From assembly GCA_000531095.1 (NCBI GenBank), contig HG799463.1, positions 708,132-772,131 of the forward strand: 64,000 bases of DNA. Reading direction: 5' to 3'. The notes beneath the pieces are model-generated. The model ran no database searches. It was not told the DNA's origin and saw nothing but the letters and a program-made list of their open reading frames with translations. Positions 1 to 64,000 of the stretch are shown here, in pieces (the first letter of the stretch is position 1; each line of letters starts with the position of its first letter). Origin of the DNA: Gemmata massiliana. GTDB lineage: Bacteria > Planctomycetota > Planctomycetia > Gemmatales > Gemmataceae. Both the position numbers and the translations under genes were made by a program.

Positions 1-954
1 GAACCGGCGGTGCAGGTCCTGAACGGGGTTCCCCGATTCCGGGTACGGGTCGCGGCCCGTGAGCGCCCAGTACAGCGTCGCCCCGAGGCTGAACAGGTCC
101 GCGCGGCTGTCCACCGAGTGCGGGTCGCGGGCCTGTTCGGGGGCCATGTACCCGATCGTGCCGAGCACGACGCCGGGTTCGGTCATCTGCTGCGTCGGGA
201 GCCGCGCGAGGCCGAAGTCGAGCACCTTCGCCTGCCCGTCCGGGGTCACCAGCACGTTGCTCGGCTTGATGTCGCGGTGCACCAGCCCGTGGCGGTGCGC
301 CTCGCCGAGCGCGTCGGCCACCTGGCGGAACAGTTCGCAGGCCCGCAGCGCGGGGAGCGGCCCGCTGTCCCGGACCAGCGTGAACAGGTCCTGGCCGGGG
401 ATCAGCTCCATCACGAAGTACTCGCGCGCCTGGCTCCCGGCCCGGGAGTGCCGGCCCGCGTCGAAACAGGTCACGATGTGCGGGTGCTGGAGCCGGGCGA
501 CGGCCCGGGCCTCGCCATAGAACCGGTGAATCAGGCGCGAGCTGACGTCCGTCGAGCGCGACATCACCTTTAGCGCCACTTGGCGCCGGAGCAGGATGTG
601 TTCGGCCCGGTACACGGTGCCCATCCCGCCCTGGCCGAGTATGTCGAGGAGCCGGTAGTTCCCGAGGATCAGGTCGTCGGCCCCGCCCTTGCGGATCGTG
701 TCCACCTGGAACCGGGTCAGCAGGTGCAGCCCGAGCAGTTTGGCCAGGAGCGCGTCGACCGCGGTGAGCCGGGTGAGCACGTCGCGGTGGTCCGGCGGCA
801 CCTCTTCCCACTCTTCGGGCATGAGCACTTGCGCGGACAGGAGCCGGGCGAGGAGGGACTGGGCCGGGGGCATCGCCGCTTCCATCGTACCGGGGCTGCT
901 CCCGATCACGGGCAGCTCCAGGTCGGTCGCGAACTCATCGACCAGGGGCGACAT
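1..954 (-). CDS. Ser/Thr protein kinase, N-terminal part (runs off window)
   Basis: This is the first 318 residues of a Hanks-type Ser/Thr kinase; the gene continues past the left edge. Residues 1-95 form a helical leader typical of planctomycete kinases. The glycine loop GQGGMG is at about 107-112, the lysine in VALKV near 129, the catalytic HRDIKPSN near 228, followed by DFG and the [10 protein letters not shown] substrate lobe. It should phosphorylate Ser/Thr on unknown targets. The start is the ATG at 952-954. Any C-terminal sensor or membrane domain lies outside the window. Confidence 0.93.
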
Positions 955-1295
955 CAAACCCTCCCGAACGCGATCGCGCTCGTCGTTTCGGCTTCGGGGG
1001 AAGAGATTCATAACAGGTGGGCGTCAGGTCGTGGATCGGCCGGCTCACAGAAGCTGGTCCGCGACAAACCTGCGGCACGATTCCGGTGGTGACAACTGAA
1101 TGGCGGAGAAGTGGACGGCGGGAACCCGGTAATCGCCCCCGATTCGCGCCCGGTACGCGAAAATTCGCCCGGTGGTGAAGGGCGAATTCACGCGCCACAC
1201 GAAGTCCGCCGTACAACGGGAACGCGGACCGGTCCCGGGGCGGGGCCGAACGGCCGAATTAAGGGACAAACTAGCGCGTCGCAGAACGATGTGGG
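955..1295. other. Intergenic, no gene seen
   Basis: These 341 bp lie between the HNH gene stop and the kinase start, both on the minus strand, so they probably hold the kinase promoter. I see no convincing coding frame or hairpin here. Confidence 0.5.
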
Positions 1296-2036
1296 TTAGC
1301 CACCGCACAAGCCTTCCAGGGCCGCGAAATTCTGTACGGAAATGATGTCCCACCCGTTCGGTAGGAACTGCGGTTTCAGCACGGCCCGAAAGTGATCGCG
1401 CCACGCCCACACGAACGCTCTCCAGTCCGCGCTCGCCTCAATCGTCGGTTCGGGCGCGTCCTCGTAAGTGCGGTGGCACCCGTTGCACACGAACAGCACG
1501 TTCGACAAACACGAGCGCCACGGCTGCGGCACGCTCTTTTTGTGGCGCTTCGGCACGACGTGGTGCCGCGTGAGGTCGGTCCTGGCCCCGCAGCACACGC
1601 ACCGGTCGTTCTTCACCTCCATGAAGAACTCGGTGAACCCGCCCAGGTACAGCTCGCGGAGCCGGTCCTCGGTTTGCGGATCGGTGAACTGCAACACGTT
1701 CGGCGCGATCTTGTGAGCGTACCCCTTCCGCAAATAGAACGCGGCCCGCTTCGCGCTGCACCTCAAAATCGGCTCACCCTTGGTATCGAGGACACGGAAC
1801 GTCTCGTAGCGTGTCGCACCGTCGAGGTGGGTGTATTCCGCGCGCTCGTCCGTCGGCTCCCAGCCCGCGGAGCCGAAGTTTTTGACCTTACAGCGCCCCG
1901 AACCGGCTCGCAGGGACCGTTCCGGTCCGTGTAAAAACTGGAACTCGACCCACTCATCCGTCACGACCGAAATGCGGACCACTTCGGCCTTTCCGCCGCG
2001 CCGTCGCGCATAGACTTGGCCGGTTTGCGGGTTCAT
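1296..2036 (-). CDS. HNH endonuclease domain protein
   Basis: This 246-residue protein has a zinc-binding HNH core in its second half: CVCCG, then LTRHHVVPKR, then LSNVLFVCNGCHRTYED. These supply the paired cysteines and the catalytic HH of HNH nucleases. The N-terminal 120 residues match no family I know. Its ATG overlaps the stop of the upstream cyclase gene by one base (TAATG), so the two are translationally coupled. A metal-dependent nuclease role is inferred from the fold; the substrate is unknown. Confidence 0.85.
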   Translation of the reverse strand: MNPQTGQVYARRRGGKAEVVRISVVTDEWVEFQFLHGPERSLRAGSGRCKVKNFGSAGWEPTDERAEYTHLDGATRYETFRVLDTKGEPILRCSAKRAAFYLRKGYAHKIAPNVLQFTDPQTEDRLRELYLGGFTEFFMEVKNDRCVCCGARTDLTRHHVVPKRHKKSVPQPWRSCLSNVLFVCNGCHRTYEDAPEPTIEASADWRAFVWAWRDHFRAVLKPQFLPNGWDIISVQNFAALEGLCGG

Positions 2037-2686
2037 TACACGAGTCCGAACGCGCGCACGGGGAACGTACCCATGCCTCTCACTTTGACAGGGGTCGCGA
2101 AGAATCGGAAGTCAAAATCGGGCAGAGCCGCGAGTCCCGTCAGGTGCTCCACGACCGGTACGCCCGCACCGAGCAGCGCCGTGTGGACCGGGCGCTGCAT
2201 ATCAGCGGTGTCATCAATGTTGAGCGAATCGATCCCGACGAGGGCCGCGCCCGCTTCGGCGAGGTACGCGGCCGCGTCGCCCGTGAGGAACGGGTGGCCC
2301 TCGAAATACTGGTCCGTGCGCCAGTGCGCGTCCCAGCCGGTGTGAACGAGCACCGCCTTGCCACGAACATCAAGCCCCGCAAAGAACTTCCGCGTAACCG
2401 CGCGGCCCGCGGCCGGGTCGAAACGCACCACGAGTCCGGGGATGTGCGCGACGCGATCCAGCGGCAGTTGCGATACGTCCGCTCCGTCCGCGAACCGGTG
2501 GAACGGCGCGTCGAGGTACGTCCCGGTGTTCGAGACCATCTCGATTTTGCCGATGTGGAACTCGGTGCCGGGCGCGTAGATCGCCCGCGACGCCTCGCGC
2601 GAGAGGAAATCGCACACGAGCGGCGCGGGCAGCCCCTTATAGGTAATCATCCCGCTCTCGATCGTGTGGCTCACGTCAATCAGCAT
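2036..2686 (-). CDS. Cyclase family protein (kynurenine formamidase-like hydrolase)
   Basis: The 216-residue product belongs to the cyclase/KynB metal-dependent hydrolase family. The N-terminus IDVSHTIESGM and the metal site region NTGTYLDAPFHRF correspond to the family HxGTHxDxPxH motif, but the first His is Asn and the second is Tyr, so the substrate or metal set may differ. LVGIDSLNID near residue 160 is also typical. I chose the ATG at 2684-2686 because GAGGG lies 5 nt upstream; a GTG two codons earlier is possible. Its stop overlaps the start of the HNH gene. Confidence 0.85.
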   Translation of the reverse strand: MLIDVSHTIESGMITYKGLPAPLVCDFLSREASRAIYAPGTEFHIGKIEMVSNTGTYLDAPFHRFADGADVSQLPLDRVAHIPGLVVRFDPAAGRAVTRKFFAGLDVRGKAVLVHTGWDAHWRTDQYFEGHPFLTGDAAAYLAEAGAALVGIDSLNIDDTADMQRPVHTALLGAGVPVVEHLTGLAALPDFDFRFFATPVKVRGMGTFPVRAFGLV

Positions 2687-2744
2687 GGGCACCCTCGATT
2701 CCTTACAGTCCGGGATGCGGGCAAGATGCCCGCGGTCCTAGGGC

Positions 2745-5700
2745 TCACTTCGCCACGTCCGCACCGGGCAACACGAGGTCGTTGAACCGGTCCACTGGTT
2801 CCTTTGCGGTCCAAGCGATGCCGCGCAGGAGCAGCACGCGGAACAGCGGGTCGTCGAACGTCCAGGAGTAGTGGCCGGGGATCGACACGAACACGCGCCC
2901 GCGCCCGTGCTCGACCGACCAGAACAGCGGGCGCGGTTCTTTCTCTTCAGTTGCCCAGCCGAGTTCGCGCGTCTTCGGCAGGTCTCCGGTGAGTAGCCAG
3001 TAGCTCTCGTCGACCAGTTTGAGTTTGTCGAAGTTGCGCGTGATCGGGTGCTTCGCGTCCGTGTTGAACGTGAGATCGAGCGGGCCGTGCCGGAACTTAA
3101 TCTTACCGCTATCGGCGGCCAATCCGATGCGCTTCGCGAACCCCGGCACGTCGCCGCGCCCGTCCACCGCCCAGTGGAGGTACGTCAGACCGCCGCCGCG
3201 TTCGAGGAACGCATCAATCTCGGCCGCGCGTTTCGCGTCCCAGTCGCCCCGCTGGAAGAAGACCATCGCGTCGGCCTTCTGGAACTCTTCTTTCGCGGGC
3301 CAGTCCATCGCCGTTGCGACCTCGATCTTGTCACCGGCCGCGAGCAGTTCGGCCCACGCCTTCTGCCACGCGGGGTAATCGTGCTCGCCCTTCCCGTGGT
3401 CCTTCGGGCCTGCCACCAGCACCACACGAATGGGGCGCGTTTTCTCGGGCGGGTTGGGCGCCCCCGCGAGCGCCGCGTTCACCTCCGCGAGCGTGCGCGG
3501 TTTGGGACGCTTCTCAGGGCCGGCGTAATCGTCTGGCATGCGCGGTGCGGGAGTGAGCAGGAACGTGAGTAAATCGCGGGCCTGATCGGGCGGGAGCTTC
3601 TTCAGCAGGTCGTCCGGCATGACCGACAGCGGCGACGCCTTGATCGACTCCACATCGGCCCGATCGACGATCGTGGTCGCTCCCTTGTTGTCACCGATGT
3701 GGAGCTTATCGCCGACCGTGCGTACCACGCCCGTGAGTACGCGATCGTCCTTCAGAGCGACCACCGAGGCGACGAAATCGGGGTTGATGGCGAAACTCGG
3801 TTGCGTGATGTCGCGCACCACGGACCCGTAATCGCGGTGAATGAGGTTCGTGAGATCGGGGCCAATGCTGCCACCCTGAGAGTGGACGCTGTGGCACTTG
3901 AAGCACGACGCCTGTTCGCTGAAGAACACTTTTCGCCCGCGTGCCCAACTCCCGCCGTCGAGTTCCTTCGGGCGCGCGAGTTCGATCGGCTTCCCGATTT
4001 CGGCCTTCGTATCCGCCCACGGCACCAGCGCGCGGTGAAGCGGGAATGGGCGCGGGCGACTGTCTTCTGCGGTGAACCAAGTAACGGACGCGGGACGCAC
4101 ATCGCTTGCACCGGGCGCCACCTGCGATGCGACACGCGCGGGCCACACCCCTCTTTCCTTGTCTTCCGCAATGAGAAGTTTTCCGTGTTTAACCGTGATT
4201 TGTTCCTTCGGTAACTGGTAATCGATTTTCGATCCCGGTTGAACGGCCGGGCGGAGCATGTCAATTAGGTTCAATTGCCCCTCCAGTACCAGCGCCCCGC
4301 CTTTCTTCGTTTCTTCCCAGAGTGCGGCGTGAGGCGCGCTACCGGCCGTCAATTTCTGCGCGAGCGGCACGTCAAAGGCCGGCAACCAACCGGTCCACGT
4401 TACCTTGCCGTCCGGTGACGCCCATGTTGCCTCACAGCCACTCAAATCGAAGTCGAGGTCGATCTGTGGGTGTTGCGGGAGTGTGCCCTTCGGCGTCTTG
4501 TCCTTTGCGGGCCGCCCCATGCCGGGGAGCGTGAGCGCGTAATGCACCGCGCCCACAAGCGAGTCGGTGGCCAGCACGAGCGTTTGGCGGTCGGGTGTGA
4601 GTTGGGCCGAATGAACTGCTACGTTGAAGCGCGGGGCGAGCTTCTCGGCCTGAACGACCGCGTACCCCGGCCAGAGCGTTTCAAAGCGGTCGCCGGCGCG
4701 AACAAACTTCCCCGCGGTGAGCTTCGTTTGCGCCAGTACGTCGCGGAGCAGTTGCGGATCGACCGGCCGATCGAACTCGACGCGGACCTCGCGCGGTCCT
4801 GCCGGGTACACCAGCACCGGTTGCGGGTGCGCCTTGTCGGTGTAACTGATCTTGTAGAGCTTGCCTTTCCCCGTCGGTCCGCTGCCCCAATCCGGGCCAC
4901 CGCTGTGACACGCGACCACGAGCGAACCGTCGGGCGCGATGCAGCAATCGATGGTGAGCATGTTCAGACACGCGAACAGATGATTCTTCGCCACGTAGCC
5001 CGCGTCCGTCTTTACCAACTGCGTGCGGTAGAGTTTGCCGCGCGACTCGCCCGTTACGATCGCGTCGCCCGCCCAATTTTTGGGACCGAACGTGAGACCG
5101 CCATCTTTCACCGGTTCGTTGAAACAGAACCCGCACGTCGATTGGTGCTGCGGGCCGTAATCGAACGTGCTCGGTTCATCAATCACGCCGGGCAGGTGCT
5201 TCGGGTGCCGCGGGGGGAACCCATAGTGTCGTAGGCTGTCACGTTTAATGTGGAGCAGTTCGTCGAGCGGGTTACCGTTGGGGAGCCACGTCGCGCCTTC
5301 TTGGTCCGTGCAGAACAGGTCGCCGGCCTTGTTGAATCGCAGCCCCACGGGAAACCGGATGCCGGTCGCGACGACTTCGCGCGTCTTGAAGTCGGGGGCG
5401 ACGCGGATGATCGTTCCTTCTTCGTCCCTGAGTGAGTATTGCGATTTGCCGTCCTTGTCGACGCGGTACGCATCGGTGTAACTGAACGCCCCGCGCCCGT
5501 AGTAGACGGCCCCGTCCTTCGGGTCGAGTGCGACGCCGAGCGCGTCCACGTTGTTCGCAATCTCCTTCCACCCGTCCGCGACGATGATCTCCTTATCCGC
5601 CTTGCCGTCGTTGTCGGTGTCGACGATGAGCGTCACCTTCCCCTTGCACGCGACGAACACCCCGGCGCCGTATTTGTACCCCGGCGGCGTGAGGTCCATT

Positions 5701-6815
5701 CCGATCGGCGCCCGGAGCCGCCCTTTATTCTCCCAGAACAGCTCGGCCTTGTCCTCGACGCCGTCGCCATCAGTGTCCTTCAGCACCCAGATGTCGCCGT
5801 TGTAGCACAGCGCCACGAGCGCCCCATCCGCGCGGTACTTCACGTTGTTCACGTTCGTGAGGTCGACGGGGAGCTGCTTTACCGTGAACCCCGGCACGAA
5901 GACCTGCACCGCGGGCGGGTCCGCAACCGGCACGAGGCGTTCCCCCGCGGCCGGCGGTTCGGGCGGGAGGTTTTGCTTCAAGTTCGCGTGCTTCGCGGCG
6001 AGGTACCCGCGCACCTTCTTCGCCTCGTCGTCGGTGAGCGCGCGCTCGTAAAGTAGTACCTCCGCGATATCGCACCGGGCCGGTCCGCGCACCTCGTGTG
6101 CGCCGGGACCGTTGGTGTAGAACCGCGCGCCGACGGTAATCTCTGCCAAGCTCAACGCGACTGGTGCCCAAGAGCGCTCACCGTTCGCGATACCGTCCGT
6201 GAACAGTCGAATCGACTTGGCTTCGGGGTTCCCGCGAACTTCGAGTTGATAGAGCTTGCCGAAGTCGCCGCCGGGCTTGAGCAGGTTCTGCCATCCGCCG
6301 AACCCCCGGCCTTCCACGTTGAGATCGGTGAAGCGCGGCGTGAAGTTCGGTCCCATATCGACGGCGAGGCCGGTTTCGTAGTCGCGCCCGTTGGGGGCAT
6401 TGAGCGCGAAGAACCCGCGGAACGCGCCGGGGTTGGCTCGCGGCGCGACCACTACGAAAGCCGTGAATGCCTTCGCGTCGTCTTTACTGCCCGTGAACCG
6501 GAGGTGACTGTTTTCGCCGTCGAAGCGCACGACGCTCGCGTCACCGACCTTCACAATTTTCGGCTGCGCGGTCGTGACCGTTTGCTTCAGATTCCGCCCC
6601 TTCCCGGACCCATCGAACCACGTCGCGAGCTTCCCACCTGCCGGGAATTTCTCCTTGTTGGCCTTGTGCGCGGCGTCGATGCGGCCCGCGTCCAACCACA
6701 ACGCGATGCCGTCAGTAACGGGGAGCTTGTCGTCGGTCCACGGCTCGACCGCGTGCGTGACGACCCGCCCGGTGAGTGTGCAAAGAAGGACGAAAGCGAG
6801 TCGGAGGTAGAGCAT
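2745..6815 (-). CDS. LamG / PVC-type dehydrogenase / heme-binding / ThuA-like fusion protein
   Basis: This 1356-residue exported protein starts with a signal peptide (about residues 1-22). A LamG-like jelly roll (about 30-280) is followed by a PVC-type membrane-bound dehydrogenase beta-propeller (about 300-720). A cytochrome c-like domain follows, with heme motif CFKCH near residue 972 and the downstream GPDLTNL. A C-terminal ThuA-like domain begins near 1125 with IRVVLVAGPKDHG. Such proteins are abundant in planctomycetes and are thought to oxidise sugars in the periplasm, passing electrons through the heme. The order of four modules in one chain is notable. It is probably a stand-alone transcription unit. 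Confidence 0.92.
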   Translation of the reverse strand: MLYLRLAFVLLCTLTGRVVTHAVEPWTDDKLPVTDGIALWLDAGRIDAAHKANKEKFPAGGKLATWFDGSGKGRNLKQTVTTAQPKIVKVGDASVVRFDGENSHLRFTGSKDDAKAFTAFVVVAPRANPGAFRGFFALNAPNGRDYETGLAVDMGPNFTPRFTDLNVEGRGFGGWQNLLKPGGDFGKLYQLEVRGNPEAKSIRLFTDGIANGERSWAPVALSLAEITVGARFYTNGPGAHEVRGPARCDIAEVLLYERALTDDEAKKVRGYLAAKHANLKQNLPPEPPAAGERLVPVADPPAVQVFVPGFTVKQLPVDLTNVNNVKYRADGALVALCYNGDIWVLKDTDGDGVEDKAELFWENKGRLRAPIGMDLTPPGYKYGAGVFVACKGKVTLIVDTDNDGKADKEIIVADGWKEIANNVDALGVALDPKDGAVYYGRGAFSYTDAYRVDKDGKSQYSLRDEEGTIIRVAPDFKTREVVATGIRFPVGLRFNKAGDLFCTDQEGATWLPNGNPLDELLHIKRDSLRHYGFPPRHPKHLPGVIDEPSTFDYGPQHQSTCGFCFNEPVKDGGLTFGPKNWAGDAIVTGESRGKLYRTQLVKTDAGYVAKNHLFACLNMLTIDCCIAPDGSLVVACHSGGPDWGSGPTGKGKLYKISYTDKAHPQPVLVYPAGPREVRVEFDRPVDPQLLRDVLAQTKLTAGKFVRAGDRFETLWPGYAVVQAEKLAPRFNVAVHSAQLTPDRQTLVLATDSLVGAVHYALTLPGMGRPAKDKTPKGTLPQHPQIDLDFDLSGCEATWASPDGKVTWTGWLPAFDVPLAQKLTAGSAPHAALWEETKKGGALVLEGQLNLIDMLRPAVQPGSKIDYQLPKEQITVKHGKLLIAEDKERGVWPARVASQVAPGASDVRPASVTWFTAEDSRPRPFPLHRALVPWADTKAEIGKPIELARPKELDGGSWARGRKVFFSEQASCFKCHSVHSQGGSIGPDLTNLIHRDYGSVVRDITQPSFAINPDFVASVVALKDDRVLTGVVRTVGDKLHIGDNKGATTIVDRADVESIKASPLSVMPDDLLKKLPPDQARDLLTFLLTPAPRMPDDYAGPEKRPKPRTLAEVNAALAGAPNPPEKTRPIRVVLVAGPKDHGKGEHDYPAWQKAWAELLAAGDKIEVATAMDWPAKEEFQKADAMVFFQRGDWDAKRAAEIDAFLERGGGLTYLHWAVDGRGDVPGFAKRIGLAADSGKIKFRHGPLDLTFNTDAKHPITRNFDKLKLVDESYWLLTGDLPKTRELGWATEEKEPRPLFWSVEHGRGRVFVSIPGHYSWTFDDPLFRVLLLRGIAWTAKEPVDRFNDLVLPGADVAK

Positions 6816-7172
6816 GAGTCACGGTTCCCGGAAGAGGTGTTCCGATGGTAGCCGCGACCCGCAAACGCGGGGAAGTGAAATCCCGGTCGAGCTGAACGCA
6901 CAAAGAGGATGCGCGGGTCTCTGACTTATTGGTCGGAAGTGACGTTAGTCGTGACAGCCCGAACCCCTTGCGCCGTGCCGTCAAGCTCAGGTGACGTCCC
7001 TGTGTCACAGCGTCTGCTACTCGGGTGGGTTGTTAAGGGGGCCGACCCGCCGCCCCACGAGCGTCGGGGAAAACCTGCGCGGCGGAGGCGATTGCGGACC
7101 GCGAACCCGGATGGTGAGACCTACAGCACGAGGGTACGCGGGGAGAACATGGCCCGGAAAGCAGACCGTCGT
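6816..7172. other. Intergenic, no gene seen
   Basis: About 360 bp upstream of the large dehydrogenase gene. It likely includes that gene's promoter. Open frames on the plus strand here have no recognisable protein features. The region merges into decayed gene remnants on the right. Confidence 0.5.
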
Positions 7173-7660
7173 TCATTTCGGAACGGTCAGCGGTGCGGGT
7201 GCGGCGACCACGCGCTTGAATCCCGGGCGCTCGCGGAGCGGGACCAGGTAGGGGCTCGTCGCCAATTCGCGCTTGCCGTCGCGCGTCACGAGGTACCCGG
7301 CGTCACGAGCACGGACCAGAGTTCGATCGCGCGGGCCGCGTACACTTCGGCCCAAACGCTCCGGGCGAGCGCGGGCATCGCAGCGTCTCGTCGGGCCGAC
7401 GCCGACGCTGCGGCCAGAGTTTCGGCGCCCCGGAAGCACATGAGCCGGGCGGCCTTCGGGTCCGCGGTCAGGGCGGTGACCTCGGCGGCCGCGTCCGACC
7501 GCGGCCAGGCTCACGGCCCGTTGGGACCGGAATTCGTTCCGCGTGGCCTCTGCTTCGCCGCGAGCAACTCGTCCCACACGGGCAGCGCTTCCCCCGAGCG
7601 CCCGAGAGTGGACAGCGCCCCCGCCCGGTTCCACCGCACGTTCCGGATCAAATGCTGGAG
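7173..7660 (-). pseudogene. Remnant of the C-terminal TPR tail of a Ser/Thr kinase
   Basis: Reading the minus strand across frames gives a TPR-like stretch (NRAGALSTLGRSGEALPVWDELLAA), then after a frameshift RSVWAEVYAARAIELW, then after another shift a terminal segment YLVPLRERPGFKRVVAAP ending at a stop. This resembles the last repeats of planctomycete kinase-TPR proteins, which often end in a PLRGRxDF-like motif. No kinase domain or start is present, and at least two frame changes break it. I call it a decayed fragment. Confidence 0.6.
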
Positions 7661-7744
7661 GTCCGGGCGGGGCACCACGCGGATGCCGGACCGGGTGCCC
7701 CGCGCTGCCGGCGAGTCCCGGCCCGGCTCCGGGACACGCCCGGG

Positions 7745-8215
7745 CTGGCGGTGGCCATCGATTCGTTCAAACCGCGGACCCAGCGGGCGCGAGACTCGGC
7801 GTGGTCAGCCGGGACCGTGGCGAAGTCACCCTGGGGGTCGTCGGGCGCACGGACCAGGAGGCGCGGACCGCATTCGTGTGATCGTCCACGAGTGCGGGAG
7901 CGATGGTGTATACGGACGAATGGAACGGGTACAACCGGTTGCCCGAAAACAATCGGGGCCACGCGACCGTGACCCACACCGAGCCAACGGGAGTGGGCGC
8001 GCGATGACGGCGGGGACAAGATCCGCGAAGTCCACGACACCCTCGAAGGGGGGCCGCGCTGCGGACATTCCTGCGCCCGTTCCGCGGGATCAGCACGCAC
8101 TACCTCGACCAATACGTCGCCGTCTTCCCGTGTAGCTACGACCTTAAGCACGCTGTACCCGACACGCTCCGCATGATGATCCCTCTCACCCTGACGCCTC
8201 ATGAGCCAGAAAATA
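7745..8215 (+). pseudogene. IS1595 (ISXO2-like) transposase remnant
   Basis: Pieces of the C-terminal DDE domain of an ISXO2-like transposase can be read in two frames: GEVTLGVVGRTDQEARTAFV, an in-frame stop at 7879, VYTDEWNGYNRLPE, then in another frame REWARDDGGDKIREVH, then back to the first frame with LRTFLRPFRGISTHYLDQYV. Order and spacing match intact family members. The N-terminal half is missing, and I found no terminal inverted repeats. It is an old, inactive insertion-sequence fragment beside the kinase remnant. Confidence 0.75.
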
Positions 8216-8237
8216 GGGGCAACCGAGATGGGAAATA

Positions 8238-8266
8238 CAAGAACCCCGACAATTCCGGGGTTCTTG
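8238..8266 (-). terminator. Rho-independent-type terminator of the propeller gene
   Basis: An 11-bp perfect hairpin (8238-8248 with 8256-8266, 7-nt loop) lies about 20 nt past the stop of the minus-strand gene at 8288. It is followed on that strand by TATTT. Confidence 0.7.
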
Positions 8267-8287
8267 CTCGTAAACGCAGCAATCTGG

Positions 8288-9247
8288 TTAGCGCTTCACG
8301 TCCTTGATGTCCAGCACGTGGGCCGTTGCTAGGCTGTTACCGAAGATCTTGAAATCCTTGAAGGTCCACACCACCTTCTTGTCGCGCGTGACCTCGAAGA
8401 GCTGCGGGTTGTCCGGTCCCGCGTGGCAGTTCCCCACGATGAGGTTGCCGTTCGGGAGCACGTGTAGCGTCGTCACCCACGCGAGCGTGATGCCCGGCAG
8501 CTCCTTCTGGTCGATGCTCCACACCACCTTGCCGTCCTTGTTCACTTCCAGCACGCGGTTGTTGTTCCCGCCCGAGATCACGGTGTTGCCGTTCGCCAGG
8601 CGCAGCGCGCCGTACACCGCGGTCCCGTGCCCCTCCGGGCCGTGGCCGTCCGAGGCCTTGCGCCCACCCAGGTCGAGTTTGTACTCCCACACGACCTTAC
8701 CCGTCGCGTCGTACTCGCGCACGCACCCGTCGCCCTCGTGACAGACGAGGTAGTTCCCGGTGTCGAGCTTCCGCACCATGCGCGTGTCGCGGTGCGGGTC
8801 CGGCTTCTCCACCTTGAGTGCGATCTCCTTCACGATCTTGCCGTCCTTGTCCACTTCGACGATCCGCTTGTTACCGCTCTCCGCGACGAGCGTGTTGCCG
8901 TCCGCGAGGCGCTGGAAGGCGTGGACCTCGATGCGCCCCTTGTACCCCTCCTTCGGCTTCGCCTCGTACTTCCACACGACCTCTTTCTTGGGCGTCATCT
9001 CGGTCACGGTCGCAGGGGCGGTGTGCAGGAGCAGGTTACCGTTCGGGAGCAGGTCGATGTCGTGGGAGTTGTGCTTGCACTCCACCTCCCATTCGATCTT
9101 GCCGTCGGTCCCGACGAGCACCACGTGCCCCTTGTCCTGCGCGAGCACGCGGTACCCGGGGTGCTTGGGAGCATCGGCCGCGAACGCGGGCAGCGCGAAC
9201 GCGGGCAGCGCGAACGCGAGCGCTGTGAAGGAGAGAATGAGTCGCAT
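8288..9247 (-). CDS. Secreted PQQ/NHL-like beta-propeller protein
   Basis: A 319-residue exported protein. The ATG at 9245-9247 has AGGAG at 9253-9257, 5 nt upstream, and opens a signal peptide (MRLILSFTALAFALP then AFAADA) that contains a small LPAFA duplication. The mature part is made of repeated DGKIxWE / LPNGNxLL units, a beta-propeller resembling PQQ-like or arylsulfotransferase-type propellers. No catalytic residues are recognisable, so a binding or scaffold role is as likely as an enzyme. It ends just before a strong hairpin terminator. Confidence 0.85.
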   Translation of the reverse strand: MRLILSFTALAFALPAFALPAFAADAPKHPGYRVLAQDKGHVVLVGTDGKIEWEVECKHNSHDIDLLPNGNLLLHTAPATVTEMTPKKEVVWKYEAKPKEGYKGRIEVHAFQRLADGNTLVAESGNKRIVEVDKDGKIVKEIALKVEKPDPHRDTRMVRKLDTGNYLVCHEGDGCVREYDATGKVVWEYKLDLGGRKASDGHGPEGHGTAVYGALRLANGNTVISGGNNNRVLEVNKDGKVVWSIDQKELPGITLAWVTTLHVLPNGNLIVGNCHAGPDNPQLFEVTRDKKVVWTFKDFKIFGNSLATAHVLDIKDVKR

Positions 9248-9335
9248 GAAATCTCCTGATAGCGAGGCCACATCACAAAGAAAGGGGCGGTCCGTGGGCG
9301 GTGAGATTGAGCGGTGAAGGCAAGCAGAGTTTTAG

Positions 9336-9430
9336 ATAGGATTAGCAGGATCGACAGGAGCGCTTCTGATTTCACCAGCCGGCTTACACCGACCGTTCGC
9401 CCGATCCCGCCGATCCTGTAAATCCTGTCA
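9336..9430. repeat. Interspersed inverted repeat (GATTxxCAGGAT family) with nested REP
   Basis: The left part (TAGGATTAGCAGGATCGACAGG) and the right end (GATCCTGTAAATCCTGTCA) form an imperfect inverted repeat. A similar sequence recurs at 35219-35393. Between the arms, 9371-9401 carries one copy of a roughly 31-bp palindromic unit (TTCACCAGCCGGCTTACACC...) that recurs at 13940-13969 (inverted) and 14064-14094. It lies between the RT gene stop and the next gene. Confidence 0.65.
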
Positions 9431-9452
9431 AAGTCTCTTCACCCATCTCCTG

Positions 9453-11039
9453 TTAGCGCAAAGCATCCAGGGCGGCTTTCAGTTTCGCGCCGGTGTCCGG
9501 GCGAACCATGTTCACGAACGCGATCTTGCCCGCGAGCCACTCGCGGAAGTTCTCGCGCCCCTCGCGGTTCTGGGCATCAAGCCCCTCGCTCTTGGCCCGG
9601 TGCAGGATCGCGCGGAGCCGGCGGATCTCGTCGCGGCTCACGGACGGCTTGTCGTTCACCACGACGCCCGTGACCACCTGCGCCGCGCTCCGGCGCATCA
9701 CGCGGGTCTTCTTCTCGTTGACCGCGAACCCTTCCTCGCGAGTGATGTTCCGCACCTTCGCGAGCAGCCAGCCGATCTTCCCCGCGAGGTCCGCGTTGCC
9801 GGAGAACGTGAGGTCGTCCGCGTACCGCGTGTAGGTGACGCCGAGTTTGGTCGCGACGCCGAGCAGCCGCTTATCGAGCTTGCGCGCGACCTGATTCGAC
9901 AGCCCGGGGCTTGTTGGCGCGCCTTGGGGCAGCCCGCGCGGGCCGGTCGCGGCCTCGTACTTCGTGCCCGCGTAGGTAACGGCCGCGCGCGGGCACTCGG
10001 TGCAAAGTAGCGCGAGAACCGTCGCGACACTGCCCGAGTAGCCGTAGCGCTCGTAGACCGCGCGCACGCGGAAGAACGCGATCGACGGGAAGAAATCCGA
10101 GAGATCGAGGTTCACCACGACGGCCTTGTTCACGTGCGGGTTCGCGTTGGTCACGATCCCGCGCCCGGCGACGAAGCCGTGGGCCGCTTCGGTTACCGGG
10201 AGCTTGTTGACGACGTTCTCGAGAATCCAGTGCTGTGCGGCCTTGAGCTTCTTGTGCGGGGCCGCAAGCGTGCGCATTCCGCCGGACTTCTTCGGCACCT
10301 GGAACTTGACGTAGTGCGTGCGGGTGGCCACCTCCGTGTGGAACCCGAGCCAGCGGAGTTGCTTGATTGTTAACCCGAGCGCCTTCGCGACGTCCGCGGG
10401 CGCGTGGAGCACGGGCAGCCCGAGCGCGGTGAGTTTCGCCTCGTCGCTCATGCGCAGGTGGAGCCGCCCCGATACCCCCCGCCCCAGGAAGATGATGTCC
10501 GTGGCCCGGCGGCGCCGAACGGCCTCCACGCGCTCCTTCTTGCGGACGGCGGATTCGGCCTTCTTGCGGGCCTTCTCGCGCTCTTTCGCTTCGCGGTACG
10601 CCTGGACCGCCGCGTTGCCCGCTAAGCCGGCCGCGGCCGCGATCCCCATCTCCGTCGGACGAACCTTCTCGTACTCCTCGCCGACGCGGTGGATCTCGTT
10701 GAGTTCTTCCGGCGAGAGCAGCCCGTGCGTGACGAGCGCGCGGTCGATGATCTCGGTCCGCGGGTCGCTGACGGGCGGGATGATGCTCTGGCGCCCGAAC
10801 TGGAACGCGGTCGCGAGCAGGCGCCCGTGCTTCTGGGCCGCATCCACGATCTCCTGCCGCGAGATGGGCAAGAACTCCGACGCGGAGTACGGGTCGGCGG
10901 GTGCTTCCGTTTGTGGTTCGGCTTTGGGTGCGGGTTGCTGCCCGCGCGGGTCGGGCGTCGGGGGAACAGAGGGCGGAGCACTTTCCGGGGTCGGAGTTGT
11001 GTCGCGCTTGCGCCGGAAGATCCAGTCGAACATGCTCAT
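9453..11039 (-). CDS. Retron-type reverse transcriptase
   Basis: A 528-residue reverse transcriptase. Residues 1-180 are a proline-rich then helical, charged extension not found in short retron RTs. The RT core follows: retron NAxxH (NANPH, 298-302), LDLSDFFPSI (311-320, motif A aspartates), QGAPTSP (372-378), the catalytic YADD (406-409), and VTG (456-458) after NEKKTR. NAxxH plus VTG is the signature separating retron RTs from group II intron or DGR enzymes. A structured element ends 51 nt upstream of the start, where a retron ncRNA is expected. It would reverse transcribe that RNA into branched msDNA. The neighbours upstream (membrane protein, SWIM, HEAT/ARM) are probable accessory genes. 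Confidence 0.93.
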   Translation of the reverse strand: MSMFDWIFRRKRDTTPTPESAPPSVPPTPDPRGQQPAPKAEPQTEAPADPYSASEFLPISRQEIVDAAQKHGRLLATAFQFGRQSIIPPVSDPRTEIIDRALVTHGLLSPEELNEIHRVGEEYEKVRPTEMGIAAAAGLAGNAAVQAYREAKEREKARKKAESAVRKKERVEAVRRRRATDIIFLGRGVSGRLHLRMSDEAKLTALGLPVLHAPADVAKALGLTIKQLRWLGFHTEVATRTHYVKFQVPKKSGGMRTLAAPHKKLKAAQHWILENVVNKLPVTEAAHGFVAGRGIVTNANPHVNKAVVVNLDLSDFFPSIAFFRVRAVYERYGYSGSVATVLALLCTECPRAAVTYAGTKYEAATGPRGLPQGAPTSPGLSNQVARKLDKRLLGVATKLGVTYTRYADDLTFSGNADLAGKIGWLLAKVRNITREEGFAVNEKKTRVMRRSAAQVVTGVVVNDKPSVSRDEIRRLRAILHRAKSEGLDAQNREGRENFREWLAGKIAFVNMVRPDTGAKLKAALDALR

Positions 11040-11090
11040 GGCAGCGCTCGCACGACGAACCCCGACCGCGCGGTCGGTGGGTAAAACAAG

Positions 11091-11293
11091 GCGACCGGCT
11101 CCGACTTCAATCGTGGACCAGATGCGTTCACCAACGCCCGGATATCCGCTCCCGGACCGGGGACGACGGTGGATTCAGCCCGGTCCGGGAGCGGATATCC
11201 GGGCGAAAAGAACAACGCACCTGGGAACGCAATCGCAAGCAACCGCACCCACGGCGGAGCGCCGCAGGATGTTTAAGTCTCGGAGCCGGTCGC
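11091..11293 (-). ncRNA. Retron msr-msd-like RNA, copy 1
   Basis: Read on the minus strand: a1 (11275-11293) pairs with a2 (11091-11107) by 14+3 bp around a bulged GA. A small hairpin with CTC loop spans 11251-11265. An 11-bp basal stem pairs 11214-11224 with 11118-11128, with one G-U pair. A perfect 27-bp stem pairs 11179-11205 with 11135-11161 around a 17-nt loop. The layout a1 - short hairpin - long hairpin - a2 - RT gene is that of a retron ncRNA. The flanking core is shared with copies 2 and 3, but the long stem is not. It lies directly upstream of the RT. Confidence 0.85.
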
Positions 11294-11348
11294 TTGACTC
11301 CAGTCAGTCTGTCGCTGTGTTGAATTGATGCGCGTAGCCTTTAGTTTG

Positions 11349-11405
11349 GTGGCACAGGCCTCTGGCCTGTGTAAGTTGCCTCCACAGGCCAGAGGCCTGT
11401 GCCAC
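11349..11405. repeat. Palindromic interspersed repeat (GGCACAGGCCTCTGGCCTGTG)
   Basis: Perfect 23-bp arms at 11349-11371 and 11383-11405 around an 11-nt loop. The same unit occurs at 53145-53200. The flanks also pair weakly (TGTGTTGAA near 11315, TTCAACACA near 11420). It lies between the small membrane protein gene and retron RNA copy 1 and could act as a terminator on either strand. Confidence 0.8.
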
Positions 11406-11488
11406 GAACACAAACACAAGTTTTCAACACAACACCAGTCTGTTAGGTGCCGAGCACTCTCGCCCGCACCACAATCATCCGAATCCAC

Positions 11489-11974
11489 TCAGCGCAACAT
11501 GTCGAACGCGGTTTCCAGCGGTTTGAAGCTGAAAGCGAGAATCCGCCAGTCGTTCGCCGGCCTGTAAAAGATCACGATGCACACCACGGCCCCGTGCGCG
11601 TGTTTCACCACGTAAGCGACGCGGACCAGTGAGGGACTGAGCACGGTTTCGCGACCGAACTCGAAATCCCCCGGCGCGCCGTACTCTTGCGCGAACTTCT
11701 GCCGCCACTCGATGATCCCTTGCCGGAGCCGACCGAACTGTTCGTCGTTGAGCGGATCAACGAACCCCGTGCGGAGCATATTGAAGAACTCTTCTTCCTG
11801 TCCTGTGCGGAGCTTGGTGACCAATTCATCGGCCCGCTCGCGCGTTTCGCTCGGTGCTGATTTCTCGCCCCCCGCGGGCTTCGTCGCCGACGGGAGCGTT
11901 CGCAACAGTGCGTACCCCCCGAACCCACCGAGCAGCCCCCCGAGCACGCCCGCGAACAGAACCGACTTCGTCAC
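11489..11974 (-). CDS. Small membrane-anchored protein of the retron locus
   Basis: A 161-residue protein starting at the GTG at 11972-11974, 16 nt after the SWIM gene stop, so the two are probably co-transcribed. Residues 3-25 (SVLFAGVLGGLLGGFGGYAL) form one glycine-rich transmembrane helix. The rest is a soluble alpha/beta domain with an acidic helical part (ERADELVTKLRTGQEEEFF). I recognise no family; the C-terminal half resembles small NTF2/DUF-type folds only loosely. Position between the SWIM gene and the RT suggests a part in the system, for example membrane targeting. That role is inference. Confidence 0.75.
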   Translation of the reverse strand: MTKSVLFAGVLGGLLGGFGGYALLRTLPSATKPAGGEKSAPSETRERADELVTKLRTGQEEEFFNMLRTGFVDPLNDEQFGRLRQGIIEWRQKFAQEYGAPGDFEFGRETVLSPSLVRVAYVVKHAHGAVVCIVIFYRPANDWRILAFSFKPLETAFDMLR

Positions 11975-11990
11975 CAGAGCGCCCCGTGAG

Positions 11991-13685
11991 TTAACTCGTG
12001 AACCGCTTGAACCAGCTATCGAGCGTGCCGCCGTCCGTGCCGATGTCGAGCGCCTTGTTGCGGAGCGCCTGGAGGTGCCGGCACGGCCCCTTCCGCAAGC
12101 CGCCCGTGTAGAAGTACGAACACGCGCACTTCCCCGCCACGATGCGATCGTCCGCGTCCAGCGTGACCTCCGACTCCGCGCGCCCGTCCACGGTGCCCAC
12201 AACACGGCGCTGGCCCTTCGCGTCCACGCTGTCGGACGTGACGCGGCACTTCCACCGGCTCAGGTCGCGTGCGGCCACTGTTTCTTCGTTTTCCGGGCCG
12301 ATGACCTCCGCCGAGAGCGTGACCGGCATCACCTGGCGCCACCGGTACACGCCGTGCGGCAGATCGTGAATCACCTGCCCCAGAAGCGCGAGCTTGTTCA
12401 ACCCGGCCGACACCGCCGGGGCCGATGCGCGCGTCTTGCTCACGAGCGCGTCGAGCGTCCACGTCGGCGATTGCTTGAACGCGGCCGCCATCGCGTTCAT
12501 GACTTCGGTCGAAGGGGCAACGGGCGGCGCGAGCTGATCGATCGCGCTGCCGCCGCTGGTCCAGTCGTTCGTGGTCCACCCCGAAAGGCCGAGCGTCAGT
12601 TTCATCTCGCCCATCTTCGCGACCCAGAAGCTGGGCAGGCCCGTTCCGAGCAGGTACACGTCCACGCCGTCGAGCAGCGGGAGGAGCCGCCCCAACACGC
12701 GGAGCCGGTCGCGGCCCCACGTGCGGATCACTTCCTTCCGCGGTCCGGGGTACGGCGTGTCGTGGAGCACGATCTCCTTGCTCCACGGTTCGAGCACGAT
12801 CTTCACCGGCGCCCCGGGCGTCAGCTCGAACCGAACCGCACGCGGCGACGCCTTCGCCTTGTGGCGCTTCAGGAACGCGACCAGCGCGTAGATCCCTTCG
12901 CGGCTCACGGGCACGCGGCGCATCGGCAAACTCATCGCCGATTGCAGCGCCGAGAACCCGCGCAGCCACGATTGCGGCAAATCAATCTTCTCTTCGCGGT
13001 ACCCCGCTTCGTCGGACGTTGTTTGGACCTCGAAGCCCATCGGGTCGATGGTGAATCGCGTTTCGCGGTAGCTCCGAATGGTCTGGAAGTGCTCGTAAAG
13101 GCGCCACGAATAATCGACGTTCGTGGTGCCGAGCGCTACATCGGTTTCAGCCTCGAACGCTTCGCGCTCGACCGTGAGGCACCCGTAGCTGCTCTCGTCC
13201 GCGCTGAAGCACTCGAAGAACATCACGTCCGGGCTAACGGTGATGACCGGGTCGCACGGCATCAGCATGCGCCACAATTCCGGGTCTTCGCGCGAGAGCA
13301 TCGTGCCGTACCGCGTGCGTGCCTCCCAGTACCGCTGTCGGCACCTCTGGAACTGCCGTTCCAGGTTGCGCGGCATCGGGCGCCCGCGCTCCTTCTCCAG
13401 TTCCGCGCGCGTGAGCTTCACGGCCTCGGTGCGGATGCGGGCCTCCTTCGCGGCTTCTTGCTTCTTCCACTCCTCGTAGCCGGTCTTGTCCTTCGGTTTG
13501 AAGCGCAAATCCGAAATGACCACGTCGTGAAGGGCCGACATCGCTTCGCGGAAGCGGAGCGGTTGCCGCAGCACGCCCACGAAGCTCACGCGGTCGCGGC
13601 GCAAGTTGGGCGCGAGCGACACCGCCAGGCCGGCGGGGGTCTGTGTGACGGTGCTCCGCCCGCGATACGCCGTGTTCAGCAGCAT
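11991..13685 (-). CDS. SWIM zinc finger protein (retron accessory)
   Basis: A 564-residue protein with a C-terminal SWIM zinc finger around residues 518-540: CACSYFYT...GPCRHLQAL gives CxC...CxH. SWIM domains bind nucleic acid or protein. The middle region (about 270-420) contains helical segments and may hold a winged-helix fold, since KTRASAPAVSAGLNKLALLGQVIHD looks like an HTH with a following wing. It precedes the membrane protein and RT genes on the same strand and follows two copies of the structured RNA. From memory, a published retron type pairs an RT with a WHSWIM protein and an ARM/HEAT protein; this gene fits that description. Confidence 0.85.
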   Translation of the reverse strand: MLLNTAYRGRSTVTQTPAGLAVSLAPNLRRDRVSFVGVLRQPLRFREAMSALHDVVISDLRFKPKDKTGYEEWKKQEAAKEARIRTEAVKLTRAELEKERGRPMPRNLERQFQRCRQRYWEARTRYGTMLSREDPELWRMLMPCDPVITVSPDVMFFECFSADESSYGCLTVEREAFEAETDVALGTTNVDYSWRLYEHFQTIRSYRETRFTIDPMGFEVQTTSDEAGYREEKIDLPQSWLRGFSALQSAMSLPMRRVPVSREGIYALVAFLKRHKAKASPRAVRFELTPGAPVKIVLEPWSKEIVLHDTPYPGPRKEVIRTWGRDRLRVLGRLLPLLDGVDVYLLGTGLPSFWVAKMGEMKLTLGLSGWTTNDWTSGGSAIDQLAPPVAPSTEVMNAMAAAFKQSPTWTLDALVSKTRASAPAVSAGLNKLALLGQVIHDLPHGVYRWRQVMPVTLSAEVIGPENEETVAARDLSRWKCRVTSDSVDAKGQRRVVGTVDGRAESEVTLDADDRIVAGKCACSYFYTGGLRKGPCRHLQALRNKALDIGTDGGTLDSWFKRFTS

Positions 13686-13730
13686 TCAGCGACCTCTCGC
13701 GCCCGCCAGTGGCAAGGCGCCTGGGAATCA

Positions 13731-13933
13731 TGGGCGGTGGAACCGACTTCTATCGTGGACCCGAGTCGTTCACGAACGCCGCCCGGGGGTACCCCTGGAC
13801 GGGAACGCAGGTTGATTCCGCCCGTCCAGGGGTACCCCCGGGCGGCGAAAAGAACAACGACACGGGGGACGCAATCGCTAGCAACCGCACCCGCGGCGGA
13901 GCGCCGCAGAGAAGGTCTCGGACCCACCACCCA
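13731..13933 (-). ncRNA. Retron msr-msd-like RNA, copy 2
   Basis: Same architecture and same length (203 bp) as copy 1. The outer stem pairs 13914-13933 with about 13731-13747, using U-G and G-U pairs that form only in minus-strand RNA. The msr-like hairpin (GCGGCG, CTC loop) is at 13893-13907. The 11-bp basal stem pairs 13856-13866 with 13760-13770; its sequence differs from copy 1 on both arms, so pairing is kept with one mismatch. The long stem is a perfect 27 bp (13777-13803 with 13821-13847) around a 17-nt loop. It ends 45 nt before the SWIM gene start. Confidence 0.82.
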
Positions 13934-13939
13934 AGTTTT

Positions 13940-13969
13940 GGCGAACGGCCAGCGTAAGCTGGCTGGTGA
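13940..13969. repeat. REP-like palindromic unit, inverted copy
   Basis: A 30-bp partly palindromic unit (GGCGAACGGCCAGCGTAAGC then TGGCTGGTGA). It is the reverse complement of units at 9371-9401 and 14064-14094. The copies flank the RNA elements of the retron locus. Confidence 0.65.
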
Positions 13970-14063
13970 GGGCTCGCACAACTGCGTTGGCACGAGGCTC
14001 CAGTTTGTGCCACCAAACGCACCGCCCCACCACAGCGAGTTAGCGTCTCAACCCCTCGCTACT

Positions 14064-14094
14064 TTCACCAGCCGGCTCACGCCGGCCGTTCGCC
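14064..14094. repeat. REP-like palindromic unit, direct copy
   Basis: TTCACCAGCCGGCTCACGCC then GGCCGTTCGCC, nearly identical to 9371-9401 and inverted relative to 13940-13969. It sits 9 bp outside RNA copy 3. Together with the inverted copy it frames the gap between copies 2 and 3. Confidence 0.65.
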
Positions 14095-14102
14095 TTGTAT
14101 TG

Positions 14103-14314
14103 CGGTGTCCGCCGCAACCGACTTCAATCGTGGACCAGATGCGTTCACGACGCCCGCCCCGGACCGGTCGGGCCGAGGACTCGGGTCGATTCAGTTCGGC
14201 CCGACCGGTCCGGGGCGGGCGAACAAGAACAACGCACCTGGGGACGCAATCGCGAGCAACGTCAACCGCGACGGAACATCGCAGCATGGTGGTCTCGGAT
14301 CGCGACGGACACCG
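14103..14314 (-). ncRNA. Retron msr-msd-like RNA, copy 3
   Basis: A 212-bp third copy. The outer stem (right arm about 14293-14314 with left arm 14103-14123) gives 18 or more pairs including U-G and G-U wobbles on the minus strand, with a sequence unlike copies 1 and 2. The msr-like hairpin at 14268-14282 reads GCGAUG-UUC-CGUCGC, changed on both arms relative to GCGGCG-CUC-CGCCGC yet still paired. The basal stem (14231-14241 with 14135-14145) equals copy 1. The long stem has 26 perfect pairs plus one G-T (14151-14177 with 14195-14221) and a 17-nt loop. A terminator hairpin separates it from the HEAT/ARM gene. Confidence 0.82.
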
Positions 14315-14322
14315 TAGCTTTC

Positions 14323-14353
14323 CGTGTGGCCCGCTCCGTGCGCGGGCCACACG
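14323..14353 (-). terminator. Hairpin terminator after the HEAT/ARM-like gene
   Basis: An 11-bp perfect hairpin (14323-14333 with 14343-14353, 9-nt loop) lies 2 nt past the stop of the 14356-16119 gene. If it works, RNA copies 3 and 2 have their own promoter. No clear T-run follows. Confidence 0.55.
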
Positions 14354-14355
14354 AT

Positions 14356-16119
14356 TCAGTTCCACTGTAACTCCGGGAAGACCGCTTCCACGAGCGGCTT
14401 CCGCGTCGGGTTCTTCGCAACGAAGCCCGCAACACCGGCCAACCCCGCGCGGAACTCCGGCCCGCGTACCGAGCGCAGCGCGACCGCAACCATCGGGAGC
14501 AGGTCGCCGGCCTCGTCCGGGTGGTCCGTGAGGCGGTCGATGATTTGCCGCATCACGAACGGCTTCGCGCGGCTCCCGCGATGAATGTTCAGGAGCACCG
14601 TGGCCCACAGAAACCGCACGCGCTCCGGAGAGAACTTCGTCAGCCCCGTCGGTTCCTTGGCCCGGTCCTCCAGCATTCCGACCAACCGCAACCGAATATT
14701 GTCGTAAGGCGACTCCAGGAGCCGCTGCCACACCAGGATCGCGTCGCGCGCACGCGGCTCGGTCTGGAGCCACTCCCAGCCGACCTCGCGCACCTCCTCG
14801 AAGCGGCTGTCGAGGAACTCCAGCACCCACAACGGGTCGAAGTCCGTTCGCTCGCTCAGCACCTCGCACGCCCACTTCACAAGATCGACGCGGAGCGGCT
14901 CGGCCTCGGCGTTCCGCAAGTTGAACACCGCGGTCAGTTCTTCCGGCGAACGCGGTTTCTTTCCTTTGAGGAACGCGAACCCCAGACGCGCGAGCGGAAC
15001 CGGGCGCTGCATCGCGAGCCGCACCGCGGACGCGAACGTGACCAACTCCGGCTTCACGTTCCGCTCGACCATCGCACAGATCCGGTCGAGCAGGTCCGTG
15101 CGCACCTCGTCCGTGATGCGCAACCACTGCTCGATGCTAACCTCTTCCAGCCCGCGCGCTTCGAGCAACTCCATCGCGAGTTCATTCAGCGCGGTGTTGG
15201 GCGCGGTCACCCAGGCGAGGATCTCATCGAGCGTGAGCTGCGCGAGCCGGTCCGGGAAGTGTCGGCGGAGCATCTGCACCGCCCACGTCGCGACCACCCG
15301 GCACTTCGCGGTCACGAGCAGGTCGAAAATCGGCTCCGGGCTGCGCAACCACAATTTGCGGAACATCGGGTCCGGTTGCAACCGCGCGAGCGTTCCCCCG
15401 TCCGCGACGCGCCACCCCGCCGGCTTCGAGACGATCGTGGGCGAGTAGTGGAACAGGACGTGGACCAGTCCCCAGTTGTCGAGCAGCGCGAGACCGTCGG
15501 GCACGTCCGCGTCGGTGTAGAGCTTCAGCGCCGCGCAGACCGCCGGGATGTAGCGCGCCGGCTCCTTGCGCCCGAGCTTGCGGAAGTAGCGCCACGCCCG
15601 CCGGCGCAAGTAGGTCCGCGTGGCCACCGAGAACAGGAACTTGCCCCGCGTGAACTGTTCGCGGTTCTGGCTGAACCACGGCCCCGAGTACGAGCGGTCG
15701 TCGCGCGAGAGTGTGGTGTCACCGGGGGTCGAAACGGACTCGTAAGACTCGTAGGAACGCGAACGATAGTTGTACTTCTGCTTCGTCGCGCGCCGGCGCC
15801 GGATGGTGCGATCGAACCCGACGAGGAACCGCGCCATCACCGCGTCGTCGCCGGTCGTGTCCGCGAACTTGAACAGCCGCTTGACGAGCGGTTCGTGCCG
15901 AGGGGAGTTGAACGGGAGGTCCAGGTAACTGAAGAGTAACCGCTTGGCTTCGATCCGCGGGTCCGTCCACCACGTCTCGGCGAACGTGGCCAGTGCGGGA
16001 GCGTTCGTGCGCTGGCGGATCGCCTCCACGAATTCCGGCACGCCCGACTGGAACAGCCGCACGGTGCGGTCCCAATCGGGGCCGTTTCCGGCGGGCGGGG
16101 GTTTGCGGTCACGGGCCAT
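14356..16119 (-). CDS. HEAT/ARM-like alpha-helical protein (retron accessory)
   Basis: A 587-residue, almost wholly helical protein. I chose the ATG at 16117-16119 because GGAAG lies at 16125-16129; the frame stays open upstream without protein-like sequence. Repeated helix pairs in the C-terminal 350 residues (for example WACEVLSERTDFDPLWVLEF and IRLRLVGMLEDRAKEP) resemble HEAT/ARM repeats. A basic, tyrosine-rich segment (RRRRATKQKYNYRSRSYESY) lies near residue 115. It is upstream of RNA copies 2 and 3 and of the SWIM gene on the same strand. An effector or scaffold role in the retron-like system is inferred; no catalytic motif is visible. Confidence 0.75.
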   Translation of the reverse strand: MARDRKPPPAGNGPDWDRTVRLFQSGVPEFVEAIRQRTNAPALATFAETWWTDPRIEAKRLLFSYLDLPFNSPRHEPLVKRLFKFADTTGDDAVMARFLVGFDRTIRRRRATKQKYNYRSRSYESYESVSTPGDTTLSRDDRSYSGPWFSQNREQFTRGKFLFSVATRTYLRRRAWRYFRKLGRKEPARYIPAVCAALKLYTDADVPDGLALLDNWGLVHVLFHYSPTIVSKPAGWRVADGGTLARLQPDPMFRKLWLRSPEPIFDLLVTAKCRVVATWAVQMLRRHFPDRLAQLTLDEILAWVTAPNTALNELAMELLEARGLEEVSIEQWLRITDEVRTDLLDRICAMVERNVKPELVTFASAVRLAMQRPVPLARLGFAFLKGKKPRSPEELTAVFNLRNAEAEPLRVDLVKWACEVLSERTDFDPLWVLEFLDSRFEEVREVGWEWLQTEPRARDAILVWQRLLESPYDNIRLRLVGMLEDRAKEPTGLTKFSPERVRFLWATVLLNIHRGSRAKPFVMRQIIDRLTDHPDEAGDLLPMVAVALRSVRGPEFRAGLAGVAGFVAKNPTRKPLVEAVFPELQWN

Positions 16120-16345
16120 CGTCACTTCCCGAGTGTGGTGAAGAGGATGGTATGCGGTGCCCGCGCCGGGTGCAAGCGCGGTAGTCGCCCGAACCGGGCA
16201 CCGCGGTTCGTCGGGGCTACGATCTTTCGCTGGCGAGACAGAAACACTCCAACAAATAAGCGGCCAGAACGCCAGCAAGTTCCCCAAAGCTCCGCCTTAC
16301 CAAAACTCGGTCCGCGGTGTGAAGCGGTCGCCCTAAAATGGTCTC

Positions 16346-16374
16346 CTCTGGGGACACCACTTGTGTCCCCAGAG
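16346..16374. repeat. Hairpin upstream of the hydrolase gene
   Basis: An 11-bp perfect stem (CTCTGGGGACA at 16346-16356 with 16364-16374, 7-nt loop) in the 311-bp divergent gap between the HEAT/ARM-like gene and the hydrolase. It could be an untranslated leader structure or an interspersed repeat. The rest of the gap presumably holds both promoters. Confidence 0.6.
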
Positions 16375-16430
16375 CAGCGGCCGCGTGGGACACGCGGGCC
16401 GAAAACACTCTCGCCCAGAGGAGTTTGTCT

Positions 16431-17306
16431 GTGAACCTGCGATTCATCGGAGTTGCGTCGTCGATCGCCTGCCTATTTCTGGCGTCGACCGCCGTCGGCG
16501 ACGAGCCGGTCAAAAAGACCGTCAAGGCCGGTGACGGGCTGAGCATCGCCTGCGACGTCCGCGGCAAGGGGGACACGACCCTCGTCTTCCTGCACGGCTG
16601 GGGCGGGGACCGTGAGTACTGGAAGAATCAGGCCAATGCCTTTGCCACCGATTACACGGTCGTCACCGTCGACCAGGCCGGCCACGGAGCATCGGGCAAG
16701 GACCGCAAGGTGTGGACCGTCGACGCCCTCGCCGGCGACGTCGAAGCGGTGGTCAAAGACCTGAAGCTCAAGCGAGTGATCCTCGTCGGCCACTCGATGG
16801 GCGGGCCGGTCGCGCTGTTGGCCGCCAAGCGCTTGCCGGGTACGGTCGTCGCGGTGGTGGGTGTTGACACGCTCCAGGACGCCGAGATGAAGCGCCCCGA
16901 GGAACTGGTCAAATCCCTGACCACTGGCTTGGAGAAAGACTTCAAGGGGATGGTGGGCGGGATGTTCGGCGCGATGCTCGCCGAGAAGTCCGATGCCAAA
17001 CTGAAGGACTGGCTCGGGGACAAGGCGGCGAGCCGGGAACCCGCGATCGCCATCGCCCTCATGAAAGATCTGTTCTCCCTCGATCAAAAGAAGGTGTTCA
17101 AGGAAGCCGGGGTGCCGGTGCGGTGCATCAACTCGGCCGGCGGGTACCAGTTCTTCACCCCGACGGCCGTCGAGACGAACAAAAAGTACGCCGACTACGA
17201 CGCGGTCACCATCTCGGACGTCGGCCACTATCCGATGTTGGAGAAGCCGAAAGAGTTCAACGAGAAGCTCCAGGACGTGCTCAAGGGACTCGCGGCCAAG
17301 AAGTGA
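16431..17306 (+). CDS. Secreted alpha/beta hydrolase
   Basis: A 291-residue alpha/beta hydrolase. The GTG at 16431 has AGAGGAG ending 7 nt upstream and starts a signal peptide (VNLRFIGVASSIACLFLAST then AVGDEP). The oxyanion-hole segment is FLHGWGGDREYW, the nucleophile elbow is GHSMGG near residue 123, and the catalytic His lies in DVGHYPML near the end. The substrate (an ester or peptide in the periplasm) cannot be told from the sequence. It is transcribed alone and converges on pdxA across a shared hairpin. Confidence 0.9.
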   Translation: MNLRFIGVASSIACLFLASTAVGDEPVKKTVKAGDGLSIACDVRGKGDTTLVFLHGWGGDREYWKNQANAFATDYTVVTVDQAGHGASGKDRKVWTVDALAGDVEAVVKDLKLKRVILVGHSMGGPVALLAAKRLPGTVVAVVGVDTLQDAEMKRPEELVKSLTTGLEKDFKGMVGGMFGAMLAEKSDAKLKDWLGDKAASREPAIAIALMKDLFSLDQKKVFKEAGVPVRCINSAGGYQFFTPTAVETNKKYADYDAVTISDVGHYPMLEKPKEFNEKLQDVLKGLAAKK

Positions 17307-17319
17307 AGTAATTCAAAAG

Positions 17320-17349
17320 AGGTCAGCGGCCTCGCTTGGCTGCTGACCT
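17320..17349. terminator. Bidirectional terminator between hydrolase and pdxA
   Basis: AGGTCAGC at 17320-17327 pairs with GCTGACCT at 17342-17349. It lies between two convergent genes. Confidence 0.55.
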
Positions 17350-17366
17350 TCGTGACGAGTGCCCCA

Positions 17367-18374
17367 TCACTTCGCGCGCCCACAGAGTTTCGCCGCGAGC
17401 TTGACCGCCTGCACGAAACTCGACACGTCGGCGACGCCTCTCCACGCGATGTCGAACGCGGTCCCGTGATCGACGCTCGTGCGCACGATGGGCAGCCCGA
17501 GCGTAATGTTGACCGCCTCCTCGAACGCGAGCGCTTTCAGCGGGATCAGTCCCTGATCGTGGTACATGCACACGTAGGCGTCGCACTTCGCGCGGTACTT
17601 CGGCAGGAACGCCGTGTCCGGCGGAAGCGGCCCGTCTACATCGATGCCCGCAGCCCGCGCGGACTCGATCGCAGGGAGGATGATGCGTTCCTCCTCGCTG
17701 TCGCCGAACAACCCGTGTTCGCCCGCGTGCGGGTTCAGCCCGCACATCAGGAGCCGCGGCGCACGCCCACGAATGCGGCGCATGGCTTCTGCCGTGAGGT
17801 CGATCGTGTCGCGGATGCGCCCTGTGGTGAGTAGAGCGGGCACTTCGCGGTACCCGACGTGAACGGTGACGAGACTGCACGTGATCGCTTCGGCCGTGAG
17901 CATCATGCAGGAGCGGTCCGCGTTCGTGCGGCTCGCGAGGATCTCCGTGTGCCCCGGGAACGGGATGCCGGCGGCGTGTAGCGCCTCCTTATGGAGAGGG
18001 CCGGTCGCGATCGCGTCCACGCGCCCGGCAAGAGCCTCATCGATGGCGCAATTCACATAATCGTAAGCCGCCTTCCCGCACGCCGCAGACACCGTGCCCG
18101 GTTGCACCATGCCGGCGTCGATCGCCTTCAGGTCGAGAACACACGCCGCATTGCTGGCACCGTTAAAGTTCACCCATTCGGTGCGGTCGAGCACCCGCTC
18201 CGGTTCCGGCCACCCGAGGTGCCGGGCGACTCGCGAGAGCACGTCGGCGTCCCCGATCACCACCGGCACACACAGTTCCCGCACGCGCTCGTCGCGCAGC
18301 AGCTTTAAGCACAATTCAGGGCCAACACCGGCTGGATCACCTGTAGTGATTGCGATTCTGGGAAGTTGAGTCAT
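17367..18374 (-). CDS. pdxA: 4-hydroxythreonine-4-phosphate dehydrogenase
   Basis: A 335-residue PdxA, which oxidises 4-phosphohydroxy-L-threonine in the DXP-dependent route to pyridoxal phosphate. Family features include the N-terminal ITTGDPAGVGPEL, the metal/substrate site GPLHKEAL and FPGHTEIL, the GLNPHAGE motif, YHDQGLIPLKAL, and SVDHGTAFDIA near the C-terminus. The ATG at 18372-18374 is preceded by AGAAGG at 18379-18384. The frame stays open far upstream, antisense to the WD40 gene, but that part is not protein-like. Divergent from the WD40 gene. Confidence 0.97.
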   Translation of the reverse strand: MTQLPRIAITTGDPAGVGPELCLKLLRDERVRELCVPVVIGDADVLSRVARHLGWPEPERVLDRTEWVNFNGASNAACVLDLKAIDAGMVQPGTVSAACGKAAYDYVNCAIDEALAGRVDAIATGPLHKEALHAAGIPFPGHTEILASRTNADRSCMMLTAEAITCSLVTVHVGYREVPALLTTGRIRDTIDLTAEAMRRIRGRAPRLLMCGLNPHAGEHGLFGDSEEERIILPAIESARAAGIDVDGPLPPDTAFLPKYRAKCDAYVCMYHDQGLIPLKALAFEEAVNITLGLPIVRTSVDHGTAFDIAWRGVADVSSFVQAVKLAAKLCGRAK

Positions 18375-18527
18375 CGTGCCTTCTCGCGGGTCCGTTGCTT
18401 GCGAGGCTATTACGCGGGGGTAGAATGCGAGTACTAGGTAAGTTGCGGATACTATTCGGCTTTTTATTCCGCGGCCTCCCCCAAATTGTACGGTACCACC
18501 ACTCGATGCTCCCCAGAGGGACCGTTC

Positions 18528-20393
18528 ATGTCTATTCGAGTTACCCGGCTCCGGATCGTCGCACCGGCGCTCTTTGCACTCGCAGCCTTCGGGCTGGCGA
18601 CAGCCGCGAGCGAACCGGACCTGCCGACTCCCAAAGACGTGAAGGAGTCCGTTGACGCGCTGCGCGACGCCTACGAGAAGCACTACAAGGCGGCCGAAAT
18701 GGACGCCAAGGCGAAGAAGGATCTCGCCAAGAAACTGTACACCGAGGCCCCCAAGCGCAAGACGCCCGCGATGCAGTACGCGAGCTACGACGAGGCCCGC
18801 CAGCTCGCGGCCGTGAGCGGGGACGTCCGGCTCACGCTCGACGCGCTCGTGGCGCTCAGCACCAAGTTCCCGGGCGTGGACCAGAACCTCGCCCCGGACA
18901 CGATCAAGTTGCTCGGCGACGCGGCCCTCGCCTCGACCGAAGACACCGGGCTGATCGCGCTCACGACCGAAGCCGCGTCGTCCGCGTTCGAGCGCGAAGA
19001 CTTCACGACCACCGTCGTCCTCGGCAAGTTGCTCGCGACCGCGGCCAAGAAAGCCGAAGACCCGGACGCCACGCTGGAAGCCCGTCGGCTCCTGCGCGAA
19101 GCCGAGGCGCTCACAGCAGCACAGGGCGCGATCAAGGCGAAGCCGAACGACCCCGCCGCGAGCGAGACCCTCGGCCGGTACCAGGCCTTCACTCGCGGGC
19201 GCTGGGACGTGGGCCTGAAGTACCTCGAAAAAGCCGCGCGCAAGGAACTCGCGGCCGCCGCGACCCTGGACCTCGCCAACCCCAAGACCTCGAAGGACCG
19301 GGCCGCGGTCGGCGAGGCGTGGTACAAACTCGCACAAGAGTTCCGGGGCCTGGAACAGCGCCGCGTGATCGACCGCGCCTGGGAGTGGTACTCGGCGGCA
19401 GTCGCGGTTGCGGCGAACGACGAAGAACTGAAGGCCAGCAACGAGCGCGTCAAGGACATCGAGAAGAACTACCCGGCCCTCTTCAACCTGTCCTTCCAGG
19501 GGCACACCGGGGCCGTGGCCACCGCCGCCGCCACGCTCGACGGCAAGACGCTCGTTACGGTGAGCAACGACAATTCGGTGCGCGTGTGGGACACCCGGAC
19601 GGGCAAGTGCCTGAAGGTGCTCGAAGGGCACACGGGCTGGGTCGGCAGCGTGGTTCTGACGCCCGACAGCGCTCAAGCTGTGACCGCCGGTGGGGACAAC
19701 ATCATCCGCGTGTGGGATCTGAAGTCGGGTAAGGAAACGGCTCAGATCAAGGGCCACACGGTCGCGATCCGCGGGTTGGCCCTCACCGCCGACGGGAAGA
19801 CGCTGATCTCCGGCGCGAGCGACAAGACCTGCCGCGCGTGGGATCTGAAGACGGGCAAGGAAACCAAGCGGTACGGCGACGGCAAGGAATCGGTCGAGAG
19901 CGTCGCGGTTTCCCAAGACGGCAAGTTCGTGCTGGCCGGTAACGACGCGGGCGTCATCACCGTGTACGACGGCAAAACGGGCGACGTGGTGAGCAAGTAC
20001 GACCGGCACGACGGGATGATGGTCTACACCATCGTCGTCAGCGCCGACGGGAAGACCGCGCTGTCGGGCGCACGCGGCAAGGACGTTCACGTGTGGGAAG
20101 TGGCCACCGGCAAGGAGCAGCGCCGGTTCAAGGGCCACACCGAACAGGTGTACCAGATCGCACTCAGCCCGGACAACAAGCTCGTGGCGTCCGCGAGCTA
20201 CGATAAGACGGTCCGCATCTGGGACTTCGACAGCGGCAAGGAACTGAAGAAGCTGGAGGGCCACGCGGACGGCGTTCAGGGCGTGTGCTTCGCGCCGGAC
20301 GGCCGGTCGGTGTACTCCGCGAGCTGGGACAAGAGCGCCCGCAAGTGGCGCCTGCCGCTGCTCTCCGCCGGGGCCAACAAGCGGTTGGACTGA
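18528..20393 (+). CDS. WD40 repeat protein, exported
   Basis: A 621-residue protein with a signal peptide (RIVAPALFALAAFGLATAAS). Residues 30-320 are helical and probably TPR-like. The C-terminal 300 residues carry seven WD40 blades of the form GHTGAV...DNSVRVWDTRTGK. The ATG at 18528 follows AGAGGG at 7 nt. It is a likely periplasmic scaffold, with no catalytic residues visible. The divergent neighbour is pdxA. Confidence 0.9.
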   Translation: MSIRVTRLRIVAPALFALAAFGLATAASEPDLPTPKDVKESVDALRDAYEKHYKAAEMDAKAKKDLAKKLYTEAPKRKTPAMQYASYDEARQLAAVSGDVRLTLDALVALSTKFPGVDQNLAPDTIKLLGDAALASTEDTGLIALTTEAASSAFEREDFTTTVVLGKLLATAAKKAEDPDATLEARRLLREAEALTAAQGAIKAKPNDPAASETLGRYQAFTRGRWDVGLKYLEKAARKELAAAATLDLANPKTSKDRAAVGEAWYKLAQEFRGLEQRRVIDRAWEWYSAAVAVAANDEELKASNERVKDIEKNYPALFNLSFQGHTGAVATAAATLDGKTLVTVSNDNSVRVWDTRTGKCLKVLEGHTGWVGSVVLTPDSAQAVTAGGDNIIRVWDLKSGKETAQIKGHTVAIRGLALTADGKTLISGASDKTCRAWDLKTGKETKRYGDGKESVESVAVSQDGKFVLAGNDAGVITVYDGKTGDVVSKYDRHDGMMVYTIVVSADGKTALSGARGKDVHVWEVATGKEQRRFKGHTEQVYQIALSPDNKLVASASYDKTVRIWDFDSGKELKKLEGHADGVQGVCFAPDGRSVYSASWDKSARKWRLPLLSAGANKRLD

Positions 20394-20415
20394 CACGAAC
20401 GGGTAGCGACGAATA

Positions 20416-20466
20416 GAGTGGGGAGTGAGGGATCGGGGATGCACCCCGGTTTCTCACTCCCCACTC
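20416..20466. repeat. Palindromic repeat after the WD40 gene
   Basis: GAGTGGGGAGTGAG (20416-20429) pairs perfectly with 20453-20466. A further inner hairpin is formed by CGGGG and CCCCG. It lies between two co-directional genes and may terminate the first. Confidence 0.65.
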
Positions 20467-20491
20467 GTCATTTTCACTCTCCGGGAGCGCC

Positions 20492-21679
20492 ATGTCGTCG
20501 CCTGAACACTCCCCGCGCGCGGCGCGCATCGCGTCCGTGGATGCGTACCGCGGGTTCGTCATGTTCCTGATGATGGCCGAGGTGCTGCGCTTCGGCGCGA
20601 TGAAGAAAGCGTTCCCGGGCTCCGAGTTCTGGAGCTTTCTCGCGCACCACCAGGACCACGTCGCGTGGCGCGGGTGCTCGCTACACGACCTGATTCAGCC
20701 ATCGTTTTCGTTCCTGGTCGGGGTCGCCCTGCCCTTCTCGCTCGCGTCGCGTGCGGCCCGGGTCGAAGCGCCGTGGGTGAGCTGGCTGCACGCCTTCTGG
20801 CGCGCGTTTCTGCTTGTCGCGCTCGGGGTGTTCTTGCGATCGGTCGGGAAGGCGCAAACGAACTTCACGTTTGAAGACACGCTCTCGCAGATCGGCCTCG
20901 GGTACGTGTTCCTGTTCGCGCTCGGGCGCGTGCGCCCCGTGTGGCAGTGGGTTGCGGTCGGCGCGCTCCTCGTAGGCTACTGGGCCGCGTTCGCGCTGTA
21001 CCCGCTCCCCGCACCGGATTTCGATTATCGGGCCGTGAGCGGACTACCCGAAGCCGAGCGCCCGACCGGGTTCGCAGCGCACTGGGACAAGAACACCAAC
21101 GCGGCGTGGGCGTTCGACGTGTGGTTCCTCAACCTGTTCCCGCGCGAAACACCGTTTACCCATAACCGCGGCGGCTACGCGACGCTCAGTTTCATCCCCA
21201 CGCTCGCAACGATGGTCCTCGGGCTGATTGCAGGCGGGTGGTTGCGCGCTCCGAGCACACCGGGCGCGAAGATCGGGCGGTTCGTGGGGTTGGGGATCGT
21301 GCTCCTGGCGGCCGGATGGGGCCTTGATGCGGTCGGCATCTGCCCGAACGTGAAGCGCATCTGGACGCCCGCGTGGGTGCTGTTCAGCGCCGGGTGGTGC
21401 TTCCTCCTGCTCGCGCTGTTCTCGGCGCTACTCGATACCGGGTTACCCGGCGGCTGGGCGTTTCCACTGAAAGTGATCGGCGCGAACTCGATCGTGGCCT
21501 ACGCCGGTGAGCACCTAATCAAAGGGTTCGTACTCGATTCGTTCAAAACCCACCTCGGCGCGAACATCTTCGCGCAGGCTGGATCGTATGAATCGCTGGC
21601 GAGCGGGTTCGCGTTCCTGGCCACGTTCTGGCTCGTTCTGTGGTGGATGTACCGGCACAAAATCTTCGTCCGGATCTGA
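20492..21679 (+). CDS. DUF5009 / heparan-acetyltransferase-like membrane protein
   Basis: A 395-residue integral membrane protein with about ten hydrophobic helices. The N-terminus ARIASVDAYRGFVMFLMM carries the DxxRG motif typical of DUF5009/DUF1624 acyltransferase-like proteins related to heparan-alpha-glucosaminide N-acetyltransferase. The extracytoplasmic loops are rich in His and Trp (HHQDHVAWRGCSLHDLIQPSF). It may transfer an acyl group to a sugar across the membrane; the substrate is unknown. The ATG at 20492 has GGGAG just upstream. Confidence 0.85.
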   Translation: MSSPEHSPRAARIASVDAYRGFVMFLMMAEVLRFGAMKKAFPGSEFWSFLAHHQDHVAWRGCSLHDLIQPSFSFLVGVALPFSLASRAARVEAPWVSWLHAFWRAFLLVALGVFLRSVGKAQTNFTFEDTLSQIGLGYVFLFALGRVRPVWQWVAVGALLVGYWAAFALYPLPAPDFDYRAVSGLPEAERPTGFAAHWDKNTNAAWAFDVWFLNLFPRETPFTHNRGGYATLSFIPTLATMVLGLIAGGWLRAPSTPGAKIGRFVGLGIVLLAAGWGLDAVGICPNVKRIWTPAWVLFSAGWCFLLLALFSALLDTGLPGGWAFPLKVIGANSIVAYAGEHLIKGFVLDSFKTHLGANIFAQAGSYESLASGFAFLATFWLVLWWMYRHKIFVRI

Positions 21680-21854
21680 CCGCGTGTTCGCGCCGGCGCA
21701 AACGATTCGCGCTAATGCGGAACCCCGGGTGTTCCGCGGGAGAAATACCCGGCAACCCCGGCGCCCGCTCCGCGCGCCGACCGGCCCTGTTCTACGGTGA
21801 AATCTGTACTCTCAATCGGTCCGATCCGGCCGAAGCCGTGGAAGGTGCGCCGAC

Positions 21855-22847
21855 ATGCCTGCCCAAGTAAGTGCTCCCGTAGATACTCCGCCCGCGTCCC
21901 CCAGCGCACCGCAATCGATCGCGCAGGTTCCCCCGACGATTCTCCTGGTCGACGACTCGTCCGTGCAGCGCCGGATCGTCCACACGCTGCTCGACGCCGC
22001 GGGTTCGTGGCAGATCGCGCACGCCAACGACGGGGTCGCGGCCCTCCAGCACATTGAGAAAGACCAACCGGACCTGGTCCTCACCGACGTGTACATGCCG
22101 AAGATGGACGGGCTCGCGCTGGTCGAACAGGTCCGCGACCGGTTCCCGAGCGTTCCCGTTGTCCTGATGACCGGGCACGGGAGCGAACAAGTGGCGGTCA
22201 ACGCGCTCAAGGCGGGGGCCGCGGACTACGTGCCGAAACGGGCGATGGTGACCGACCTCGGGCGCATCCTGGAACGGGTGCTCGCGAACGCGCAGTCGGC
22301 GTCGGACCGCACGCGCCTGCTCTCCGGGATGACCGGGCGCACGAGCCGGTTCGTGCTCGACAACGACCCGCGCTTGGTCGGCCCGCTGGTCGCTCAGCTC
22401 CGCGAGGAGCTGTTGGCCCTCGACGTGTGCAACCGCCACAGCGCGACCCGGGTCGGGATCGCACTCGAAGAGGCACTCCTGAACGCGATCTACCACGGGA
22501 ATTTGGAGATCGGCGGCGAACTGAAGAACAGCGGCGGCGAGGCGTTCCAAGCGCTGGTGAAAGCGCGCCGACACCAGCCCCCGTTCGTCGATCGCCGCGT
22601 CCGCGTGCTGGCGCGCGTGACCCCGGCCAAAGCAACGTTCGTCATCACCGACGAAGGCAAGGGGTTCGAGGTGCCGAGCATACCCGACGCGATCGACCCG
22701 GCGCTCCTCGACCGCCCGAACGGGCGCGGGCTGCTCCTGATGCGCTCGTTCATGACCGACGTGCGGTACAACACCGCCGGCAACCGGGTTACGCTAACCA
22801 AGACCCGTTCGAGCGCCGAGAGCCGGAACACAGCAATCGCGTCCTGA
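21855..22847 (+). CDS. Response regulator with anti-sigma-type HATPase domain
   Basis: A 330-residue two-domain protein. Residues 28-145 are a receiver domain: ILLVDDSS, phospho-acceptor D in VLTDVYMPKMDG, conserved T in LMTGHG and K in YVPKR. Residues about 190-315 are a GHKL ATPase of the RsbW/SpoIIAB type, with GIALEEALLNAIYHGN, DEGKGFE and NGRGLLLMRSF. Phosphorylation of the receiver probably controls a serine-kinase or anti-sigma activity in a general stress switch. The partner anti-anti-sigma factor is not in the window. Confidence 0.92.
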   Translation: MPAQVSAPVDTPPASPSAPQSIAQVPPTILLVDDSSVQRRIVHTLLDAAGSWQIAHANDGVAALQHIEKDQPDLVLTDVYMPKMDGLALVEQVRDRFPSVPVVLMTGHGSEQVAVNALKAGAADYVPKRAMVTDLGRILERVLANAQSASDRTRLLSGMTGRTSRFVLDNDPRLVGPLVAQLREELLALDVCNRHSATRVGIALEEALLNAIYHGNLEIGGELKNSGGEAFQALVKARRHQPPFVDRRVRVLARVTPAKATFVITDEGKGFEVPSIPDAIDPALLDRPNGRGLLLMRSFMTDVRYNTAGNRVTLTKTRSSAESRNTAIAS

Positions 22848-22886
22848 AACCGTCGAAGGTCGAAAGTCACAAATCAGAAACTCGCG

Positions 22887-22932
22887 TGCGTAGCCCCACC
22901 CGCTCGTTAACACGAGCGGGTGGGGCTACGCA
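22887..22932. terminator. Bidirectional hairpin terminator (TGCGTAGCCCCACCCGCTCGT)
   Basis: A perfect 21-bp stem (22887-22907 with 22912-22932) and TAAC loop between convergent genes. It shares CCACCCGCTCGTT with the hairpin at 32697-32765, which occupies the same type of site. Confidence 0.75.
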
Positions 22933-22939
22933 ACTCAAT

Positions 22940-23941
22940 TTACCCGAGCTTGTGTACCGTGATCCGGTTGTGGCCGACGCTCGTGATGAGGTCGCCCGCG
23001 TCGGAGATGGCGAAGTCGTGAACGTGCGTCGCCAATTTCTCCTGTCGCAGCGTCTTCTTGCCGGCCGGGTCGAAGAAGCACAGGAACCCTTCGCTCGCAC
23101 CGCCGGCCCCCACGAGCCAGGAGCCGTCCGGCGCCCACGCGAGCCGGTTCACCAGCCCCGCGAACTTGTCGCCCGGGAACTCGGCCGTCCGCTTGCCGGT
23201 CCTCCAGTCGAACACCTCCACGCGCGCCTTGCCCTCGAGGTGATCGATGTTCCCGACCTGCCCCATCCCGCCGACCGCGAGTGACTTGCCGTCGGGCGAG
23301 AACGCGAGCGAACGGATACCGCCGATCGAGTGGAGCCGCTGCACCTTGTCCCAGGTGTACATGACGGGCGCTTCGCAGACGGCCAGTTCCTTCCCGGTCG
23401 CCGCGTCCCACACGACGACGTGCCCCACCTTGTCGCCGGTCGCGATCAGCTTGCCGTCCGCGGAAAACGTCACCGCGTAGAGCATGGAGGTGAAGTCGTT
23501 GGGCGTTCTCTCCTTGTGCCCCCTCAGCGTGTGAACGAGCCGGCCGGTAGCGGCGTCCCACACTTTGCACACCATATCGTCGGCCACGCTCGCGACGAGC
23601 TTCCCGTCCGGCGACGCGATCACTTTGCGGATCCACTTCGCGTGCGCGTCCGTGGTGCGGTACACGTCCCCTTCGTCCGTATCGAACCAAGTCAGTTTGC
23701 CGTCGTAACTGCCGCTCACGAGCGTGTCGCCCGAGAGCGCGACGCCCGTAACGTAGCTCTCGTGGGAGTACATTTCCTTCGGCTCGAACTTGGGCGCGGC
23801 GAAGTCGGCCCGGTACACCTTGAAGTCCGAGCACCCGATGTACGCGGCGTCGAACCCGTTCGCGCGCGCGATCGCGAACGTGATCGTCGGCCGGGAAAAG
23901 TCCTTGACCGACTTGAGGGTATCCGGCAGTGGAGCTTTCAT
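22940..23941 (-). CDS. WD40 repeat protein, cytoplasmic
   Basis: A 333-residue WD40 propeller without a signal peptide. Blades are seen as GDTLVSGSYDGKLTWFDT, ADDMVCKVWDAATGRLVHTL and DKVGHVVVWDAATGKEL. The ATG at 23939-23941 overlaps the stop of the upstream protease-like gene (ATGA), so translation is coupled. No Shine-Dalgarno precedes it, in keeping with coupling. The role is unknown; probably protein-protein interaction. Confidence 0.88.
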   Translation of the reverse strand: MKAPLPDTLKSVKDFSRPTITFAIARANGFDAAYIGCSDFKVYRADFAAPKFEPKEMYSHESYVTGVALSGDTLVSGSYDGKLTWFDTDEGDVYRTTDAHAKWIRKVIASPDGKLVASVADDMVCKVWDAATGRLVHTLRGHKERTPNDFTSMLYAVTFSADGKLIATGDKVGHVVVWDAATGKELAVCEAPVMYTWDKVQRLHSIGGIRSLAFSPDGKSLAVGGMGQVGNIDHLEGKARVEVFDWRTGKRTAEFPGDKFAGLVNRLAWAPDGSWLVGAGGASEGFLCFFDPAGKKTLRQEKLATHVHDFAISDAGDLITSVGHNRITVHKLG

Positions 23942-24355
23942 GGCAACGAAGTGGGAGTTGGGGTGGGTGGGTACCGGAACCAGAAGTCGGTAGCGTTGCC
24001 GCCGTATTCGCCCAACCGGAGCAAGGGAAGCCCGATCAGGCCCACGAAGTCGGGGTGGGATCGCGCGGCTGCGGTCGCGGCCCGATCGTTCCCAAAAGCA
24101 AGGACCAGTTCGACGATCCCCAGATCGGGATTGTGCCACTGAATCCAACCGCCTTCGAGTTCGCCAAAATTGCTCTGACGATTCCGGGACGGGGCGACGC
24201 GGAGCGCGGTTCATGAGGTCGCTACGGATGATGATCCCGGCCGGGCTACCGGTGTCCGCTACCAGGTCGAGACTCATGACGGTTCGGTCCGGGGCACGGA
24301 ACCCCAACCGGAGCCAGGGCCGCGGACCGCGGTAGGGGTTGCGCTGTTCGGGCAT
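23938..24355 (-). pseudogene. Retropepsin-like aspartic protease gene with frameshift
   Basis: From the ATG at 24355 the product reads MPEQRNPYRGPRPWLRLGF..., with the aspartic protease motif LVADTGSPAG. Near 24172 the frame changes by one base; the downstream part then continues as NFGELEGGWIQWHNPDLGIV and HPDFVGLIGLPLLRLGEYGG, and stops at 23938-23940, overlapping the WD40 start. Both halves read as one retropepsin-like protein of about 138 residues. The extra base may be a real mutation or an assembly error. The C-terminal GLPLLRLG corresponds to the flap/psi-loop region of the fold. Confidence 0.7.
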
Positions 24356-24369
24356 CGGGCGTCCCGTGT

Positions 24370-24606
24370 CTAAAGAATCTCAAGGTAATCCGGGGTATCA
24401 TCCCCCGCGCGCTCAACGAGCACGTTCCAAATATCGATCCCGAGGGACCGCAGCTTCTCGCGCAACTTCTCGAAATCCGCGTCGTCGGCAACGATCTTCC
24501 CGCCCGCGATCGCAACGAACTGCCGGGGCGGGTACGCCGCGTCGATCGTTGACTTCAGTTGCGGGAACGCGGCCTCGTTGACAGCGCGGTGCTCTTCGCG
24601 GGTCAT
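24370..24606 (-). CDS. Small hypothetical protein (DUF5678-like)
   Basis: A 78-residue protein, MTREEHRAVNEAAFPQL... with a central FVAIAGGKIVADDADFEKL motif recalling DUF5678-type proteins. It ends 14 bp before the protease-like gene, with which it is often likely paired; in the sequence they are plainly co-directional and closely spaced. Function unknown. Confidence 0.75.
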   Translation of the reverse strand: MTREEHRAVNEAAFPQLKSTIDAAYPPRQFVAIAGGKIVADDADFEKLREKLRSLGIDIWNVLVERAGDDTPDYLEIL

Positions 24607-24655
24607 GTGCTACCTCCGGTCACGGACACCCGTGACCATGATACCGCGCTCGTTT

Positions 24656-25960
24656 TCATCCCAACACTGCGGAGATCGGGTGCACGCCGGGGTTCACGAG
24701 CGGGATCGGCCGGCTGCCGACGTGATAGTTCTTGTCCGGGTCGAGGCCGAGGGCCGAGTAGATCGTGGCGAACAGGCTGCCCGCGTCCGCCTCTTCGGAC
24801 ACCACCGTTTGCCCCTTCGGGTCGGTCTTGCCGTACACCGACCCGCGCTTGATGCCGCACCCGGTGATGGTGCTGCTCCACGCGCTGGCGAAGTGGTCGC
24901 GCCCCAAACTCGAGTTGATGCTCGGCGTGCGCCCGAACTCCGAGAGCGTGACGATCATCACGTCGTCGAGCATCCCGCGCTCGGAGAGGTCGTCAATCAG
25001 CGTCGCCATGACGTGATCGAGTTCGGGCACCATCTCCTGGTGCGTCTCGAAGTTCTGCCCGTGGCTGTCCCACCACGCGCGCCCGACGCGCACGAACGGC
25101 ACCCCCGCCTCGACCAAGCGCCGCGCGATCAGCACCTGTTCGCCGAACTGCGTCGAGCCGTACCGGTCGCGGACCTTCTGCGGCTCCTGCGTGACGTCGA
25201 ACAGTTTCTCGCTCGCCATGATCCCGCGGACGCGCTGGTACGCTTCGTTCTGGCTGTTCATCGTTTCGGAACTGCGACCGCGGCCGAACTGCTTGCCCAG
25301 CAGGTCGCGCAGCTCCCCGCGCTCCTGGTGGTCGAGGTCGGTAATGCCGTCGAGCCGCTTGATGAACTCCGGGTAGTTGCTCGTGGTGAGTTCCATCGGG
25401 GCGTACCGGGCGCCGAGGAACCCGGCGTCACCGGGGGCCATGTTGCGCCCCTCGGTCTGCGTGTAGAACGTGACGTAATCGGGAACCTTGCTGTCCGCGC
25501 GGCCCATTTCGCGCGCGATCACCGCGCCGAGGTCCGGGTAGCGCAGGGCCGCTTCGTCGCGCCGGCCCCGCATCATCGTCTGGGCCGCGCTCCCGTGGTC
25601 GCCGTTCTTGGTGTTCAGCCCGCGGATCAGGCACGTAGTCTTCATCCGCGCCGCCATCTTCGGCATCAGCTCCGAGATGCGCAATCCGGGCACGTCGGTC
25701 TGGATCGAGCGGAACGGGCCGCCTGTGGTCGCGCCCGGCTTCGGATCCCACGTCTCGAGCTGTGACGCTCCACCGGCCAGCCACAACAGGATGACACGCT
25801 TCTGCGTCTTCTTGAGCGCCCCGTTCACCCCGGGAGCGGCGAGCGCGTTCAGGGCAGTCATATCGGCAGCGACGGCCGCGCCCGCGGCGGCAAGCCCACC
25901 GAGAAATCCGCGGCGGTCGACGGCATGAGCCGCGGAGCCGCAAAACGTGTTACGAGCCAT
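24656..25960 (-). CDS. DUF1501 domain-containing protein
   Basis: A 434-residue DUF1501 protein, a sulfatase/alkaline-phosphatase-like family abundant in planctomycetes. The N-terminus has a Tat signal (DRRGFLGGLAAAGAAVAA). Family motifs are VILLWLAGGASQLETWDPKP, NGDHGSAAQTMM, GQNFETHQ and LSEFGRTPSINSSLGRDHF. It lies 61 bp downstream of the DUF1549 gene on the same strand, the classic planctomycete pair. The pair is thought to act on extracellular sulfated or other polymers, but the activity is unproven. Confidence 0.95.
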   Translation of the reverse strand: MARNTFCGSAAHAVDRRGFLGGLAAAGAAVAADMTALNALAAPGVNGALKKTQKRVILLWLAGGASQLETWDPKPGATTGGPFRSIQTDVPGLRISELMPKMAARMKTTCLIRGLNTKNGDHGSAAQTMMRGRRDEAALRYPDLGAVIAREMGRADSKVPDYVTFYTQTEGRNMAPGDAGFLGARYAPMELTTSNYPEFIKRLDGITDLDHQERGELRDLLGKQFGRGRSSETMNSQNEAYQRVRGIMASEKLFDVTQEPQKVRDRYGSTQFGEQVLIARRLVEAGVPFVRVGRAWWDSHGQNFETHQEMVPELDHVMATLIDDLSERGMLDDVMIVTLSEFGRTPSINSSLGRDHFASAWSSTITGCGIKRGSVYGKTDPKGQTVVSEEADAGSLFATIYSALGLDPDKNYHVGSRPIPLVNPGVHPISAVLG

Positions 25961-26021
25961 AATTGCCTCGCGTTTAGCGCCCCGACCTTACGACCGGGGG
26001 TGAATGTCTCGTGGTCGGGGG

Positions 26022-27737
26022 CTAATAACTGAATCGGAACTCGGGCGCGGTCACGAGCGCCCAGAGCACTTGTCGGTACGCCTCGGGTTCGCGCCCCTTG
26101 CGCTTCTCGACGTAGCTAACGAGCGCCGTGGTTTCGGATTCGGTAGCGGGGCGCCCGTAAGTGGTCCGCACGAGGAACTCGACCGCTTCCTTCGGTTCCT
26201 TCATCTGCTTCACGCGCCCGAGCGTAGTACCCGGCGCGTCCGTGAGGAACTCCCTCATCAGCCGGTCGCCGTTGCTGAAGAGGAGCGCTTCGCTGACGCC
26301 GATCTGGAAGTTGTCGGTCGGCTGTGCGAGTTGCGCGGCAAGCCCGCGTGCGGAGGACTCGATCTGTTCCATCCGCTTCTCGAATTCATCGGGCTTCAGT
26401 TTGTCGAACGTCGCGGGGTCTGTGGCCGCGATCTTCAAGGACGTGGCGAGTTGCAGCGGCGTCATCGGTTTGAGGCGCGCGACCGCGAACATCTTGCTCG
26501 GCGGCGCGGCCTCGGACGCCTCGAAGCGGCTGCTGCGCGAATACGCCCGGCTCATCACGATCCCGCGCACCAAGCGTTTGATGTCGTAGCCGTTGACGGC
26601 GGTGTCCCGGGCGAGCCACGCGAGCAGTTCCGGGTGACTCGGGGAGTTCTCGCTGTGCATCTGGTCGAGCGGGCTCACCAGCCCTGTGCCGAGGAACCGG
26701 TGCCACAGGCGGTTACTGAGCGAGCGGGCGAAAAAGTCCGCGTTCTCCCCTTTGAGGGCGACTTCAACGAGCTTGGCCCGCGCGCTGAACTTCGGCGCCG
26801 GCGGCGGGGCCTTCGCGGTCCGGGCTTTGTCGAGCGCGTCCTTCTCGGCCTTCTGATCTGCGGCGCTCGGTTCTTTCGCGTTCGCGTCTTCGATGGTCGC
26901 GCCCGTGAGGAACATCATTTTCGCAGTGCGTTCCGGGCCTTTGGTCGGCTTGTACTTCACGGTGCCGTACCCGCGCTCACCGAGAAACCCGCCGTTGTCG
27001 AAGGTCCGCGCGAGGAACGCCTTCATCCCGTAAAAGTGATCCTGGGTCCAATCTTCGACGTGCGGGTGGTTGTGGCACTGGGCGCAACTCACGTTCACCC
27101 CGAAGAACGCGACACTCACGTCGGCCGTGAGCTTGTCGGCATCGGCGAGGCGGCCGCGCAAGAACTCCGCAGCGCCCTTTAGTTTGGGGTCGGACTCGTC
27201 GGGCAGCATCACCTCGCGGAAGATCCGGTCCCAGGGTTTGTTCTCTTTCAGCGCATCAGCAAGGTACGCGCGAAGTGCTCCGCCGCGGCGCTCGCCGTCG
27301 GGGTTCAGCATGACGTCGAAGAGGGCCGCCTGGTGCCGGACGAACCCCGGCGACGCGATCAGTCGGTCGACCAGTTTCGCGCGCTTGTCCGGGTCGGTAG
27401 ACTTGACGTAGGCTTCCACCTCGCCCGTCGTCGGGATGCGCCCCACGAGGTCGAGCGTGAGCCGGCGAACCACGGTCGCGTCGTCGGCCTGCTCCGCGGT
27501 CGCGATACCGGCTTCGGCGATCGCGGCGTCCACGAACTGGTCAATGACTCGCTCAATGGGGAGCAATCCGGACGCGACGAGCGCGCGAGGAGCGGGAACG
27601 TGAACCGGTTCAACGGCACGCGGAGCGGGGATAGGAGACGGTTCAACGGTTCGCGGTGCCGGTGCACGGTCCGCCGCATTGGTCGCTACGGGTACGAGCA
27701 CACAAACGGCTGCGAGCAGCAGCAAACGGAGCCGCAT
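26022..27737 (-). CDS. DUF1549 / DUF1553 domain-containing protein
   Basis: A 571-residue exported protein. The ATG at 27735-27737 has AGGAG at 27746-27750 and starts a signal peptide (MRLRLLLLAAVCVLVPVATN). A proline-rich linker with PAPRxVEP repeats follows (about 25-55). Then come DUF1549 (VVRRLTLDLVGRIPTTGEVEAY) and a heme-type CAQCH motif near residue 215, and DUF1553 (SNRLWHRFLGTGLVSPLDQM...). It probably works with the DUF1501 partner downstream in the periplasm. The frame extends upstream, but that part is not protein-like. Confidence 0.95.
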   Translation of the reverse strand: MRLRLLLLAAVCVLVPVATNAADRAPAPRTVEPSPIPAPRAVEPVHVPAPRALVASGLLPIERVIDQFVDAAIAEAGIATAEQADDATVVRRLTLDLVGRIPTTGEVEAYVKSTDPDKRAKLVDRLIASPGFVRHQAALFDVMLNPDGERRGGALRAYLADALKENKPWDRIFREVMLPDESDPKLKGAAEFLRGRLADADKLTADVSVAFFGVNVSCAQCHNHPHVEDWTQDHFYGMKAFLARTFDNGGFLGERGYGTVKYKPTKGPERTAKMMFLTGATIEDANAKEPSAADQKAEKDALDKARTAKAPPPAPKFSARAKLVEVALKGENADFFARSLSNRLWHRFLGTGLVSPLDQMHSENSPSHPELLAWLARDTAVNGYDIKRLVRGIVMSRAYSRSSRFEASEAAPPSKMFAVARLKPMTPLQLATSLKIAATDPATFDKLKPDEFEKRMEQIESSARGLAAQLAQPTDNFQIGVSEALLFSNGDRLMREFLTDAPGTTLGRVKQMKEPKEAVEFLVRTTYGRPATESETTALVSYVEKRKGREPEAYRQVLWALVTAPEFRFSY

Positions 27738-27905
27738 GAAGGGTGCTCCTGGTGGGGTAGGATGTCGGGGCGCGGCGGGATCTTTCGGCGGGTAGGTCTT
27801 ACGCAAGTATAACATCGGCCAGTAACAACGCCAGCGCAAACCCGTAGTGCCCGAAACGGGATCGCTCTGAGCACGGTCTCTTTGTGTCGGAACACGTTTC
27901 TCATC

Positions 27906-29438
27906 ATGCTGAACGTTCACCTTCGGATCACCGACGCGACCACACACCGCCCGGTTCCCGTCCGCGTGCGCATCACCGGACCGGACGGCACGCCCTACGC
28001 GCCATTGGGCCGACCCGCGGAATTCGCCAGCGGGCGCAGCGAGGACGTGGGCGGGCACCTGAAGCTCGGGCGCGAGCGTTGGTTCTACATTGACGGTGCG
28101 TGCGAAGTACCGCTCCCGGCCGGCGTTCCGCTCCGCGTGCAGGCCGCAAAGGGACCGGAATGGACGCCCCTCGACGCGACCACGACGCTCGGCCCGGGTC
28201 AGATCTCGCTGCGGTTCACCATCGAGCGCTGGGTCGATACGCGCGCCGAAGGCTGGGTAACGTTCGACGCGCGGAGCCATTTCCTCTCTCCGCACGCGGC
28301 ACTACTGGAAGCACAGGCCGAAGATCTAACATCCGCGAACGTGCTCGCGACGCCCCTCCCGGTGCTCGCGCTGGACGCCAACACGTACAGCACCACGCCG
28401 AATCTGCTCGCGTTCAGCGGGCAAGTCCCCGCTCTGGAGCGCGACGGGCACGCGGTCGTGGTGAACACCTTCAACACGCACCCGGTGCTGGGGAAGGTGT
28501 CGCTCCTGAACTCACACCGCCCGGTGTTCCCGCTCACGTTCGGCGGCGAAGACTCGGACGACTGGGGCATCTGCGACTGGTGCGACCAGTGCCACCGCAA
28601 GCGCGGGTTGGTGGTGTGGGTCGATGCGTTCGAGCCGGCCGGCGGGATCACCGGAGGCGAAGCGCTCGTCGCTGCGATTCTGGGGAAGATCGACGCGATC
28701 GAGGTCTGTGCGAAGCCGCGAAAATCGCCTCTGATGCCGTGGGTGTACCGGCTCTGGGACGCGGGGGTGATGGTTCCCCTCGTTGGCGCGAGCGGAAAGG
28801 ACTCGAACACCGTTCCGCTCGGCGCGATGCGGACCTACGCGCGGGCAAGACAGCCCAATCCGAGCGACCCCGCCTCTCGTGAGGGCGAACCCCCGCCGGG
28901 TTCTTACTGCACCCCTCCCCTGAACAGAGAGGGGCTTCGGACAGAAGACAATAGAGAATCTATTGTTTCGGGTCCGGTTCCCCCTTCCTTTCTAGGGAAG
29001 GGGGGCGGGGGGTTAGGTTCTTCCTGGCTCGACGCTGTTCGCACGGGGAGCACGTTCGTCACCGCGGGTCCGTTGCTCACGCTCACGGTCAAAGGCTCGC
29101 GCGTCAGCGCCACTTCGCGCTCGCCCCTCGGTACGCAACGAGTGGAAATCGTCGCAAACGGCGAGGTCGTGGCGTCGGGTGAACACGCAGAAGCGACTAT
29201 CAGCGCCCCCGGGTGGGTCACAGCGCGTGCGGCGGGGAGCGCGGGTTTCGCGCACACGTCGCCGGTAGTTGTGGGTTCACCGAGCCGGAAGCCGGACGCG
29301 GTCGCGGCGCTGAAGGGGTTGATCGAACAGACCCAAGAATGGATCGAGACTCAAGGCCGCTTCGTGTATCCCAAGCGGAAACAGGCACTGCTCGACCGGT
29401 GCGCGGAGGCGGCGCAAAAATTGGGGGCGGGCACGTGA
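27906..29438 (+). CDS. CehA/McbA-like metallohydrolase-type protein with inserted repeat
   Basis: A 510-residue protein starting at the ATG at 27906 (a TTG eight codons earlier is possible). Residues 1-110 are a beta-sandwich; the following region resembles the CehA/McbA (PHP-like) metallohydrolase group, with DARSHFLSPH, NTFNTHPVLG, WVDAFEP and VGASGKDSN. Some usual metal ligands are not obvious, so catalytic activity is uncertain. Residues about 326-373 are encoded by an interspersed repeat (see 28884-29026) inserted in frame. Its stop overlaps the start of the K+ channel gene (GTGA). Confidence 0.75.
   Translation: MLNVHLRITDATTHRPVPVRVRITGPDGTPYAPLGRPAEFASGRSEDVGGHLKLGRERWFYIDGACEVPLPAGVPLRVQAAKGPEWTPLDATTTLGPGQISLRFTIERWVDTRAEGWVTFDARSHFLSPHAALLEAQAEDLTSANVLATPLPVLALDANTYSTTPNLLAFSGQVPALERDGHAVVVNTFNTHPVLGKVSLLNSHRPVFPLTFGGEDSDDWGICDWCDQCHRKRGLVVWVDAFEPAGGITGGEALVAAILGKIDAIEVCAKPRKSPLMPWVYRLWDAGVMVPLVGASGKDSNTVPLGAMRTYARARQPNPSDPASREGEPPPGSYCTPPLNREGLRTEDNRESIVSGPVPPSFLGKGGGGLGSSWLDAVRTGSTFVTAGPLLTLTVKGSRVSATSRSPLGTQRVEIVANGEVVASGEHAEATISAPGWVTARAAGSAGFAHTSPVVVGSPSRKPDAVAALKGLIEQTQEWIETQGRFVYPKRKQALLDRCAEAAQKLGAGT
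28884..29026. repeat. MITE-like palindromic repeat inserted in a coding region
   Basis: About 143 bp. Outer arms AACCCCCGCC (28888-28897) and GGCGGGGGGTT (29005-29015) are inverted. Inside are ACCCCTCCCC/GAGGGG, the palindrome ACAATAGAGAATCTATTGT (28948-28966), and CCCCCTTCC...GGAAGGGGG. Its codons read as low-complexity sequence with no resemblance to the host protein. It keeps the frame open. Confidence 0.75.
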
Positions 29439-30517
29439 CGCGGTGGCGGCGATTCGCGGCGCACCTGCGGTACCGGGGGCGCCAGCTCTACCGGTGGGTC
29501 CACAGCCACGTCCCGCGCCGGGTGTGGCTCGCGGTCGTCACACCGGGGCTCCTGCTCGCTACGGGTACGGTCGGGTACCGGTGGATCGAGGGCGACCCGT
29601 GGACGTACTTCGACGGCTTCTACATGACGGCCATCACGCTCACCACCATCGGGTACGGTGAGACGCACCCGCTGTCGAACTACGGCCGGGTGTTCACAGT
29701 GGTGCTCGCGTACAGCGGCATTTTCACGCTCGCGTACTTCGCGTCCGAACTGGTCCGCTCGGTCGTCACGGGCGAACTGCGGCAGGTGATCGGGAGGCAA
29801 TGGGTGGACGACCAACTCGCGACGCTCTCGGGGCACCTCATCGTGTGCGGGTACGGCCGGATGGGGCGGATCGTGTGCGCGGAGCTGGAGCGCCAGAAGC
29901 GCCGGTTCGTGTTCGTCGAGAAGGCCCCCGACGCGCTCAAAGACGCCCCGTACCACTACGGGCTTTCGCTGGTCGGTGATGCGACGGCGGACGAGCTGCT
30001 CCGGAAAGCGGGGGTGGAGCGCGCCCGGGCACTCATCAGCGTGGTCGGTTCGGATTCGGACAATCTCTACATCACGCTCAGCGCCCGGCTCCTGAACCCG
30101 AAACTGTTGATCGTGGCACGGGCCGAAGAAGAGGACGCCGAATCGAAGCTCCGGAAGGTCGGGGCGAACAAGGTGATCTCGCCGTACCTCGCGGGGGCGC
30201 ACCGGGCCGTACAAGCGGCCCTGCGCCCCACCGTCCTGCACTTCATGGAAATGGCCGCCCGGCCCGAACTCCTGGATTTACAGATCGAGGAGATCCGCGT
30301 GGCGCCCGGCAGCCCGCTGGCGGGGCGGGCGCTCCACCAGGCACAGATCCGGGAGAGCCTCGACGTCGTGGTGGTCGGGGTGATGCGGCCCGGGGGCGAG
30401 TTGCTCTACAACCCGAAGCCGGAGCTGGTCCTGGAACCCGAAACGGTGCTGATCGCCCTGGGCCAGCGCCGGCAACTGGACCGGCTCGAAGCCCTGGCCG
30501 GCGCGGACCGGCCGTGA
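29435..30517 (+). CDS. Potassium channel with RCK domains
   Basis: A 360-residue two-TM potassium channel. Helix 1 lies at about 32-48 (WLAVVTPGLLLATGTVGY), the pore and filter are ITLTTIGYGE near 74, and helix 2 follows (VVLAYSGIFTLAYFASELV). RCK-N (TrkA-N) begins with HLIVCGYGRMGRIVCAEL, a Rossmann nucleotide site, and RCK-C closes the protein (IRVAPGSPLAGRALHQAQI). The GTG at 29435 overlaps the upstream stop as GTGA. It should conduct K+ under nucleotide control at the inner membrane. Confidence 0.95.
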   Translation: MTRWRRFAAHLRYRGRQLYRWVHSHVPRRVWLAVVTPGLLLATGTVGYRWIEGDPWTYFDGFYMTAITLTTIGYGETHPLSNYGRVFTVVLAYSGIFTLAYFASELVRSVVTGELRQVIGRQWVDDQLATLSGHLIVCGYGRMGRIVCAELERQKRRFVFVEKAPDALKDAPYHYGLSLVGDATADELLRKAGVERARALISVVGSDSDNLYITLSARLLNPKLLIVARAEEEDAESKLRKVGANKVISPYLAGAHRAVQAALRPTVLHFMEMAARPELLDLQIEEIRVAPGSPLAGRALHQAQIRESLDVVVVGVMRPGGELLYNPKPELVLEPETVLIALGQRRQLDRLEALAGADRP

Positions 30518-30695
30518 CGGTCCGCCGAACCAAAGCGCCGGCAACAATTTGACCTTCCAAGCGCCGGCGGTTTGAGTTAGTTTTTGCACGAAGGTAATTA
30601 CGCTTGAATGGACCCGAGGCGCGGTTTCCTCGGGGCGACCTCCTATAATCCGCGGAAGTTCTTGTTGGCGATCGTTCTCACGCCCAGAGCAGCCG

Positions 30696-32690
30696 ATGCC
30701 CGATTCGCCCGCTCCCACCGTTCCCCCCGACGACGCCGGCGCAGGAGCCGCGCGCCAGCTCCGGCTCGCACACCAGAAACTTACCGCTCATGCCGAAAAC
30801 ACTCCGCTGATCGTGATCGAGTGGGACCGGGACACCCGCGTCTCCCGGTGGAACGCCCAGGCCGAGCGCGTGTTCGGCTGGGCCGCCGCCGAAGTGCTCG
30901 GCAAGGGGCTGCTCGAATGGAAGTTCGTCCACGAGGACAACCGCGATTTGGCCCGCCAAATCACGAGCGACCGGCAAGCGGGTAGCGCGGCCCGGCGCGT
31001 GGTCGTTACGCCGAACTACACGAAGGGGGGCGGGCTCGTCTGGTGCGAGTGGTACACCTCCGTAATGTTCGACGACGCGGGGCACCTGGTTTCCACGCTG
31101 TCCCTGGCACTGGACGTGACCCCGTACCGGGCCACGGCCGAGGAGTTGGAGCACAGTCGCGCCCGGCTCCGGGCGGCGCTCGACGGGGCGAAGATGCTCG
31201 CCTGGGACATGGACCTCGTCGCGAACACGTGGGAAACCACGATCGACATCTCCGACTTCTACGGCGCCCCCCGCGGGCCGGACTACTCGAACCCCGAACT
31301 CGCGCTCAACGCGGTCCACCCGGACGACGTGTCCCTGGTAACGGCCGGGCGCCAGCGGGCGATCGAGACCGGCGAGCCGATGCGGTACGAGTTCCGCGGG
31401 CGCGCCCCGACCGCGGACGGCTTCCCGCGGTGGTTCTCGACCCGCGGACAAGTGCTCCGCGACACCACGGGGAGAGCGGCCCGGATCATCGCCGTGACCT
31501 CCGACATCACGGAGTTCAAGCGCGGAGAGGAGCAGCGCGAGGCGCTCAACCGGCAGCTCCGCGACGCGGCGAAGTGGGAGAGCCTGGGGGTGCTCGCGGG
31601 GGGCGTGGCGCACGACTTCAACAACATCCTCACCGTCGTGCTCGGGAGCGCGAACCTGGCCCGGCGCGGGCTGCCCGCCAACTCGTCCGCCGCGGCGTAC
31701 CTGGACCAGATCGAGCAATCGTGCCGGCGCGCGGCCGAGGTGTGCCGGCAGATGCTCGCATACGCCGGGCGGAACCTCGGGGGCGCCGCGCGCATCGACC
31801 TCACGCCCCTGGTCCGCGAGTCCGCGCCGCTCCTGGCGGGACCGGCCGCGCCGCACAACGTGCGGTACGAACTCGCGCACGACCTCCCGCTGACGCACGC
31901 CGACTCCGCCCAGGTCCGGCAGGTGCTGGTGAACCTCGTCACGAACGCGGCCGAAGCGCTCGCGGGCGCCTCTGGCGAGATCGTGGTGCGCACCTACCCC
32001 GCCGAGGTACCGGCCGGGGTGCCGGACGGCACGTTCCACCTCGCCCCGCCGCCGGGACGGTATGCGTGCCTCGCGGTCGGCGACACCGGTCCCGGCGTGT
32101 CGGCCGAGGTGCGCGGCCGGATGTTCGACCCGTTCTACTCGACCAAGTTCACCGGGCGCGGGCTGGGCCTGGCGGCCGTACTCGGGATCGTCCGCGCCCA
32201 CAAGGGGGGCATCCGCGTCGAGAGCGCGCCGGGCGTGGGCACCACCGTGACCATGTACTGGCCGGGACCGGTCGAGCAGGTCGCGTCCGTTCCTGCTGCC
32301 AACCCGAGTTCCTCGCGCACCACGAACGCGGCTTTAGTGATTGACGACGAAATGTTCGTCCGTGAAGTCACGGCCTCGACGCTGGAAGAGCTGGGCTTCA
32401 CCGCAATTTTGGCCGCGGACGGCGCGTCCGGGGTCGAGCAGTTCCACCGCAACCGCGACGCGATCAAGGTGGCCGTCATTGACGTGATGATGCCGGGGGT
32501 CACCGGCGATCAGGTGCTCAAGACGCTCCGGCTATTCGCGCCCCAATTGCCCGCGATCCTCGTGAGCGGGTTCACGGACAAGCGCATCGTCACGGCCGAT
32601 TTCGGCGCCCACACCGAGTTCCTTCAGAAGCCGTTCCACCCCGAAGACCTGATGAACATCGTGCGGCGCCTGACGGAAGAGAAGGGGTGA
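30696..32690 (+). CDS. Hybrid sensor histidine kinase / response regulator
   Basis: A 664-residue cytoplasmic hybrid kinase with no membrane helix. Two PAS domains (about 25-145 and 150-275) precede a dimerisation helix with the phospho-acceptor His in LAGGVAHDFNNILTVVLG (about 310). The ATPase has LVNLVTNAAEAL (N-box), VGDTGPGVS and GRGLGLAAVLGIV. A C-terminal receiver (about 545-664) has LVIDDEMF, acceptor Asp in VAVIDVMMPG and K in FLQKPF. It senses an unknown, probably soluble signal through PAS. It ends in a strong hairpin shared with the convergent gene. Confidence 0.96.
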   Translation: MPDSPAPTVPPDDAGAGAARQLRLAHQKLTAHAENTPLIVIEWDRDTRVSRWNAQAERVFGWAAAEVLGKGLLEWKFVHEDNRDLARQITSDRQAGSAARRVVVTPNYTKGGGLVWCEWYTSVMFDDAGHLVSTLSLALDVTPYRATAEELEHSRARLRAALDGAKMLAWDMDLVANTWETTIDISDFYGAPRGPDYSNPELALNAVHPDDVSLVTAGRQRAIETGEPMRYEFRGRAPTADGFPRWFSTRGQVLRDTTGRAARIIAVTSDITEFKRGEEQREALNRQLRDAAKWESLGVLAGGVAHDFNNILTVVLGSANLARRGLPANSSAAAYLDQIEQSCRRAAEVCRQMLAYAGRNLGGAARIDLTPLVRESAPLLAGPAAPHNVRYELAHDLPLTHADSAQVRQVLVNLVTNAAEALAGASGEIVVRTYPAEVPAGVPDGTFHLAPPPGRYACLAVGDTGPGVSAEVRGRMFDPFYSTKFTGRGLGLAAVLGIVRAHKGGIRVESAPGVGTTVTMYWPGPVEQVASVPAANPSSSRTTNAALVIDDEMFVREVTASTLEELGFTAILAADGASGVEQFHRNRDAIKVAVIDVMMPGVTGDQVLKTLRLFAPQLPAILVSGFTDKRIVTADFGAHTEFLQKPFHPEDLMNIVRRLTEEKG

Positions 32691-32696
32691 AAAGCT

Positions 32697-32765
32697 CCAC
32701 CCGCTCGTTGACACTCGCGGTTCGCCTTGGTCTTTGGCGAACCGCGAGTGTCAACGAGCGGGTGG
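32697..32765. terminator. 30-bp perfect hairpin between convergent genes
   Basis: Arms 32697-32726 and 32736-32765 are perfectly complementary around the 9-nt loop TTGGTCTTT. It starts 6 nt after the kinase stop and lies 17 nt from the opposing stop. It shares CCACCCGCTCGTT with 22887-22932. Confidence 0.8.
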
Positions 32766-32782
32766 GCTCGTCGCACGTTACC

Positions 32783-33745
32783 TCACTTCTTCAACCCGTC
32801 GGTTGTGAACGTGTCACTCGCAAAGGTCGGATTGAGAACCACGTCGCGGAAGAAGTAGGTGCCGAGCGTGACCCGCGTACCGTCGGGTTCGGTGCGGTAT
32901 TGCTCGGTCCCAACCTGGAGCCACCGCTCGCGGTCGATGTAAATCACGACCTCGGTGAACCCCTCGGCCGCAACAATTTTCGGGTCGGTGGACGCGGTCC
33001 CGCCCAACTCGAACGCATCCAGTTCGGTGCGCGGGCAGATGCGCCGGATCACGTGGCACTCGCGCCCGTCGGCCTTCTCGACCGCCTTCGTACCGAGGTA
33101 CTCGTACTTGAACTCGCCGGCCGTCTGGCGCCCCTTCCAAGCTTCGTGCGTGCGGAGCATGCTGCGGTAAAGCCCCGCGTCGCGGATGCAGTACCGTGAT
33201 TGTGCCTGGGCCACGCTACTGCCCGGGTCGATGGAAGGCCCGAGCTTGAACGCGCGGGCGTCCGGGCGCCAGGTCACGATTTTCTTGTCGGACCCTTCTG
33301 GGACCGGTTTTTCACTGAAGAACGTGCCCCGGACCTCGACCCCGCCAAAAGAGCGGCGGGCACCGGCGCGCCACTTCATCACGACCTCGATCGCGGTCAG
33401 CTTGGTTTGGGCGCCGGGGACGTCGCCACGCACCCACAGGTCGATGACCTCCGCATCGGGCACTTCCGGGTGCTTGGGCTTCCCCTGCACGCGCTCTTGC
33501 TTCTCCAGGGTACAGTGCAGGCCCTGTACCTCGCGCTCGTAGCGCGTGAGGCAGGCGGAGAGCATCTTCACCGGGTCCGCTTTGGCGAGTTCGTCGAACT
33601 CCGGCTGAGTTGGGAGTTCGCCTTCACCGACGTGGACCGGCGCGACCGCCGGCGGGGGGGCGCTGAAGTACCGATCGTAGCCCACGAACCCCGCACCGAT
33701 CAGGAACGCGAGCAGGGCGATCACGACGATGAGTCGGCGGGACAT
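32783..33745 (-). CDS. DUF1571-like exported protein
   Basis: A 320-residue protein with an N-terminal hydrophobic helix (RLIVVIALLAFLIGAGFVGY) that may be an anchor or signal. The ATG at 33743-33745 has AGGAGG at 33753-33758. The rest matches the DUF1571 family in order: LTRYEREVQGLHCTLEKQER, a beta-rich section with VIDLWVRGDVP, and a C-terminal IYIDRERWLQVGTEQY. It resembles LolA/LolB-type barrel proteins. Role unknown; probably periplasmic lipid or envelope related. Confidence 0.8.
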   Translation of the reverse strand: MSRRLIVVIALLAFLIGAGFVGYDRYFSAPPPAVAPVHVGEGELPTQPEFDELAKADPVKMLSACLTRYEREVQGLHCTLEKQERVQGKPKHPEVPDAEVIDLWVRGDVPGAQTKLTAIEVVMKWRAGARRSFGGVEVRGTFFSEKPVPEGSDKKIVTWRPDARAFKLGPSIDPGSSVAQAQSRYCIRDAGLYRSMLRTHEAWKGRQTAGEFKYEYLGTKAVEKADGRECHVIRRICPRTELDAFELGGTASTDPKIVAAEGFTEVVIYIDRERWLQVGTEQYRTEPDGTRVTLGTYFFRDVVLNPTFASDTFTTDGLKK

Positions 33746-33990
33746 CTTCCTTCCTCCTGCGGCAACTGGCGCGTCCCCCGACAGTTTACGTGGGCCGAAG
33801 AACGGGAACAACGCGCGGACCGCGCGCCGGAGAGCGTAAGCCATCTGAAGTGCCCCGGTTACGGAAGTGACGGCGAACTGCGTATTTCCTCTGTTCGACC
33901 GGGACGCGGAGAAACTCCAGTTGAACTTGTGCGGCACCATGACTATTTGGCGCGTGTTTGTGGGGCAGTGCGCGGGGACGAGGGGGCGAG

Positions 33991-35208
33991 ATGCGAAGCC
34001 GCTGGTTGATCGCGTTCAGTATCGTGCTATTCGGTCTCGATTCGGCGAGCGCGCAACCTCAACCGCCACTTCCACCTCCGGTCCCTCCCGCTTCTAACGG
34101 CCCGACCGAACTCCCGCCGCTGCTCCCGCCCCCGCCGCCCGATGCCCCGTTAGCGGAAGTACCCCGCCCGGGGACCGCGCCCGGGATCGATTACGACCAG
34201 GGTTACCTGTACCTGCCAGAAAAAGCACCCGAGCGCCCGCGCCGACCCGAAGAGTGCGGACCGGGCGGGCGGTGGTGGGTCACGCCGTCGTTTGAACTCT
34301 CCTGGGTGCCGTCGGTCCGCCCGCCGGCGAGCGTTCGGTTGCGCCTCTCGGACGGGCTTGGCAACACGGCCCCTGGCCCGGTGATCCCGGTGGCCGGGCG
34401 CTCGGCCGGACAATTCGAGGCGGCATTGGGGTTGGTTCTCGGTCACTGGTTCGACGAGTCGCACACCAACGGCGCGGAAGCGAGCTTCTTCATCCGTAGC
34501 GCCGACAACACGTTCGGCGGCGTCACGCCCGGAATGCTGGTACTGTTCCCAGAGGGACCGTGGCGCGGAACCCCACAAGTGATCGCGTTCCCGGAACCGT
34601 TCGGGGACCGAATCCTGGGCACATTCCCGTCCACGCTTTCGACGTTCTTCACCACGGTGGACGTGAACTACCGGCGCAAGCTGCTCTGCACCGATAACGC
34701 CCGGCTCGACGCACTCGTGGGGTACCGCTTCGCGTACCTGCGGGACGAGTTGTACCTCGGCGAAGTGCCGGACGATAACAGCGACTACAAGCGCAACCGC
34801 GCGGCAGTAGCGAACCCGTTCCACGGCGCGCAGGTCGGCTTAGCGGGCGAGGTCCGCAAAAACGGCTGGTACGCTTCCGGGGCCGCGAAGGTCGCGTTCG
34901 GGGTGGTGACGCCCGAGGTGACCGCGACCGGGCTCTTCGCGGGTGCGGAGGGGCGTGTGGGGTCGCAGTTCACGGCACTGAGAGCACTCACTACGGCCGA
35001 GAAGAATGAGTTCGCGGTGATGCCGGTCCTGAACCTGTCGATCGGCCGCCAAGTGAGCGCACGCACGCGGGTCTTCGCGGGCTACACGTTCCAGTACCTC
35101 AGTCGCGCGGGGCGCTTGGGCGACGCCCTCACCCCCGCCAACAGCGGACTTGTACTCAATGACTTCTGGACGCAGTCGGTCAACTTCGGCTTCGAGTGGC
35201 GCCACTGA
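33991..35208 (+). CDS. BBP7 family outer membrane beta-barrel protein
   Basis: A 405-residue planctomycete BBP7 barrel protein. The signal peptide (RWLIAFSIVLFGLDSASA) is followed by a proline-rich segment of about 40 residues (PLPPPVPPASNGPTELPPLL). The barrel region has WWVTPSFELSWVP, DALVGYRFAYLRDELYL and a last strand SVNFGFEWRH ending in an aromatic-basic tail typical of outer membrane barrels. The ATG at 33991 was taken over an upstream frame start because it begins the signal peptide. Confidence 0.9.
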   Translation: MRSRWLIAFSIVLFGLDSASAQPQPPLPPPVPPASNGPTELPPLLPPPPPDAPLAEVPRPGTAPGIDYDQGYLYLPEKAPERPRRPEECGPGGRWWVTPSFELSWVPSVRPPASVRLRLSDGLGNTAPGPVIPVAGRSAGQFEAALGLVLGHWFDESHTNGAEASFFIRSADNTFGGVTPGMLVLFPEGPWRGTPQVIAFPEPFGDRILGTFPSTLSTFFTTVDVNYRRKLLCTDNARLDALVGYRFAYLRDELYLGEVPDDNSDYKRNRAAVANPFHGAQVGLAGEVRKNGWYASGAAKVAFGVVTPEVTATGLFAGAEGRVGSQFTALRALTTAEKNEFAVMPVLNLSIGRQVSARTRVFAGYTFQYLSRAGRLGDALTPANSGLVLNDFWTQSVNFGFEWRH

Positions 35209-35218
35209 TCCAGAAAAA

Positions 35219-35393
35219 TGCAGAATCGCGGATCACGCAGATCAAAACTAAAACAGAATTTTGGACAGGATCAACAAGATTAACAGGATTGGGACTCCGA
35301 ATCCGGTTGATCCTGTTAATCCTGTCAAATGCTCTTCTGCTTTTGTCTTGATCCGCGCGATCTGCGTTTATCCGCGGCTCTTCTTGAATTTGT
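35219..35393. repeat. Nested interspersed inverted repeats
   Basis: Outer imperfect arms: GCAGAATCGCGGATCACGCA near 35221 and its inverse around 35350-35390. Inner arms: GACAGGATCAACAAGATTAA near 35262 and GATCCTGTTAATCCTGTCAA near 35311. The inner unit belongs to the same family as 9336-9430. They lie between the convergent BBP7 and rpe genes and may stop transcription both ways. Confidence 0.7.
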
Positions 35394-35408
35394 TTTGATC
35401 TCCACCGC

Positions 35409-36077
35409 TCACCATGACATCTGCTCGCTCGCGAGTAGCGAGAGGTTCTTCACGGCCGCGGCGGGTCCGGCCGGCGCGCCGAACACCGCGGTCCCCGCAA
35501 CGAACACGTTCGCACCGGCGCCGGCGGCGCTCCCGATCGTCCGCGCATCGATCCCGCCGTCCACTTCGATCTCGCACGCCGGGTTGTGCTCGTTCACCAG
35601 CGCGCGGAGCTTCTTCAGCCGTTCGAGGCTGTCGGGAATGAAAGCCTGGCCGCCGAAGCCGGGAAACACGGTCATGCAGAGCGCGAGGTCGATGTCGCGC
35701 AGGTACGGCTCGATGCGCTCGATGGGCATGTCCGGGTTGAACGCTAACCCGACCTTCTTCCCGAGCGCCTTCTTGATGTGTTCGAGCATGGGGCGCGGGT
35801 CCGCGAGCACTTCCAGGTGTACGATGAGCGTGTCCGCGCCCTCTTTGACGAACCCGTCGAGGAACCGGCCCGGGTCTTCGACCATCAGGTGAACTTCGAG
35901 CGGGATCGTGGTGACCGGGCGCAGCCCCTTCACGACGACCGAGCCCATGCTCAGGTTGGGGACGAAGTGGCCGTCCATCACGTCGACGTGGATGCGGTCG
36001 GCCCCGGCCTTTGTGACTTCGCGCACGAGTTCGCCGAGTTTGGAGAAGTCGGCGGCGAGAATGGAAGGTGCGATCAT
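35409..36077 (-). CDS. rpe: Ribulose-phosphate 3-epimerase
   Basis: A 222-residue TIM barrel that interconverts ribulose 5-phosphate and xylulose 5-phosphate in the pentose phosphate pathway. Signatures: IAPSILAADFSKL at the N-terminus, HVDVMDGHFVPN with catalytic Asp and metal His, LEVHLMV, FPGFGGQAF, and EVDGGIDARTI. Full length for the family. It is divergent from the Mpo1-like gene, with about 130 bp between them. Confidence 0.97.
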   Translation of the reverse strand: MIAPSILAADFSKLGELVREVTKAGADRIHVDVMDGHFVPNLSMGSVVVKGLRPVTTIPLEVHLMVEDPGRFLDGFVKEGADTLIVHLEVLADPRPMLEHIKKALGKKVGLAFNPDMPIERIEPYLRDIDLALCMTVFPGFGGQAFIPDSLERLKKLRALVNEHNPACEIEVDGGIDARTIGSAAGAGANVFVAGTAVFGAPAGPAAAVKNLSLLASEQMSW

Positions 36078-36204
36078 TGGGAGGAGTTCCGGTTCCGGGT
36101 TCCAGGGGTCCGCGTTTCAATCAGTCTGTCGGTTCCGGCCGGGTTCGCCAAGTCGCGGCGCGGAACAACTTGAAACTTGCAACCGGGAATTTGAAACTGA
36201 TCGC

Positions 36205-36543
36205 ATGAGTTACCGTTTTCCGATCGCGCGCAACATACTGGCGCTGGCGGGCCGCGCCCGGCGCAACTGGCTGGACCGGCACCAGACCCCCGCGAATTAC
36301 TGGATTCACATGCTCGGCATCCCGCTCGCGTTCGCGGGCATTCCGCTGCTGTTTGTGGCGGAGTGGTACTGGGGAGTGGGGGCGATTGTAGGGGGCTATC
36401 TGCTCCAGTGGATCGGCCACCGCATCGAGGGGAACGACGTGGGCGAGTTCATCCCGGTGAAGCGCCTGCTCGGGCTGCCGGTGGTAGCGATCGCCCCACA
36501 ACACAAACCGCGGGCACTCGAAGCGCCCGCGGTGAATGAGTAG
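36205..36543 (+). CDS. Mpo1-like (DUF962) membrane protein
   Basis: A 112-residue protein with HQTPANYWIHMLGIPLAFAG and YLLQWIGHRIEGN, the conserved His-containing motifs of the Mpo1/DUF962 family, whose yeast member is a 2-hydroxy fatty acid dioxygenase. Two hydrophobic helices lie between the motifs. The ATG at 36205 begins the recognisable protein. Fe-dependent alpha-oxidation is assumed from the family. Confidence 0.85.
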   Translation: MSYRFPIARNILALAGRARRNWLDRHQTPANYWIHMLGIPLAFAGIPLLFVAEWYWGVGAIVGGYLLQWIGHRIEGNDVGEFIPVKRLLGLPVVAIAPQHKPRALEAPAVNE

Positions 36544-36564
36544 CAGAGTTGGTGTTCTGACAAG

Positions 36565-37443
36565 TTACTTCGCCAGAACACAATCCTTGAGCGTCACGAG
36601 ATCCGAGACGCGCCCGGCGCACAGCCCGCGGACCGTCACTTCCTGGCCGCGCTTGACCGAGGCGAGCGGGTACTTCTTTTGTTCGGCGAACTCGCAGTTG
36701 ATCGTCTTGGTGGGTTCGCCCGTTTCCAGTTCCAGGACGTAGGGCTTGCCCTCCTCGCGGATGACGCGCACCACCTTCCCCGTAACCGCGAGCACCTTGT
36801 CCTTGTACCGCAGCTCCGCCGAAACCACGTTCGTGAGGTAGTCCGTTTCCAGCGTTTCGGCACTAACAGGGGTGCCGGGGCCGTTGCGGATCTCTTCTTT
36901 GATGCGGTCCTTCGCGAGGTCTTCGAGCAGTTGCTTCTGGAACTTCTCCTCGTCGACTTTGTTCTCGCTCGGTGCTTTGGGAGGCGGGTTCGCGTTCCCT
37001 CGGACCTGTGCGGGAGGCGGCACGGGGAGCGGCGGCGGAGCTGGCCGTTTGGCAGTTCCGCCGTCACCCATCATAGACCTAATGACCGCGATCCACATCA
37101 ACGAGAGGGCGACCGCACTTCCGCTCACCACGGTCGCCGCGACGGGAAAACCCATCTTCTGATTGGAACTCCGGGCGATCAGAACGGACGCGATCGCGAG
37201 CACCAGCGCGAGTCCGCCCGCGAAGATCGCGACCGCACCCAAGAGCGGGATGAGGCCGACAACCAGCGCGAGAAGTCCACCCACGAACGCGATGATGCCG
37301 AGAGTGCTCGCCCCCCTGCGCGGGGTGCGGCACTCGTCGTCGTAGCGCCGGCGGACGCGCTCGAAGCGCCGGGCGAGGTGCCGATCGCGCTCGCTACCTT
37401 CCCCGCGTCGTCGTTCGCGGTCACGGTCGTAGTCGTCTACCAT
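36565..37443 (-). CDS. Membrane protein with OB-fold (tRNA_anti-like) domain
   Basis: A 292-residue protein. A charged N-terminus (MVDDYDRDRERRRGEG) precedes three hydrophobic helices (about 48-120, including IIAFVGGLLALVVGLIPLLG). A proline-rich linker follows. The C-terminal 110 residues look like an OB-fold of the tRNA_anti-like type: YLTNVVSAELRYKDKVLAVTGKV ... VTVRGLCAGRVSD..VTLKDCVL. It probably binds an unknown ligand at the membrane. It converges on the Mpo1-like gene. Confidence 0.8.
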   Translation of the reverse strand: MVDDYDRDRERRRGEGSERDRHLARRFERVRRRYDDECRTPRRGASTLGIIAFVGGLLALVVGLIPLLGAVAIFAGGLALVLAIASVLIARSSNQKMGFPVAATVVSGSAVALSLMWIAVIRSMMGDGGTAKRPAPPPLPVPPPAQVRGNANPPPKAPSENKVDEEKFQKQLLEDLAKDRIKEEIRNGPGTPVSAETLETDYLTNVVSAELRYKDKVLAVTGKVVRVIREEGKPYVLELETGEPTKTINCEFAEQKKYPLASVKRGQEVTVRGLCAGRVSDLVTLKDCVLAK

Positions 37444-37593
37444 GATCGAACCCGTTGTCGGGTGGTGTGTCTGTTGAAAATGTAGCCGCATTCCCGGCCC
37501 GCACTCAATCGTATTCGCTCCGACCGGTGAAAGATTTACTCTCGCCGCCGAATTCGGTTACTTTGTCCGAAATCTCACTCCGCAGAGGTGTTA

Positions 37594-38285
37594 ATGAACG
37601 AGCGCGAAGCTCTGTTGCGTGCGATCTGCGACACCCCGACGACGATACGCCGCGATTGGTATTCGCTGACTGGCTCCAGGAAAATGGCGACGAAGCGCGA
37701 GCGGAGTTCATCCGCGTGAGTTGCGCGATGCGAACCCCGGATTTACCCGACGCCGAGTTTCGAGCAATGAGCGCACGGGCAGAACACCTGCGCCGGACAC
37801 ACGGCTCGGACTGGAAGTACGAACTCCCTCAAATGCCGCGCTCAGTCATGTACTCGACGCAGCACCGGTACGTTCCACCGGGTCTTCAGTGGGGCGAATT
37901 TCGCCGCGGGTTTGTCGAATCGGTGCGGATTACCGAAGAGGGTATCGCACTGTTTCTCAAAGACCAGGACCGGATCTTCGCAACGACCCCGATTCGGGAA
38001 ATCGATATCGGCCGGTCGAAAATCCCCAACTCTCGGGGAACGTTCCGGAGCTTCCGGTACTTCCACCGAATCGAAGTCATTTGCAACACTCTGAATCAGG
38101 AATGGGGATGGGGTGCGAGACCCCAGATCGCGGCGTTCCTGGATTACCCCCAATTATCCCGCCTGCGTGCGGTGCATTTGATCGGAGACGCTCGCGGTCT
38201 TGCGGAGGCGGAACGAGTGTTGCGCCCGATCCTCGGCGACCGCCTGATCCTCACACTGGAAATCATCCACCCGAGGCGGAGATGA
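37594..38285 (+). pseudogene. TIGR02996 domain protein with an N-terminal frameshift
   Basis: The ATG at 37594 has AGAGG six nt upstream and encodes MNEREALLRAICD, the conserved TIGR02996 start. One base is missing just after (GACACCCC where the next paralog has GACAACCCC, near 37635), and the domain then continues in another frame as PDDDTPRLVFADWLQENGDE to a stop at 38285. The remaining ~215 residues are intact. It is either a one-base lesion, a programmed shift or a sequence error. Its stop overlaps the ATG of the next paralog. Confidence 0.8.
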
Positions 38286-38860
38286 ACGAGCGCGAAGCTC
38301 TGTTACGCGCGGTTTGCGACAACCCCGACGATGATACGCCGCGCCTCGTATTCGCCGACTGGCTCCAGGAGCACGGCGACGAAGCGCGGGCCGAGTTCAT
38401 CCGCGTGCAGATCGCACTCGACAGGGCATCGCTCCAGCCGAGCAAAGAAGCACAACTCAGGCTGCGTGAAGTCAAGTTGCTGCTACGAACGCGGGAGTGG
38501 AAAAACGAAGCTCCGGGTTCCGAGCAAGTCCGATTCGTTCGGGGCTTCATCCACCACGCCCACTTTCGGGACTGTGCCGATTTTCTGAACGCCTACGATC
38601 GCGTACCGCTCCGGAGTGTAGCGATCTCCGGCTCCGTCGATCTGCTAGCGGTCATGAAAGCGTTCGGCCCCCGACGGATCGAAGAAATCGATTTGAGAAA
38701 TGCATCACTCCAGAACGCAGACGTTGAAGTATTCGCCGGTACCGAATGGCCGCACCTTCCGGACCGGCTGATCCTTCCTTGGTTCCCTGCGGACTGGAAA
38801 CTTCGCGAACGAATCCGCACGCAGTTCGGAACGTGGGTGCAATGGGCACCGGTCTTCTAG
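38282..38860 (+). CDS. TIGR02996 domain-containing protein
   Basis: A 192-residue protein with the complete N-terminal TIGR02996 motif MNEREALLRAVCDNPDDDTP then RLVFADWLQEHGDEARAEFIRVQ, a planctomycete-specific repeat module. The rest resembles degenerate leucine-rich segments (IEEIDLRNASLQNADVEVF). The start overlaps the stop of the upstream frameshifted paralog (ATGA). Function unknown. Confidence 0.92.
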   Translation: MNEREALLRAVCDNPDDDTPRLVFADWLQEHGDEARAEFIRVQIALDRASLQPSKEAQLRLREVKLLLRTREWKNEAPGSEQVRFVRGFIHHAHFRDCADFLNAYDRVPLRSVAISGSVDLLAVMKAFGPRRIEEIDLRNASLQNADVEVFAGTEWPHLPDRLILPWFPADWKLRERIRTQFGTWVQWAPVF

Positions 38861-38899
38861 TACCCGTGCCTCGGGTGCAAGGCACGGGGCTCGGTCCGC

Positions 38900-41941
<3,042 letters not shown>

Positions 41942-42099
41942 ATGAAGGTCGTTATGAATCGGATCTTGCCCCGCCTCAAAACAGAGGAGGGAGAATCAAA
42001 GTTCCTGCCCCAAAGGGAGATAGGTGGGGAGGAGTGCTTTCATTCGGCGCCGGACCGTGTACCATTCACCCGAGCAATACACCTGACGAGCGGTGCCCG

Positions 42100-42957
42100 A
42101 TGGTGATCGACAAAATCGGCAAGTTCACGGTACTGGGTACGCTGGGTACCGGTGCGAACAGTAGCATTTTACACGTCCGGCGCGCCGAGGACGAAAGAGA
42201 GTACGCCCTGAAGCTCGTCCCCATTGAGGGGAAGGACGATCTGAAGTACCTGGAACAAGCGAAGCACGAGTTCCGCGTCGGGCAGATGCTCAATCACCCC
42301 AGTCTGGTGAAGGTCCACGCGCTCGAAACGGAAGCCGGGTGGTTCTCCGGGCCGAAAAAAGCAAAGCTACTGTTGGAATACGTACCCGGCCAGACAATGG
42401 ACAAGCTCCCGCTCCAAAGAATGGCAAAGTTGCTCCGGATGCTCGAGCGCATCGCGGACGGCCTCACCCACATGCACAAACAGGGCGTCTACCACGCCGA
42501 CATGAAACCGAACAATCTGATCCACGAGCGCGGGACGCGGGTGAAGGTGCTCGACTACGGTCTGGCCTGGATCAAGGGCGAGGGCAAGGACCGCGTGCAG
42601 GGCACGCCGGAGTACATGGCGCCCGAAACGGTGGAACACAAGATCGTGAACGAGCGCACCGACATCTATAACTTCGGCGTCACGATGTACCGGCTCGTCA
42701 CGCTCCAGCTCCCGCCGTGCTGGATGACCGGTGAGAACGCGCTGCCGATGAACAAGAAGATCTTCAAGGAGCAACTCAAACCGGTCCGGACCGCGAACCC
42801 GATGGTGCCCGAAGACCTGGCGGACCTGATCCACGAGTGCCTTCAGCCGAACGCGACCAAGCGCCCCGAGCGCATGAGCCACATCCAGGGCACACTCGAC
42901 CAGCTCGCGGACCAGGCCGCGGCCAAACTCGACGACCCGGCGGAGTTGGAAGACTGA
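42100..42957 (+). CDS. Ser/Thr protein kinase, atypical catalytic motifs
   Basis: A 285-residue kinase almost limited to the catalytic domain. The glycine loop is LGTGANSSIL; the lysine is in YALKLV. The catalytic loop reads YHADMKPNN, with Ala in place of the usual Arg of HRD. DFG is DYG. The APE motif is present (GTPEYMAPETVEH). HRD-Arg loss suggests activation not requiring activation-loop phosphorylation. Start ATG at 42100 chosen because the alignment begins there. No sensor domain or membrane helix is visible. Confidence 0.9.
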   Translation: MVIDKIGKFTVLGTLGTGANSSILHVRRAEDEREYALKLVPIEGKDDLKYLEQAKHEFRVGQMLNHPSLVKVHALETEAGWFSGPKKAKLLLEYVPGQTMDKLPLQRMAKLLRMLERIADGLTHMHKQGVYHADMKPNNLIHERGTRVKVLDYGLAWIKGEGKDRVQGTPEYMAPETVEHKIVNERTDIYNFGVTMYRLVTLQLPPCWMTGENALPMNKKIFKEQLKPVRTANPMVPEDLADLIHECLQPNATKRPERMSHIQGTLDQLADQAAAKLDDPAELED

Positions 42958-43555
42958 GCGTCAACAAGGGTAAAGGAAAAAGGAAAAACTGGACCGGTAC
43001 CGCTGACGTGTGACCGGGAGTGGTTCCGCTCATTCGTCAGCGATTGTGCGTGCAGTCCCGCACACATCCGGGTCGCGGACACGCGCGGCTAACATTTGCT
43101 AACATTCCCGGGCCGCCCGCCTGCCACTCATTTCGACGCAAGATCGCACTGCAAAGCATTTTACGACTTGGCGCACTGTAATTATTGTTAGCCCAGCGAT
43201 TCGGGCTCTCAATACCCATCTTGTCCCCGAAGCGGGCGCCTAAAACATATTTACACTATACACGTCGCGCGGGAGAAAATAAAGGCAAAATCCCGCACGT
43301 CTCGTGACGCGCAACCGTCGGGCCGACTCTTCTGAATCTCGGTAACCGCCCCACGTCTTCGCATCGAATCGATGCAATTTACTGACTATCATCTCTGTGC
43401 TTGTCCAGTAAATATTTTACACGAAAAATCGACATGAAAATCTCAAGAACAAATCAAGAAGACGAATTCGCCCACATTGACACCGCGCTGCGACCGGACT
43501 ATCGTATCGCCGCCCGATCCAGTGCGACATATCACACGAGAGCCAGTAACGAACT
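42958..43555. other. AT-richer intergenic leader, no gene seen
   Basis: About 600 bp upstream of the surface protein. It is visibly richer in A and T than the rest of the window, especially 43180-43460 (for example AAAACATATTTACACTATAC). No conserved frame or strong hairpin is seen. It presumably holds the surface protein's promoter and a long leader. Confidence 0.55.
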
Positions 43556-45046
43556 ATGAACGCAATGATTCGATCGATCGCATCGAAATTGTATCAACGT
43601 CTCACCGCCGGAGAACCGGCCCGGCGACACGGGACGCCGCGCAGGCCGCGCCTCGGGCTCGAGGGGCTCGAGGCCCGCGAGGTGCCGGCCGCGTTCACCT
43701 GGACCGGCGCGGTGAACACGGACGCGATGAACCCGGACAACTGGTCCATCTACGGGACCCCGGGTGACGGCGACGACGTGTATTTCGGGGCCATGTCCCC
43801 CGGCGCCCACAACTGTAATAACCTCTCCTCGATAGACACGGCTTACGGTTTTAACTCGATTACATTGGCAGCCGATTTCAACGGAACCGTCTCCGTCGCT
43901 CAGGACAGCGTACTCGCAACCAACACCTTCACCCTCGCCGGCGGTGCGATCGCTCAACCAGGCCCCTACAGCACGCCCATCGACATCTACGGGCTGTTTA
44001 CCTGGACCGGCGGTGTCCTGAACAGCGCGCTGAATAGCGCGAGCGTCAACATCTTCGGCGGCGGGACGATCACGACCCCGAGCGGTGGGCTCACCACCGG
44101 GAGCACCCTCAACTTCGCCAGTTCCGACGGGACCGTGAAGACGACCACCATCAGCGGCTCTGGGAACCTCACCCTCGCTGGCACGGACGAATACGCCCTC
44201 AACGTGTACGCCAACGCCGACGTTCAGAACGAGGTTACGAATGTTAATAACCCGGCCGCGATTAAGGGACTGTCCTCAGATAAGAAAGTGCTAACGCTCA
44301 ACACCGGTGCGCAGTGGGCGTACTACGGCGAAGGGACGCGGACGGACGAAATTCGCGTCGTCAACAATGGTGGGCTTTTCGGCGTCGGGATGCCGAAGAC
44401 GGGCACGAAGAACATCATCCTCAAACTGACCCCGAGCAACGCGAACAATTACGAGTACACCCAAACCGGGAACACCAATACTAAGCTGCTGATCTTCGGC
44501 AGTTGCACCCTGGACGCGACCACGGGCAAGGGCGTAGCGATCAACGGCGGCCTCGTGTTCGTGATGCCTAACAAAAATTTCGTCGGCATCACGAATCAGG
44601 TCGCGACGGTTAAGGGTACTTACACGATGACCGCCGGTGCCCTCGGGACCGGGCTCGTTGACCGATTAACAACGACCGTAGGGACAGTCACTGGCGTCCC
44701 CGTCTGGTACACGTTCAAAGTGGACGGTGACGTAAACTGGTCGGGTGGTGTGTGGGTGCCGGGCGTGGATGCGCGGGGTGGGGCTATGGGTAACCTGGGC
44801 AGTGAGAGCAATGCGGACCTGTGGATGATCACGGGCAAACTCACGATCACCGCGAATCCCGTTAAGGCCAATACCCCATCGATCAAAGCTGTGACCTATC
44901 AAGCTCCTGCGGGCCAACTGACAGGAACCTGGAACAGTATCAAATGGGGCACTCTCGCCGCCCTCAGTCCCGACCCGGATCCCCAAGATAGTGGTTTCAC
45001 TGTATTTAAAAATGTGCCCGGCACTCTCTTTCAGGTGAAGAAATAG
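43556..45046 (+). CDS. Planctomycete cell-surface protein with LExREVPA motif
   Basis: A 496-residue predicted extracellular protein. Residues 33-46 (LGLEGLEAREVPA) match the LExRxxPA-type N-terminal motif of planctomycete exported surface proteins. The body is rich in Gly, Thr, Asn and Ser with repeating beta-strands (FTWTGGVLNSALNSASVNIF, GGGTITTPSGGL), as in beta-helix adhesins. No enzyme motifs. The upstream region is unusually long and AT-rich, which may mark special regulation or recent acquisition. Confidence 0.82.
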   Translation: MNAMIRSIASKLYQRLTAGEPARRHGTPRRPRLGLEGLEAREVPAAFTWTGAVNTDAMNPDNWSIYGTPGDGDDVYFGAMSPGAHNCNNLSSIDTAYGFNSITLAADFNGTVSVAQDSVLATNTFTLAGGAIAQPGPYSTPIDIYGLFTWTGGVLNSALNSASVNIFGGGTITTPSGGLTTGSTLNFASSDGTVKTTTISGSGNLTLAGTDEYALNVYANADVQNEVTNVNNPAAIKGLSSDKKVLTLNTGAQWAYYGEGTRTDEIRVVNNGGLFGVGMPKTGTKNIILKLTPSNANNYEYTQTGNTNTKLLIFGSCTLDATTGKGVAINGGLVFVMPNKNFVGITNQVATVKGTYTMTAGALGTGLVDRLTTTVGTVTGVPVWYTFKVDGDVNWSGGVWVPGVDARGGAMGNLGSESNADLWMITGKLTITANPVKANTPSIKAVTYQAPAGQLTGTWNSIKWGTLAALSPDPDPQDSGFTVFKNVPGTLFQVKK

Positions 45047-45124
45047 TCGTGCTCTGGATCATAGTTAACGGGATTGCACCGCTCCAGCAGTGTCGGTGGC
45101 TTGAAATCGTGGCTCAATAATTTC

Positions 45125-45159
45125 CGGTAGCCTTCGTCAACGTTTACCGAAGGCTACCG
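45125..45159. repeat. Hairpin unit preceding the first paralog
   Basis: CGGTAGCCTTCG (45125-45136) pairs with 45148-45159 and is followed by TTCTGTT. The unit recurs at 45831-45866 at the same distance before the second paralog. Confidence 0.75.
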
Positions 45160-45180
45160 TTCTGTTCAGGAAACAATTCC

Positions 45181-45780
45181 TTGCGATACATCCTACTCGT
45201 CCTCTGTTTGGTCGCTGGAGCTACTCTCGCGGGGCCAGTCCCACCCGCACCGCTCAAACCGGCACGCAAACCCGTCGACCCTGGATACGAGTCGACACAG
45301 TTCCTTGGTCGGGTTGAGGCCCTCAGCACCGAGAGGATCACCGTCAAGCCCGAAGGGTATCTGCGCGAAGATGTCACCTGGCGCACACCGGAGGGCGTGC
45401 GCGAGGAGCGGTACTACGAGCAGGACAACAACCAGTTACCCAAGACGTTCATGTTCACCGACAAGTTGCTTACGATTCACGGGGTTCGGTTGCCCCCCAA
45501 CCGGGTCTGGGTCGGAAGGCGCAACCGCGGCGAGCACGCCATCGCCGACCTCCGGATCGGGGACCGGGTCCACGTCAGCTACCAAGCCGCGCGCGGCGAG
45601 AACTGGTGCTCGGCCATTATCATCATGCGGCGCCCGGGCGGGCGTGTGCCGGATGCTTACGAGGACGACGACAAGTCCTACAAGTACAAGACCTCGACCG
45701 AGCGCAACGCCGCGCAGTTCATCGAGGAAACCGTTGCGGGTCGGTGGATTCCGCGCTTGCGAGCCGCACTCAAGAAGTGA
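45181..45780 (+). CDS. Small secreted protein, tandem copy A (TTG start)
   Basis: A 199-residue exported protein of unknown family beginning at TTG with CAGGAA upstream. Signal peptide LRYILLVLCLVAGATLAG is followed by a proline-rich stretch. The conserved core is VWVGRRNRGEHAIADLRIGD then RVHVSYQAARGENW. The product is a paralog of the next gene; their 3' halves are nearly identical at DNA level, while the 5' halves have diverged. The whole unit including its upstream hairpin is duplicated about 707 bp apart. Confidence 0.8.
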   Translation: MRYILLVLCLVAGATLAGPVPPAPLKPARKPVDPGYESTQFLGRVEALSTERITVKPEGYLREDVTWRTPEGVREERYYEQDNNQLPKTFMFTDKLLTIHGVRLPPNRVWVGRRNRGEHAIADLRIGDRVHVSYQAARGENWCSAIIIMRRPGGRVPDAYEDDDKSYKYKTSTERNAAQFIEETVAGRWIPRLRAALKK

Positions 45781-45830
45781 TTCCCGACCTGCGCCCCACC
45801 CACAACTTGAACTCGCGTCTCGATAACTTC

Positions 45831-45866
45831 CGGTAGCCTTCGGATAAACGTTGACGAAGGCTACCG
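45831..45866. repeat. Hairpin unit preceding the second paralog
   Basis: CGGTAGCCTTCG (45831-45842) pairs with 45855-45866, followed by TTCTG. Same unit as 45125-45159. Confidence 0.75.
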
Positions 45867-45887
45867 TTCTGTGCAGGGGACAACTCT

Positions 45888-46487
45888 TTGCGCGCTATCC
45901 CACTCATCTTTTGTTTTGCCACCGGGCTCGCTGTTGCGGGACCGATCCCACCCGCACCACCTAAACCGCCCCCCAAACCGGTGGGGGCGTGGTACGAGCC
46001 GACTGAGTTCGACGGGCGGATCGAAGCCCTCAGTACCGAGAGGATCACCGTTAAGCCCGAGGGGTACCTGCGCATCGATTTCACCCGATTCACCCCAGAA
46101 GGAATGCGGGAGGAGTTCTATTACGAGCAGGACAACAACCAGTTGCCCAAGACGTTCATGTTCACCGACCGGTTGCTCACGTTCCACGGGGTTCGGTTGC
46201 CCGCCAACCGGGTCTGGGTCGGGCGCCGCAACCGCGGTGAGCACTTCATCGCCGACCTCCGGATCGGGGACCGGGTCCACGTCAGCTACCAAGCCGCGCG
46301 CGGCGAGAACTGGTGCTCGGCCATTATCATCATGCGGCGCCCGGGCGGGCGTGTGCCGGATGCTTACGAGGACGACGACAAGTCCTACAAGTACAAGACC
46401 TCGACCGAGCGCAACGCCGCGCAGTTCATCGAGGAGACCGTCGCAGGCCAGTGGGTTCCGCGCCTGCGCGCCGCACTCAAGAAGTGA
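45888..46487 (+). CDS. Small secreted protein, tandem copy B (TTG start)
   Basis: Paralog of the preceding gene, also 199 residues and also starting at TTG, with AGGGG upstream. The mature part carries RNRGEHFIADLRIGDRVHVS and ends AGQWVPRLRAALKK. Near-identity with copy A over about the last 300 bp, against many differences in the first 250 bp, suggests gene conversion or a recent partial duplication. Confidence 0.8.
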   Translation: MRAIPLIFCFATGLAVAGPIPPAPPKPPPKPVGAWYEPTEFDGRIEALSTERITVKPEGYLRIDFTRFTPEGMREEFYYEQDNNQLPKTFMFTDRLLTFHGVRLPANRVWVGRRNRGEHFIADLRIGDRVHVSYQAARGENWCSAIIIMRRPGGRVPDAYEDDDKSYKYKTSTERNAAQFIEETVAGQWVPRLRAALKK

Positions 46488-46509
46488 TTCCAGAGCCGAG
46501 CGCGAGGGT

Positions 46510-47226
46510 TCAGCTCACCGCGATCAAAACGTAGTTGAGTGATTGCCGGTCTCTCGACCCGAGGTCGTATAAGGTGCTGAACCCGGCCGTGAACCGGGCG
46601 CTCACCCAGGAAACGTCGCCGATGCGCTGGAGCTTGTTCTTCGACGGCTTCATCCAAAACCGGTCGTAGATGACGCCGTCCACGTCCGCGTTCGACGCGA
46701 GCATGATGTCCTTGTTGCACGTCGTGATCTTGTTGGGGTTGTTCGGTTCCAGGTACCGGTACTCGGTCGCGTCCTCGTTAATGATGAGGGACCAGTGCGC
46801 GCCGTAGTCGTCCTGTGCCGTTCCGGTAGCCGAAGTGGACGTGACCGGACTGTTCTGCATCAGGTACGCGACCAGGATCGGGCGATCGGCCTTCAGGTGC
46901 TCGGTGATGAACTCTTTGCGCTTGTCGGTGCTCTGCCTGGCGTAACACGTGGGCGTGTACCCGAAGTGTTTGACGATGAGGGTCATCTCGGCCTCGCTGA
47001 GTACCTCGCCCTGCCCGGAACTCGCGCTCTGCTTGGCGAAGTGGCGGGCCGATTCCCCGGTTGCTTTTTTGGGCATCTCGCCCCGGCGCGGGTAAACGAT
47101 GGGCTTTTTGCCGCCCAGTTTGGCCAGTAGCTCCGTGGCGTACCAGAGCGAGTACACCCCGCAGGTGCCCTGGCGCTGCTTCTTGAGTACGCCGCTCAAC
47201 CCCTTCCACGCATCTTCGAGGCTCAT
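46510..47226 (-). CDS. Papain-like cysteine peptidase domain protein
   Basis: A 238-residue protein. Near the N-terminus RQGTCGVYSLWYATELLAKL gives a candidate catalytic Cys on a helix; DDYGAHWSLII gives the His near residue 163; and YLEPNNPNK may supply the third polar residue. This is the order of papain-like peptidases of the C39/C70 kind. The ATG at 47224-47226 has GGAG at 7 nt. No signal peptide, so it may act in the cytoplasm. Divergent from a transmembrane kinase. Assignment rests on motif pattern only. Confidence 0.65.
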   Translation of the reverse strand: MSLEDAWKGLSGVLKKQRQGTCGVYSLWYATELLAKLGGKKPIVYPRRGEMPKKATGESARHFAKQSASSGQGEVLSEAEMTLIVKHFGYTPTCYARQSTDKRKEFITEHLKADRPILVAYLMQNSPVTSTSATGTAQDDYGAHWSLIINEDATEYRYLEPNNPNKITTCNKDIMLASNADVDGVIYDRFWMKPSKNKLQRIGDVSWVSARFTAGFSTLYDLGSRDRQSLNYVLIAVS

Positions 47227-47429
47227 GTCGTGCTCCGATTTAGTGGGGACAATCAACAAGTGCCCTGGGTTTATTCCTTACTGCCGCCTCGCGAGCGAAA
47301 TTTCATCGTAGATAAGAGCGGTGCACACAGATTCCGACAGTCGACCGGCCCCACGGTACGGCGGCGGTGGGATACACTACTGGTGAGCGGTGACCGGAAT
47401 CTTTCGGAACCGTCCGTACAAGGGAATCG

Positions 47430-49271
47430 ATGAGTACGCTCCCCGAACGGCCGCACCAAGAGGGAACGAAAGCCGCGACCGGGCCGCCCGCGTGGACCTA
47501 CGCGGACGCGGTCCCGAAGCGCTTCGGCGATTTCGAGGTCATCTCCAAACTCGGTCAGGGGTCTTTCGGGCAGGTGTTTCTCGCGCGCCAAGTGTCACTC
47601 GAGCGCCACGTCGCACTCAAGGTCATGGACGGCGAACCGACGGGGCACAACGAGGGCCAGGTGCTCGCGGGGCTGGAACACGACCACATCGTGAAGGTCT
47701 ACTCCGCGTTCCTCGACCCACCGAGCGGGCTGAGCGGGTTGTGCCTCCAGTACGTGCCCGGCGCGGACCTCGGGGTCATCATCCGCCGCGTCTTCGAGGG
47801 CGGGCGCGTTCCGGAATCGGGTCGGGCGCTGCTCGATGCACTCGACCAGTTGCGCCGCGGCGACCCGGGGTTCGACCCGGCCGCGCTCCGGGACCGCGAG
47901 GCGCTCGAAGCCGACGACTTCCCGCAAGCGGTGTGTCGGCTCGGCGGCCGCATGGCCGAAGCGCTCGCGTTCGCGCACGCGAACGGCATCCTGCACTGCG
48001 ACATCAAGCCCGGTAACATCCTGCTCACGCCCTACGGCCGGCCGATGCTCGCCGACTTCAACGTGGCGTTTGACCGCACGCGGCACAACCCCGAAGACAC
48101 GCGGTACGGGGGGACGCTCGCGTACATGGCCCCCGAGTACCGCGCGGTGATGCTCAACCTGCCCGGCGGGAAGGCCGACGAGCGGTGCGACGTCTATTCG
48201 CTCGGCGTGGTGCTGTACGAACTCGCGACCGGCACCCGCCCCACGCTCCAACACAACGTCTCCGAAACGAAAGAAACGGTCGCTCAGGGAACCGTGCCCG
48301 CCCGTGCCACCTTGCCCGAAGTGCGAACGGTCCCCGACGCGATGATCCACGTGCCGCGCGAACTGGCCGCGGTGATTTGCCGGGCGATCGATCCCGAGCC
48401 GACCCACCGGTACCAGACCGCGACGGAACTCGCGACCGCACTGGCGAGCGCGCGGCAGTTACTGACCGCGCGGCGCACCCTTCCCGCGCCGTCCCCGATC
48501 GGCCGGTGGGCAACCGCGTTCCCGCTCTACGCGCTGGCCGTGGCGGGTATCCTCCCGCACGTGATCGCGTCCCTGGTGCAGATCAGCTACAACACGGTCG
48601 AGGTGCGCCTGACCACCGAGCAAGGAACCGTGTTCGCGTGGCTCGTGATCGTGTACAACCTGATCGCGTATCCCGTTTTCGGCGGCACCGCGCTCTACCT
48701 GTTCCGGCAAGTGAAGCGCCAGCTCCCGAAAGTGGCGACCATGTCCGGCCCGGAGCTTGACGCATTCCGCGGACAGGTGTGTCAACTGTGTTGGCGCGCG
48801 GCGGCCCTCGGCGCAATCGGCTGGTTCCCCGGCGCGCTGATCTTCCCGATCGTTATCGACACGTGCGCCGGCCCGATTCCGTGGCAGTTGTACGCGCACT
48901 ACTTCATCTCGTTCTCGCTGGGGGGACTCATCGGGGTCGTGTTCAGCTACCTGAGCATCGCCTACGTGGTGCTCCGCGCGCTGTACCCGCAATTGGGGAA
49001 CGCGGACACGTACACCCCGACAAAGGGCTGGAACGAGGTCTACCCACTGACGGCCCCCTTCGGCGCGATGGTAACGCTGGCGAGCGGCGTTCCGCTCGTG
49101 GGTGCAGTGTTGCTACTGACCCTCGCGGATACCGCGCTTACGCTGGGCTTCCGGGTGCTGGTCGCGGGCCTGATCGGTGCGGGCGTCGCGGGCGTCGGTC
49201 TGGCGGAACGCATCGTTCGCCGATTGCACCTGCTCGCCGCGGTGTGGCAGAAGGACGCCGAAGCACGGTGA
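47430..49271 (+). CDS. Ser/Thr protein kinase with C-terminal membrane domain
   Basis: A 613-residue kinase. Residues ~30-345 form the kinase: LGQGSFGQVFLA, lysine in VALKVM, catalytic LHCDIKPGNILL, DFN in place of DFG, and YGGTLAYMAPEY. Cys replaces Arg in HRD. The C-terminal 250 residues hold about six hydrophobic helices (for example FPLYALAVAGILPHVIASLV), so the kinase faces the cytoplasm from the membrane. It probably senses an envelope signal. Next to a kinase-tubulin fusion and a papain-like protein. Confidence 0.93.
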   Translation: MSTLPERPHQEGTKAATGPPAWTYADAVPKRFGDFEVISKLGQGSFGQVFLARQVSLERHVALKVMDGEPTGHNEGQVLAGLEHDHIVKVYSAFLDPPSGLSGLCLQYVPGADLGVIIRRVFEGGRVPESGRALLDALDQLRRGDPGFDPAALRDREALEADDFPQAVCRLGGRMAEALAFAHANGILHCDIKPGNILLTPYGRPMLADFNVAFDRTRHNPEDTRYGGTLAYMAPEYRAVMLNLPGGKADERCDVYSLGVVLYELATGTRPTLQHNVSETKETVAQGTVPARATLPEVRTVPDAMIHVPRELAAVICRAIDPEPTHRYQTATELATALASARQLLTARRTLPAPSPIGRWATAFPLYALAVAGILPHVIASLVQISYNTVEVRLTTEQGTVFAWLVIVYNLIAYPVFGGTALYLFRQVKRQLPKVATMSGPELDAFRGQVCQLCWRAAALGAIGWFPGALIFPIVIDTCAGPIPWQLYAHYFISFSLGGLIGVVFSYLSIAYVVLRALYPQLGNADTYTPTKGWNEVYPLTAPFGAMVTLASGVPLVGAVLLLTLADTALTLGFRVLVAGLIGAGVAGVGLAERIVRRLHLLAAVWQKDAEAR

Positions 49272-49540
49272 TGGGTGAGTCAGGCGAACCCCGCCCACGA
49301 GGGCAGCGGGGCTAACATCGCCCAGGCGGGCGACACCATCTCGTTCGCAAGTAACCGGGAGTCAACATAGTTAGGGAATCGAACTAACTATCGCCCATCT
49401 TTAAGCCACTCGGTTTCGATCCCGCACGAAATTTCAGCTCCTCCCATCCCGCGGGTTCTTCAGACTCGGCCGGAAATACTGTGCTACGGTTCCACTAGTA
49501 CGTCCGCACCCAAGCTCCCCTCCGTTCCGGGGCCGCCCGA

Positions 49541-52500
49541 ATGTTCGTCCGTCCCGAAGCCCAGGTCGAGCCGATCCCCGGTTACAAGCTCCTCGATCGC
49601 CTCGGCGCGGGCGGGTTCGGAGAAGTTTGGCGCTGCGAGGCTCCCGGCGGGATCTTCAAGGCCGTCAAGATCATCCACGGCGACCTGCGGTCCAAAGACA
49701 GTGACCTCGTGCGCTACGCCGAGCAGGAACTCAAATCGCTCAAGCGCGTGAAGCAGGTCCGACACCCGTACCTCCTCGCGCTCGACCGCTTCGACATCAT
49801 CGACGGCCGGCTCATGATCGTCATGGAGCTGGCCGACTGCAACCTCTGGGACCGGTTCCGCGCGTGCCGCGAGGCGGGACTCGTCGGCATCCCGCGCGAC
49901 GAGCTGCTCCAGTACATGGCCGAGATCGCGGAGGTGCTGGACCTGTTCAACGACCAGTTCCAGCTCCAGCACCTGGACATCAAGCCGCAGAACCTGTTCC
50001 TGCTCTACAACCACGTGAAGGTGGCCGACTTCGGGCAGGTCAAGGATCTGCAAGGGCTGATGGCCCAGGTCACCGGCGGCATCACGCCGGTCTATGCGGC
50101 CCCCGAAACGTTCGACGGCGTGATTACCCGCTACTGCGACCAGTACAGCCTGGCGTGCGTGTACCAGGAACTGCTCACCGGGGCGCGCCCGTTCGACGGC
50201 AGCAGCATGAGTCAACTGCTCATGCAGCACCTGAGCCTGCCGCCGTACCTGGACCCCAGCCCGCCCGCGGACCGGCCCGCGCTCGCACGCGCACTGGCCA
50301 AGAAGCCGGAGGACCGGTGGCCGAGCGTCTCCGCGTTCGTGCGCGCGTTGGCCGGCGCCCCGCCCCTGAGCGGCATCTCCGCGCCCGGGCGGTTCAACAC
50401 GTCCGAATCCGAAACGCCCAACCTGATTAGCGTTCCACCCGCGCCCGGGTCCGTGTTCTCGTCATTGTCATTGACCGACGACACGCCCCAGCGCGGCGAA
50501 ACTTACGGCCCGGTGTTCACCCCCGCGCCCCCGGAACTGTCCGGCGACGGCCCGCTCCAACCGGCGCTCGTGCTCGGGCTCGGCAACGCAGGACTGCGAG
50601 TCATTCAGCGGTTGCGCTTCGACCTCAACGAGCGTTACGGGCGCTCCGGTTTAACGCCGGCACTTCGCACGCTGTACATCGACACCGATTCCGAAGCCAT
50701 CGATGAAGCGAATCGCGAGCGGCCCGCCGACCGACTGGCGAAGCTCGACGCCGACGAAGTGTTCGCGGCCAAACTGAACCGCGCCGGGCACTACCTGAAG
50801 CCGCGGTTCAACGGGCGCAGCCTCACCGAAGGCTGGTTCGACGCGCAGTTGCTCTACAAGATCCCGCGCGCGCCCCAAACTCTGGGAATCCGGTCGCTCG
50901 GGCGGCTCGCGTTCCTCGACCACTACCGCGCACTGATGACGAAGGTGCAGGCCGATCTCGACGCGGCTGTGGCGCCCGACGCGCTGCTGCTTACCGAAGC
51001 CCGCACCGGCTTGAAGCGCCGCACGAACCGCCCCCGCGTGTACATCACGGGCAGTTTGGCCGGCGGTACCAGCGGCGGCATGTTCCTCGACCTCGCGTTC
51101 GCCGTGCGCAACCGGCTCAAGCGCATGGGGTACGAGCGCCCGGAGATCATCGGGCTGTTCGTCCTGCCGCCCGCGGACGCGACGCTCACCCCGCCCCAAG
51201 CGCTGGGCAACACCTTCGCCGCGCTCACCGAACTGAACCACTACAGCCGGTCCGACACGCAGTTCACCGCGCACTTTGACGAGCGAAGCGGCTACGTCAA
51301 AGAACAGGACGCGCCGTTTACCCGGTGCTACTTACTGCCCGGTTCGGCGTCCGGAGTCGTACCGCAATCCGGTGTGGGAATCACCCCGCCGCCGGGTACC
51401 CCGAATCCCGGCTCGCGCGCACGGTTCGGGTCCGGGGGCGTTCAGAAGCCCGGCTCGCGCATCGTCGCACTCGGCGCGCTTGGCTCCCAGCGGACCCCGG
51501 ACCCGGGCGCCGCGGCCGCCGCGCTCAAGCCATACGGCGACGCGGCCGAGCGCATCCGACTCGACCTGTTCTCCCCGATCGGGCGCTGTGCGGACGAAAC
51601 GCGCGCGGCCGAGGAAGTCACCGAACACCCAGGACCAGTTACAGTTTCCGCGTTCGGCGTGGCGACGTTCGACTGGCCCCGCGCCGAAGTGGTGAGCCGG
51701 ACCGCGGCGTCTGTGGGGCGCGAGATTCTCCGGCGCTGGGCCGCACCCGATCTGAAGCGCGTGCGCGAAGTGATGCCCGGGATCGCCGAGAGCCGCTGGA
51801 CCCAACTGGGACTCGACCCCGAAACAATCATCGAGCGCCTCCAGCGCGCCGCGGACCAGAGCGCGGGCCGGCGCGTCGACACGCTGGTGGAGTCGATCAC
51901 CGAACCGCTCGTGCCGCGCGGGTGGCTCAATCGGCTCCCCGAACCGACCCAAATTCACGTGGCCCTCAACGACCTGAACCGGTTGCTCGGGCCGCCGGCG
52001 GCGTCCGTGAAGCGCCCGCAGACGCCGCTGGAAGAAGAAGTCGCCCGGGCCGCGGCGGACGCCGGCTCCGCGTTCGCGCTGGACCTCCGCACGCTCGCAC
52101 CCGTGCTCGTGGACGACGCCGAGTTCCGGCTCGCCGGGACCGAGGAGCTGTTCCGCCAGTTCCTCGCCACCACGGACCGGCTCATCGACCGGTACACGCA
52201 CCTGGCGGTCGAACTCGATTCCAAGGCCGTCGCAGGGTTCGAGTGCCTCTCGCGGTACGCGCACTACCAGAAGGGCATGTGGAAGCCGTCGACCGCGGAA
52301 CTGACCGACGCGCTGCGCCAGTACCCGCGTGCCCGGTTCCAGGCGATCACGTTCCGGCAAATGGTCACCGCGTACCAGATCGTGCGCGACGTGCTCTCGA
52401 TGCAGATCGCCGACGTCGCGGTGGCGCGGCAGCGCATGGCGACCGCCAGCGCGAGCGTGCCCGATGCGCCGCCCGAACCGCCCGCGTCGCTCCGCCGGCT

Positions 52501-53116
52501 CATGCCGCCGGGGTGCCCAACCATCGGCGACGCGGTCAACCGGTTCCTCAAAGTGCTTTCCGACGCGGACCTGACCGACATCGACCGGCGCGTACAATCG
52601 GTCCTCGAACCGGAGACCGGCGGGCTGTTCCAGGTGTGCCTGAACTCGTCGTCCGGGGTCGAAGACGTGATCGCGGTCGTGTTTGAAGAAACCCGCGCGC
52701 ACCTGGACCAGCGGCTCGGCGAGGTCGGGTTGGCGAGTATGTTCGCGGAACGGTTCCGCACACCGCAGCAGGCAGAACGGGCCATCGAACAGGCGTATCA
52801 GGAAGCGGAGCCCGCGTGGGCCGGGAACGGCCCCTGGGCCGCGTCGGAAGTGTCCGTGCTCTCGTGCCCCGGGGGGACATCGGGCGAAGCGCTGCGGGAA
52901 TTGGCGCGGCGCGCGATCCCGATCGCCGCGCTGCCGATCACGGACAGTTGCGACGACCTCACGATCTACCGCGAGTGGACCTCGGTCCCGCTGGCCGCGC
53001 TCCCGCACCTCGGCCCGGCCGCGGCCGCGGCCTACGACGCGATCCCCGACGCGAACCAGTGCTCGCCGCACACGCGGCTCGACATCACCGCCTGGTTCGA
53101 CGTGGACTCAAAGTAA
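49541..53116 (+). CDS. Ser/Thr kinase fused to a tubulin-like GTPase-fold domain
   Basis: A 1191-residue fusion. Residues ~10-275 are a kinase: LGAGGFGEVWR, AVKIIHG, catalytic QHLDIKPQNLFL, VADFGQV. A Pro/Ser-rich linker (about 275-335) leads to a Tubulin_2-type domain starting VLGLGNAGLRVIQRLRFDLN, with YIDTDSEAIDEAN and a tubulin/FtsZ-like glycine signature SLAGGTSGGMFLDLAF near 505. The rest is long and helical. The family is known in planctomycetes and other bacteria, with functions unclear. One chain coupling phosphorylation to a possibly polymerising GTPase is striking. Confidence 0.9.
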   Translation: MFVRPEAQVEPIPGYKLLDRLGAGGFGEVWRCEAPGGIFKAVKIIHGDLRSKDSDLVRYAEQELKSLKRVKQVRHPYLLALDRFDIIDGRLMIVMELADCNLWDRFRACREAGLVGIPRDELLQYMAEIAEVLDLFNDQFQLQHLDIKPQNLFLLYNHVKVADFGQVKDLQGLMAQVTGGITPVYAAPETFDGVITRYCDQYSLACVYQELLTGARPFDGSSMSQLLMQHLSLPPYLDPSPPADRPALARALAKKPEDRWPSVSAFVRALAGAPPLSGISAPGRFNTSESETPNLISVPPAPGSVFSSLSLTDDTPQRGETYGPVFTPAPPELSGDGPLQPALVLGLGNAGLRVIQRLRFDLNERYGRSGLTPALRTLYIDTDSEAIDEANRERPADRLAKLDADEVFAAKLNRAGHYLKPRFNGRSLTEGWFDAQLLYKIPRAPQTLGIRSLGRLAFLDHYRALMTKVQADLDAAVAPDALLLTEARTGLKRRTNRPRVYITGSLAGGTSGGMFLDLAFAVRNRLKRMGYERPEIIGLFVLPPADATLTPPQALGNTFAALTELNHYSRSDTQFTAHFDERSGYVKEQDAPFTRCYLLPGSASGVVPQSGVGITPPPGTPNPGSRARFGSGGVQKPGSRIVALGALGSQRTPDPGAAAAALKPYGDAAERIRLDLFSPIGRCADETRAAEEVTEHPGPVTVSAFGVATFDWPRAEVVSRTAASVGREILRRWAAPDLKRVREVMPGIAESRWTQLGLDPETIIERLQRAADQSAGRRVDTLVESITEPLVPRGWLNRLPEPTQIHVALNDLNRLLGPPAASVKRPQTPLEEEVARAAADAGSAFALDLRTLAPVLVDDAEFRLAGTEELFRQFLATTDRLIDRYTHLAVELDSKAVAGFECLSRYAHYQKGMWKPSTAELTDALRQYPRARFQAITFRQMVTAYQIVRDVLSMQIADVAVARQRMATASASVPDAPPEPPASLRRLMPPGCPTIGDAVNRFLKVLSDADLTDIDRRVQSVLEPETGGLFQVCLNSSSGVEDVIAVVFEETRAHLDQRLGEVGLASMFAERFRTPQQAERAIEQAYQEAEPAWAGNGPWAASEVSVLSCPGGTSGEALRELARRAIPIAALPITDSCDDLTIYREWTSVPLAALPHLGPAAAAAYDAIPDANQCSPHTRLDITAWFDVDSK

Positions 53117-53144
53117 TTTCTGCGGTGTTGTGTGCGTTCTGCTC

Positions 53145-53200
53145 GTGGCACAAGCCTCTGGCCTGTGTGAGCGCTTTCACAGGCCAGAGGCCTGTGCCAC
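53145..53200. repeat. Palindromic interspersed repeat, second copy
   Basis: Arms 53145-53167 and 53178-53200 (23 bp, one mismatch) are the same sequence as 11349-11405. It lies between the convergent kinase-tubulin and MscS genes and may terminate both. Confidence 0.75.
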
Positions 53201-53255
53201 CAAGCCAGAACCACAAGCCCCATTCAACGCAACAAGTAACTTTGACAGCCCCGGT

Positions 53256-56009
53256 TCACCCCAGGGTGACTTCGATTCCCGCCATGTCCTCTTGCGAGAG
53301 GCCGAGCGCGATGCGGGCGAACACCTCGTCACGGGTTTTTGTCCGCGCCTCGTAGTCCTTCAAGAACCACCAGAACCGGTACTCCACGACCTTGACGTTC
53401 CCCTTCTGGCTGTACCGCACCACGGCCACGCCGTTGTCGGCCGAGACGTTCTTGCACTGCCCCACCGCGCCGCGGAGCACGGTCACGACCTTCCCCGCGT
53501 CCTTATCCGTGCTGACCGTCACCGCGATTGCGTCGTAAGTTTCGCCACCCCGGGAGAGGTTCTCCACTGTCAACTCGGTCACTTTGCGATTGGGCACGCT
53601 GAGCATCAGCCCGGTCGCATTTTTCAGTGCGGTCGAGCGCCACGTCAGCCCGACGACGCGAGCCGGTTCGCCCGTTCCCAGTCGCACAACGTCGCCCACC
53701 TTGAACCGGCGCTCGGCGAAAATGGCGACCGACCCGAGCACGTCCGCGATCATCGGCCGTGCGGCGAGCGCGAGCGCCAGCACACCGATCGCCAGAGCCA
53801 TCACGAGCGCGGTCACATCGTAGCCGAGAATGTTCAGAACGAGTACGAGCGCAACGGCCCACGCCCCGACCTTCAACACTCTGCGAAGCGCGGCGAGCAC
53901 GGGTGACGGGCTACCGGCCTCGTTCGTACCGCCTCGAATCGCGCGCCCCAGAACAAAGATCATTACTCGCGGGAGAATGAACGCGCACAGAAGAACGATC
54001 CCGATCCGAATCCCCGTTTCGCGCAGCCCGCGAATCCGTGCCGCACGCAGTTCCGCTCGCGCCTTGCCGATCTCGCCACCACCAGCCGGGAGCTTGGTCT
54101 GCTCGGTGACCTTGTTCGCGTCCGTGGCGCTGTTACCGGTGAGCGCTTCGACGCGCCGGGCGGTCGCAAGCGAGACCGCGTTCAATCGGGATACTTCATC
54201 GCGGTAGGTGGTTTCTTCCGCCTTCAACCCGCCCGAAGCGGTCCGTAAGCGAAGCCACTCGTCCCACGTCCGCGTGCTTTCGGAAGTTGCTTCGTATTTC
54301 TCCAACACGGTCCGCAACTTCGCGATGTCGGCCGCTTCGCGCCGGCCGAGGTCCACCAAGTTCTCCAGCGCCTCTTTTTGTCGCTTCAGCGTGTCGGCCT
54401 GGTCGTCGAAATCGATGAGTTCCCGGTAGTCAGCCGAAAGAAGCTCCGCGGCGCTCGCACTCGCCTTCGATCGGTCGAACGCGAGGAGCCAGTCCCACTC
54501 GGCGGCCTCCCCGTTCACGCGCTCGGTAACGCGCTGGTCGAGGCGCTTCTGCTCGGCTTCGGGTCGGTCCTTGTACGGGACGGCGTAGCTGTGCGCGAGT
54601 GCCCTCAAATCGGCGAGCAAGTTGAGCCGCTCGTCCACTCGCGCGAGGAGGTGCCCCGTCAGCGCCTTGATGTTTTCGGCGTCCGGATCAGGTTTGCGGA
54701 GTTGCTCGCGTTCCTGGCGAAGTTGCTGGATGGTGAGCGTAACAGCCCGCAATTCACCGTCGGGTTGCGCACGATTCGTGTCTCCAAATCCGGCCGGCAC
54801 TTGAGCCGCGTCGAGATCCCCGTTTCCCACGCGGCGCTCGGTCTCGGTCGCGAACGCCGTGACCTGAGCCGCGAGACGCCGGGCGTCATCGAGCGTCGTC
54901 GAGTACGCGACCGCTCGTCGCTCCAATTCGTCGAGCGCGGAAATCAGAGCGTTGGCCTTTTCCTCGCGCTCGGCCGAGTTCCGCACCCGGGCCGTGAGAT
55001 AAGCCTCAACGCCGGCCAGCGCCCGCGTCGTTTGCTCCAACGAGGTGGGCACTTCCGCACGAGTCGGCGGGGGCGGCTCTTTGACCGCATTGAGAGAATG
55101 TCGCGCGTCACTCGCGCTCGCAACCGCCTTCTTGTAATCGCCCGCGTCCCCGCTGATGGCACCCGTCTTTTCCGCAAGCGATTTGCGCGTCTTGGCGAAC
55201 TCGTCCACGAGTTGGGCAGGTGCCATCGAACGCGCCTGTTCCTCGAACCGGAACGCCGCGAGCGTATCCGCCTGGGCGCCCTTCAGTGCTTCGAGTTTCG
55301 CCGCGGCCGCGTCGGATGCGGCCCGCGCGTCAACGAGTTGTTTCTCGACACCGGCCGAATCACTCGTCGCTTTCTCAAGCGCGGCTCGAACCTCGGAACC
55401 GAGCGCCTTGATTCGTGCAGCCGCATCATCGAGTTGCTTCGCTTCAACAGCATCGGGCAGTTTGCCGGCCCCGACCTTCGCGGCAAACGCGGACGCCGTG
55501 CGCATCGCGAACAGGTGATCGTCCGCGGCACGCGCGGCACGGTCGAAATCGGCCCCAGCAACGGCGAGCGCGGCCGCCGCGCCATTCCATGCTTCGAGAT
55601 GCTTCACGCGGCTCGCATGGTGGTCCACCACGGCTTGTTCGGCCTTGAGCGCGGCTTCCACATCAGCCGATCGCAACACCAGCGGAACCGGCGCCGGCGC
55701 TTTGAGATCATCAACCCGCTGTCGGTCCTTGCTCACTTCCGCCGCCTGCGATGTGAAGCGCCGGTGAGCCAGTTCATAGGCCCCCTTCCGCACGACCCAT
55801 TCCCGGGCCAACTGCTCCACGAACGCGACCACTTCGGCCGGCGCCCGCCCCGTGAGCTTTGCCTCCAGCTCCTTGCGCACCTGTTCGCGATCAACGAGGA
55901 CGGATTTGGGAGGGGGAGCCTTTTCGTCGGACCGACCGTTACCGGGAAGTGCCAGGCAGAGCGCGCTGAGGAACGCGACCCCGGCGGAGAGAATCCGGAT
56001 GTGGAGCAT
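53256..56009 (-). CDS. MscS-type mechanosensitive channel with long periplasmic domain
   Basis: A 917-residue protein. A signal peptide (ILSAGVAFLSALCLALPGNG) is followed by about 600 residues rich in Ala, Glu, Lys and Leu with strong coiled-coil character. Near residue 630 the membrane part begins (IGIVLLCAFILPRVMIFVLG), then the MscS pore helix region VTALVMALAIGVLALALAAR, the beta domain FKVGDVVRLGTGEPARVVGLTW, and the C-terminal alpha/beta domain. It should release solutes on hypo-osmotic shock. Divergent from the TolC-like gene. Confidence 0.93.
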   Translation of the reverse strand: MLHIRILSAGVAFLSALCLALPGNGRSDEKAPPPKSVLVDREQVRKELEAKLTGRAPAEVVAFVEQLAREWVVRKGAYELAHRRFTSQAAEVSKDRQRVDDLKAPAPVPLVLRSADVEAALKAEQAVVDHHASRVKHLEAWNGAAAALAVAGADFDRAARAADDHLFAMRTASAFAAKVGAGKLPDAVEAKQLDDAAARIKALGSEVRAALEKATSDSAGVEKQLVDARAASDAAAAKLEALKGAQADTLAAFRFEEQARSMAPAQLVDEFAKTRKSLAEKTGAISGDAGDYKKAVASASDARHSLNAVKEPPPPTRAEVPTSLEQTTRALAGVEAYLTARVRNSAEREEKANALISALDELERRAVAYSTTLDDARRLAAQVTAFATETERRVGNGDLDAAQVPAGFGDTNRAQPDGELRAVTLTIQQLRQEREQLRKPDPDAENIKALTGHLLARVDERLNLLADLRALAHSYAVPYKDRPEAEQKRLDQRVTERVNGEAAEWDWLLAFDRSKASASAAELLSADYRELIDFDDQADTLKRQKEALENLVDLGRREAADIAKLRTVLEKYEATSESTRTWDEWLRLRTASGGLKAEETTYRDEVSRLNAVSLATARRVEALTGNSATDANKVTEQTKLPAGGGEIGKARAELRAARIRGLRETGIRIGIVLLCAFILPRVMIFVLGRAIRGGTNEAGSPSPVLAALRRVLKVGAWAVALVLVLNILGYDVTALVMALAIGVLALALAARPMIADVLGSVAIFAERRFKVGDVVRLGTGEPARVVGLTWRSTALKNATGLMLSVPNRKVTELTVENLSRGGETYDAIAVTVSTDKDAGKVVTVLRGAVGQCKNVSADNGVAVVRYSQKGNVKVVEYRFWWFLKDYEARTKTRDEVFARIALGLSQEDMAGIEVTLG

Positions 56010-56183
56010 GGTGTCTCACAAATGCGAACCGGGCGCGGGCCGTGTAACGCCCGCGGCACCGTGAGTTTATCCATTCAATCGAACACTGGAAGTGCCCCGG
56101 AGGTTGCGGTTGCACCCGGGCACCGACGGGGGTATGCCGGCCCGAAACATTGTTCGGACGAGTCGAGACGGGGGACGTTCAGG

Positions 56184-57878
56184 ATGGAGCGATTCCGCCG
56201 CGCACTGTTCGCGTGGGCCGTTGCGGGTTTGGGGACCGCGACCGGGTGCGCAACGGACGCCGCCTCCGACGGGCCGCGGGAAACGGTACGCGCCCAACAG
56301 CCCACGCGCCCCGCTCCGCGCAGTTCCACGCCCGTTCCGCCCGCTTCACTCGCGAGCGGGAAGCAACCCGCTACCAACTCCGCGCAAACAACCGAACCTG
56401 CGCCGTTGCCCATCAACCTCGCGACCGCGCTGAAGCTCTCAAACGCGCGCCCGCTCGATGTGCAAATTGCCGCACAGCAAGTCACGTCGGCCGCTGCGAT
56501 CTACGATCGGGCGCGCGTCCTGTGGCTCGCGAACGTCTCACTGGGAGCGGACTACCCCGCAAATTCCGGATCACTGCCAACCACTGGGAAAGCGAACCGA
56601 AACGCCCTCACGGTCGGAACCGGGTCCAATGCGCTGTTCGCGTTCTCGGACGCGATCTACAGCCCACTCGCCGCACGCCAAGAACAGCGCGCGACTTCAC
56701 CTGTAAACGATCCCGCGATTGCAACGGCGGATGCGTATTTCGCGCTGCAGCAGGCACGCGGCGATTTGGCGGGCGCGATTGCCGCTGAGTCGCGTGCGGA
56801 AGAGTTTGCCAAGAGCGCGACCGATGCAACCGACGCACGCGCGGAACTCGGTCGGCGAAAGCAAGCCGTCACCACCGCACGCGAACGCGAGCGCACGGCC
56901 AACAGCGAACTCGTTCGCACTCTGGGACTCCCGCCCGCGACCCGCGTCGAGCCGGCCGAACCCGCGTTCCTGCCGATCGCGGTTATTGATCCGATCATCA
57001 ACCTCGACGAACTCGTTCCCGTTGCACTCACAACGCGCCCGGAATTGGCCGGGAACCGGGCTCTTGTGCGTGCGACACTCGCGCGCCTGAAACAAGAATC
57101 ACTCCGCCCACTCGTGCCGAGCCTCGCCGTGCGGAGCGTGCCCACCAGTGCGCGCGATCCGGAAACCTCCGGCGAACGGTTCGACATCGCCCCGCAGCAA
57201 CTCCGCGAGTTCGTGACGGTCGCTTTCAGTGACAAGCCCCAAACGAACGAGGGGCGCGACGAACTGGAAGGCGCGACAATCGATCTGTTCCGCGCACAAG
57301 ACCGCATCGCGACCGAAGTAGCCACGGCGTTTGCGCAAGTGCGCGCCGCGGCACAACGACTGAACACTGCGGAGCCGGCACTAAAAGCTGCGCTCGAACG
57401 TGCGCAGAAGAACGCGAGCCCGCAGGAAATAGCCAGCGCGCTTCAGGCCTTTTCGCAAGCCAATACCGAGTTCTTCGCGGCGGTTGCCGAGTACAACCGG
57501 GCGCAGTTCCGGCTTTACTGCGTGCTCGGGCACCCGAACCAGTGCCTCGCCAACCCCGTTCCGCAAGCGCCACTCGCCGCGATGCCGCTCAGCCCCACGC
57601 CAGAAATGAAGCCGTCCGCGCAACCGGCGCCACTTGCGAGCGTTCCCCAAGTGGCAGGGGAAATGCCCGCGGCACCGATCGCGGCGGCTCCCACACCGGT
57701 ACCGCCACCGGCGTCTGTGGTTCCACCAGCACCGAACACCGCCCAACCGTTGCCCGTGCAAGAATGGACGTCGGTTCCCGTACCCGGTGCGAACCGCTTA
57801 CCGACCGTGATTGAGGAACCGCCGCTCCCTTCGACGCCGGTACGCCCGCCGGTCGTTGCGCCCGATTCGGGTAGTTGA
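56184..57878 (+). CDS. TolC-family outer membrane efflux-like lipoprotein
   Basis: A 564-residue protein. The ATG at 56184 starts MERFRRALFAWAVAGLGTAT followed by GCATD, so Cys22 is a probable lipobox cysteine. The central region is helical with TolC/OEP-like repeats (DAYFALQQARGDLAGAIAAE, TRPELAGNRALVRATLARL). The C-terminal 110 residues are Pro/Ala-rich. TolC partners (a membrane fusion protein and an inner-membrane pump) are not adjacent. The frame continues far upstream antisense to the MscS gene, but that part is a shadow. Confidence 0.85.
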   Translation: MERFRRALFAWAVAGLGTATGCATDAASDGPRETVRAQQPTRPAPRSSTPVPPASLASGKQPATNSAQTTEPAPLPINLATALKLSNARPLDVQIAAQQVTSAAAIYDRARVLWLANVSLGADYPANSGSLPTTGKANRNALTVGTGSNALFAFSDAIYSPLAARQEQRATSPVNDPAIATADAYFALQQARGDLAGAIAAESRAEEFAKSATDATDARAELGRRKQAVTTARERERTANSELVRTLGLPPATRVEPAEPAFLPIAVIDPIINLDELVPVALTTRPELAGNRALVRATLARLKQESLRPLVPSLAVRSVPTSARDPETSGERFDIAPQQLREFVTVAFSDKPQTNEGRDELEGATIDLFRAQDRIATEVATAFAQVRAAAQRLNTAEPALKAALERAQKNASPQEIASALQAFSQANTEFFAAVAEYNRAQFRLYCVLGHPNQCLANPVPQAPLAAMPLSPTPEMKPSAQPAPLASVPQVAGEMPAAPIAAAPTPVPPPASVVPPAPNTAQPLPVQEWTSVPVPGANRLPTVIEEPPLPSTPVRPPVVAPDSGS

Positions 57879-58000
57879 ATAATAATTCAATTTTTAACCT
57901 TGCCACATTGCGGTTGATTTTCTAAGAGTCGTGCGTCATGTTTGAGGTAGGGGATTTGCCCCCGATCTCAAGCGGCGACCGAACGGAGGACCGAGCGACC

Positions 58001-58543
58001 ATGTGGACCCCACCCCCTGAGCACCCGCTGCGGCGGATGTTCGCGGGGCTTGCCGAACACGCCTTCTTCTCCCATCTCGGCGTGGCCGACCCGCCCCTCA
58101 CCGATTACCTCTCCGTGCTGCTCACGCGCTTCATTCATAACGACGACGTGTACCGTTTGCGCGGCGCCACCGGGCAGCCGCTCACGGAACTGAGCGAAAT
58201 GGTGGTCGAAGCCGAGCGCCTGCCGACCGGCGGGAAGACGCAGCGCGATTACTACCGGCACATCGGCGACTTCGCCCTGTTCTGGACCGGCATCTACCCC
58301 GAAGCGGTCGAGCGCATCCGGTCGCGGATGTGTAAGGACGCCTTCGTCAACTACACGGCCCAGGGCAAGCGCGGGTACATGCTCACGAGCCGACTGGAAG
58401 AAGAACAGCACCACGACGCGGAAGCCGGCCTGTTCCGCCGACTGAGCGACCAGTTCGAGGTGTGCGCGGTCGGTCTGCGAAAGGTGCGCGAGGAGTGGGA
58501 AGAACTGAGCCCGTCCCCGCCAACTGGTGGGCTGATTAGCTGA
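58001..58543 (+). CDS. Conserved hypothetical protein
   Basis: A 180-residue soluble protein, MWTPPPEHPLRRMFAGLAEH, without signal peptide. It is rich in His, Asp and Arg (RLEEEQHHDAEAGLFRRLSDQF). I recognise no named family, though the helical pattern is protein-like throughout. I start at the ATG at 58001 because GGAGG lies at 57985-57989; a longer form from 57938 is possible and would add 21 residues. It ends before a very long hairpin. Confidence 0.7.
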   Translation: MWTPPPEHPLRRMFAGLAEHAFFSHLGVADPPLTDYLSVLLTRFIHNDDVYRLRGATGQPLTELSEMVVEAERLPTGGKTQRDYYRHIGDFALFWTGIYPEAVERIRSRMCKDAFVNYTAQGKRGYMLTSRLEEEQHHDAEAGLFRRLSDQFEVCAVGLRKVREEWEELSPSPPTGGLIS

Positions 58544-58554
58544 GGTACAAAGGA

Positions 58555-58645
58555 TTTCACCGCAGAGGGCACAGAGGGCGCGGAGAAAAGCAAAGCATTT
58601 CGGCCTTCGCTTTTCTCCGCGCCCTCTGTGCCCTCTGCGGTGAAA
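58555..58645. terminator. 37-bp perfect hairpin between convergent genes
   Basis: Arms 58555-58591 and 58609-58645 pair perfectly (37 bp) around a 17-nt loop. The arms contain CACCGCAGAGGGCACAGAGG, a family of repeats common in planctomycete-type genomes. It lies just past the stop of the hypothetical gene, facing the PilZ gene, and is likely to stop transcription both ways. Confidence 0.75.
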
Positions 58646-58664
58646 CGCGCTTTCAAATAGCGAT

Positions 58665-58988
58665 TTACATCACGAAGGACGTCAATTCCTGGTAGGTGAG
58701 CGGTTCCGCGAACGTTCCCCCGACCAGGAACCCGCCGTGCGACGCGGTGACGTGTGCGACCCGAACCAGGACCGTCTTGGACAGTTTCTGCGTGGCGTTT
58801 GTGAGCGTGAGGGCCAGGAGCGTTCCGATCTCCACGCGGCGCGTCAAAACGAGCCCGATGCCGTCCAGCGAGACGTCCCGGACTTTGGCCGGCCCGAAGT
58901 TCTCCGCGACCGGACCGACGAACCCGCACCCCGTTCCGGCGTTCACGGCCATTCGTTCGGCCGCGCGCCGGTCTTTTGCGTCTGCCAT
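58665..58988 (-). CDS. PilZ domain protein
   Basis: A 107-residue single PilZ domain, which typically binds cyclic di-GMP. The RxxxR-type site is DRRAAERM near the N-terminus; KVRDVSLDGIGLVL matches the D/NxSxxG motif. Spacing of about 30 residues between the two is normal. The ATG at 58988 has AGGGG at 5 nt; a TTG 12 codons upstream is less likely. Output target unknown. Confidence 0.88.
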   Translation of the reverse strand: MADAKDRRAAERMAVNAGTGCGFVGPVAENFGPAKVRDVSLDGIGLVLTRRVEIGTLLALTLTNATQKLSKTVLVRVAHVTASHGGFLVGGTFAEPLTYQELTSFVM

Positions 58989-59210
58989 CTTCGCCCCTGT
59001 TCTCCGTTCCACCGGGCGAGCCAACCTGCTCTAACGCGACCTCATTCTAGCACCGGTTCGCAACAAATGCGTGCGGCCCGGCGTTACCTTGCGGCCGCAC
59101 CCGCGCGAATACCGATCGCACCGACAAAGCAAAATGACACCGGGGAAGCGCCAGCGCTTCCCCGGTTCGTGCGTGTCGAATCACTGCGTTTACTTCTGAA
59201 CCTGGTTCGC

Positions 59211-59338
59211 GGAACGCTCACGGCACCGCCGACCGCGGTGACCTCATCAGTGAGGCGGAACCACGATCCGCGGGGTTGCTCCCGACCGCCTCACTGATGA
59301 GGTCACCGCGGTCGAAAGCGGTGCTGGAACAGCGTTCC
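59211..59338. repeat. Long multi-stem palindrome (orphan structured element)
   Basis: Perfect 29-bp arms (59230-59258 with 59286-59314) enclose a 27-nt loop. Outside are two more nested stems: GCACCGC 59223-59229 with 59318-59324, and GGAACGCT 59211-59218 with 59331-59338. The rest of the 476-bp gap (59025-59500) between two minus-strand genes holds a smaller hairpin near 59450 and no gene. The architecture recalls the retron RNAs here, but the sequence does not match them and no RT is near. Confidence 0.7.
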
Positions 59339-59500
59339 CCGAGACGAGTGGAAGAGCAGGCGCTCGGACGACGCAACATCGTCCTGTGGGAAGCCCACGA
59401 GCTAAACGCAGGCTACGACACGTTAACTGCGGTTCTAACCGCAAACGCTCCGTTCCGCAAGCAACGGAATTTACTCATTTGCGAAGGGTCACAACACCGG

Positions 59501-60532
59501 TCACTCCTTCGGCGGGGTGAAGTCGGCGATGTAGATTTGGGCCGCCTTCCCGCCCTCGCGGGACGAGGTCCACATCACCTTCGTGTAGTCCGGGCTGAAC
59601 ACCGGGAGCACGTCCTGGCCGGGCGCGAAGGTGATCCGCGCCTTCTTGCCCGACTCGGTGTCCATCCAGTGCAGGTCGTAGTTGGGCGGGGCCAGCGGGT
59701 TCGAGTGGTCCGCGCCGGTGTAGATGATGTGCTTGTTGTCCTTGTACCAGTACGGCGCCCAGAACACCCACTTGTCATCGGCCGTGAGCGCCTTCTCACC
59801 TGTACCGTCACTGTTGATGACGTAGAGCTGGAGCCGGTCCTTTTCCTTGCGGTCGGCGCGGAACACGATCTTCTTCCCGTCCGGGCTGAAGAACGGGCCG
59901 CCGTTGTAGCAGTTGGGCGCGTCGGTGACGCGCTTCGCGTTCGTGCCGTCGGTGCCCATTGTGAACAATTGCACATTTCCCGCGTTGCCCGCGCTGTACA
60001 CGATCCGCTTGCCGTCCGCGGAGTAGCTGCCCTCGGCGGTGTACACCTTCGCGTCCGGGGTGAGGCACTTGAGCCCCGTCCCGTCGAGGTTGGCCTCGTA
60101 GATCTTCATGTGCGGGTCGAAGTCCCACGAGTACCGCCGGCGCACGCCCTTCTTCTTGTCCTCTTCGCGCTGCTTGTACTCGGCCTCCTGGTGCTTCTTC
60201 GCGTCCGGGTCGCCGTGGCTCGACGCGAAGAGAACCTTCTTGCCGTCCGGGTGGAAGTACCCGCAGGTGGTGCGCCCGACTCCGGGGCTGATGCGAGTGG
60301 CTTTGCCCGTCTTCAGGTCCATGATGAAGATCTGGTAGAACGGGTTCCCCGTGTCCTTCTCTTCGGCCTGGAAGATGATCTTCGTGCCGTCCGGCGCGAA
60401 GTAGCCCTCACCGGCCCGCACGAAGTCGGTCGTGAGCTGTTTGATGTTCTTCAGGTGTGCGGTTTCTGCGGCCTTCCAGTCGTCCGGCTGGGCCGCCGGA
60501 CTGAGTGCGAGGGAGAGCAAGAGCACGTTCAT
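59501..60532 (-). CDS. TolB/PD40-type beta-propeller protein, exported
   Basis: A 343-residue protein with a short N-terminal signal (MNVLLLSLALSPAAQPDDW). PD40 repeats recur in the form FAPDGTKIIFQAEEKD, FHPDGKKVLFASSHGDPD, YSADGKRIVYSAG, FSPDGKKIVFRADRKEKD and FSPDYTKVMWTSSREGG. TolB-like propellers usually bind proteins or peptides in the periplasm. No catalytic tail (such as a prolyl peptidase) is attached. AAGGA lies 8 nt before the ATG. Confidence 0.92.
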   Translation of the reverse strand: MNVLLLSLALSPAAQPDDWKAAETAHLKNIKQLTTDFVRAGEGYFAPDGTKIIFQAEEKDTGNPFYQIFIMDLKTGKATRISPGVGRTTCGYFHPDGKKVLFASSHGDPDAKKHQEAEYKQREEDKKKGVRRRYSWDFDPHMKIYEANLDGTGLKCLTPDAKVYTAEGSYSADGKRIVYSAGNAGNVQLFTMGTDGTNAKRVTDAPNCYNGGPFFSPDGKKIVFRADRKEKDRLQLYVINSDGTGEKALTADDKWVFWAPYWYKDNKHIIYTGADHSNPLAPPNYDLHWMDTESGKKARITFAPGQDVLPVFSPDYTKVMWTSSREGGKAAQIYIADFTPPKE

Positions 60533-60641
60533 GCGGCGTGTCCTTTCGGGTAAGCGCGAACCAATCGTGCTTCAGTGTATCATTCCTGGAAGTGGGAAGT
60601 ACACCGGCGTTCTGTCGCCTCACCGCGAGCGGGCACGTGGT

Positions 60642-60941
60642 ATGAACGAGCCGAAGCCAATGCCCTGCGGCCTGTGCGGGCGCGGGTTCCCCAAACCCGC
60701 TCTCACGCAGCACCACTGCCTGCCGAAATCCAAGGGCGGCACGAGTGACGACGTCGCGATGATCTGCTCGCAGTGCCACGGGATGGTCCACGCGACCTAC
60801 ACCAACGCGACGCTCGCGGCCGTGTACCCGACGATCGAAGCGCTGCGAAAAGCGCCCGAGCTAGTCGCGTTCATCAAATGGGTGCGCAAACAGCCGATCA
60901 CGCGCCGAAAGCGAAACAAGGAGCGCCGCGACAAGTTGTAA
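60642..60941 (+). CDS. Small HNH-like zinc protein
   Basis: A 99-residue protein with two CxxC-type pairs: CGLCGRGFPK and CSQCHGMVH, enclosing LTQHHCLPKSKGGTSDD. This is an HNH-type beta-beta-alpha metal site. The basic tail (KQPITRRKRNKERRDKL) suggests nucleic-acid binding. Start ATG at 60642. Different from the HNH protein at 1296, which is longer. Confidence 0.85.
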   Translation: MNEPKPMPCGLCGRGFPKPALTQHHCLPKSKGGTSDDVAMICSQCHGMVHATYTNATLAAVYPTIEALRKAPELVAFIKWVRKQPITRRKRNKERRDKL

Positions 60942-61050
60942 GGCGCTCGGATCTTGAGGTGGTTAGTAGCGCTCGTAGGCCAGGCGCCACCAGGTACCGT
61001 TCTTCACCATAGGGTCGTGTGCGGGGAGTTCTGCGCTATGGGAAAACTCA

Positions 61051-61072
61051 AACGGGGGCCGAAGCCCCCGTT
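61051..61072 (-). terminator. Terminator with UUCG tetraloop
   Basis: A 9-bp stem (AACGGGGGC, 61051-61059 with 61064-61072) whose loop on the minus strand is TTCG closed by C-G. It lies 14 nt past the stop of the gene at 61086, and TGAGTTTTCCC follows on the minus strand. Confidence 0.8.
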
Positions 61073-61085
61073 CGCTGCACGTCTT

Positions 61086-61346
61086 TTAGCTGGCTGAGTG
61101 CCACTCGCGTCCCAAGGACGTTGATACTTTCTCCAGCGCTAGCCCCACCAACACTCCGGCCGTTTCCGGAGACAAATTGCCCCCACCCGACCAGTGCCGC
61201 GCGACCCGAGCGAGGTCGGAAGGGGTCACCTGCTTTGCACCCAGCCACAGCTCGTCCGAGCGGCCCTCTTGGGATTGATACCGCAGCCGCACCCGCCCAC
61301 TCTCGGTCAGCCACTCCAAGAAATCGATGGTTAGTTCATCGCTCAC
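61086..61346 (-). CDS. Small hypothetical protein
   Basis: An 86-residue protein starting at GTG 61344-61346 with GGGAG nearby upstream. The product VSDELTIDFLEWLTESGRVR... has a short N-terminal helix, a strand pair (RLRYQSQ, ELWLGAKQV) and a C-terminal helix. Unknown family; a role in binding is possible. The terminator downstream supports it as a real transcription unit. Confidence 0.7.
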   Translation of the reverse strand: MSDELTIDFLEWLTESGRVRLRYQSQEGRSDELWLGAKQVTPSDLARVARHWSGGGNLSPETAGVLVGLALEKVSTSLGREWHSAS

Positions 61347-61468
61347 TATGTCTCCCTGTTTGAGTGCCGCGGCGGGTCGATCATAGCAGAGTTGACAGTG
61401 CCCCGTTCGACTATTCCGAAATAGCGCCGCCTTACCGCGGCGGTGCGGTGTCCGCGGGGATGCAGAAA

Positions 61469-61630
61469 TCACGGACCCAGTTCGTGCCGGGTTCCGTACC
61501 ACTTCGGCTCCCCGGGCACCGCCTTTACGGGATCATTTTTCTTTGGTGGAGGTGCGGTCTTCACGGGCGCCCCCTTCGCGGCCTTCGGCTTCTTCTTCTC
61601 TCGCCCCTGGGAGTTGTTGCCTTTCGCCAT
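61469..61630 (-). CDS. Small very basic protein (53 aa)
   Basis: A 53-residue protein, MAKGNNSQGREKKKPKAAKG followed by proline- and lysine-rich sequence ending GTRHELGP. The strongly basic, disordered composition resembles small conserved bacterial proteins beginning MAKGNNSQ. Start ATG at 61628-61630. Possibly a nucleic-acid-binding or ribosome-associated protein; not certain. Confidence 0.75.
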   Translation of the reverse strand: MAKGNNSQGREKKKPKAAKGAPVKTAPPPKKNDPVKAVPGEPKWYGTRHELGP

Positions 61631-61926
61631 CGCACGTACCTCGGTTCGGGTTCGGGAGCGGCCAAATGACCGCTGCGCTGATACTACCCGTACCGCGCGC
61701 GATGGGGGTGCGCGCTCTTCGTATTTATTCGCGAGACGTGGCGCGCGTGCCCATACAACCCGGGATTCGGTTCGTCTTTTCCCCAGTGCGACGTAAGATT
61801 AACTCTTTGGGCCGATTACGGCCCGGGAGCGGCCGGCTCGACTCGTAACTCCAAAGCCGGTGCCCGTTCGCGCAGCCGTTTCACTCGTGTGCCGCGCCGT
61901 ACCCGGCCGGTTCACGGAGACCACTT

Positions 61927-62021
61927 CCTCATGTCGCTACGATCTGAATTTTTGGTCGGCGCCCAGGTACCCGTAAGTTTAACTCCTCATGTCGCTACGA
62001 TCTGTAATTTTGGTCGGCGCC
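61927..62021 (+). repeat. Direct duplication covering the desaturase start
   Basis: The 37-bp block CCTCATGTCGCTACGATCTG... at 61927-61963 is repeated at 61985-62021 with small differences (GAATTTTT against GTAATTTT). Each has an ATG; the first opens a different frame that leads nowhere protein-like. The 360-bp gap before it (61631-61988) shows no other feature. Confidence 0.8.
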
Positions 62022-63092
62022 ACGCCCCCCAAAATCCAGGACGAGGCCGGGTTCCTCAACGAACTGAAGCGCCGGGCCGATGCGTACTTCGCGGAGACCG
62101 GGTGCAGCGAGCGCGACTGCTGGCGCATGTACCTGAAGACCGCGGTGATCCTCGCGTGGCTCGCCACGTCCTACGCGCTGCTCGTGTTCGCCGCACCGAC
62201 CGTGTGGCTCGCGGCCCCGCTCTCGATCTCCCTCGCGCTGGCCATTTCCGCGGTCGGGTTCAGCATCCAGCACGACGGCGGCCACCACGCCTACTCGCAG
62301 TTCGCCTGGGTGAACCGGCTCGCGGCCCTCACGCTCGATCTGATCGGGGCCAGTTCGTACATGTGGAAGTGGAAGCACGTTGTCTACCACCACACGTACC
62401 CGAACGTGGCGGGGCAGGACACCGACATCGACGTGGGGCGCGTCGCGCGCCTCGCGCCCCAGCAGCCGCGCCTCTGGTTCCACCGGTGGCAGCACCTGTA
62501 CCTGTGGCCCCTGTACGGGGTGACCGCCTCCGCGTGGCACCTGTACGGCGACTTCCGGGACGTGATCGCCGGCACCATCGGGGCGCACCGCGTGCCGCGG
62601 CCCACGGGCTGGGACTTGGTCGTGTTCCTGACGGGCAAGGCGGTATCGATCGGGCTACTGTTGGTGATCCCGATGCTGGTCCACTCGTGGTGGGTGGTGC
62701 TGGTGTTCTACGCGGTGGTGACGGCGGTGGTGGGCGTGGTGCTCACGGTCGTGTTCCAGTTGGCGCATTGTGTCGGGGAAGCCGAGTTCCCGCAACCGAT
62801 CGAGGGCGGGCGCCGGATGGGGGACACGTGGGCGGTCCACCAGGTCCAGACGACCGTGGATTTCGCCCGCGAGAGCCGGGTGCTGTGCTGGCTCCTGGGC
62901 GGGCTGAACTTCCAAGTGGTACACCACCTGTTCCCGCGCGTGTGCCACATCCATTACCCGGCGCTGGCGCAGATCGTCGAAGCCACGTGCCACGAGTTCG
63001 GGGTCCGGTACACGGCCCACCGCACGCTCTGGGGGGGCATCACCTCCCACTTCCGCTGGCTGCGCGAGCTCGGACAACTTCGACAGATTTGA
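61989..63092 (+). CDS. Membrane fatty acid desaturase
   Basis: A 367-residue acyl-lipid/acyl-CoA desaturase. Three histidine boxes are visible: QHDGGHH (about 90), KWKHVVYHHTYPN (about 128) and QVVHHLFPRV (about 313). They bind the di-iron centre. Several membrane helices lie between them. It introduces a double bond in fatty acyl chains, using a separate electron donor. The ATG at 61989 lies in the second copy of a 37-bp duplication. Confidence 0.93.
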   Translation: MSLRSVILVGATPPKIQDEAGFLNELKRRADAYFAETGCSERDCWRMYLKTAVILAWLATSYALLVFAAPTVWLAAPLSISLALAISAVGFSIQHDGGHHAYSQFAWVNRLAALTLDLIGASSYMWKWKHVVYHHTYPNVAGQDTDIDVGRVARLAPQQPRLWFHRWQHLYLWPLYGVTASAWHLYGDFRDVIAGTIGAHRVPRPTGWDLVVFLTGKAVSIGLLLVIPMLVHSWWVVLVFYAVVTAVVGVVLTVVFQLAHCVGEAEFPQPIEGGRRMGDTWAVHQVQTTVDFARESRVLCWLLGGLNFQVVHHLFPRVCHIHYPALAQIVEATCHEFGVRYTAHRTLWGGITSHFRWLRELGQLRQI

Positions 63093-63119
63093 ACCCCGTT
63101 CACTCACCAGAGGTTCCAC

Positions 63120-63374
63120 ATGGCCGAGCGACTTACCGCCAAAGAGCAGGTCCAGTCCATGTTGGACCGCGGTTGGGTGTGGCGGGACGATTACTCCGAC
63201 GTACTCGTCCACCCGCAGGATTACTCCCTCTCGGCCACCTACGACCGGGCCACCGGTACGCTCACGTTCTCACCGGAGTTACTCAAGGCACTCGATCAGA
63301 TCATTCCGACGCCCCCGAACCGCAACCCGCGGTACTGGCGCGACGAGCAGAAAAGCAATTCTCCCAAAAAGTAG
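63120..63374 (+). CDS. Small hypothetical protein
   Basis: An 84-residue protein, MAERLTAKEQVQSMLDRGWV, with AGAGG upstream. The middle (DDYSDVLVHPQDYSLSATYD) is beta-rich. Unknown family. It follows the desaturase by 27 bp and is probably co-transcribed. Confidence 0.72.
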   Translation: MAERLTAKEQVQSMLDRGWVWRDDYSDVLVHPQDYSLSATYDRATGTLTFSPELLKALDQIIPTPPNRNPRYWRDEQKSNSPKK

Positions 63375-63448
63375 CGGCGGGCGCACTTAATCCGTACATT
63401 GGTGCGGAATAAATGTCGCTTGCCGGTGTGGCGCGGGTACGATGGTAG

Positions 63449-63469
63449 CAGGTGAGACAACCTCACCTG
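63449..63469 (+). promoter_or_regulatory. Leader hairpin upstream of the RRM gene
   Basis: CAGGTGAG (63449-63456) pairs with CTCACCTG (63462-63469) around ACAAC. It lies 42 nt before the GTG start and contains an AGGTGAG that could itself attract ribosomes, so it may be a leader control element. Confidence 0.45.
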
Positions 63470-63510
63470 TGTTCAATTTTCGGCCCAACCGGGCCTGGGG
63501 ATTTACGACC

Positions 63511-63891
63511 GTGGCAACTAATCTGTACGTCGGCAACATGTCCTTCTCGACGACCGAGGATCAACTCCGAGAGGTTTTCTCTCAGTACGGCACGGTGACC
63601 AAAGTGCAGCTCATCATGGACCGGGAGACGGGGCGCCCGCGCGGGTTCGCGTTCGTGGAAATGAGCAGCGGTGCGGACCAAGCTATTGCAGCACTCAACG
63701 GGACACAGCTCGACGGCCGGTCCCTGACCGTTAACGAAGCCAAGCCACGTGAAGGTCGCAGCGGTGGTGGCGGTGGCGGCGGGTACGGTGGTGGCGGTGG
63801 CCGCAGCGGTGGTGGCGGCGGTTACGGTGGCGGTGGTGGCCGCAGCGGTGGTGGTGGTGGGTACGGTGGTGGCGGTGGCCGCCGGTACTAA
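63511..63891 (+). CDS. Glycine-rich RRM RNA-binding protein
   Basis: A 126-residue RNA-binding protein. Residues 1-80 are an RRM with RNP2 NLYVGNMSF and RNP1 RGFAFVEM. The C-terminus is three near-identical RSGGGGGYGGGGG repeats, a disordered tail as in cold-induced RNA chaperones. GTG at 63511 is used because the RRM starts at once; an upstream in-frame start at 63442 would add non-homologous sequence. It likely acts as an RNA chaperone. A terminator follows. Confidence 0.93.
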   Translation: MATNLYVGNMSFSTTEDQLREVFSQYGTVTKVQLIMDRETGRPRGFAFVEMSSGADQAIAALNGTQLDGRSLTVNEAKPREGRSGGGGGGGYGGGGGRSGGGGGYGGGGGRSGGGGGYGGGGGRRY

Positions 63892-63931
63892 CCGTTAGAG
63901 CGAGCTACTGGGAGTGGCTCCCAACGTCGCA

Positions 63932-63960
63932 GGCCGGGGGGTATTTGCCCCGGCCGATTT
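63932..63960 (+). terminator. Terminator of the RRM gene
   Basis: GGCCGGGG (63932-63939) pairs with CCCCGGCC (63948-63955) and is followed by GATTTT. It lies about 40 nt past the stop. Confidence 0.8.
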
Positions 63961-64000
63961 TAAAGACATACGGTGCGTTGCTGTCGCAGCCGACGCCACG

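What the first reader, a model, noticed from the sequence alone, without database searches (positions are those of the whole stretch)
11091..14314. Hypervariable 27-bp stems of constant geometry
In all three copies the long hairpin has 27 pairs (26 plus one G-T in copy 3) and a 17-nt loop. Apart from the shared CGCC at the base, the stem sequences are unrelated, yet pairing is perfect. The loop keeps the pattern GATTC (plus strand). The flanking bases are conserved. So length and pairing are held fixed while sequence changes freely, as if the stem were a ruler, a double-stranded msDNA reporter, or a decoy against nucleases or phage proteins that select for diversity.
Basis: seen in the sequence. 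Interest (0 to 1): 0.9.

Follow-up and report, generated by a model that had tools for sequence, protein, structure and literature searches.

The report
Retron with hypervariable, fixed-length DNA stems
A planctomycete retron, probably an anti-phage system, carries three template RNAs whose long hairpins keep the same length and near-perfect pairing while their sequence can be replaced wholesale between close relatives, and its partner protein is predicted to have the ring-clamp fold that grips DNA without reading sequence.

Summary
Observation confirmed. The three hairpins are the msd stems of three msr-msd RNA genes of a type XIII retron (HEAT, SWIM and RT genes, minus strand) in a Gemmata-like planctomycete. 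In all 31 fitted 71-nt hairpins (29 distinct), 96.4% of pair cells pair and 26 of 27 pairs change on both sides. Change is not only gradual: at copy C, the window and relative G008 differ at 2 of 136 flanking bases and 1 of 17 loop bases, but at 15 of 22 stem positions on each arm; at copy B they are identical. No source of new stems was found in 19 genus genomes or, for three exact 19-20-mers, in IMG/VR. Length is a clade-specific constant (69-72 nt in 32 Gemmata-clade copies). Strong hypervariability is mainly Gemmata-clade. The SWIM protein's predicted structure matches PCNA sliding clamps (Z 21). I propose that sequence-blind partners fix length and pairing while the sequence is a diversifying bait for phage enzymes; the clamp is a prediction, the bait an inference. 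Type XIII retrons are known; I found this multi-stem, switching form and the clamp fold undescribed in the searchable library.

The parts
9453..11039 (-). Retron reverse transcriptase (528 aa), PADLOC RT_XIII; YADD, NAxxH-like and VTG motifs seen in the translation
   Evidence: PADLOC RT_XIII E 2.9e-156; Pfam RVT_1; nearest solved sequence retron Ec86 RT E 1.3e-42; motifs read from the translation, motif names recalled
11087..11293 (-). ncRNA copy A (a1, msr hairpins, msd, a2; ends approximate), between the SWIM and RT genes
   Evidence: homology of flanks, alignment A4 and consensus fold, single-sequence fold
11135..11205 (-). msd hairpin A: 27 bp perfect, 17-nt loop
11991..13685 (-). SWIM_XIII protein (564 aa): predicted PCNA-like clamp (residues about 34-371), winged-helix-like region, C-terminal SWIM zinc finger
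   Evidence: PADLOC SWIM_XIII E 3.8e-182; AF2 model; PCNA by Foldseek and VIA-align Z 21.0; Pfam SWIM in 7 of 35 and DprA_WH in 4 of 35 homologues at E up to 0.1
13729..13935 (-). ncRNA copy B (ends approximate), between the HEAT and SWIM genes
13777..13847 (-). msd hairpin B: 27 bp perfect, 17-nt loop; identical in relative G008 (L041:5839-5909)
14103..14309 (-). ncRNA copy C (ends approximate), just downstream of the HEAT gene
14151..14221 (-). msd hairpin C: 26 bp perfect plus one A-C (G-T in the DNA copy), 17-nt loop; identical in G012 (L037:5499-5569), stem replaced in G008
14356..16119 (-). HEAT-ARM_XIII protein (587 aa from the internal ATG at 16119; the ORF opens at 16287)
   Evidence: PADLOC HEAT-ARM_XIII E 1.1e-176; start read; mostly alpha AF2 model, pLDDT 89.9, made with one extra leading residue; HEAT/ARM-type Foldseek matches

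Best explanation
The locus is a type XIII retron: HEAT gene, ncRNA C, ncRNA B, SWIM gene, a small unknown ORF, ncRNA A and RT in transcription order. Each ncRNA should give an msDNA whose DNA duplex is the 27-bp stem. Length and pairing stay fixed because protein partners hold the duplex by its backbone over a set length without reading it; the PCNA-like clamp of the SWIM protein is the likeliest such partner. Freed from sequence recognition, the stem serves as a bait, and in the Gemmata clade it turns over by abrupt replacement of both arms, giving a cell two or three different baits for phage enzymes that modify, cut or bind DNA; a damaged or modified bait would release the effector. Shown: retron proteins and ncRNA anatomy, covariation, abrupt replacement. 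Predicted: clamp fold. Inferred: msDNA synthesis, clamp on stem, bait function, effector release.
For: Type XIII proteins. An exact flank pattern finds three places in the genome, all here. Covariation. Abrupt replacement faster than synonymous change (4-fold sites differ by 9-19% between window and G008; 15 of 22 stem positions per arm at copy C). In the Gemmata clade 9 of 11 pairs with flanks at least 95% identical have stems at most 55% identical (shuffled stems average 0.37). Clamp fold: PCNA Z 21.0, rmsd 2.9 over 232 residues. Invariant arginines R46, R242, R327, R333 fall in modelled helices 42-57, 238-251 and 326-333, which I take to line the clamp bore (inference). Other retrons are triggered by phage methyltransferases acting on the RT-DNA (PMC12548924, passages; PMC13158370, part 1 of 2 read).
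Against: No msDNA, phage or binding experiment. Outside the Gemmata clade 0 of 10 pairs with flanks at least 95% identical have stems at most 55% identical and 9 of 10 have stems at least 80% identical (6 of the 10 are one Polyangium quartet), so diversification is not shown to be a general type XIII property. Palindromes, a possible sign of enzyme sites, are enriched only in CGCC-type (Gemmata-clade) stems (8-mers in 13 of 27 against 4.0 expected; 5 of 14 against 1.4 when made non-redundant) and not in 50 non-redundant stems (5 against 5.2). 55 of 73 loci with a fitted copy show one copy only, some cut by contig ends. Several stems carry mismatches, for example in L077, L040 and L075. A clamp fold, known here only from a model of pLDDT 77.5, does not prove DNA encirclement.
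Confidence: 0.45

Rival explanations
1. Structure-only constraint with a special mutational process and no selection for diversity. The stem matters only as a duplex; new arm sequences arise by template switching or arm-to-arm correction during replication, so both arms change together and any sequence of the right length survives.
For: Pairing nearly perfect whatever the sequence. Partly replaced stems exist: the two copies in L087 differ mainly in a short mid-stem block on both arms, the two in L107 by one compensatory pair. Mismatched stems exist. No donor for window stem A or G008 stem C in 19 genomes; window C is found otherwise only in G012, plus 2-mismatch hits in G014 and G016.
Against: It does not by itself explain why the clearest turnover lies in the Gemmata clade or why loci there hold two or three copies with different stems. 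Neutral point substitution alone is excluded at copy C (15 of 22 against a synonymous difference of at most 0.19 per site, P about 7e-7).
Confidence: 0.35
2. Stems are captured from invaders, a spacer-like memory.
For: Near-fixed length, private sequences, conserved flanks.
Against: Exact 19-20-mers of all three window stems are absent from IMG/VR; only exact matches were sought. In the own genome stem A has no other match at up to 3 mismatches, stem B two 3-mismatch hits, stem C none at up to 2. Some stems persist across species (GGTCGAATTCG type in L037, L040, L075).
Confidence: 0.04
3. Stems are drawn from a shared pool by recombination between ncRNA positions and strains, maintained like immune alleles.
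For: Window B equals G008 B and window C equals G012 C while the other copies differ. L040's copy with a class C a1/a2 has a stem and lower flank like window B. L037 A and B share loop and near flanks but not stems.
Against: At copy C the 17-nt loop between the arms is nearly retained (1 change) when both arms change, which simple tract exchange does not give, and no donor for G008 stem C is found in 19 genomes.
Confidence: 0.12
4. Transposon end, REP-type repeat or terminator.
For: REP-like palindromes do lie nearby (11349-11405).
Against: An exact flank pattern occurs only at this locus in the genome; copies keep a retron ncRNA anatomy with position-specific a1/a2 and lie beside type XIII genes in several phyla.
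Confidence: 0.01

Closest known systems
Type XIII retrons (RT, SWIM, HEAT-ARM/WGR; PADLOC-DB models)
   Same: RT, SWIM and HEAT-ARM proteins match the type XIII models
   Different: Two or three ncRNA genes per locus with different, switching stems; PCNA-like fold of the SWIM protein. I found neither described; the type-defining paper (Mestre 2020, recalled) is not held
Retron-Eco1 (Ec86)
   Same: Nearest solved RT; msd stem-loop contacts the effector and is modified by a phage Dcm-like methyltransferase (PMC13158370, part 1 of 2)
   Different: Different effectors; one ncRNA and no such punctuated stem replacement that I know of (recalled)
Retron-Asa1 and Retron-Squ1
   Same: Model for bait reading: a phage N6-adenine methyltransferase triggers them (for Asa1 a glycosidase contributes too), GATC present in their ncRNAs (PMC12548924, passages)
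   Different: Their type and ncRNA number were not looked up; no stem switching seen in the passages
PCNA sliding clamps
   Same: Predicted fold of SWIM residues about 34-371, Z 21.0
   Different: 6-15% sequence identity in the listed rows, helical insertion, added winged-helix-like region and SWIM finger; ring formation untested
Diversity-generating retroelements
   Same: RT-linked sequence diversity
   Different: Here the template RNA itself varies; no variable protein repeat was looked for; the observed changes involve all four bases

Membership tests
Retron | Retron-type RT | tested here: met
   PADLOC RT_XIII, Ec86 RT E 1.3e-42
Retron | ncRNA with paired a1/a2 ends, msr hairpin(s) and a long msd hairpin | tested here: met
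   Consensus fold of 32 sequences and single folds of the three copies: a1/a2 closes each; one msr hairpin in all, a second in the folds of A and B
Retron | Priming guanosine next to a1 | tested here: inconclusive
   CGAGAC after a1 holds invariant G13 and G15; the AGC context of PMC6868368 is not seen there and no priming data exist
Retron | 2'-5' branched msDNA is made | not testable with these tools
   needs extraction and sequencing
Type XIII retron | RT_XIII with SWIM and HEAT/ARM or WGR genes | tested here: met
   E 2.9e-156, 3.8e-182, 1.1e-176; in the 80 loci kept (best 80 of 344), tblastn found HEAT homologues in 73 and RT homologues in 65
PCNA sliding clamp (fold) | Two-domain clamp fold of about 240 residues | tested here: met
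   Predicted model only, pLDDT 77.5: Foldseek E 1.6e-09, VIA-align Z 21.0, 232 residues, rmsd 2.9
PCNA sliding clamp (function) | Closed ring around DNA | not tested
   no oligomer model or experiment
Diversity-generating retroelement | Template repeat and variable repeat in a protein gene | not tested
   no TR/VR search was made; the variable element here is the ncRNA
Transposon end / dispersed repeat | Copies dispersed in the genome | tested here: not met
   exact pattern of the conserved flank found 3 times in 9.27 Mb, all at this locus; more diverged copies would be missed

The most novel reading that the evidence does not exclude
A bacterial immune sensor repertoire made of DNA: one RT serves two or three template RNAs whose duplex stems are interchangeable, sequence-private baits of fixed length, held without regard to sequence by a PCNA-like clamp; new baits arise by a process that rewrites both arms at once and spares the loop.
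Probability: 0.3. Interest if true: 0.88.

Novelty: new variant of a known kind. Interest (0 to 1): 0.74.

Why it matters
[quoted passage not shown] These loci are natural experiments, with near-identical proteins and flanks but swapped stems, two or three per locus in much of the Gemmata clade, and make the question directly testable. A sliding-clamp fold in a retron partner protein would give a simple reason for fixed length with free sequence.

Tried and rejected
Rfam at gathering thresholds: 0 matches in the window.

Palindrome or operator-like stems: a first test on 31 distinct stems looked strong (mean z 1.1), but on 50 non-redundant stems dyad symmetry is weak (Z 2.1-2.3 against shuffles, 3.8 against column shuffles), and 6- and 8-bp palindromes are enriched only in CGCC-type stems (6-mers not once these are made non-redundant), 4-mers in no set. 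I do not build on it. An A at stem position 14 (22 of 50, nominal P 4e-7; position picked after looking) is unexplained.

Spacer-like capture: no exact IMG/VR match for three 19-20-mers; no donor in own genome or genus apart from the weak hits named above.

Second type XIII-like locus of the genus (L052-L066): no matching ncRNA was found there by the flank models; in several of the 13 loci aligned, the gap between SWIM and the next gene holds a repeat-like stretch.

Rows dropped: 6 of 101 flank hits gave no fitted hairpin; 11 of 95 fitted copies were left out of the identity analysis for length outside 64-76 or weak pairing, and the register of L040:8236 was set by hand there. The first pair count used 24 of the 31 71-nt hairpins (97.2%, 24 of 27 pairs); I repeated it on all 31 (96.4%, 26 of 27) and quote that. 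A spurious row (L068) remains in the 95 copies and the 73 loci. The consensus fold used 32 of 83 ncRNAs. Pairs share sequences and are not independent. 'Gemmata clade' is my label for 17 loci (window, L037, L040-L042, L075-L086), SWIM at least 76% identical to the window's where compared.

Not held or not found: Mestre 2020; no paper with retron, type XIII and SWIM; none of five papers listed for several ncRNAs holds the word retron; the one listed paper with a 'retron' hit in the clamp search is on haematopoietic cells (listing).
Full report
WHAT IS THERE. The three hairpins are real and as described. They lie among three minus-strand genes: a HEAT-ARM protein (14356-16119, start read), a SWIM protein (11991-13685) and a reverse transcriptase (9453-11039). 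PADLOC models place all three in type XIII retrons: RT_XIII E 2.9e-156, SWIM_XIII 3.8e-182, HEAT-ARM_XIII 1.1e-176. The nearest solved RT is that of retron Ec86 (E 1.3e-42). Rfam gives nothing at its thresholds. An exact pattern of the conserved flank occurs three times in the 9.27-Mb genome, all here. That the host is Gemmata-like is inferred from the record titles of the nearest relatives.

ANATOMY OF THE RNA. Each copy folds as a retron ncRNA: a1, a strong msr hairpin (a second one in the folds of A and B), a lower msd stem, the long hairpin, and a2 pairing with a1. The a1/a2 arms differ between copies A, B and C but are recognisable at each position across species, so copies can be matched between genomes. 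The same anatomy was found beside SWIM_XIII genes in Planctomycetota, Verrucomicrobiota, Myxococcota and others, among the best 80 of 344 relatives. In these 80 loci tblastn found HEAT homologues in 73 and RT homologues in 65. Of 73 loci with a fitted copy, 55 have one, 14 two and 4 three (some contigs end early, and one locus, L068, is spurious).

LENGTH AND PAIRING. On all 31 fitted 71-nt hairpins (29 distinct), 96.4% of cells pair, 26 of 27 pairs change on both sides and one never varies; the covariation score is 1.013 against 0.195 in shuffles and at most 0.193 in slid registers. Total length is 71 nt in 23, 72 in 7 and 69 in 2 of 32 Gemmata-clade copies and 66-74 nt in 86 of 95 copies overall, with other common lengths in other clades. 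So the ruler is real but clade-specific.

THE STEM IS REPLACED, NOT ONLY DRIFTED. In the Gemmata clade, of 11 pairs of copies with flanks at least 95% identical, 9 have stems at most 55% identical and 2 at least 80%; shuffled stems average 0.37. The clearest case is copy C in the window and in relative G008 (L041): 1 of 88 and 1 of 48 flanking bases differ, 1 of 17 loop bases differs, and 15 of 22 stem positions differ on each arm, all of these still paired. Their genes differ at 9-19% of four-fold sites, so neutral point change is too slow (P about 7e-7 at 0.19 per site). In the same two genomes copy B is identical. G012 (L037) shares stem C with the window but differs at 11 of 22 positions in B and 14 of 22 in A (5' arm). 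Change is therefore abrupt and copy by copy.

LIMITS OF THAT PATTERN. Outside the Gemmata clade, of 10 pairs with flanks at least 95% identical, none has a stem at most 55% identical and 9 are at least 80%, though six of the ten are one Polyangium quartet. Other pairs there do show turnover: L106 (flank 0.93, stem 0.33), L117/L122 (0.92, 0.50) and L087 (0.97, 0.64). The two copies in L107 differ by a single compensatory pair. Some stems persist between species with paired change, as the GGTCGAATTCG type in L037, L040 and L075. So gradual compensation and abrupt replacement both occur.

SOURCE OF NEW STEMS. Window stem A and G008 stem C occur in no other of 19 genus genomes at up to 2 mismatches; window C occurs otherwise only in G012, apart from 2-mismatch hits in G014 and G016. 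In the own genome stem A has no other match at up to 3 mismatches and stem B two 3-mismatch hits. Exact 19-20-mers of the three stems are absent from IMG/VR. L037 copies A and B share loop and near flanks but not stems, and L040 carries a B-like stem within a class C a1/a2, so modules also seem to move between positions.

A CLAMP FOLD IN THE PARTNER PROTEIN. The SWIM protein has no Pfam match by itself. An AlphaFold2 model from 35 sequences (pLDDT 77.5, pTM 0.75) matches sliding clamps (PCNA, 9-1-1, a viral clamp) in all 50 listed Foldseek rows, of 484 with E up to 0.001 (best E 1.6e-09). VIA-align gives PCNA Z 21.0, rmsd 2.9 over 232 residues, model residues 35-371. Homologues show SWIM (7 of 35) and winged-helix (DprA_WH, 4 of 35) similarity at E up to 0.1, and the C520, C522, C535, H537 set is invariant. 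Invariant R46, R242, R327 and R333 fall in helices that I take to line the bore (inference). The HEAT protein is a mostly alpha solenoid by prediction.

HOW IT MOST LIKELY WORKS. Sliding clamps hold duplex DNA without reading it (established knowledge). A clamp-like partner on the msDNA stem would demand a duplex of set length and nothing of its sequence, which is what the alignments show. Other retrons are set off when phage proteins act on the RT-DNA: a Dcm-like methyltransferase for Ec86 and SSB for Eco8 (PMC13158370, part 1 of 2 read), an N6-adenine methyltransferase with GATC in the ncRNA for Asa1 and Squ1 (PMC12548924, passages). A stem free to vary can be diversified as bait, and several copies give several baits. 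The bait step and the clamp-on-stem step are inference; retron proteins and RNA anatomy, covariation and abrupt replacement are shown.

COMPARISON WITH WHAT IS KNOWN. That msr-msd cassettes diverge in sequence but share structure is known (PMC6868368, passages, which also says msd stems of about 10-50 bp generally contain mismatches or wobbles). New here, within the searches made, are the multiple ncRNAs per locus with private stems, the abrupt both-arm replacement, and the clamp fold. Most subscription papers are not held, so this is a statement about the library, not about all print.

WHAT I WOULD NOT CLAIM. Operator-like or palindromic stems: weak and mostly in one clade. Universality of hypervariability: not supported. 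Membership of PCNA by function: untested.

Noticed in passing
window 11489-11980 (-): 163-aa ORF with a hydrophobic N-terminus between the SWIM gene and ncRNA A; no family match.
   Followed up: partly
window 11349-11405 and 13940-14094: REP-like palindrome GTGGCACAGGCC... (a similar unit is in L048/L076) and a 30-nt inverted repeat between ncRNAs B and C; perhaps dispersed repeats, not searched for.
   Followed up: no
G000:C8:188623-191838 (L013, L002, L052): Second type XIII-like locus in the same genome: SWIM_XIII E 5.5e-187 and an RT 44% identical, with counterparts in other same-genus genomes, but no matching ncRNA found by the flank models.
   Followed up: partly
L003 (G000:C5:117512-118483) and L004 (G000:C2:1112753-1113523): Two further RT genes similar to the retron RT (42% and 35%) in the genome.
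   Followed up: no
type XIII stems, position 14 of 27: A is over-represented near the stem centre (22 of 50 non-redundant stems), often as TA at 13-14 (12 of 50); reason unknown.
   Followed up: partly
control genome: The SWIM_XIII model also rings in Methanosarcina acetivorans, so the clamp-SWIM protein may reach Archaea.
   Followed up: no
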